Below are positions 1 to 24,874 of a DNA stretch of 24,874 nt, piece by piece. The stretch comes from a virus. Both the position numbers and the translations under genes were made by a program. The DNA lies in the IMG/VR virus record IMGVR_UViG_3300025098_000264, positions 1-24,874 of that record; one strand, given 5' to 3'. The notes beneath the pieces were generated by a model. The model did no database searches. It was given only the letters and a program-made list of their open reading frames with translations, and was not told where the DNA came from. Position 1 is the stretch's first letter. Every line of letters begins with the position of its first letter.

Positions 1-458
1 TGGCTCAGCTTGTGATTGATGTTGCTAAGTTCGCTAACTATTGCCGCAAGCGTGACATACAACCATGTATTAGACTGAATGGTACGACTGACATACGTTG
101 GGAGCTTATCTTGATTGACGGTAAGAATATCTTTGAGTGGTTCCCTTCTGTTCAGTGGTATGATTACACTAAGATACCTAACCGCAAAGTATCACACTTG
201 GCTAACTATCACTTGACTTGGAGCTATTCCGCTGCTAACCCTAAGTACGAACAATACTTTGATGATGTAATTCGCAACGGCATGTCTGTTGCTGTAGTAT
301 TCCGCAAGCCTATCAATCTTAAGACTTGGCGTGGATACAAGGTTGTTGATGGTGACAAGGATGATTTACGCTTCCTAGATCCTAAGCAATCAATCGTGGC
401 ATTGTATGCCAAAGGCAGAGCTAAGAAAGACCAAAGCGGCTTTGTCGTAGACCTCTAA
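1..458 (+). CDS. Conserved phage protein, 5'-truncated by the window (possibly GP88/DUF7227-like)
   Basis: The reading frame is open to the left edge: the codons before the GTG at 12 read Ala-Gln-Leu, and the base before position 1 could complete an ATG. The visible 148+ residues carry an RLNGTTDIRWE stretch, a WYDYTKIPNR stretch, NYHLTWS, and a C-terminal block with VVDGDKDDLRFLDP and AKGRAKKDQSGF. From memory this order matches a phage family sometimes labelled gene product 88 or DUF7227, whose members have an extra Cys-rich N-terminal half. The true start therefore probably lies well upstream. Function is unknown. The family name is a recollection, not a search result; that the gene is real and coding is much more secure. 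Confidence 0.7.
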   Translation, partial: AQLVIDVAKFANYCRKRDIQPCIRLNGTTDIRWELILIDGKNIFEWFPSVQWYDYTKIPNRKVSHLANYHLTWSYSAANPKYEQYFDDVIRNGMSVAVVFRKPINLKTWRGYKVVDGDKDDLRFLDPKQSIVALYAKGRAKKDQSGFVVDL

Positions 459-486
459 ACCTTAACCTTATAGAAAGACTAGACCC

Positions 487-1386
487 ATGACAAACAAACT
501 AAAAGTGACTATAGAATCCGTATCACCTGACTATGCTCAGATCTTATTGGACAACCACAACACCAATAATTATCGCAAGGTCAGTGAGAACAATGTAACT
601 AACTATGCCAACCTTATGAAGCAAGGCCAATGGCTGACTGAGGCGTGTACTATCGTGATAGATAATCAAGGTGTACTCACTAACGGGCAACACCGATTGC
701 TTGCTGTACTTAAAGCCGGGACTGCCATTGATATGATTATTGTGCGCAATGCTGACCCACGTAGTCGCTACGTTATTGATGATCACATGCCTAGACGTAT
801 GAAAGATCACGTAGGCTGCGAAGCTTATCATATTACTATGATCAACACATTCCTGAGGGCAGAGAGTTTGCACACTAACCCTAAGTACTGCAAGAACGTA
901 GACTTCTATAGCAACCACGTAAACGGATTGATGGGTGAGCTAGTGACTGCCTTTCATTCTATCTTTACCCGTACTGATTCGCCCTTCACTAGCTACGGCA
1001 TGAGGGCGGCTATCATTATGGCTGTACTCAATGAAGAGATAACCAAAGATGAAGCCCTGTCTATCTTTGAAAAGATGTGTGTCTTCCGTAAGTACAAGAA
1101 CAAAAAGGGTGACTACATCCACGCCTATCAGTCTAGCACTAGATCATCTGTGCAAGCTACACTCCCTAAGCTTATGTCTAAGCTAGTTGATAAGCTTGAC
1201 GCTGATGTGTTACCGTTCTACACTGGTATCGCTTCTAGATGGGCAGAAGAAAACTATTCTACTGCACGAGATAAAGCACAAAAATTAATGCTTGCATCTT
1301 ATCAAGCTCTGTGCAAGGGTAGTCGTGACAGCAGCACATTCAAGGGTGCTGTATCTAACCAAGTGTGCAAAGCGCTTGGCATATAA
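487..1386 (+). CDS. ParB/sulfiredoxin-fold phage protein
   Basis: A 299-residue protein. The N-terminal third looks like a ParB/Srx-type domain: a conserved YAxxMxxGxW helix (about residues 40-49), a TIVIDNQG strand, and the signature NGQHRLLAV at residues 66-74, equivalent to the GxHRxxA box of ParB-like nucleases and sulfiredoxin. The C-terminal two thirds is helical and I do not recognise it. Phage proteins of this kind are usually annotated only as ParB-like nuclease-domain proteins. They may bind or nick DNA or bind nucleotide, and nothing here tells which. The ATG lies 28 bp after the preceding stop. The protein is much longer than the bare domain, so the helical part may carry a second function. 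Confidence 0.7.
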   Translation: MTNKLKVTIESVSPDYAQILLDNHNTNNYRKVSENNVTNYANLMKQGQWLTEACTIVIDNQGVLTNGQHRLLAVLKAGTAIDMIIVRNADPRSRYVIDDHMPRRMKDHVGCEAYHITMINTFLRAESLHTNPKYCKNVDFYSNHVNGLMGELVTAFHSIFTRTDSPFTSYGMRAAIIMAVLNEEITKDEALSIFEKMCVFRKYKNKKGDYIHAYQSSTRSSVQATLPKLMSKLVDKLDADVLPFYTGIASRWAEENYSTARDKAQKLMLASYQALCKGSRDSSTFKGAVSNQVCKALGI

Positions 1387-1414
1387 ACTGAACTCTAACA
1401 AGGAGACTAAGACT

Positions 1415-1642
1415 ATGTTTTACTGTATCGCAACCAAGCCTCTTAATGATCGCACCAATGGGTTCCGCTTCAACATGCTAGGACTCAAAGGTTTAACACG
1501 TAAGCGCAAGCATGCAAGCCGTGGCTACAAGCTAGACTTTGGTAACTGCATGACTGCCATTCACTTAGGTAAGCGTACCATCTACATTGAGCGCAAGCCT
1601 AACCGTAACAGTGAGCGCCGTGTGCGTCACTTTGCAGGGTAA
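1415..1642 (+). CDS. Small basic hypothetical protein
   Basis: A 75-residue protein rich in Lys and Arg, with central KRKHASRGYK and IYIERKPNRNSERRVRHF segments; it could bind nucleic acid, but no domain is recognisable. The frame is open further upstream, but ATG at 1415 is chosen because AGGAG lies at 1401-1405, about 9 bases before it, and because upstream starts would overlap the previous gene deeply. It ends 5 bp before the endonuclease VII gene, so the two are probably co-translated. Confidence 0.65.
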   Translation: MFYCIATKPLNDRTNGFRFNMLGLKGLTRKRKHASRGYKLDFGNCMTAIHLGKRTIYIERKPNRNSERRVRHFAG

Positions 1643-1647
1643 CTAAC

Positions 1648-1974
1648 ATGCCAAGCACACCAGAAAACAAACGTCTGCAGAGACTACACAAAGAGTACGG
1701 CATAGATCAGACTTGGATAGATGCAGCACTCAAGCTTCAAGATAACTGTTGCGCTGGGTGTAAGCGTTCATTCGATACGCTACCTCGCTATGTAGTAGAT
1801 CACAAGCACGATACAAGTGTTAAGATTGTTAGGTGTTTGCTTTGTGATGAATGCAATGGTGCGCTTGGTACACTTGAAAAGTTACGCAAAGATATGGATA
1901 GATTTGAAAGACTGACTTGTATTGCTGACATGTACGTGCACTATGAGACAATCTATCCTAGTCATAACGAATAG
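1648..1974 (+). CDS. Endonuclease VII-like Holliday-junction resolvase
   Basis: A 108-residue protein matching the recombination endonuclease VII (T4 gp49) His-Me finger pattern. Zinc ligands are C35-x2-C38 and C66-x2-C69. The catalytic DHxH element is D51-H52-K-H54, and N70 and G74 follow the second Cys pair, as in the usual CxxCNxxLG box. T4 gp49 is 157 residues; the catalytic region alone is present here, as in many short phage homologues. The family cleaves branched DNA and mismatches and trims replication intermediates before packaging. A second resolvase, a T7-type endonuclease I, is encoded at 11976-12422. The gene is the last before the structured non-coding gap. Confidence 0.88.
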   Translation: MPSTPENKRLQRLHKEYGIDQTWIDAALKLQDNCCAGCKRSFDTLPRYVVDHKHDTSVKIVRCLLCDECNGALGTLEKLRKDMDRFERLTCIADMYVHYETIYPSHNE

Positions 1975-1992
1975 AGGACTGGTCATCCTCTA
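1972..1992. repeat. Inverted repeat 1, 7-bp stem at the endonuclease VII stop codon
   Basis: TAGAGGA (1972-1978) and TCCTCTA (1986-1992) are perfectly complementary with a 7-base loop. The left arm includes the stop codon of the endonuclease VII gene. No T run follows, so it is not a classical terminator. Confidence 0.5.
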
Positions 1993-1997
1993 GAGAG

Positions 1998-2031
1998 CAG
2001 CACTAGTATTTATTTGGTTTGACTAGTGCTG
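1998..2031. repeat. Inverted repeat 2, 10-bp perfect stem
   Basis: CAGCACTAGT (1998-2007) pairs perfectly with ACTAGTGCTG (2022-2031) around a 14-base AT-rich loop. It is followed by GATCCCCCC rather than T residues, so it does not look like an intrinsic terminator. It could be an operator, a recombinase arm site or an RNA hairpin. The hexamer ACTAGT recurs at 2091-2096. Confidence 0.6.
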
Positions 2032-2034
2032 ATC

Positions 2035-2087
2035 CCCCCAGCGAGAGCTAATACTACATACTAATCTTGCTGGGGGTACCAACCCCC
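2035..2087. repeat. Two mutually exclusive hairpins sharing one G run
   Basis: CCCCCAGC (2035-2042) pairs with GCTGGGGG (2069-2076) around a 26-base loop. The same G run can instead pair forward: GGGGGT (2072-2077) with ACCCCC (2082-2087) around a 4-base loop. Both helices are perfect and GC-rich and cannot form together, an arrangement typical of RNA switches and attenuators. The block ends 38 bases before the ATG at 2126. Confidence 0.55.
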
Positions 2088-2093
2088 TATACT
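2067..2093 (+). promoter_or_regulatory. Weak candidate promoter in the non-coding gap
   Basis: TATACT (2088-2093) is a 5/6 match to a sigma70 -10 box. TTGCTG (2067-2072) is only a 3/6 match to the -35 box, with a short 15-base spacer. The elements overlap the GC-rich hairpin, so the region could equally be a switch or operator. It would serve the run of small genes starting at 2126. Confidence 0.25.
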
Positions 2094-2125
2094 AGTAACG
2101 ATAAGCATAAGGAGCTAACACTAAG

Positions 2126-2461
2126 ATGAAACTTACAATCAACGCTAAAGCTTTCCCTGACGTAGACCCTGAGCTACTACAAGAAATGCTTGGAGTACTA
2201 CCATACTGGGTACGTGAGTACAACATACTAGGCACAAACATGGACATCGTAGACTTCATGACTGAACGCTATGGCTTTGGTAGCTTGTACCAATTCAAAG
2301 GTGACGTACAAGAAGATGGTACGTATAGCTATCCAGAAGATCCTGACATGCCTTACGTAGGTAAGATGAACACACCCAACGGTAACGTGTACTTCTATCA
2401 GTACGCTATGCTTGCACTGCCTCTGCCTGATGGTGAGTACTTCGTAACACGGATGGACTAA
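2126..2461 (+). CDS. Hypothetical protein
   Basis: A 111-residue acidic protein that I do not recognise. It has an N-terminal strand-helix segment and many aromatic residues in the C-terminal half (VYFYQYAML). AAGGAG at 2109-2114 lies 11 bases before the ATG. It is the first gene after the structured 151-bp gap, and opens a run of very small genes that leads to the integrase. Confidence 0.65.
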   Translation: MKLTINAKAFPDVDPELLQEMLGVLPYWVREYNILGTNMDIVDFMTERYGFGSLYQFKGDVQEDGTYSYPEDPDMPYVGKMNTPNGNVYFYQYAMLALPLPDGEYFVTRMD

Positions 2462-2465
2462 GCTA

Positions 2466-2624
2466 ATGAAACATGTATATCGTGTAGAGTTCTACGACAA
2501 GAACACTAAAGAGTTGGTGTGTTATTATAGCACCAGTAATTTAAATCAAGCTAGGCAGATGGAGAATGCCCCTTTACAAAATGCACAAGTTAAGGTTTAT
2601 CATACTGATGGACACAGAGTTTAA
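2466..2624 (+). CDS. Very small hypothetical protein (52 aa)
   Basis: ATG at 2466 to TAA at 2624, starting 4 bp after the previous stop. The 52-residue product begins MKHVYRVEFYDKNTKE, a likely beta hairpin, and ends with VKVYHTDGHRV. No family is recognised. It is accepted because it fills the space exactly between two genes, on the same strand and in the same compact style as its neighbours. Confidence 0.5.
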   Translation: MKHVYRVEFYDKNTKELVCYYSTSNLNQARQMENAPLQNAQVKVYHTDGHRV

Positions 2625-2641
2625 CACAGGAAGGAAGTACA

Positions 2642-2953
2642 ATGATTATTGAAGACCAAACAGTAGAAGTAAAAGTGTGGGATCATAACGATGCGGTGAT
2701 CTTTGTATATGAAAACATACACGAGAAGACAGATGAAGTACATGAGTCAGGCGTTCCTGTTTGGCGCAGCTATAAGCAAGTAGTCACAGCTATACCAGTA
2801 AACTTTACTTATTCTGATAGTTTATCTGATGATGATAAGCTAGAGAAGGTACGCAAGGTAGCTGATGCATTGACTGAATTGTACGCCTACGAAGATGGTT
2901 ACGAGATGGGCGTGTCTTACTACATCAACCATGACCAATTTGTTAACTGCTAG
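2642..2953 (+). CDS. Hypothetical protein
   Basis: A 103-residue acidic protein with alternating hydrophobic residues in the first half and a helix around residues 60-80 (DDDKLEKVRKVADAL). No known domain is recognised. A purine-rich AGGAAGG at about 2629-2635 precedes the ATG. It belongs to the small-gene run between the structured gap and the integrase. Confidence 0.6.
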   Translation: MIIEDQTVEVKVWDHNDAVIFVYENIHEKTDEVHESGVPVWRSYKQVVTAIPVNFTYSDSLSDDDKLEKVRKVADALTELYAYEDGYEMGVSYYINHDQFVNC

Positions 2954-2967
2954 TAAGGAGTACAAGC

Positions 2968-3120
2968 ATGGACAAAGTAGTATGCGTACACTACGTAATA
3001 GAAAGACTTAAAGATATTGTAGCGTCTGACTTCCCACAGAACGGGGCTAGTGAATTACTACGTGAGATGTACCACAACTTAGGTGTTGATGCACACAACG
3101 ATTACATAGAGCGAGACTAA
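2968..3120 (+). CDS. Very small hypothetical protein (50 aa)
   Basis: ATG at 2968 follows TAAGGAG at about 2953-2959, a good ribosome-binding site. The 50-residue product is mostly helical (VIERLKDIVAS and ASELLREMYHNLGV) with an acidic C-terminus. The stop is 1 bp before the next ATG. The function is unknown; coding is supported by the Shine-Dalgarno sequence and the fit between neighbours. Confidence 0.55.
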   Translation: MDKVVCVHYVIERLKDIVASDFPQNGASELLREMYHNLGVDAHNDYIERD

Positions 3121-3121
3121 C

Positions 3122-3289
3122 ATGAACGATCTACTTGTACCACTACACAACTACCACCACAAACTCATCCGTGATATTGATGATGCTGAATGGATGTCAG
3201 ACTTTGAGAGAGCCGACATGCTTAAGCGTGAAGAGGAAGACGTTAAGTCTATGTTATTAGATGGTGAGGTGTGGATGCCACTATGGTAG
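3122..3289 (+). CDS. Very small acidic hypothetical protein (55 aa)
   Basis: ATG at 3122, one base after the previous stop. The 55-residue product is helical and acidic (ERADMLKREEEDVKSML), starting with a His-rich turn (HNYHHK). The stop overlaps the next start in an ATGGTAG junction, the kind of overlap used repeatedly in this block. No family is recognised. Confidence 0.5.
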   Translation: MNDLLVPLHNYHHKLIRDIDDAEWMSDFERADMLKREEEDVKSMLLDGEVWMPLW

Positions 3290-3378
3290 CAGGGTCACAG
3301 CTAGTAATACCCTTCTTAGTTATCTATATTGGTGGCTTCATATACTTTCTAATGAGAGGCAACGGAGATGGCGAATGA
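3283..3378 (+). CDS. Tiny single-pass membrane protein (31 aa)
   Basis: ATG at 3283 overlaps the upstream stop (ATGGTAG), and the TGA at 3378 lies inside the following gene. The 31-residue product is one hydrophobic helix (LVIPFLVIYIGGFIYFLM) followed by a polar tail RGNGDGE. It would be an inner-membrane peptide. The role is unknown; early phage membrane peptides of this size often act on the host. Its size limits confidence. Confidence 0.4.
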   Translation: MVAGSQLVIPFLVIYIGGFIYFLMRGNGDGE

Positions 3379-3553
3379 TCCGCACGATGACTGGTCTGAC
3401 ACAGAACGACTTGAAGGCTTACGTAAAGAGAGTGCTAACCGCCCTAAGCGTACTACTAAACGTGGTACTGGGCGGGAGCAACAACCAGACATTCTCAGCC
3501 CGGAACTGGGAGTGGAGAAAACAAAAGAAGTTAAACGCAGTAAAGATGATTGA
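3368..3553 (+). CDS. Small charged hypothetical protein (61 aa)
   Basis: A 61-residue highly polar protein with a basic middle (NRPKRTTKRGTGRE) and Lys/Asp-rich end, probably disordered. The start overlaps the end of the membrane peptide gene by 11 bp, with GGCAACGGAG just upstream. No family is recognised. A longer frame over the same DNA (3261-3620) is judged a shadow, except for its last 25 codons, which form the next entry. Confidence 0.5.
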   Translation: MANDPHDDWSDTERLEGLRKESANRPKRTTKRGTGREQQPDILSPELGVEKTKEVKRSKDD

Positions 3554-3620
3554 CTTTGTGATGGGAAAGGAGCACTGTTTAGAATGCTGGATCTATTGGA
3601 AGGTAAGAAGAAAATGGTAA
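3546..3620 (+). CDS. Tiny Cys/Trp-rich peptide (24 aa) coupled to the integrase
   Basis: ATG at 3546 sits across the previous gene's stop (ATGATTGA), and its TAA at 3618-3620 overlaps the integrase ATG at 3614 (ATGGTAA). The 24-residue product contains HCLECWIYWK, a CxxC pair next to aromatic residues. The stop/start couplings at both ends are the main evidence; at this size it could also be only a ribosome-delivery leader for the integrase. Confidence 0.3.
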   Translation: MIDFVMGKEHCLECWIYWKVRRKW

Positions 3621-4540
3621 AGCGTTTGAAGTCTAGCTCTACTATAGCTGACGTAGCTCACGAGTACCTGAACAGCAAATCTTTTGCTAGGCTCAAGGGT
3701 AACTCACAGAAGGAGTACATACAATGCATAGCTATAGCTATGGCTACACTGACGCACACAGGTAAGACAGTAGGTGAGACTAAGCTAAGCTTCTTTGGTA
3801 ACAACCACGCCAACTATGCTTATGAGCAGTGGCTGGATAGAGGTGTAAGCAGAGCTAACAAGATCTCTGCTATACTTTCTATTGTGTTCAACAGAGCAAT
3901 CACTATGGACATACTTAATCGCAATCCTATCAAGGGTATCAAGCGTGTACCTAACAAGCAGCGCAAGGTTATGTGGACACAAGATCAGGTATTCACATTC
4001 TTAGACACAGCCTACAGCCAGAACAAGTGGCGCTCTATAGGCTTGATAGTACAAATGGCTTACGAGTGGGGGCAACGTATAGGTGACATGCGCTTGCTTA
4101 CGTGGGATAAGATAGACTTAGACAACAGACGTATGGACATTGAGCAAAGCAAGCGTAGTGCTGACGTACACTTACCTATCAGTGAGCCGTTATTCCACGT
4201 ACTACATCAGCAAAAGGAAGCCTATGGGTTTCAACCTTACGTAGCACCACAGATGCAACCTAGTGATGGAGCATACAAACCATACAAAAAGGAGAACCTA
4301 TTCAGTTATGTCAATGACATCAAGGAAGCTGCTGGTCTACCAGATGAGTTAACAGCTATGGACATGCGCCGTACTGCTATAACTGAGATGGTTGAGGCAG
4401 GGGTTGACATTACCCAGATCAAGCAGGTAAGTGGACACAAGAGTATCAACTCTCTTACCCCGTACATCAAGCACACATTCAGTGGTGCATCTAATGCATT
4501 AGCCCAGCGCCAAGCTTACAAGGATAACAATGATGAATAA
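3614..4540 (+). CDS. int: Tyrosine-family site-specific recombinase (integrase)
   Basis: A 308-residue protein from ATG 3614; an in-frame ATG at 3584 would add 10 residues. I prefer 3614 because of the ATGGTAA coupling with the upstream peptide and the purine-rich AAGGTAAGAAG before it. An N-terminal SAM-like core-binding domain spans about residues 8-105 and the catalytic domain 115-300. Visible active-site residues are R155 (GQRIGD), K180, R252 (MDMRRT), H275 (SGHKS) and Y284 (PYIK). The usual His of the HxxR box is replaced by Met249. The family integrates and excises phage DNA at an att site. No repressor, excisionase or tRNA-like att core is seen nearby. The 3' end overlaps the primase start. 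Confidence 0.92.
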   Translation: MVKRLKSSSTIADVAHEYLNSKSFARLKGNSQKEYIQCIAIAMATLTHTGKTVGETKLSFFGNNHANYAYEQWLDRGVSRANKISAILSIVFNRAITMDILNRNPIKGIKRVPNKQRKVMWTQDQVFTFLDTAYSQNKWRSIGLIVQMAYEWGQRIGDMRLLTWDKIDLDNRRMDIEQSKRSADVHLPISEPLFHVLHQQKEAYGFQPYVAPQMQPSDGAYKPYKKENLFSYVNDIKEAAGLPDELTAMDMRRTAITEMVEAGVDITQIKQVSGHKSINSLTPYIKHTFSGASNALAQRQAYKDNNDE

Positions 4541-5318
4541 CATTAGAGCATTCTTAGATAGCTTAGACTTAGCTGACCAGCAAAGCAGGCGCATGAACTG
4601 CCCTAGCTGTCACTCAAAGAATACATTCAGTGCTTTGAATGATGGTGGGTCTATCGTGTACAACTGCTTCAAGCTTAACTGCTCACTGACTGGGGCGTAC
4701 CATACAGGTATGACAGCCCAAGAGATACGCCTACGCCTAGCTAAGGTAGCTAAGCCTGAGCCTACTGACCCGGAGACTATGACTATACCTGAGTATGTAG
4801 TACAACCTAAGCACGAGCATGAGTTATTCTGGAAGTACATAGACAGATGGGAGATACCTAGTGACACTCTAATGTATGACGTTAAAGATAAGCGTGTAGT
4901 GTTCCCTATATTCTACAAGGGTAGGATGATTGATGCTATCGGTAGATCACTAGTAGATAAACAACCTAAGTGGTTACGATACACAGGGGTAGCTGACTAC
5001 TACGTAGTGGGTAACAGTAAGACTATCGTACTAGTAGAAGATACCCTTTCGGCTATGATAGCTACTCAATTAGTAGAGGGTCTATCTGCTATGGCTATAC
5101 TAGGTACTAGCCTGACGGATAAACACATGGCTAAATTGGGTGAGTACAACTTCATTATTGTAGCGCTTGATCCTGATGCTGCTCATAAGACACTGATATA
5201 TAAGAAGGAAATAGAATCGTGGACAGGGTTAGACTCAATAGCACTGAGGCTTGACGATGACATCAAGTATAAGGTATCATCTGATATAGAGAAACTAAGG
5301 GTATTAACAAATGATTGA
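4530..5318 (+). CDS. DNA primase with zinc-finger and TOPRIM domains
   Basis: A 262-residue protein that overlaps the integrase by 11 bp; ATG 4533 is an alternative start. Residues 24-51 form a zinc-binding site (C24-x2-C27, C46-x4-C51), as in the N-terminal zinc domain of T7 gp4 primase that reads the priming site. Residues 165-220 form a TOPRIM fold: VLVEDTLSA gives the catalytic Glu170, and VALDPDA gives the metal-binding D214-x-D216 pair. This is the primase half of a T7 gp4-type protein; the helicase half is a separate gene at 6756-7979. The primase would make RNA primers for lagging-strand synthesis. Confidence 0.85.
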   Translation: MMNNIRAFLDSLDLADQQSRRMNCPSCHSKNTFSALNDGGSIVYNCFKLNCSLTGAYHTGMTAQEIRLRLAKVAKPEPTDPETMTIPEYVVQPKHEHELFWKYIDRWEIPSDTLMYDVKDKRVVFPIFYKGRMIDAIGRSLVDKQPKWLRYTGVADYYVVGNSKTIVLVEDTLSAMIATQLVEGLSAMAILGTSLTDKHMAKLGEYNFIIVALDPDAAHKTLIYKKEIESWTGLDSIALRLDDDIKYKVSSDIEKLRVLTND

Positions 5319-5967
5319 AGCAACATACATAGATCACATGGGTACAGACTTGACGGTAGCTAACGCTGCTCGTGTAAGCTTTGGTAAGCAGAGTGAGATG
5401 GATACGAGTGACGTATGGGGTCCACCTAAGTTGAAAGACAAGGACGCTAAGCTTATTCGTTATCTGGCAGAGCATAAACACATCAGCCCATTCGGGCATT
5501 GCTTTGCGAGCTTTCACATCAAGGCACCTGTCTTTGTAGCTAGGCAGCTAGTCAAGCATAAGTTTCTACGCTGGAATGAGATTAGCCGTAGGTATGTGGA
5601 TAGTGAGCCTGAGTTTTATGTACCTGCAGAATGGCGTGGTAAGTCGGATGACAAGAAGCAAGGTAGTGAAGGTAGCGTTGACGATATACGCCCATCACTT
5701 GCGTTGAACATGGTAGAGAGTAGCAAGCAAGACTATGAGTACTTACTGTACAAAGGCGTATGCCCAGAGCAAGCACGTATGATACTGCCACAGAGCATGA
5801 TGACTGAGTGGTACTGGTCAGGTAGCTTAGATGCATTTGCTGACATGTGTAAGCTTCGCTGTGCGCCTGACACACAAGCAGAGACAGCAGAGGTAGCGTG
5901 GGATATTGACCGCACTATGGTAAAATTATTTCCTGTGTCGTGGGAAGCACTAAGGGAGAATGACTGA
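5311..5967 (+). CDS. thyX: FAD-dependent thymidylate synthase ThyX
   Basis: A 218-residue flavin-dependent thymidylate synthase, of usual family length, converting dUMP to dTMP with methylenetetrahydrofolate, NADPH and FAD. The N-terminal NAARVSF and HISPFGH elements and the core box at residues 82-95 (KHKFLRWNEISRRY) are diagnostic. The classic RHRx7S signature reads KHKx7S here (K82-H83-K84, S92), a conservative change. The start overlaps the primase stop by 8 bp and the stop overlaps the next gene. It works with RNR and MazG in this block to supply dTTP for replication. Confidence 0.93.
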   Translation: MIEATYIDHMGTDLTVANAARVSFGKQSEMDTSDVWGPPKLKDKDAKLIRYLAEHKHISPFGHCFASFHIKAPVFVARQLVKHKFLRWNEISRRYVDSEPEFYVPAEWRGKSDDKKQGSEGSVDDIRPSLALNMVESSKQDYEYLLYKGVCPEQARMILPQSMMTEWYWSGSLDAFADMCKLRCAPDTQAETAEVAWDIDRTMVKLFPVSWEALREND

Positions 5968-6122
5968 TGAGAGGTAACATTGACGGTGCAATCAAGGCGT
6001 CAGCTATAGTAGCTTTACTTATAGCTGCGCCACCCGTACTGATAGCTATGACGTATGATGAGTATCCAAAATACTGTAAGCTATCTATCTTACTACCATG
6101 CATAGGAGTAACAAATGAGTGA
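5967..6122 (+). CDS. Small membrane protein (51 aa)
   Basis: ATG at 5967 shares a base with the ThyX stop (TGATG), and its TGA at 6122 lies inside the next gene. The 51-residue product has one strong transmembrane helix at about residues 10-28 (ASAIVALLIAAPPVLIAM), then a polar segment with two Cys residues. No family is recognised; its position among early genes argues against a holin role. Confidence 0.5.
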   Translation: MRGNIDGAIKASAIVALLIAAPPVLIAMTYDEYPKYCKLSILLPCIGVTNE

Positions 6123-6345
6123 GTACATAAACAAACCTATTAAGATAACAGATGTAGAAGAACATAAGGATGGCAGTGCTACACTACAAGTAGAATGTGA
6201 CCCTGAGACATACGCAGCTATCTTTAACGTTGGCTTTGTGACACTAATAAAGAGAGGTCTAGAAAATGAAAAGTGGCAGACCTGTGTAAGCTGTGGTGGC
6301 CCTGCAATGAATAAGATGTGTGGGTTTTGCTTAGAGGAAGAATGA
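6115..6345 (+). CDS. Small protein with C-terminal zinc ribbon
   Basis: A 76-residue protein. The first 50 residues look like a small alpha/beta unit; the C-terminus has two Cys pairs (CVSCGG and CGFC, about residues 57-72) that would bind one zinc ion. It overlaps the previous gene by 8 bp. Such proteins usually bind nucleic acid or protein partners; no specific family is recognised. Confidence 0.65.
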   Translation: MSEYINKPIKITDVEEHKDGSATLQVECDPETYAAIFNVGFVTLIKRGLENEKWQTCVSCGGPAMNKMCGFCLEEE

Positions 6346-6348
6346 TAC

Positions 6349-6522
6349 ATGAGTATGGCAGGAACAATAGAAGACATGCGTTGGCAGATCAAACAGCAAG
6401 AGAAAGAGATTGCAAGACTTAAGAAGTTTATATATGATAACAAACTTATACGTGAGTTCGATGAAGAAGAACGTAAACGTGCAGCAGAACGTGAAAGGAT
6501 AAACAGAGATGTATACGGTTGA
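6349..6522 (+). CDS. Small coiled-coil protein (57 aa)
   Basis: ATG at 6349 starts 3 bp after the previous stop. The 57-residue product is almost wholly charged helix (QIKQQEKEIARLKKF, then an EEERKRAAERER run), consistent with a coiled coil. Its stop overlaps the next gene by 14 bp. No family is recognised, and there is no signal peptide or membrane segment. Confidence 0.5.
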   Translation: MSMAGTIEDMRWQIKQQEKEIARLKKFIYDNKLIREFDEEERKRAAERERINRDVYG

Positions 6523-6775
6523 GTATGAGCCAGATGCCTCAGTGATAACCTCACTAGATCAGCAGGACATGTTCGAAGATGTAGAGTTAATCATTGGCAC
6601 AGACGATAACGTAGTATTCGTCAGGCAGTATGACGATAAGCTAGATGAGCATCAAGTTATCTACATGTCAATACAGCAGTGGTTAGACTTGATGGCTGCT
6701 TGGACTAGTCCAGAGGGTGCGTTCTACTTAGAGACAAGAAAGAAAGAGAGACACAATGGAACTAGCACTACTTAG
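6509..6775 (+). CDS. Hypothetical protein (88 aa)
   Basis: An acidic 88-residue protein with strands in the first half (DVELIIGTDDNVVFVRQY) and a helix QQWLDLMAAW in the second. No family is recognised. It overlaps the coiled-coil gene by 14 bp and the helicase gene by 20 bp, so it is probably translated with both and may be a replication accessory factor (inference from position only). Confidence 0.55.
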   Translation: MYTVEYEPDASVITSLDQQDMFEDVELIIGTDDNVVFVRQYDDKLDEHQVIYMSIQQWLDLMAAWTSPEGAFYLETRKKERHNGTSTT

Positions 6776-7979
6776 AACCTTAATGAGCAAGGACTTTTAC
6801 AGCAACAACAAAGGTATCCGTACACCTGACAAGCTGTTCACTAAAGATGTTCGTAAGATCAAGAGCACTTTAGACTACGCTATGGATACATACGATAAAG
6901 ACCTTACACTACCTGAGCTAGAGGGTTTGTTCTTTACGCACAACTCTACTATGACCACAGCTAACAAGGATGTATACAAACAGATCTTCAAGAACATAGG
7001 CAAGCAAGAGGCTATGTCTGAGGGTATAGCAGAAGAAGTGTTAGGCAAACTGTTTCAGCAGGTAGTAGGCGAAGAGATAGCTAACTTAGGTTTCGACTAC
7101 GTGAACGGTACAGAGACTAGCTTAGAGCCTATGCGTAAGCTACTGTCTGACTATCAAGATGACTTCATGCCTAACCTCAAGATCGACTGGGGTGACATCT
7201 CTATTGATAACTTACTACAAGCTAACGACATCCAGTCCAAGTGGAAGTTCAACATACCTTCACTGACACGTAAGGTAGAGGGCATCAGCGGTGGTCACTT
7301 AGTTATCGTAGGTGCTAGACCTAATACAGGTAAGACATCCTTCCATGCCTCACTGATAGGTGGGCCTGATGGTTTCGCTAGTCAAGGTGCCAAGTGTATC
7401 GTGTTGTGTAACGAGGAAGCATATGAGCGTGTAGGAGCACGTTACCTCAGTGCAGCTACCTCTATGTCAATGGAAGAGGTCAAGGGTAACTACGCATTAG
7501 CTGCGTCACGCTATGAGCCTGTGCGTGAGAACATCAAGCTGTATGACTCAACAGGTAAAGACATGACATGGGTTGAGGCTATCATCAAAGCATACCAGCC
7601 TGACATCGTAGTACTTGACATGGGTGATAAGTTCTCTAGCAAGACAAGCGATAAGTCTGATGTGTACTTGAAGGAAGCAGCTATCCATGCACGTAACATA
7701 GCTAAGCAGTATGGTTGTGCTATCATATGGATGTCACAGTTGAGTGCTGTAGCTGAAGGCAAGGTGTATGTAGATCAATCAATGATGGAAGGTAGTAAGA
7801 CAGGCAAGGCAGCGGAGGCAGACCTGATGGTGTTGATCTCTAAGAACCCACAAGTAGAAGGAGCAGAAGAACAAGATACACAAAGGCACTTGAACATTGC
7901 AAAGAATAAGCTTAAGGGTGGCTGGCATGGCGTAGTACACTGTGAGTTAGACGGTGAACGTAGTCAGTACACAGCTTAG
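6756..7979 (+). CDS. Replicative DNA helicase, DnaB/T7 gp4 type (SF4)
   Basis: A 407-residue protein. The RecA-like motor starts near residue 175. Walker A is GARPNTGKTSF (K193, T194), the catalytic Glu lies in VLCNEEA (E220/E221), Walker B is DIVVLDMGD (D288), and IIWMSQLS (Q328) is the sensor strand typical of DnaB-family helicases. The first 160 residues have no primase motifs; they may form a loader or oligomerisation domain. The hexameric 5'-3' helicase would unwind the fork with the separate primase at 4530-5318 and the polymerase that follows 15 bp downstream. Confidence 0.88.
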   Translation: MELALLRTLMSKDFYSNNKGIRTPDKLFTKDVRKIKSTLDYAMDTYDKDLTLPELEGLFFTHNSTMTTANKDVYKQIFKNIGKQEAMSEGIAEEVLGKLFQQVVGEEIANLGFDYVNGTETSLEPMRKLLSDYQDDFMPNLKIDWGDISIDNLLQANDIQSKWKFNIPSLTRKVEGISGGHLVIVGARPNTGKTSFHASLIGGPDGFASQGAKCIVLCNEEAYERVGARYLSAATSMSMEEVKGNYALAASRYEPVRENIKLYDSTGKDMTWVEAIIKAYQPDIVVLDMGDKFSSKTSDKSDVYLKEAAIHARNIAKQYGCAIIWMSQLSAVAEGKVYVDQSMMEGSKTGKAAEADLMVLISKNPQVEGAEEQDTQRHLNIAKNKLKGGWHGVVHCELDGERSQYTA

Positions 7980-7994
7980 TAAGGAGACACAGAC

Positions 7995-10046
7995 ATGAGA
8001 ATAGTATTGGATGTAGAGAACACTACCACCAAGCGTGATGGTAAGATGCATCTAGATCCGTTTGAACCGGGTAACACACTGGTACAGGTAGGTATGCAAG
8101 CTGTTGATGCAGAAGATAGCGTATGCATAGTGACACTAGATCACACTGAACAGAAGGACACTACAGGCGCTGGGCGTAAAGAGATACAGAAGGTGCTAGA
8201 CATGACCACCCTACTGATCATGCACAATGCACAGCATGACTTGATGTGGATGTGGGAGTGTGGCTTCAAGTATGATGGTAAGATCTACGATACCATGTTG
8301 GCAGAGTACATACTACTACGTGGTGTGAAGGAACCGTTGAGCCTAGACGCATGTGCCCAGCGCTATGAATTAGAAGTACAGAAGGATGACACACTAAAGA
8401 AATACTTTAAAGAAGGGTACAACACAAATGAAATACCTCTCAATGAGCTTAGCTTTTATCTTAGGGCTGACCTCGGCGCAACTCGTGAGTTGTACCTCCG
8501 TCAAGAAGAAACATACGCCGATTCTTCCTGCGCCTCCTTACATAACATCAGAGACATTACCTTCAAAACCTGTACCACTCTCACAAGAATGTACATGTCA
8601 GGGATCAGGGTGGATCAACCCGCCCTCCAAGAAGTACGACTAAAGTTTGAGCAAGAGAAAGCTGAGATAGAAGAACGACTACATAGACAGATTCGTGAGC
8701 TTATGGGTGACACACCTATCAACATCAACAGCCCAGAGCAAGCATCACAGGTACTGTTCAGCGTTAAGGTTAACAACAAGAAAGAGTGGGCTGATCTATT
8801 CGAATACGTCAAGTCACCTCAAGAGTTCAAGGATGCAGTACGTGCTAACTCTACTAAGATATTGAAAACAAAGGCGTTTACTTGCCCTGTATGTGAAGGC
8901 AGTGGTAAGACTTACAAAGTAAAGAAGGATGGTACTAAGTACGCTAGACCTAACAAGTGTAAGGCTTGTGATGCTAGAGGGTATCAACTAAAAGAAACAA
9001 ACGAGATGGCTGGCTTAGGGTTCTCTGCTCCTAGTAAGAAGTGGATCAGTGCCAACGGTTTCAGCACAGGTAAGGATAACTTAGATGCACTTATTGCTAC
9101 AGCTAAAAACAATCGTATGGGAAGTGCTGCACTTTTTCTGGCTGATCTTAAAAGGCTTAGCGCTGTTAGTTCTTATCTTTCTAGTTTCGTTGATGGCATA
9201 CATACTTATACTAAGCCTGATGGATACCTTCATGTCGGCCTTACTCAGCACATAACTGCAACGGGCAGGTTTAGTGGGCGTAACCCTAACATGCAGAACA
9301 TGCCACGAGGTAACACCTTCCCGGTTAAGAAAGTATTTGTATCACGTTGGGATGGCGGTTACATTATGGAGGCTGACTTTGCTCAGCTTGAGTTCAGAAC
9401 TGCTGCATTCTTAGCGCAAGACAAGGTAGCTATGGAAGAGATCAACACAGGGTTTGACGTACACGCATACACTGCAAAGGTTATTACTGATGCAGGTCAG
9501 CCTACGGGCAGGCAGGATGCTAAGGCTCACACCTTTGCTCCTCTCTTTGGCGCTACAGGGTATGGTAGATCTAAGGCAGAGGCTGCTTACTATGAGCACT
9601 TCAATGAGAAGTATCAGGGTGTAGCTGCGTGGCACAAGAAGCTAGGTGATGAAGCTATACGGTTACACAAGATCACTAACGTCAGCGGTAGGCAGTATGC
9701 TTTCCCTGATGTAACACGTAGAGAGAATGGCTCACCTACCCACTTCACTATGATCAAGAACTATCCAGTGCAAGGGTTTGCTACAGGTGATGTAGTACCT
9801 CTAGTGTTGATAGAGCTTGAGGCTAGACTAGAGAAGCTACAGTCATGTGTAGTTAACAGTGTGCATGACTCAATGGTAGTAGATGTTCACCCAAACGAGA
9901 AGGAGTATGTACTTGCAACTATAGATACATTGAATAAAGATCTTGACAAACTTATTGAAGAAGCGTATGACATACAGATGAACGTACCTCTACTACTAGA
10001 GGCAAAGATTGGCCCGAATTGGCTTGACACAAAGGACGTTATATAG
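7995..10046 (+). CDS. Family A DNA polymerase with DnaJ-like zinc-finger insert
   Basis: A 683-residue T7-like polymerase. The 3'-5' exonuclease motifs are intact: D6-x-E8, N78-x3-D82, and Y155-x3-D159. Polymerase motif A is ADFAQLEFR (D461). Motif B has R506, K510, F514 and F518 (equivalent to E. coli Pol I positions 754, 758, 762 and 766). Motif C is VHDS (H624, D625, S626) where HDE is usual. Between the domains, residues 297-329 carry CPVCEGSG and CKACDARG, two CxxC units like the DnaJ central zinc finger, a known oddity of HMO-2011-type phages. ATG 7995 follows a TAAGGAG site. The frame of residues 145-216 also contains a second ORF. Confidence 0.95.
   Translation: MRIVLDVENTTTKRDGKMHLDPFEPGNTLVQVGMQAVDAEDSVCIVTLDHTEQKDTTGAGRKEIQKVLDMTTLLIMHNAQHDLMWMWECGFKYDGKIYDTMLAEYILLRGVKEPLSLDACAQRYELEVQKDDTLKKYFKEGYNTNEIPLNELSFYLRADLGATRELYLRQEETYADSSCASLHNIRDITFKTCTTLTRMYMSGIRVDQPALQEVRLKFEQEKAEIEERLHRQIRELMGDTPININSPEQASQVLFSVKVNNKKEWADLFEYVKSPQEFKDAVRANSTKILKTKAFTCPVCEGSGKTYKVKKDGTKYARPNKCKACDARGYQLKETNEMAGLGFSAPSKKWISANGFSTGKDNLDALIATAKNNRMGSAALFLADLKRLSAVSSYLSSFVDGIHTYTKPDGYLHVGLTQHITATGRFSGRNPNMQNMPRGNTFPVKKVFVSRWDGGYIMEADFAQLEFRTAAFLAQDKVAMEEINTGFDVHAYTAKVITDAGQPTGRQDAKAHTFAPLFGATGYGRSKAEAAYYEHFNEKYQGVAAWHKKLGDEAIRLHKITNVSGRQYAFPDVTRRENGSPTHFTMIKNYPVQGFATGDVVPLVLIELEARLEKLQSCVVNSVHDSMVVDVHPNEKEYVLATIDTLNKDLDKLIEEAYDIQMNVPLLLEAKIGPNWLDTKDVI
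8428..8643 (+). CDS. Nested lipoprotein ORF inside the polymerase gene (Rz1/o-spanin-like candidate)
   Basis: A complete 71-codon ORF in the +1 frame of the polymerase gene, ATG 8428 to TAA 8643, with AGAAGGG at 8411-8417 as a possible ribosome-binding site. It starts MKYLSMSLAFILGLTSAQ and then has a perfect lipobox L19-V20-S21-C22. Thr at +2 favours outer-membrane sorting. The 50-residue mature part has 9 prolines, including PAPP and NPP, and two further Cys (C55, C57). This is the layout of lambda Rz1, which is also a nested gene, but within Rz. In the overlapped stretch 5 of 9 polymerase Leu codons are CTC, against 0 of 15 before and 0 of 5 just after, which fits a second coding constraint. 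There is no expression evidence, so it remains a candidate. Confidence 0.45.
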   Translation: MKYLSMSLAFILGLTSAQLVSCTSVKKKHTPILPAPPYITSETLPSKPVPLSQECTCQGSGWINPPSKKYD

Positions 10047-10052
10047 TATAAC
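10024..10052 (+). promoter_or_regulatory. Sigma70-type promoter before the SSB/exonuclease genes
   Basis: TTGACA (10024-10029, consensus -35) and TATAAC (10047-10052, 5/6 match to -10) are separated by exactly 17 bases. The element overlaps the last codons and the stop of the polymerase gene. It would start transcription near 10059, about 30 bases before the SSB ATG. This implies use of host RNA polymerase. Confidence 0.6.
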
Positions 10053-10087
10053 TTAGTCTCTTTAACTTAGCTCAGAAAGGATATATA

Positions 10088-10921
10088 ATGAGCACAGAAG
10101 TAGCACTATCAGTAGACGGGATGAACCTAGCAGATGCTATGGGATTCACAGCTACTACAGTACAGGCACAGTCAGACTTATGGCGTGTGACTGCGTTAGT
10201 TAAACAAGGTATTGATGGCAAGAAGATTGTCAACACACCCATGTTTAAACTACGTAAGGGTGACGAAGAAGTGTACACCGAAACACTTAGCATGCGTTTG
10301 TTTGCTGAGCGTCAGCAGTGGACTAAGTGGGACAGTGAAGCTAACACTACACAGAAGACAGTCTTAGCTCAGAACCTCAATGGTGACTTGAAAGATACAC
10401 TAGGTGGGTTTAACTTAGGGCGTCCATCAGGTTACGTACAAGATTGGGATGCATTACCTGAGGCAACTAAGGATATTATGCGTCGAGTAAAGCGTACTAA
10501 AGTATTCATGGGTATGCTGGGTACAGGTGACACCACTAACGAAGATGGTGATGCAGTAGAGTTTGCTGGTGAAGTACCTTTTATCTTTGACGTTAAGAAT
10601 CCTACAAGTCTTAAGTCTATGAACGCTGCAACAGGTTCACTGATGGGCAAAGGTATCACACCTATCGAACACACTATTACTCTGAGTGGTGTTGAGCAGT
10701 CAATGCCTAACGGTAATAAGTTTGCTGAAGTAACGGCATCACTAGGTGATCGTGTAGGTTTCTCTGATGGTGACAACGAAACGTTACGTGACTTCATTGC
10801 TTGGATTGAGCGCACTAATACATGGGTGCTAGGCAAGTGGGATGAGAACAACGTATCTAACATCTCAGCAGAAGATGCAGCCATAGTGGGTAGTATTATT
10901 GAAGTGCAGGACTTCGAATAA
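10088..10921 (+). CDS. Probable single-stranded DNA-binding protein
   Basis: A 277-residue protein with no motif I can name with certainty. It has many strands, a Gly- and Thr-rich middle and an acidic C-terminus ending in EVQDFE, the kind of tail phage SSBs use to contact replication partners. It lies between the polymerase and the recombination exonuclease, where T7-like and marine podoviruses often put the SSB. It has its own promoter (10024-10052) and a strong GAAAGGATATATA leader, which suits a protein needed in quantity. The function is therefore inferred from context. Its stop overlaps the exonuclease start (TAATG). Confidence 0.5.
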   Translation: MSTEVALSVDGMNLADAMGFTATTVQAQSDLWRVTALVKQGIDGKKIVNTPMFKLRKGDEEVYTETLSMRLFAERQQWTKWDSEANTTQKTVLAQNLNGDLKDTLGGFNLGRPSGYVQDWDALPEATKDIMRRVKRTKVFMGMLGTGDTTNEDGDAVEFAGEVPFIFDVKNPTSLKSMNAATGSLMGKGITPIEHTITLSGVEQSMPNGNKFAEVTASLGDRVGFSDGDNETLRDFIAWIERTNTWVLGKWDENNVSNISAEDAAIVGSIIEVQDFE

Positions 10922-11781
10922 TGGAACACCCTGCTGAACTGTCAGTACATTCTTTCTTGCGTAAGGCTATAGATGGTAAAGCTTCTATGTCGCAAGAGAT
11001 CATTGAGGGTGTATGCAAAGATATAGATGCAGCCTTAAACAAGCAGTTCAACAGTGGCCCACGAGATAAGTTCAAGCTTAGGATGTCTAACGTAGGGCGT
11101 CCTAAGTGCCAGCTTTGGTTTGAAAAGAATAACCCTGAGACAGACATCCTTAAGCCAACATCCTTTATGATCAACATGCTCATAGGGGATTTGGTTGAGG
11201 CTATCTTCAAAGGATTACTCCGGGCTTCTGATGTTAAGTTTGACGATAACGATAGAGTTACCCTTGAGTTAGAGGGTGGCGCTGAAGTAAGCGGTGAGTA
11301 CGACATGGTGTTAGACGGTGCAGTGGATGATGTTAAGAGTGCATCACCGTGGTCTTACACTAACAAGTTCATTGATGTAGAAACACTGGCAGCAGGTGAT
11401 AGCTTTGGGTATGTCTCACAGCTAATAGGATACGCACACGCTGCAGGTAAGAACGTTGGTGGATGGTGGGTAGTCAACAAAGGTAACGGTGAGTTCAAGT
11501 ATGTCCCTGCTGCCTCTGTAGACAAGGATGCTGTACTAGGTAACATACAAGATACGCACAACTACATCGCTAACGATGAACCATTTGAGCGTTGCTTCAC
11601 GGCTGAACCTGAAACGTATAGGGGTAAGCCTAGTGGTAACATGAAGCTCAGTAAACAGTGTGGCTTCTGCTCACACAAAAAGAAATGTTGGCCGGGCTTG
11701 CAGCCTCTGCCATCTAAAGTCTACAAAGGTGGTAAGACGCCACCAACAGTAGAGTATGTGTCATTAAACAAGGAGTACTAG
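10921..11781 (+). CDS. Cas4/RecB-like PD-(D/E)XK exonuclease with Fe-S cysteines
   Basis: A 286-residue nuclease. The PD-(D/E)XK core shows E93 (GDLVEAI), D128 (GEYDMV), D137-V-K139 and Q167-x3-Y171 (SQLIGYA), the RecB-family order. Cysteines C63 (RPKCQLW) and C247-x2-C250-x5-C256 near the C-terminus match the four-Cys iron-sulphur signature of Cas4, AddB and related nucleases. It most likely resects DNA 5' ends in recombination, like T7 gp6 or lambda exonuclease, and recycles host DNA. No CRISPR array or Cas1 is present, so it is not a CRISPR adaptation gene here. It is coupled to the SSB gene by TAATG. Confidence 0.85.
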   Translation: MEHPAELSVHSFLRKAIDGKASMSQEIIEGVCKDIDAALNKQFNSGPRDKFKLRMSNVGRPKCQLWFEKNNPETDILKPTSFMINMLIGDLVEAIFKGLLRASDVKFDDNDRVTLELEGGAEVSGEYDMVLDGAVDDVKSASPWSYTNKFIDVETLAAGDSFGYVSQLIGYAHAAGKNVGGWWVVNKGNGEFKYVPAASVDKDAVLGNIQDTHNYIANDEPFERCFTAEPETYRGKPSGNMKLSKQCGFCSHKKKCWPGLQPLPSKVYKGGKTPPTVEYVSLNKEY

Positions 11782-11782
11782 A

Positions 11783-11998
11783 ATGACTAAAGTAACTATC
11801 GACGAACAAGAGTTTGACACTGATGACATGACTGAAGAGCAGATTGGTATTCTTAATCTGTTACAACAGAACTCTGTGATTCAGGGTCAGCTTAACCATC
11901 AGCTAGGGTGCTTACAAGCTATCGGTCAAATGAAGACTGCAGAACTTAAAGCATCACTAGGTGTTGAGGATACAGATGCCCCCGCCGAAGAAGCGTAG
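11783..11998 (+). CDS. Small acidic protein (71 aa), DUF6447-like pattern
   Basis: A 71-residue protein beginning with a beta hairpin and DTDDMTEEQIGILNLL, then a long helix with many Gln and Leu residues and an acidic tail. The order, a TIDEQEF strand followed by an aspartate loop and helix, resembles a short phage family that I recall as DUF6447; this is a weak assignment. It starts 1 bp after the exonuclease stop and overlaps the endonuclease I gene by 23 bp. Confidence 0.55.
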   Translation: MTKVTIDEQEFDTDDMTEEQIGILNLLQQNSVIQGQLNHQLGCLQAIGQMKTAELKASLGVEDTDAPAEEA

Positions 11999-12422
11999 GC
12001 ATAACTCTAGAAGGTATCGCAGTGGCTTAGAGAAAGAGGTTGCTGCGTACCTTACCGCTGAACAAAAGCAAGTCAGGTATGAAGTACTAAAGATAGAATG
12101 GGAAGACCTACGCTATCGTACTTACACACCTGACTTTGTTTTAGATAACGGTATAATCATTGAGACTAAAGGGATCTTTGATAGTGATGACAGACGTAAG
12201 CACTTGGAGGTACGAAAGCAGCACCCTGAGTTAGACATACGGTTTGTCTTTAGTAACGCTAAGGCTAAGTTATATAAGGGAGCCAAGTCTCGTTACTTTG
12301 ATTGGTGTGACAAGAATGATTTCATGTGGGCACACAGGGTTATACCTGAGGCATGGTTGAAAGAGAAGGGCAAGCCGATTAAAGTAGATCGCATTGCACT
12401 TAAGCACAAGAGGAAAACTTAA
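11976..12422 (+). CDS. T7-type endonuclease I (Holliday-junction resolvase)
   Basis: A 148-residue protein from ATG 11976, close to T7 gp3 (149 residues). Active-site residues are E19 in SGLEKEV, D53 in YTPDF, and E63-T-K65 in IIIETKG, matching T7 E20, D55, E65 and K67. The enzyme is a PD-(D/E)XK dimer that resolves branched replication and recombination intermediates and degrades host DNA. A GTG/TTG start at 11961 is possible but would only add five residues; the ATG gives the family N-terminus. It overlaps the small gene upstream and abuts the next ATG directly. Confidence 0.9.
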   Translation: MPPPKKRRHNSRRYRSGLEKEVAAYLTAEQKQVRYEVLKIEWEDLRYRTYTPDFVLDNGIIIETKGIFDSDDRRKHLEVRKQHPELDIRFVFSNAKAKLYKGAKSRYFDWCDKNDFMWAHRVIPEAWLKEKGKPIKVDRIALKHKRKT

Positions 12423-12770
12423 ATGACGTATCAGATTAAAGACAATGAGGTAGCCTTTGTACTTAAGCCACTAGAGTATGACAAAGATGGCAACTGGACA
12501 GGTGATTTATCTACGGCTATAGCGTTGCACCCGGACAACACTTTAAGTAAGGTAGACTTAGCACAGATGATTAACTTAGTTACTTTGCTAGGGGCATTCC
12601 TAGAGGTATCACAGTATGATGATTATGTGTACGATACCGTTGAAGCTGAGAGAAATAGATTAATAGATCTTGACATGTCAGACGAATCTGATATATACGA
12701 GGAAGTAGAAGGCACTGGTGGTAAGGTAGTACGCCTTACTGCATTCACTAAGACACAAGGTAACGCATGA
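12423..12770 (+). CDS. Hypothetical protein (115 aa)
   Basis: An acidic 115-residue protein. Residues 1-35 look like strands (EVAFVLKPLEYDKDGNW), 45-65 are a helix (LAQMINLVTLLGAFLEV), and residues 75-105 are very acidic. No family is recognised. It starts on the base after the endonuclease I stop and overlaps the next gene by 4 bp (ATGA), so it is part of the same translation-coupled string. Confidence 0.6.
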   Translation: MTYQIKDNEVAFVLKPLEYDKDGNWTGDLSTAIALHPDNTLSKVDLAQMINLVTLLGAFLEVSQYDDYVYDTVEAERNRLIDLDMSDESDIYEEVEGTGGKVVRLTAFTKTQGNA

Positions 12771-13021
12771 TTAGAGAAGAACCAAAGATGACAGGACACG
12801 ATCCAGTAAACAAGCCTGTGCATTACAATCAGTCAGGTATAGAATGCATTGATGCTATTGAAGCTATGACAGAGAATATGTCTGGCTCATTGGCACCACA
12901 GGCAGCTAACGTACTTAAGTATATGTGGCGCTGCGAGTACAAGAATGGCTTAGAAGATATAGATAAAGCTATCTGGTACTTGAACAGGTTGCGTAAGCGT
13001 TGGGTGGAGACACACAAATGA
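12767..13021 (+). CDS. DUF3310 family protein
   Basis: An 84-residue protein with the DUF3310 pattern common in phages: DPVNKPVHYN, then SGIECIDAIEAM, and a C-terminal block NVLKYMWR, YKNGLEDIDKAIWYLNRL. Members are often labelled 'nucleotide kinase' by old annotation, but no P-loop or other kinase motif is present and the true function is unknown. The Lys/Trp/Arg-rich C-terminal helix could contact nucleotide. The start overlaps the previous stop (ATGA), and the stop overlaps the next ATG. Confidence 0.85.
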   Translation: MIREEPKMTGHDPVNKPVHYNQSGIECIDAIEAMTENMSGSLAPQAANVLKYMWRCEYKNGLEDIDKAIWYLNRLRKRWVETHK

Positions 13022-13191
13022 ACACTAAAAGATTCAGTGTAACGTTTATTATGTCAGTAGACAAGAACAATAACATACTATCCTCAGATGACAGGTCACA
13101 CAGTGAGGACGTATACGATTTAATAGTTGATACGTTCTACGATACAGATGATGTTGAAGTAGAAAACTTATATGTAAAGGAGCGCCCATGA
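13018..13191 (+). CDS. Small hypothetical protein (57 aa)
   Basis: ATG at 13018 overlaps the DUF3310 stop (ATGA), and is preferred over an upstream in-frame start at 13000. The 57-residue product begins with strands (KRFSVTFIMSVD) and has an acidic loop-helix middle (SHSEDVYDLIVDTF), resembling a small ferredoxin-like fold. No family is recognised. Its stop overlaps the MazG start (ATGA). Confidence 0.5.
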   Translation: MNTKRFSVTFIMSVDKNNNILSSDDRSHSEDVYDLIVDTFYDTDDVEVENLYVKERP

Positions 13192-13574
13192 TTAACGAGA
13201 CAGACTTAGAAGCATTCGGTTACTTCGATATGTTTCAGAACAGTACAGACTACGATAAAGATCCTGTACGTTTCTATAGTCAGTTTGTAGAGGATAAAGT
13301 ATTCACCAAAGGGCGTGAACGTCTAGTAGAGAATACGCTAGGCTTAGTAGGTGAAGCAGGTGAAGTGTCAGAGAAGGTCAAGAAACTATTCCGTGACAAG
13401 TCTAAGTTCTCTGATGAAGAAGTACTGAAAGAGTTAGGTGATGTACTGTTTTATGTAACAGCCTTGTCTAACATCTTTGGTGGCAATCTAAAGGCAGTCA
13501 TGGAAATGAACATGACTAAGCTAGATGATCGTGAACAACGAGGTAAACTTAAAGGCTCAGGAGACAACCGATAA
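13188..13574 (+). CDS. mazG: MazG-like nucleotide pyrophosphohydrolase
   Basis: A 128-residue MazG-type protein. It has the metal-binding GLVGEAGEVSEKVKK helix (ExxE) and the ELGDVLFYVTAL helix (ExxD), followed by NMTKLDDREQRGKLKGSGDNR, the C-terminal block of the single-domain phage type. These enzymes hydrolyse NTPs or dNTPs to monophosphates; marine phage versions have been proposed to tune nucleotide pools or (p)ppGpp, and later work favoured dGTP/dCTP as substrates. The gene sits directly before RNR and overlaps it by one base (TAATG). Confidence 0.88.
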   Translation: MINETDLEAFGYFDMFQNSTDYDKDPVRFYSQFVEDKVFTKGRERLVENTLGLVGEAGEVSEKVKKLFRDKSKFSDEEVLKELGDVLFYVTALSNIFGGNLKAVMEMNMTKLDDREQRGKLKGSGDNR

Positions 13575-15469
13575 TGAGTAACTATCTACCAACAGACTAT
13601 CAGAGCTTCATTGCTCTATCACGCTACGCTAAGTACTACGATGGTGAAGGCCGTGAGAACTGGGGTGCTACTGTAGGGCGCTACATACTTAACCTTGTAG
13701 ACAACAAAGTAGATCAAGCTACGTCAGATGAAATACACAATGCTATCTTGAACTTGGAAGTGATGCCATCTATGCGAGCCTTGATGACTGCTGGCCCTGC
13801 ACTTGACAGGGACAACACTGCTGGGTATAACTGTAGCTATCTACCCGTAGATGACCCTAAGTCCTTCGATGAGGCTATGTACATCTTGCTCTGCGGTACT
13901 GGTGTTGGCTTCAGTGTTGAACGGCAGTACGTTAGTAAGCTCCCCGAGATCCCTCAACTGTTCGACAGTGAGACTACAATCGTCGTTAAGGACAGTAAGG
14001 AAGGTTGGGCTAAAGCTTTCAGACAATTGTTGGCACTCCTCTGGGCTGGTGAGATCCCTCAGTGGGACATTGGATTAGTACGTCCTGCAGGTGCTAGGCT
14101 TAAGACGTTTGGTGGTAGAGCAAGTGGCCCAGCGCCTCTAGTAGAACTATTTAACTTTGCTATCACAACTTTCAAGAATGCACAAGGCAGAAAGTTAAGC
14201 AGCGTAGAGTGTCATGACTTGATGTGCTTTATTGGTCAGATTGTAGTAGTCGGTGGTGTTCGTCGTAGTGCTATGATTTCATTGAGTAATCTATCAGATG
14301 ATCGTATGCGTCACGCTAAGTCAGGTCAGTGGTGGGAGACTGCTGCATGGCGAGCCTTAGCTAATAACTCTGTGAGCTACACTGAGAAGCCAGACATGGA
14401 AACATTCATGCGTGAGTGGCAATCCTTGGTAGAGAGTAAGTCAGGTGAGCGTGGTGTATTCAATAGGCAAGCAAGCAAGAAGCAAGCTGAGAAGTATAAC
14501 CGAAGGGATAGTAACTACGACTTTGGTACTAACCCGTGTAGTGAGATCATCTTACGGCCATACCAATTCTGTAACCTAACGGAGGTAGTAGTACGTGCTA
14601 CGGATACTGTGGATGATCTGGCTAGAAAAGTTAAGCTGGCTACGATTCTGGGAACCATTCAATCCTCATACACAAAGTTTCCCTACTTGCGTAAAGTGTG
14701 GGCAAACAACACAGAAGAAGAGCGGTTGCTTGGTGTGTCACTTACGGGAATAATGGACAACCCCTTGATGACCCATAAGAATAAAGGTTTGGAGAAGACA
14801 CTTGAATATCTTCGTGGGATCGCTGTATCTACTAATGCTGAATGGGCTGACCGTCTTGGTATACCTGTATCTGCTGCAATTACATGCGTCAAACCGTCAG
14901 GGACGGTATCGCAACTGGTGGATAGTGCCTCTGGCATACATGCTCGCCACAGTCCCTATTATATCCGTACTGTCCGTGGTGATAATAAAGATCCACTAAC
15001 ACAGTTCATGAAAGACAAGGGTGTACCTAACGAGCCGTGTGTTATGAAGGGTGATACTACTACCGTGTTTAGCTTCCCGGTTAAGTCACCTAACAAAGCA
15101 GTCACTAGAAACGATATGACAGCCATAGAGCAGCTTAAGACGTGGCTGACGTATCAACGCTCATGGTGTGAGCATAAGCCCTCTGTGACGATCTCTGTGC
15201 GTGACCACGAATGGCTACACGTAGGTGCCTTTGTTTACGAACACTTTGATGAGATGTCTGGTGTGTCTTTCTTGCCACACTCAGATCACACATATCAGCA
15301 AGCACCTTATCAGGATTGTACTAAGGAAGAGTATCAGCAACTGTTAGCTACTATGCCTAAGAGCATTGACTGGACAGAGCTTACTCAGTACGAAGATGAG
15401 GACAACACTGCAGGTAGTCAAACTATGGCGTGTAGTGGTGACACATGCGAGATAGTGGATCTGACATGA
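13574..15469 (+). CDS. nrdJ: Class II (adenosylcobalamin-dependent) ribonucleotide reductase, monomeric
   Basis: A 631-residue B12-dependent ribonucleoside-triphosphate reductase of the Lactobacillus leichmannii type. Active-site residues are recognisable: N320, C322 (thiyl) and E324 in TNPCSEI; the reducing pair C87 (NCSYLP) and C333 (FCNL, 11 residues after C322 as in the model enzyme); and the C-terminal shuttle pair C620 and C625 (ACSGDTC). PSGTVSQLVDSASGIHAR is the conserved phosphate-loop block. No class I subunits are present, so the phage depends on host cobalamin. It works on host ribonucleotides to make dNTPs. The glutaredoxin gene overlaps its stop. Confidence 0.94.
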   Translation: MSNYLPTDYQSFIALSRYAKYYDGEGRENWGATVGRYILNLVDNKVDQATSDEIHNAILNLEVMPSMRALMTAGPALDRDNTAGYNCSYLPVDDPKSFDEAMYILLCGTGVGFSVERQYVSKLPEIPQLFDSETTIVVKDSKEGWAKAFRQLLALLWAGEIPQWDIGLVRPAGARLKTFGGRASGPAPLVELFNFAITTFKNAQGRKLSSVECHDLMCFIGQIVVVGGVRRSAMISLSNLSDDRMRHAKSGQWWETAAWRALANNSVSYTEKPDMETFMREWQSLVESKSGERGVFNRQASKKQAEKYNRRDSNYDFGTNPCSEIILRPYQFCNLTEVVVRATDTVDDLARKVKLATILGTIQSSYTKFPYLRKVWANNTEEERLLGVSLTGIMDNPLMTHKNKGLEKTLEYLRGIAVSTNAEWADRLGIPVSAAITCVKPSGTVSQLVDSASGIHARHSPYYIRTVRGDNKDPLTQFMKDKGVPNEPCVMKGDTTTVFSFPVKSPNKAVTRNDMTAIEQLKTWLTYQRSWCEHKPSVTISVRDHEWLHVGAFVYEHFDEMSGVSFLPHSDHTYQQAPYQDCTKEEYQQLLATMPKSIDWTELTQYEDEDNTAGSQTMACSGDTCEIVDLT

Positions 15470-15696
15470 GCGTGTATGTATTAGTGGGGCGGGTTGACTG
15501 CCCTCACTGCTCGAATGCTATGGGTTTATTGAGGGATAGTCGTATTGCAGTGCAGTACTACTCTCTCAATGACTCAAAGTGGGTACTTGACTTATTTAAA
15601 AAGTCTGGTATAAAGACTGTACCTCAAATATGGGATGCAGAAGGTAATCACATAGGTGGTTATACTGAACTCAAAACTCTCTTGAAAGGAGATTGA
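15466..15696 (+). CDS. Glutaredoxin-like protein coupled to RNR
   Basis: A 76-residue glutaredoxin. The redox site is C12-P-H-C15 near the N-terminus, followed by the cis-proline TVPQIW loop and the GGYTEL motif that binds glutathione-type substrates. ATG 15466 overlaps the RNR stop (ATGA), so the two are translated together; a start further upstream at 15445 would lie inside RNR and is not needed. It most likely reduces the C620/C625 pair of the RNR. An alternative is a general redox role. Confidence 0.85.
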   Translation: MSVYVLVGRVDCPHCSNAMGLLRDSRIAVQYYSLNDSKWVLDLFKKSGIKTVPQIWDAEGNHIGGYTELKTLLKGD

Positions 15697-15697
15697 C

Positions 15698-15817
15698 ATG
15701 ACAGGTATTGAATTTATGGCTGTTGCAACTATTGGTATGGTTGCAGTTGGTGAAGTTGTTAGCCTTACTGCAGAGTATGGCCCAGCGCTTATTGAACAAG
15801 TAAAGGGTTGGTTCTAA
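15698..15817 (+). CDS. Tiny hydrophobic peptide (39 aa)
   Basis: ATG at 15698 follows GAAAGGAG at about 15684-15691, a strong ribosome-binding site. The 39-residue product has a hydrophobic N-terminal half (IEFMAVATIGMVAVGEVV) that may cross or lie on the membrane, and an amphipathic tail ending KGWF. No family is recognised. The ribosome-binding site and exact fit between genes support it. Confidence 0.45.
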   Translation: MTGIEFMAVATIGMVAVGEVVSLTAEYGPALIEQVKGWF

Positions 15818-15818
15818 C

Positions 15819-16007
15819 ATGTATGTTCTAGTACTCATAATGATGTTCGAAGGTAAGATTAAAGTCCAATCTTTCGATGGTTTATTCATGGACGTTAAGT
15901 CCTGCAATCAACTAGCTACCGAAATGGAAGAGCGTCTTATGAGTACTAGACCTACTCCAGAATCGTCTGCTAAGACATACTGTTTCCAAGTACCAGAAAG
16001 TGCATAA
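15819..16007 (+). CDS. Small hypothetical protein (62 aa)
   Basis: A 62-residue protein with strands at the start (MYVLVLIMMFEGKIKVQSF), then a helix SCNQLATEMEERLM and a strand TYCFQVPE: a possible small alpha/beta fold with two Cys. It starts 1 bp after the previous stop and overlaps the next gene by one base (TAATG). The function is unknown. Confidence 0.5.
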   Translation: MYVLVLIMMFEGKIKVQSFDGLFMDVKSCNQLATEMEERLMSTRPTPESSAKTYCFQVPESA

Positions 16008-16447
16008 TGAATAGCTCTGTAAGAAAACCGTTTGAACCACACCTGTATGATCGCTTCGATAACCCAGCTAAAGTACGGCTTATTGAAGTCCTTGAAAGAG
16101 AAGGTCATGAAATATCCTCTGTAAAAGAAAACTACTATGCAGATGTAGAGTCAACTAAGGATGGCGTTACGTATTATAGTGAGGCAGAGGTTAAGCGAGG
16201 GTGGGTGGAAGCTTGGCCTGCTACTTGGGCTGAGATACGTATACCTGATCGCAAGACACGGCTGTTAAAAAAGTACGATTACAAAGTAAACTTCTTTGTT
16301 TTCAATAATGATCTGACATCTTGCTGGAAGATACTAGGATCACAGATGACAGACGATACTATCCGTGAAGCTAGAGGTAGACGTATCATGAAAGGCGAGA
16401 AGTTTTTCCATATACCTTACGGGGAAGCGGAGCTAATTGTTTTGTAA
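16007..16447 (+). CDS. Possible PD-(D/E)XK nuclease-fold protein
   Basis: A 146-residue protein of unrecognised family. The order of features suggests a PD-(D/E)XK core: an N-terminal helix, an acidic strand YYADVES (D46), then YYSEAEVKRGW with E61-V-K63 as the (D/E)xK pair, followed by strand VNFFVFNNDL and a terminal segment. It would be a small nuclease or an inactive relative acting on DNA. There is no close pattern match to a named family, so this is an inference from motif order. It is coupled to PhoH by TAATG. Confidence 0.5.
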   Translation: MNSSVRKPFEPHLYDRFDNPAKVRLIEVLEREGHEISSVKENYYADVESTKDGVTYYSEAEVKRGWVEAWPATWAEIRIPDRKTRLLKKYDYKVNFFVFNNDLTSCWKILGSQMTDDTIREARGRRIMKGEKFFHIPYGEAELIVL

Positions 16448-17154
16448 TGGATAATGTAATCCCAGTTAAACAACGGCGCACCCGTCGAAAGACAAACTAC
16501 AAGAACGCTGAACAAAAGAATACTTCAGGGCTTCTACCACGGACAGACAAACAGAAGCTGTTCATAGATGCCCTGAAGGAGAACTCACAAGTATTCGTGC
16601 TTGGTCCAGCAGGTACAGGCAAGACATACGTTACAGCTACCTTTGCTGCTGACTTGTATATCACAAAGAAGATTGACAAGATAGTTATCACTAGGCCGCA
16701 TGTAGCTGTAGGAAAAGACTTAGGCTATCTACCCGGTAGCTTAGAAGAAAAGACATACCCGTGGGCTTTGCCTGTGCTTGATGTGCTAGAGAAACATTTA
16801 GGTAAGGGTAGTGTAGATACAGGAGTTAAGAATGGTAATATTGAAATGGCACCTCTGGCACTCATGCGTGGTAGGAGCTTTGATAATTCATTTATTATTG
16901 TAGATGAAACACAGAACATCACAACTCACGAGCTAAAGATGCTGTTGACAAGGGTAGGTGAAAACAGTACAATAGTTCTCAATGGTGACGTACAACAGTC
17001 TGACTTAAAAGAAGCTGATGGTTTATCTAAAGTGATACACTTAGCTAAGAAGTACATGCTGCCTGTGCCTATCATAGAGTTTGGTGTGGATGACATTGTA
17101 CGTAGTGACATCTGTGCTGAGTGGGTCAAAGTGTTTATGAAGGAAAACCTATGA
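16447..17154 (+). CDS. phoH: PhoH-like P-loop ATPase
   Basis: A 235-residue PhoH-family protein. Walker A is GPAGTGKT (residues 53-60), the ITRPHVAVGKDLGYLPGSLEEK block is the PhoH signature, and Walker B is FIIVDETQN (D153, E154). NGDVQQSD is the sensor region. It is an SF1-like helicase core without the other helicase domains. PhoH is widespread in marine phages; it belongs to the Pho regulon in E. coli, but its biochemical job in phages is unknown. Nothing in the 5' sequence looks like a Pho box. Confidence 0.93.
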   Translation: MDNVIPVKQRRTRRKTNYKNAEQKNTSGLLPRTDKQKLFIDALKENSQVFVLGPAGTGKTYVTATFAADLYITKKIDKIVITRPHVAVGKDLGYLPGSLEEKTYPWALPVLDVLEKHLGKGSVDTGVKNGNIEMAPLALMRGRSFDNSFIIVDETQNITTHELKMLLTRVGENSTIVLNGDVQQSDLKEADGLSKVIHLAKKYMLPVPIIEFGVDDIVRSDICAEWVKVFMKENL

Positions 17155-17360
17155 GTAATAGCTTAGAACAAGAAGCCTTAAGGCTCACAAAAGCTAAACA
17201 AGAAAAGTTCTACGATGAGTTAACTACGCTACTCATACCAGCACACAGGTATCTAGATGCTAATCTATATGAGTCTCGCCCAAAGGATAGAGCAAAAGAG
17301 AGGCTAGATGATGTAGCTCTCATAGCTAGGTTTGCTGCAGAACTATATGGATTGAAATAA
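17151..17360 (+). CDS. Small hypothetical protein (69 aa), last gene of the plus-strand block
   Basis: A 69-residue helical charged protein (SLEQEALRLTKAKQEKFYDEL, then a KERLDDVALIARFAAEL helix). ATG 17151 overlaps the PhoH stop (ATGA) and is chosen over an upstream in-frame start at 17121 within PhoH. It ends 5 bp before the terminator hairpin. No family is recognised. Confidence 0.6.
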   Translation: MSNSLEQEALRLTKAKQEKFYDELTTLLIPAHRYLDANLYESRPKDRAKERLDDVALIARFAAELYGLK

Positions 17361-17394
17361 AAAAAGGGGGCTTAGTTGCCCCCTCTTCTTTTAC
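17360..17394. terminator. Bidirectional intrinsic terminator between convergent gene blocks
   Basis: GGGGGC (17366-17371) and GCCCCC (17378-17383) form a perfect hairpin with loop TTAGTT. On the plus strand it is followed by TCTTCTTTTA; on the minus strand the A run before it gives a T tract. It lies between the last plus-strand stop (17360) and the last minus-strand stop (17391) and would end both transcripts. Confidence 0.88.
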
Positions 17395-20300
17395 TGCATT
17401 GTCGAATAAGGCTGAGCCTTTAATTCTTGTAAGTCTATCTTAGCATTAAATATCCTCAACTCATCCCAATTAAAGTCTTTTATATTAGCCTTATATCCTT
17501 CATCTCGCATTTCACTCATGGCCTTTGCTCTTTGTTCAGCAGTGCCATTACTTAAAGCTTTCTTTCGTACTACTTGTAGGTAGTCCTCACCCGTTGAAGT
17601 CACCTCAACACTATCACGAACCATAGAGCGGATGTTCTGCACTTCCTTGTTAACTCTACTACGCTTCTCTGTAATGTCCAACTTCTTGAACTCAGGGTTG
17701 TTAAGCAGTAAGCCCATACGCCTTTCTAAGATAGGTGCCATAGTCTCGTTGAATATTCTATCATATGCTGGAATGTTAGACCTTTGATCTTTTGTCCAAG
17801 ACTTAATCCCTGACAGAGAGTACATCTTTTCTGTAGCGGTTCTACTTGGTACAACTTTTAGTCCAAAGATTCTAGCTAACGGATTAGGATCATATATCTC
17901 ACCCTCTCGTGATGCTACACGTAAACTCTCCCCTGTGATACTATCTACTTCACCCGCAATAGCCTCTAAGATGTTATCGAAATAGCGAGTAGCTGATTGG
18001 TTAAACTTAGCGTAGCCTCTAGCTTGACGTGGATCTTTAAGTGTATCTACATCAAACATAAACCCTGCTAGTTTATTGATAGGATCTAGAGGCCTAAACA
18101 CACCAGCTACAATGTTACCTACAGGCTTACCTACAGCTTCTGCTGCACCTTCACCCATCTCGTAAGCACGTTTAAATACACCAGCGTCTTCTACATATTC
18201 TTTACCGGGTTCTGTAAAACTATTATACAAATCCCTGAATACGTTAGTACGCTCAGCACCTGTATCTGCACCACCAATAGGCAGGAAGTAATCTAGCGTG
18301 TTACTTAAGTCTGTACCGAACTGTGCATCTCTAGCGACTTGACCTATAGCTAACTGTTTCCCTAAGTCTTCACGCATCTCACGAGTGACAGGCTCACCTT
18401 TAGCCATAGCTTTGCCTACCTTACCAGCAGCTAATAGATACGATAGAGGATAAACATTCTCTACATCAATAATAGTACTACCATTCCTAAGTTGATAAGT
18501 GCCTAAGCCTTGCTCTTCCTGTGATTCAGATACTTGTGTTGCATACATAAGTGCAGATGTCCCGATAGTAGCACGAGCAAATGCCTCACGATCTTTCATA
18601 GTTTGACCTAGAGATCTATTCTTACGTAAGATGTTACTAGCTGGCCCAGCGTAAGCCAATGGCCCCCACTGATAGGCTGATGCAACAACGTTGTTCATGA
18701 ATCGACCAAATGGAAGTATCGTACCTAAGCCGGGTATAGCAGAGAATGTCTCTACTAGCTTAGCCATATCACGTACACCTCTAGCTTGATCTTTTGTAGT
18801 GTAGTCCTTAGCGAATACAGACTTCATAGTTGTGTCTAATGCTAAACCTGTAACCTCTTCATCAATGAGATCTAAGTTGCCTTCTTCTAGTACGTTAGCT
18901 AAGGTCTTACCGTGTTTAAGATCTAAGTACTTATCTAGCTCAGCCATAAACATCTGTGACTTAGTAAAGCTATCTTGAATACGTACACCCGTTAGATCAT
19001 TAGCTGCCCCTACAACTTTCTCAATGCCGTACTTGCCAAAGACTAACTTACTCTTAGGGTTGATACCGAAACGATCTGCTGTACGTTCAACACCAGCACC
19101 CACTGTCTCAAAGAGAACCTTCTGTACGTCAGGCTTAGCATCTAACAGTTTCATGTAAGCATCGTAGCTTGTCAGAGGGTCAGCGAAGTTCTTCATCTTC
19201 TGACCTTGAATGCGGCTATACACTTTAGCTTGTCTGTATAGTTCCTTGTTGCCTGTCATGACAGCCTTAGCACCAACCATACCAAAGTTCATTAAGTCTG
19301 CTGCTGATTGACCTAGTGCAAATGAACCAAAGCCAGCAAGGTTAGCTGCAGTTGTAGCAGGTGATGATACAAGCAAACGCTTCCATACATTCTGTGCATA
19401 ACCTGCACGTTGCATAGTAACTTCTTGCATTTCCTTAGCTGTAATCTCATCTACTGCAGCGTTAAGTATATCATTACCAGCCACAGTAGCTTTGTTTATT
19501 CTGTTTCTAGAGTGTGAAAGCACAGCCATAGAGGAGCCTAGCCCATTAATAGACTTAGCTAAGACATCTCCTAACTGCATAGGGTTAGTGATGTACTCAC
19601 CTAACGGAACCATAGTAGACTCTTCGATCATCTTAGAAATCTCTATGAAGTCTTCCTCTGGCATAAACTTAACCATGTTAGTCAGGATGTCAGATACAGT
19701 CTTACCTTTCTTGCTGATCTTGATGCCTGAATCAATAGCTATTTGAGTAAGTCCACCCTTACCGTCAACGCCATTTATAATCTCAGCGAATACAGTCTCA
19801 GGCATAATCTGATCAGAGATCTTAGCCTCACCACGAGCTACCTTCTTGTTCCACGAATCGTAAGCTTGACGTACAGCCTTCTTAGCTTTCTCTTGGTTCT
19901 TCTTCTCAAGCATAGGTAAGAAGTCTTCCATAGGGCCAGTGCGCTGGGCTAAGTCTAGTTTATCGGCACCCTCTTGAAAGCCAGACGCACCCTTTAACTT
20001 GCCAAAGGTGTACTGAGCAGCAGGACCAACTAAGCCACCCATAGCTGTAGTCATCATGGACTGCATACGGTTAAACTTATCTTGGTAGTTTGCTTCGATG
20101 TATATATCTTGAATAGCACCATCTTGATAGTAAGCTACTGCACCATCAGTTACAGCCGTAGCTATAAGAGCATTACGATTGCCTTTCTTAGCTGCTTCTG
20201 CTGTCACCATTTTAGCTGCAGCCTGCTGTTGCTTAGCTAGAGCTAACTTCTTAGCGTTCTCTACAGCAACTTCTTTAGCTTTCTTTGCTGCAGCACTACT

Positions 20301-21038
20301 GATCTCCATCTTCTCTAGCTTCTTAGCAGTAGCTTCAGCCGCCTCAGTAGCAGCCTTTTGTACAGCTTGCTTAGCAGCACCGCTTTTAGTAGCTCGTTTA
20401 GCAGCCTCTTCTGCAGCCTTCTTAATAGCTAACTTACCACCTTGAGCTATAGTTACAGTACCAGCCTTAGCTAAGCCGCCAGTGATTAGACCTATGTAGT
20501 TAGATGGGTCAGATGCTGCAGCCGTAACGTAATCGTAGATACCCTCTGCCTTGCCGTACAAGCCATCATTAGTCCAGAAGCTACCCAACCTATCATAAAG
20601 CTTGTAAGCCTCACCAGCGACCTGTTTCTGACGCTCGTTAGCCCTATTCATAAAGACTACTTCACCTGCAGTAGAGATAGTGTTAGTGTTGAACCATCTC
20701 ATATCCTCTACAAAGTCATCTACTACATTTGCAGCATCCATGCCTTCGTAGTCAACGCCCTTCTTAGCTATCATGTACTCACGAATAGTATTAAGGTTCT
20801 GTGGCTTTAGTAAGTCTGCTTGTTTAAGCTTATCACCCGGCGATACATTAGGTTCATACGGTGACTCAGGTTCATCAGGATCATCACCTTCCATGAACTT
20901 AAACATGTCTTCTACATTTGCGGTAGGTGTAGCACGAGGCTCAACCTCATCTGCACTACTGTCTAAGCCTGTACTAAAGTCAGGTAAACTATCTGTACCG
21001 TAAACCTCGTTAAAGATTTCTTCTAGTGTTTTAGCCAT
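17391..21038 (-). CDS. Large presumed internal virion (ejection) protein, 1215 aa
   Basis: A 1215-residue protein, the largest in the window. The N-terminus is acidic and probably disordered (to about residue 75). Residues 165-190 contain a DYVTAAASDPSNYIGLITGG segment of a kind I have seen in podovirus inner-core proteins. Residues 190-300 are an Ala/Lys/Glu-rich helix, followed by long helical regions with hydrophobic patches. No enzyme motif is seen. By size, composition and position next to other virion genes it is most likely an internal protein ejected with the DNA, like T7 gp15/gp16. It starts 1 bp after the stop of the 612-residue protein gene. Confidence 0.6.
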   Translation of the reverse strand: MAKTLEEIFNEVYGTDSLPDFSTGLDSSADEVEPRATPTANVEDMFKFMEGDDPDEPESPYEPNVSPGDKLKQADLLKPQNLNTIREYMIAKKGVDYEGMDAANVVDDFVEDMRWFNTNTISTAGEVVFMNRANERQKQVAGEAYKLYDRLGSFWTNDGLYGKAEGIYDYVTAAASDPSNYIGLITGGLAKAGTVTIAQGGKLAIKKAAEEAAKRATKSGAAKQAVQKAATEAAEATAKKLEKMEISSAAAKKAKEVAVENAKKLALAKQQQAAAKMVTAEAAKKGNRNALIATAVTDGAVAYYQDGAIQDIYIEANYQDKFNRMQSMMTTAMGGLVGPAAQYTFGKLKGASGFQEGADKLDLAQRTGPMEDFLPMLEKKNQEKAKKAVRQAYDSWNKKVARGEAKISDQIMPETVFAEIINGVDGKGGLTQIAIDSGIKISKKGKTVSDILTNMVKFMPEEDFIEISKMIEESTMVPLGEYITNPMQLGDVLAKSINGLGSSMAVLSHSRNRINKATVAGNDILNAAVDEITAKEMQEVTMQRAGYAQNVWKRLLVSSPATTAANLAGFGSFALGQSAADLMNFGMVGAKAVMTGNKELYRQAKVYSRIQGQKMKNFADPLTSYDAYMKLLDAKPDVQKVLFETVGAGVERTADRFGINPKSKLVFGKYGIEKVVGAANDLTGVRIQDSFTKSQMFMAELDKYLDLKHGKTLANVLEEGNLDLIDEEVTGLALDTTMKSVFAKDYTTKDQARGVRDMAKLVETFSAIPGLGTILPFGRFMNNVVASAYQWGPLAYAGPASNILRKNRSLGQTMKDREAFARATIGTSALMYATQVSESQEEQGLGTYQLRNGSTIIDVENVYPLSYLLAAGKVGKAMAKGEPVTREMREDLGKQLAIGQVARDAQFGTDLSNTLDYFLPIGGADTGAERTNVFRDLYNSFTEPGKEYVEDAGVFKRAYEMGEGAAEAVGKPVGNIVAGVFRPLDPINKLAGFMFDVDTLKDPRQARGYAKFNQSATRYFDNILEAIAGEVDSITGESLRVASREGEIYDPNPLARIFGLKVVPSRTATEKMYSLSGIKSWTKDQRSNIPAYDRIFNETMAPILERRMGLLLNNPEFKKLDITEKRSRVNKEVQNIRSMVRDSVEVTSTGEDYLQVVRKKALSNGTAEQRAKAMSEMRDEGYKANIKDFNWDELRIFNAKIDLQELKAQPYSTMQ

Positions 21039-21039
21039 A

Positions 21040-22878
21040 TTAATTACCTGCTAATGCTTCTGCTAACTTATCCAGTCGTGCTTCTATAAATTGCTCTACT
21101 TCCTCTGGTAAATCGTTCTCAAAGAGAAACTGAGAGAATGCAGCTTTGAGATCACGCTTTGTACCTGCACTGTACTCTCTTTCTTCGAACTTCTTAGCGA
21201 ACTCATTAATGGCCTTCTCTGTTAGATCTTTCAGTGCTTCATCTGATAAGCTTGCGTCATCTAACTTCTCAAAGTATTTCTGACCTAAAGATTCACCTAC
21301 TCTGTAGTCTTCGCCTCCAACAGTTACAACAGTCCCTGCATCTATGGATTCAATGTTAGCTTGACCTTGACCCATATCAGCAAACTCAGTAGCAGGCTGA
21401 TCTTTTGCTATGTTAACACCTAAGCCTTTTTGAAAACGCTTAAAGCCTACCTCACCACCTACCACGCTAGTAGGTAATCCTTTTTCTTCACGCTCTTTAC
21501 GTGACATACCTAGCCATTCTTCGTAAGTCACTCCTTTAAGCTTAAACTCATCAGCAGAGGGTGCTGCAATAGTCTCTACCTCTGGCGCTTCTGTTACAGC
21601 AGGTCCAGATTCCAATTCAGGCTCTGCAACTTCTTCTTCTGCAGCACCTAAAGCAGCCTCAGTTAAAGCTGTAATATCCAACTCATCAGCCATTCCCAAG
21701 CCTACAGTATCTACTTCAGTAATAGACGCCCCTCTAGCTTCAGGTCTAAGCTTACTAGCGTTCTCTTCTGACATCTCACCTTTAGCTACTAATGAGTCTA
21801 AGAACTCTGAGATTAACTTAGGGTCTTGTACTACCTGCTCGCCTTTAGGTCCAGTCAGTGTAATCTTTGCTACAGTATCGCCTAGTCCTGTGTGTAATTT
21901 ATAGCTACCGTTATTGCCTTCTCTAGTAATAGTCTTACCCATAAAATCTGCAGCACCTGCATCAATAGCTGAGATAATCTGTTCATCTGCTTCATTAGCT
22001 ACAGCTAATTCAGTGTACAAATCTTCTCCTAAAAGGTCTTTCCAGTTTACTACAGGATCATTGATAGCATCTGCACCATACTTATTGAACTGTGATTGAG
22101 CATACGCAGCGTACTTCTTACGTTTGTACTCTAGCGCAGAGGCACCCTTATCACCTAATTGCTGCAGCCTCAAGTACTCGTCATCAGTCTTCAGGGAGGT
22201 ATCAATACGTTTCTGTGCGATTGACCAGCTTTTAAGTGCAGCCTCTTGATCGTAGAACTCACCCGGTGTAAACGTAGCGTAAGCTCCCGGCATCATACTT
22301 TGATATGCCTGACCTCTAGCTAACTCATTAATGTCATATATAGACATTCCACCTACAGTCTCTTCTTTGTCTAGCTTAGCACGTACTCTATCCTTAGCGC
22401 CTACACCCAAAGCACGTTGAAGTATGTTAACTTTAGGTTCCTTCAAGTCACCTGCTTGAGTGTCTAACAAACCAGCACTACGTGACATAAACTCTTCGTA
22501 GTCCATCTCAGCGTACATAGGATTCATATCTGAGCTATCTATCATAGCTGATATATCATACTCACTAAGACGTGCTTTACCGCCTCTACGTTTCACTTCA
22601 GCTTGAACCATCTTAGAGAGTTCCATTAACCCACCCGGCCCGGAAGAGTGTGCAGCTTGTATCTGTGCTTTACTTACACCTAGTGACTCTAAACGCCTAG
22701 CTTCACTCACTAAGGCACCTACAATACTTCTACGTCTGCCTATCTCTGAGCGGCTTTCTTTAGCTAACTCACGCTGCTCTTCTTCATACTTGCGAGCCTC
22801 TTCTTCTCTGCGAGTCATACCTGATGCTAATTCACCAAGTGCACCTGCTGCGAAAGCTTTCGGGTTAAACCAACTCAT
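21040..22878 (-). CDS. Presumed internal virion/structural protein, 612 aa
   Basis: A 612-residue protein with a helical, strongly charged N-terminus (residues 20-60, coiled-coil like), an Ala/Glu/Pro linker at about 410-450, and a helical acidic C-terminus (about 545-612). No named domain is recognised. It lies between a small conserved virion protein and the 1215-residue protein, separated by only 1-5 bp, so the three probably form one late operon and an internal-core assembly. The first residues MSWFNPKAFAAGALGELASG could form an amphipathic membrane-active helix. The role is inferred from context. Confidence 0.55.
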   Translation of the reverse strand: MSWFNPKAFAAGALGELASGMTRREEEARKYEEEQRELAKESRSEIGRRRSIVGALVSEARRLESLGVSKAQIQAAHSSGPGGLMELSKMVQAEVKRRGGKARLSEYDISAMIDSSDMNPMYAEMDYEEFMSRSAGLLDTQAGDLKEPKVNILQRALGVGAKDRVRAKLDKEETVGGMSIYDINELARGQAYQSMMPGAYATFTPGEFYDQEAALKSWSIAQKRIDTSLKTDDEYLRLQQLGDKGASALEYKRKKYAAYAQSQFNKYGADAINDPVVNWKDLLGEDLYTELAVANEADEQIISAIDAGAADFMGKTITREGNNGSYKLHTGLGDTVAKITLTGPKGEQVVQDPKLISEFLDSLVAKGEMSEENASKLRPEARGASITEVDTVGLGMADELDITALTEAALGAAEEEVAEPELESGPAVTEAPEVETIAAPSADEFKLKGVTYEEWLGMSRKEREEKGLPTSVVGGEVGFKRFQKGLGVNIAKDQPATEFADMGQGQANIESIDAGTVVTVGGEDYRVGESLGQKYFEKLDDASLSDEALKDLTEKAINEFAKKFEEREYSAGTKRDLKAAFSQFLFENDLPEEVEQFIEARLDKLAEALAGN

Positions 22879-22882
22879 ACTA

Positions 22883-23491
22883 TTATCCTCTCGCCATTAG
22901 ACCAGCACCCTCTGGTGTGGCAGGTTGTTCTTCTGTAGCAGGCTCAGCCTCCATGTCAGCGGGTAGCTCTTCTGTTTCTTCTTCTTCTGCAGGCTCACGC
23001 TGTGCTTCTAGATCCATCACAGTTAAGTTCTCAGAAATGTCTTGCATTAAAGCTACACCTTCATCTTCTGCAGCAGTCTTATCAGCACGAGCTAAAGCTG
23101 CAGTTAACAACATAGAGATCTTGTCTTTCTCTTTTTGTTTAACTTCATCAGAGTTAACTTCACCCATCTTGTATGGTACATCTAGTGAGTCTGCTGTAGC
23201 TGTAATAAACTTGATCAAAGCAGGTTCTACTAAAAGACCTACATCTAAAGTGTGCTTACCTTTCATTACACCTGATGTACGTAAAGATTGGGCAAGAGGT
23301 ATGACAGGAAAGCCTACCTCTAGCATAACCATCATATCGTCTACTACATCAGGCTTAGATAGATGCTTTACGTAATACTGCAGAGTTTCTTCTACAGTGT
23401 TCATATCAGGAGGACGCTCCCAACGCCGTTCACCCGGCTTAGAAGTTAAAGACATACCGGGCATGGGAGCGTTTAGTTTAGATAATGCCAT
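22883..23491 (-). CDS. Conserved small virion protein (202 aa)
   Basis: A 202-residue protein that starts MALSKLNAPMPGMSLTSKPG and then RRWERPPDMNTVEETLQYYV, a beginning I recall from marine phage structural proteins encoded beside the internal proteins. The middle is helical (DVVDDMMVMLEVGFPVIPLAQSL), and the last 45 residues are an acidic low-complexity tail (EEEETEELPAD, EEQPATPEG). The function is unknown. It lies between the lysis genes and the two large internal protein genes. Confidence 0.6.
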   Translation of the reverse strand: MALSKLNAPMPGMSLTSKPGERRWERPPDMNTVEETLQYYVKHLSKPDVVDDMMVMLEVGFPVIPLAQSLRTSGVMKGKHTLDVGLLVEPALIKFITATADSLDVPYKMGEVNSDEVKQKEKDKISMLLTAALARADKTAAEDEGVALMQDISENLTVMDLEAQREPAEEEETEELPADMEAEPATEEQPATPEGAGLMARG

Positions 23492-23502
23492 TCTCTTTTA
23501 TC

Positions 23503-23946
23503 CTACTTAGTGAAACCTGCACCGAAGTACAGGCCTATGATTGCTGATACTATGTGTGTATCTAGTGGAGTGATTACAAAGCCTTGTGCTGTTCGCCACT
23601 GTACTGTCTCTGCTGGTCCGAATAGCCAGTTCCAAAAACCACCAGTTGCTTCTGTGTAGCCTACGATCACACCAACCTCAGGATACCACACTGCTACTAG
23701 CTTTGGCAAGACAATAATGCTAAATACTGCAGATAAAGCTATAAGTCTACGGGTCCAAGCGAAGTGCTTGTCGTTCTTACCTGCATCTCTAGCTGCGTTA
23801 ACTTGATCTGCTTTGAAGCTTGCTGTCTGGAGCATCATCTTCTGTTGCTCTAGTTTGTTCTTTTGGTTCTGTCCAATGACAGACATCACTCCACCTAACA
23901 CAGTAGAGAAGAGCATGGTTATGAGTTCTAAGGGTAAGCCAAACAT
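23503..23946 (-). CDS. Holin-like membrane protein
   Basis: A 147-residue protein with three likely transmembrane segments: about residues 9-26 (ITMLFSTVLGGVMSVIG), 66-88 (LIALSAVFSIIVLPKLVAVW) and 129-145 (HIVSAIIGLYFGAG). A basic, Gln/Lys-rich cytoplasmic helix (residues 27-63) lies between the first two. The layout resembles the three-helix holins of gene transfer agents and Roseobacter phages (GTA_holin_3TM), an assignment made by pattern only. It directly follows the lysozyme-like gene and shares its last base (TAATG), which suits a lysis pair that lets the endolysin reach the cell wall. Confidence 0.55.
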   Translation of the reverse strand: MFGLPLELITMLFSTVLGGVMSVIGQNQKNKLEQQKMMLQTASFKADQVNAARDAGKNDKHFAWTRRLIALSAVFSIIVLPKLVAVWYPEVGVIVGYTEATGGFWNWLFGPAETVQWRTAQGFVITPLDTHIVSAIIGLYFGAGFTK

Positions 23947-24874
23947 TATAAAGTTACGTCAGACAGTTTATTATTGGGGTGTAGCTTTTTACCTGATGCG
24001 AACTCTTCCACAACATTACCAGAAGCAGTAACCCACTTAAAAACAGGTTTCTCTTTTGTTCCTGACACTTCTACTTTAACAATATCTTCCCAATTCGCAA
24101 GTCCTTCACCTAAAAGGTTAGCTTCCTTAGCTCTTCTAGCAGACAAACCAGAAGATGCAAAACCCTCAGAGTGTATTGCATCTCGCATCTCTTTTATAAA
24201 TTCCCTAACGTCTGGGTTTTTCTTATTAAGAGCCTTTCTTTGATTTCTGCCAAAACTACCAGCATTCCATAGATAGCTCATTAAAGGTTTATGAAACTCT
24301 TTATCAACATTGTCAAATATAGATTTATTAGCCTCATACTTTTCTTCTACATACTTATCGGCAAAAGCATCTGCAAACTCTCTCATAGTCTTGTAATTTG
24401 AAGGTACTAAATTATACTCATCTGCTTTCTCTTTAGTAATACCGTAAGAGTATGTTGGTGTTGCAGAAAGGTCATCGCCACCCATACCTTCTAATGAAAC
24501 CATTTCGTCTACTACAGAGCTGTTAAATTTTCTAGAACCAACACCAAAAGTAGGTATATCTGTTATACCCATATCATCATCTGTCTGTTCTTCCGCTACA
24601 GGCCTACTACCAAGCCCAGCGCTGGGCAGTTCTTTATCTAAAGCCTCATTACTAAGAGTGTCTACACTAGGTGCATCTTCATCATCTAGCACAGGTAGAT
24701 CTCTCATCTCACCTTGTAGCTCAAACCTATCACGACTACTGTCTGCACTAACAGTAGGCTGTATGTCAGTCTGCTTAGATGTCATACCTCTGTTTAGTTC
24801 AGTAGCTAACATATCTAGAACTTGAGAAGATACACTACGCCTAGTAGTCTTAGGCTTGCGAGCTTCTTGAGTTT
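23946..24874 (-). CDS. Lysozyme-like endolysin or virion muramidase, 5'-truncated
   Basis: The frame has no stop before the window edge: 20 codons upstream of the ATG at 24812 are open, so the start lies outside. Counting from that ATG, residues 1-100 are polar and disordered, and about 100-240 resemble a phage lysozyme (GH24-like). Supporting signs are MVSLEGMGG (E108, a possible catalytic Glu), TYSYGIT in place of the usual TIGYGHT loop, LMSYLWNAGSFG, and SGLSARRAKEANL, which matches the conserved GLxxRRxxE helix. The last 45 residues look like a small beta domain. The long N-terminal tail would suit a virion-associated enzyme as well as an endolysin. The gene next to it is holin-like. Confidence 0.65.
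   Translation of the reverse strand, partial: TQEARKPKTTRRSVSSQVLDMLATELNRGMTSKQTDIQPTVSADSSRDRFELQGEMRDLPVLDDEDAPSVDTLSNEALDKELPSAGLGSRPVAEEQTDDDMGITDIPTFGVGSRKFNSSVVDEMVSLEGMGGDDLSATPTYSYGITKEKADEYNLVPSNYKTMREFADAFADKYVEEKYEANKSIFDNVDKEFHKPLMSYLWNAGSFGRNQRKALNKKNPDVREFIKEMRDAIHSEGFASSGLSARRAKEANLLGEGLANWEDIVKVEVSGTKEKPVFKWVTASGNVVEEFASGKKLHPNNKLSDVTL

Follow-up and report, generated by a model that had tools for sequence, protein, structure and literature searches.

The window, a stretch of 24,874 nucleotides (positions 1 to 24,874 of IMG/VR record IMGVR_UViG_3300025098_000264), is part of the genome of a marine phage, a podovirus of the HMO-2011 type. Its genes include integrase, primase, thymidylate synthase, DnaB-like helicase, DNA polymerase, exonuclease, endonuclease, MazG, ribonucleotide reductase and PhoH. 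The first five of these place it among the HMO-2011-type phages, and the gene order matches that of CRP-603 and HMO-2011. Phages of this type are dominant and widespread in the ocean, according to the portion of PMC9038755 drawn on here.

A non-coding gap of 151 nt (1975-2125) separates an endonuclease VII-like gene from a gene for a 111-aa protein (Table 1). Towards its right end lies a motif of 20-21 bp, here called M, which the initial annotation missed.

Table 1. Features in and around the gap, with positions in the window.
Feature	Position	Strand	Remarks
Endonuclease VII-like (HNH) gene, 108 aa, ends at gap	1648..1974	+	PHROG endonuclease VII families, best E 2.4e-16
7-bp inverted repeat, arms 1972-1978 / 1986-1992	1972..1992	.	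Starts inside stop codon of upstream gene
135-nt block, present or absent as a unit	1979..2113	.	Comparison with two relatives
10-bp inverted repeat, arms 1998-2007 / 2022-2031	1998..2031	.	ACTAGT within each arm
G+C-rich inverted repeat, arms 2035-2042 / 2069-2076	2035..2076	.	8 bp perfect; 12 pairs with G-U (2035-2046/2065-2076)
Competing 6-bp inverted repeat, arms 2072-2077 / 2082-2087	2072..2087	.	
Motif M, CTTATCGTTACTAGTATAGGG on minus strand	2085..2105	-	Common to phages and host elements
Ribosome-binding site AAGGAGCTAACAC of next gene	2109..2121	+	Same site precedes this gene in relatives
111-aa gene, function not assigned	2126..2461	+	No PHROG or NCBIfam match; relatives in 28 loci
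Tyrosine integrase, 318 aa	3584..4540	+	PF00589, E 3.6e-23

The inverted repeats of 7, 10, 8 and 6 bp reported in the initial annotation are all present where it placed them, including the two through which the G run could pair backward (8 bp) or forward (6 bp). The hexamer ACTAGT does occur three times (2002, 2022 and 2091), but two of the copies are the arms of one repeat. Only their local clustering is notable, with ACTAGT being less frequent than expected in the whole window (6 vs 16.5). The claim that no T tract follows the hairpins holds for the plus strand, where no G+C-rich stem followed by a T tract, the mark of an intrinsic terminator, was found. It does not hold for the minus strand, which has one terminator-like site (1992-1972), at chance level: this is the 1 site found in 1500-3000, against 1.0 expected.

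Folding of the gap gave a z of -2.60 for the plus strand, with 10 of 1000 dinucleotide shuffles as low, and a z of -5.12 for the minus strand, with 0 of 1000. After correction of the MFE for G+C, the minus strand of the gap ranks 1 and the plus strand 31 among 992 stretches of the window. The second strongest folding stretch (12001-12151, plus strand, MFE -56.5) lies within the endonuclease gene. When M and the ribosome-binding site were left out (1966-2087), the two strands became nearly equal, with z of -4.74 and -5.13 and 0 of 500 shuffles as low on each. Pairing between M and the next gene's ribosome-binding site thus accounts for the minus-strand excess, and the near equality of the strands points to palindromes, not strand-specific RNA. 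Minus-strand folding is also weaker in the sole relative that shares the gap (z -3.61, 1 of 1000 shuffles).

A non-coding RNA on the minus strand, which gave a strong early signal, was rejected because its excess over the plus strand is gone without M and the ribosome-binding site, and because no structure lies beside M elsewhere (mean z -0.48 over 35 dereplicated phage contexts, where structure is not general). The RNA switch first proposed for the gap was abandoned as well. In Rfam, the window has no match at gathering level and nothing meaningful at a lax threshold. Besides folding alike on both strands, the hairpins were found only in their own lineage (pattern searches, 50 records, and phage and plasmid collections).

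Two relatives share the upstream gene at 99% identity; in both, TAGAGGA runs directly into GCTAACAC and 1979-2113 is missing. These 135 nt therefore come or go as a block. Among relatives of the 111-aa gene, 27 of 28 loci lack the gap and have other sequence upstream, one of them with 76 nt of upstream sequence only. The same gap was found only in IMGVR_UViG_3300025084_000518, at 97.4% identity (patterns, and 50 records). Its differences spare M and fall in the loops of the plus-strand hairpins, leaving the stems intact, in a comparison of two sequences, this one and the window.

Stems that are perfect on both strands (z -4.7 to -5.1 once the right end is removed) and unchanged in this relative would suit a hairpin array that is functional in itself, carrying RNase III, termination or mRNA-stability signals between cassettes, with M as a bystander. 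We regard this as possible but doubtful. The coding strand has no T tract, the terminator score is at chance level, the conservation of the stems is that of two sequences, and the array leaves M unexplained. The array is a lineage-specific feature, separate from M.

An exact match of 20 bases between the gap and three relatives (L015-L017) prompted a scan of IMG/VR for M. Its 19-base core is present in 79 stretches, with unrelated flanks and in both orientations. In 1.08 Mb of loci, many of which were fetched by this 19-mer itself, the 21-mer is found exactly in 43 distinct contexts, with 1 mismatch in 5, with 2 in 1 and with 3-4 in 0. The reversed motif has 0 matches there up to 4 mismatches. 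Out of 30 records, 25 contain M (20-mer) without mismatch, 23 of them once and 2 twice, and the reversed control pattern is found in 0 of the 30. The five records without M are HMO-2011, CRP-603, G024, G030 and G008. One phage type has two copies in opposite orientation, 4.1 kb apart (L120 3412 and 7550, also G052 16920 and 21058). Two 14-base pieces of M were also sought in the text of open-licence papers, with no hit.

The contexts of M fall into classes. In class I, it follows the stop of a cell-wall hydrolase gene and precedes DUF932, integrase and primase. Class II has M in a run of small genes, approximately 1.6-2.1 kb before the integrase, and resembles the window (1.5 kb). In class III it lies in a non-coding region between divergent genes, and in class IV the neighbours on its two sides are a 948-aa LPD23 protein and a protein of 300 aa. 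In L015-L017, M falls in frame within the small ORF that follows the 111-aa gene, at a place where relatives can be aligned but do not have M. Here it looks as if it had arisen by substitutions within coding sequence, and its presence may be due to chance in that lineage.

Variants T4C, T16C and A17G of M are common to phages and hosts. A scan with three positions left free gave 117 stretches; among the 80 listed, 23 were new, with 19 of the TACAGGG form, 3 of TATGGGG and 1 of TACGGGG. The TACAGGG and TATGGGG forms recur in host copies, and a third variant, TTACCG, was found in phage L278 and in several host copies. The cultured roseophage CRP-1 has one M, of the TACAGGG form. CRP-345 has no M at the corresponding slot, nor did a scan of 52.9 kb of it find one with as many as 4 mismatches allowed. 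Elsewhere, too, M is missing from the slot in phages nearly identical to ones that have it. In L189 (222-330), M in the TACAGGG form adjoins a stretch resembling a T arm and tRNA 3' end, in which ARAGORN reports no tRNA gene. A regular expression for a tRNA core near M, which misses variant T arms such as the one in L189, matched 3 of 102 phage loci, all with one non-tRNA sequence.

In a genome scan, M was found in eight host contigs, seven of them titled Rhodobacterales, Rhodobacteraceae or Planktomarina. Genomes with M have up to four sites each (at most 3 mismatches). It is rare in hosts: with at most 1 mismatch allowed, a sample from one family had it in 3 of 394 genomes, and one genus in 5 of 16. 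The initial annotation had suggested looking in host genomes for the gap sequence as an att core, and the broader idea of a DNA-level site that hosts also have is borne out. What is shared is the 20-bp motif at the right end of the gap, and the host copies lie within mobile elements and not in a conserved gene, which does not make a bare att core. Most of the host copies examined are non-coding, with related flanks among which M is the unchanged block; in G123 M and its flanks form a box of about 380 bp.

Tyrosine integrases with DUF6538, or fragments of them, lie near some host copies, and those of G123 and G077 are in tRNA-Leu elements beside such integrases. The 15 bases that end tRNA-Leu are repeated directly at the two boundaries of the G123 element, at a distance of 9.55 kb, and between them are two M boxes in inverted orientation. 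The element thus has the integration at a tRNA gene, the tyrosine recombinase and the direct repeats expected of a satellite. M lies 170-190 nt inside the element. The arrangement in G077 is that expected from inverting the segment between the two M boxes of G123. A third copy of M in G123 starts 4 nt past the point where its flank diverges from that of G495, which is otherwise 99% identical. No AlpA, primase, terminase or TerS was recognised among the element proteins scanned. A DoxX-like protein is the only host-element protein with relatives in viral loci, so no packaged element was seen.

Some other features accompany the host copies. The DoxX-like gene lies near M in L169 (3879-4307) and has relatives (58-60%) in 13 phage loci. 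A dispersed repeat of approximately 100 bp, one copy of which adjoins M, is present in some 30 copies in G123 (L230, L231) and in many in its genus relatives. Perfect inverted repeats of 81 bp flank the DUF6538 integrase gene in L231 (6745-6825/7985-8065) and L161 (2812-2892/4052-4132), and include both the 3' end of tRNA-Leu and the start of the integrase.

The gap had also been proposed as the attP region of the integrase 1.5 kb downstream. As stated, this finds no support: the gap sequence is missing from the examined records of relatives with 90%-identical integrases, and in class I identical integrases go with M or with another sequence; the rejection applies to class I, and the window's own integrase enters only through the gap sequence of its relatives. 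We took 80 of 233 DUF932 loci (L237-L316), 76 of them with upstream sequence (all but L257, L260, L262 and L282). M lies within 150 nt upstream of DUF932 in 21 of the 76, plus a 1-mismatch form in L278, a count that scores L291-L294 as lacking M, although L291 and L292 have it further upstream. An alternative sequence, N (CTAACRCC..TTAGTRGGG), occupies the same slot in 27 of the 80. N is often a hairpin, and a similar hairpin lies two genes upstream in L031.

Mapped on a tree of integrases with 79 rows, the label M requires 14 changes, at least 10 of them forced by supported branches; here N was labelled by a single regular expression, and M beyond the 1300 nt searched (at least in L268, L301 and L302) was counted as "other". 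Identical integrases are found with M (L254) or N (L259) in the slot, and a second pair is L261/L258, the slots of both pairs, on which the conclusion rests, having been read by eye. We therefore rejected M as a core read by the phage's own integrase in class I.

M could still be the crossover core of an attachment site, either because the phage integrates at a host M or because a host-element recombinase exchanges strands there. We consider this rather unlikely. It would account for PF00589 being present in 17 of 17 M records of at least 24 kb (it is absent from four short M fragments), for M being usually single, and for the match between phage and host variants. The inversion between G123 and G077 and the abrupt start of the third G123 copy are also what a crossover would leave. 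However, the integrase is also present in 5 of 6 records without M, and the label changes on the tree and the pairs with identical integrases count against a crossover core. The direct repeats of the host element are tRNA-Leu 3' ends, with M 170-190 nt inside them, and no phage-host junction was seen at M. Homologous recombination between the 379-bp M boxes could give the same inversion.

Another reading makes M a cis site of the phage for replication or packaging, imitated by host elements for carriage by the phage. The sharing with tRNA-Leu elements of approximately 9.5 kb and the mostly single copy per phage fit a helper-satellite site, and identical motifs are named as a sign of such pairs in the part of PMC11389934 considered here. 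This reading is nonetheless quite improbable: close relatives do without M, and none of the scanned element proteins was recognised as a primase or terminase. A packaging site read by TerS was rejected because M does not follow the TerS allele. The TerS of M records is 55% to 100% identical to that of CRP-1 (18 of 25 records have a TerS match), and G514, checked for M in the slot only and lacking it there, shares 98% identity in TerS with two M phages.

Very improbable, in our view, is a promoter or operator, such as a T7-type polymerase start (TATAGGG) for a structured minus-strand RNA in this phage: M does lie 18-80 nt before a gene and in its direction in class I and some host elements, and the minus strand of the gap folds strongly, but classes II and IV, like the window, have M in the opposite orientation, structure is not general beside it, the strands fold alike without the right end, and PF00940, which divergent enzymes would escape, is absent in 16 of 17 records, the sole positive being without M. 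The gap may also be an operator array or a replication origin.

The best explanation, which as a whole we hold with less than even confidence, is that the gap is the junction of two gene cassettes in an HMO-2011-type phage. M itself would tentatively be a DNA site, free of position and orientation, for a candidate host-side factor, probably of these integrative elements. M is shared by phages and host elements, comes in the same variants in both, is free in place and orientation, and is gained and lost without change of integrase or TerS. It would act at the level of double-stranded DNA, wherever it lies and whichever way it points. The most likely candidate reader would be a host-side DNA-binding protein or recombinase of Rhodobacterales elements that have M near their own end, with phages gaining, keeping or losing M as a whole, in the variants of host elements. 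The factor is probably on the host side because M is constant while the integrases (41-48% identical among M phages) and TerS vary, because M comes and goes in near-identical phages, and because its variants match those of hosts.

What is done at M may be recombination or docking, regulation, replication or packaging, all of which are possible. As to the effect on the phage, our guess would be recombination or docking, induction or replication of the element, or repression. The exact conservation of M could come in part from recent spread. A more specific version, which we think possible but less likely, is that M serves as a handshake site, at which tRNA-Leu elements of the marine Roseobacter group meet temperate phages of the HMO-2011 type. 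A factor of the element would act on the M of an incoming phage, and phages would gain, drop or swap M to enter or leave the interaction. The likelihoods given to the host-factor reading and to a functional hairpin array are not mutually exclusive.

The sharing of M points to an undescribed contact site between phage and host. Which elements travel with which phages is a standing question. Shared DNA motifs are one way to find phage-element pairs, as set out in the part of PMC11389934 used here, and M is a motif of that kind. It has natural variants and natural counterparts without it, and it is present in the cultured CRP-1. If the host-factor reading is true, sequence data would allow a direct test of which phages and elements pair in uncultured marine bacteria.

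T7-type phage promoters have some 20 conserved bases ending in TATAGGG. M is alike in its length of approximately 20 conserved bases and in its TATAGGG end, but is found in both orientations and in phages of which 16 of 17 records have no T7-type polymerase. The part of PMC9038755 covered by a term search has no mention of a promoter or RNA polymerase.

The attP/attB cores of phages with tyrosine integrases resemble M in its size of approximately 20 bp, its mostly single copy in genomes with an integrase, and its variants matching host copies. CRP-3, for example, has its attachment site at tRNA-Met (PMC6918029). In contrast to such cores, the same integrase occurs with M or another sequence, and host M is in mobile elements instead of a conserved gene, with no tRNA gene.

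Among marine satellites and integrative elements, the PICMI described in the consulted part of PMC10803314, which also names VEIMEs and tycheposons as marine elements, are similar to the G123 element, with its approximately 9.5 kb, its tRNA gene and its tyrosine recombinase. They differ in that no AlpA, primase or TerS was recognised in the G123 proteins scanned, and mobilisation of the element by a phage would be conjecture, by analogy. Finally, the cos/pac packaging sites of helper phages and satellites, as treated in the part of PMC11389934 seen, differ from M, which is dispensable in close relatives, is not tied to TerS and belongs to elements known here from sequence alone, but they are like it in being a short motif identical in phages and in integrative elements resident in the host.
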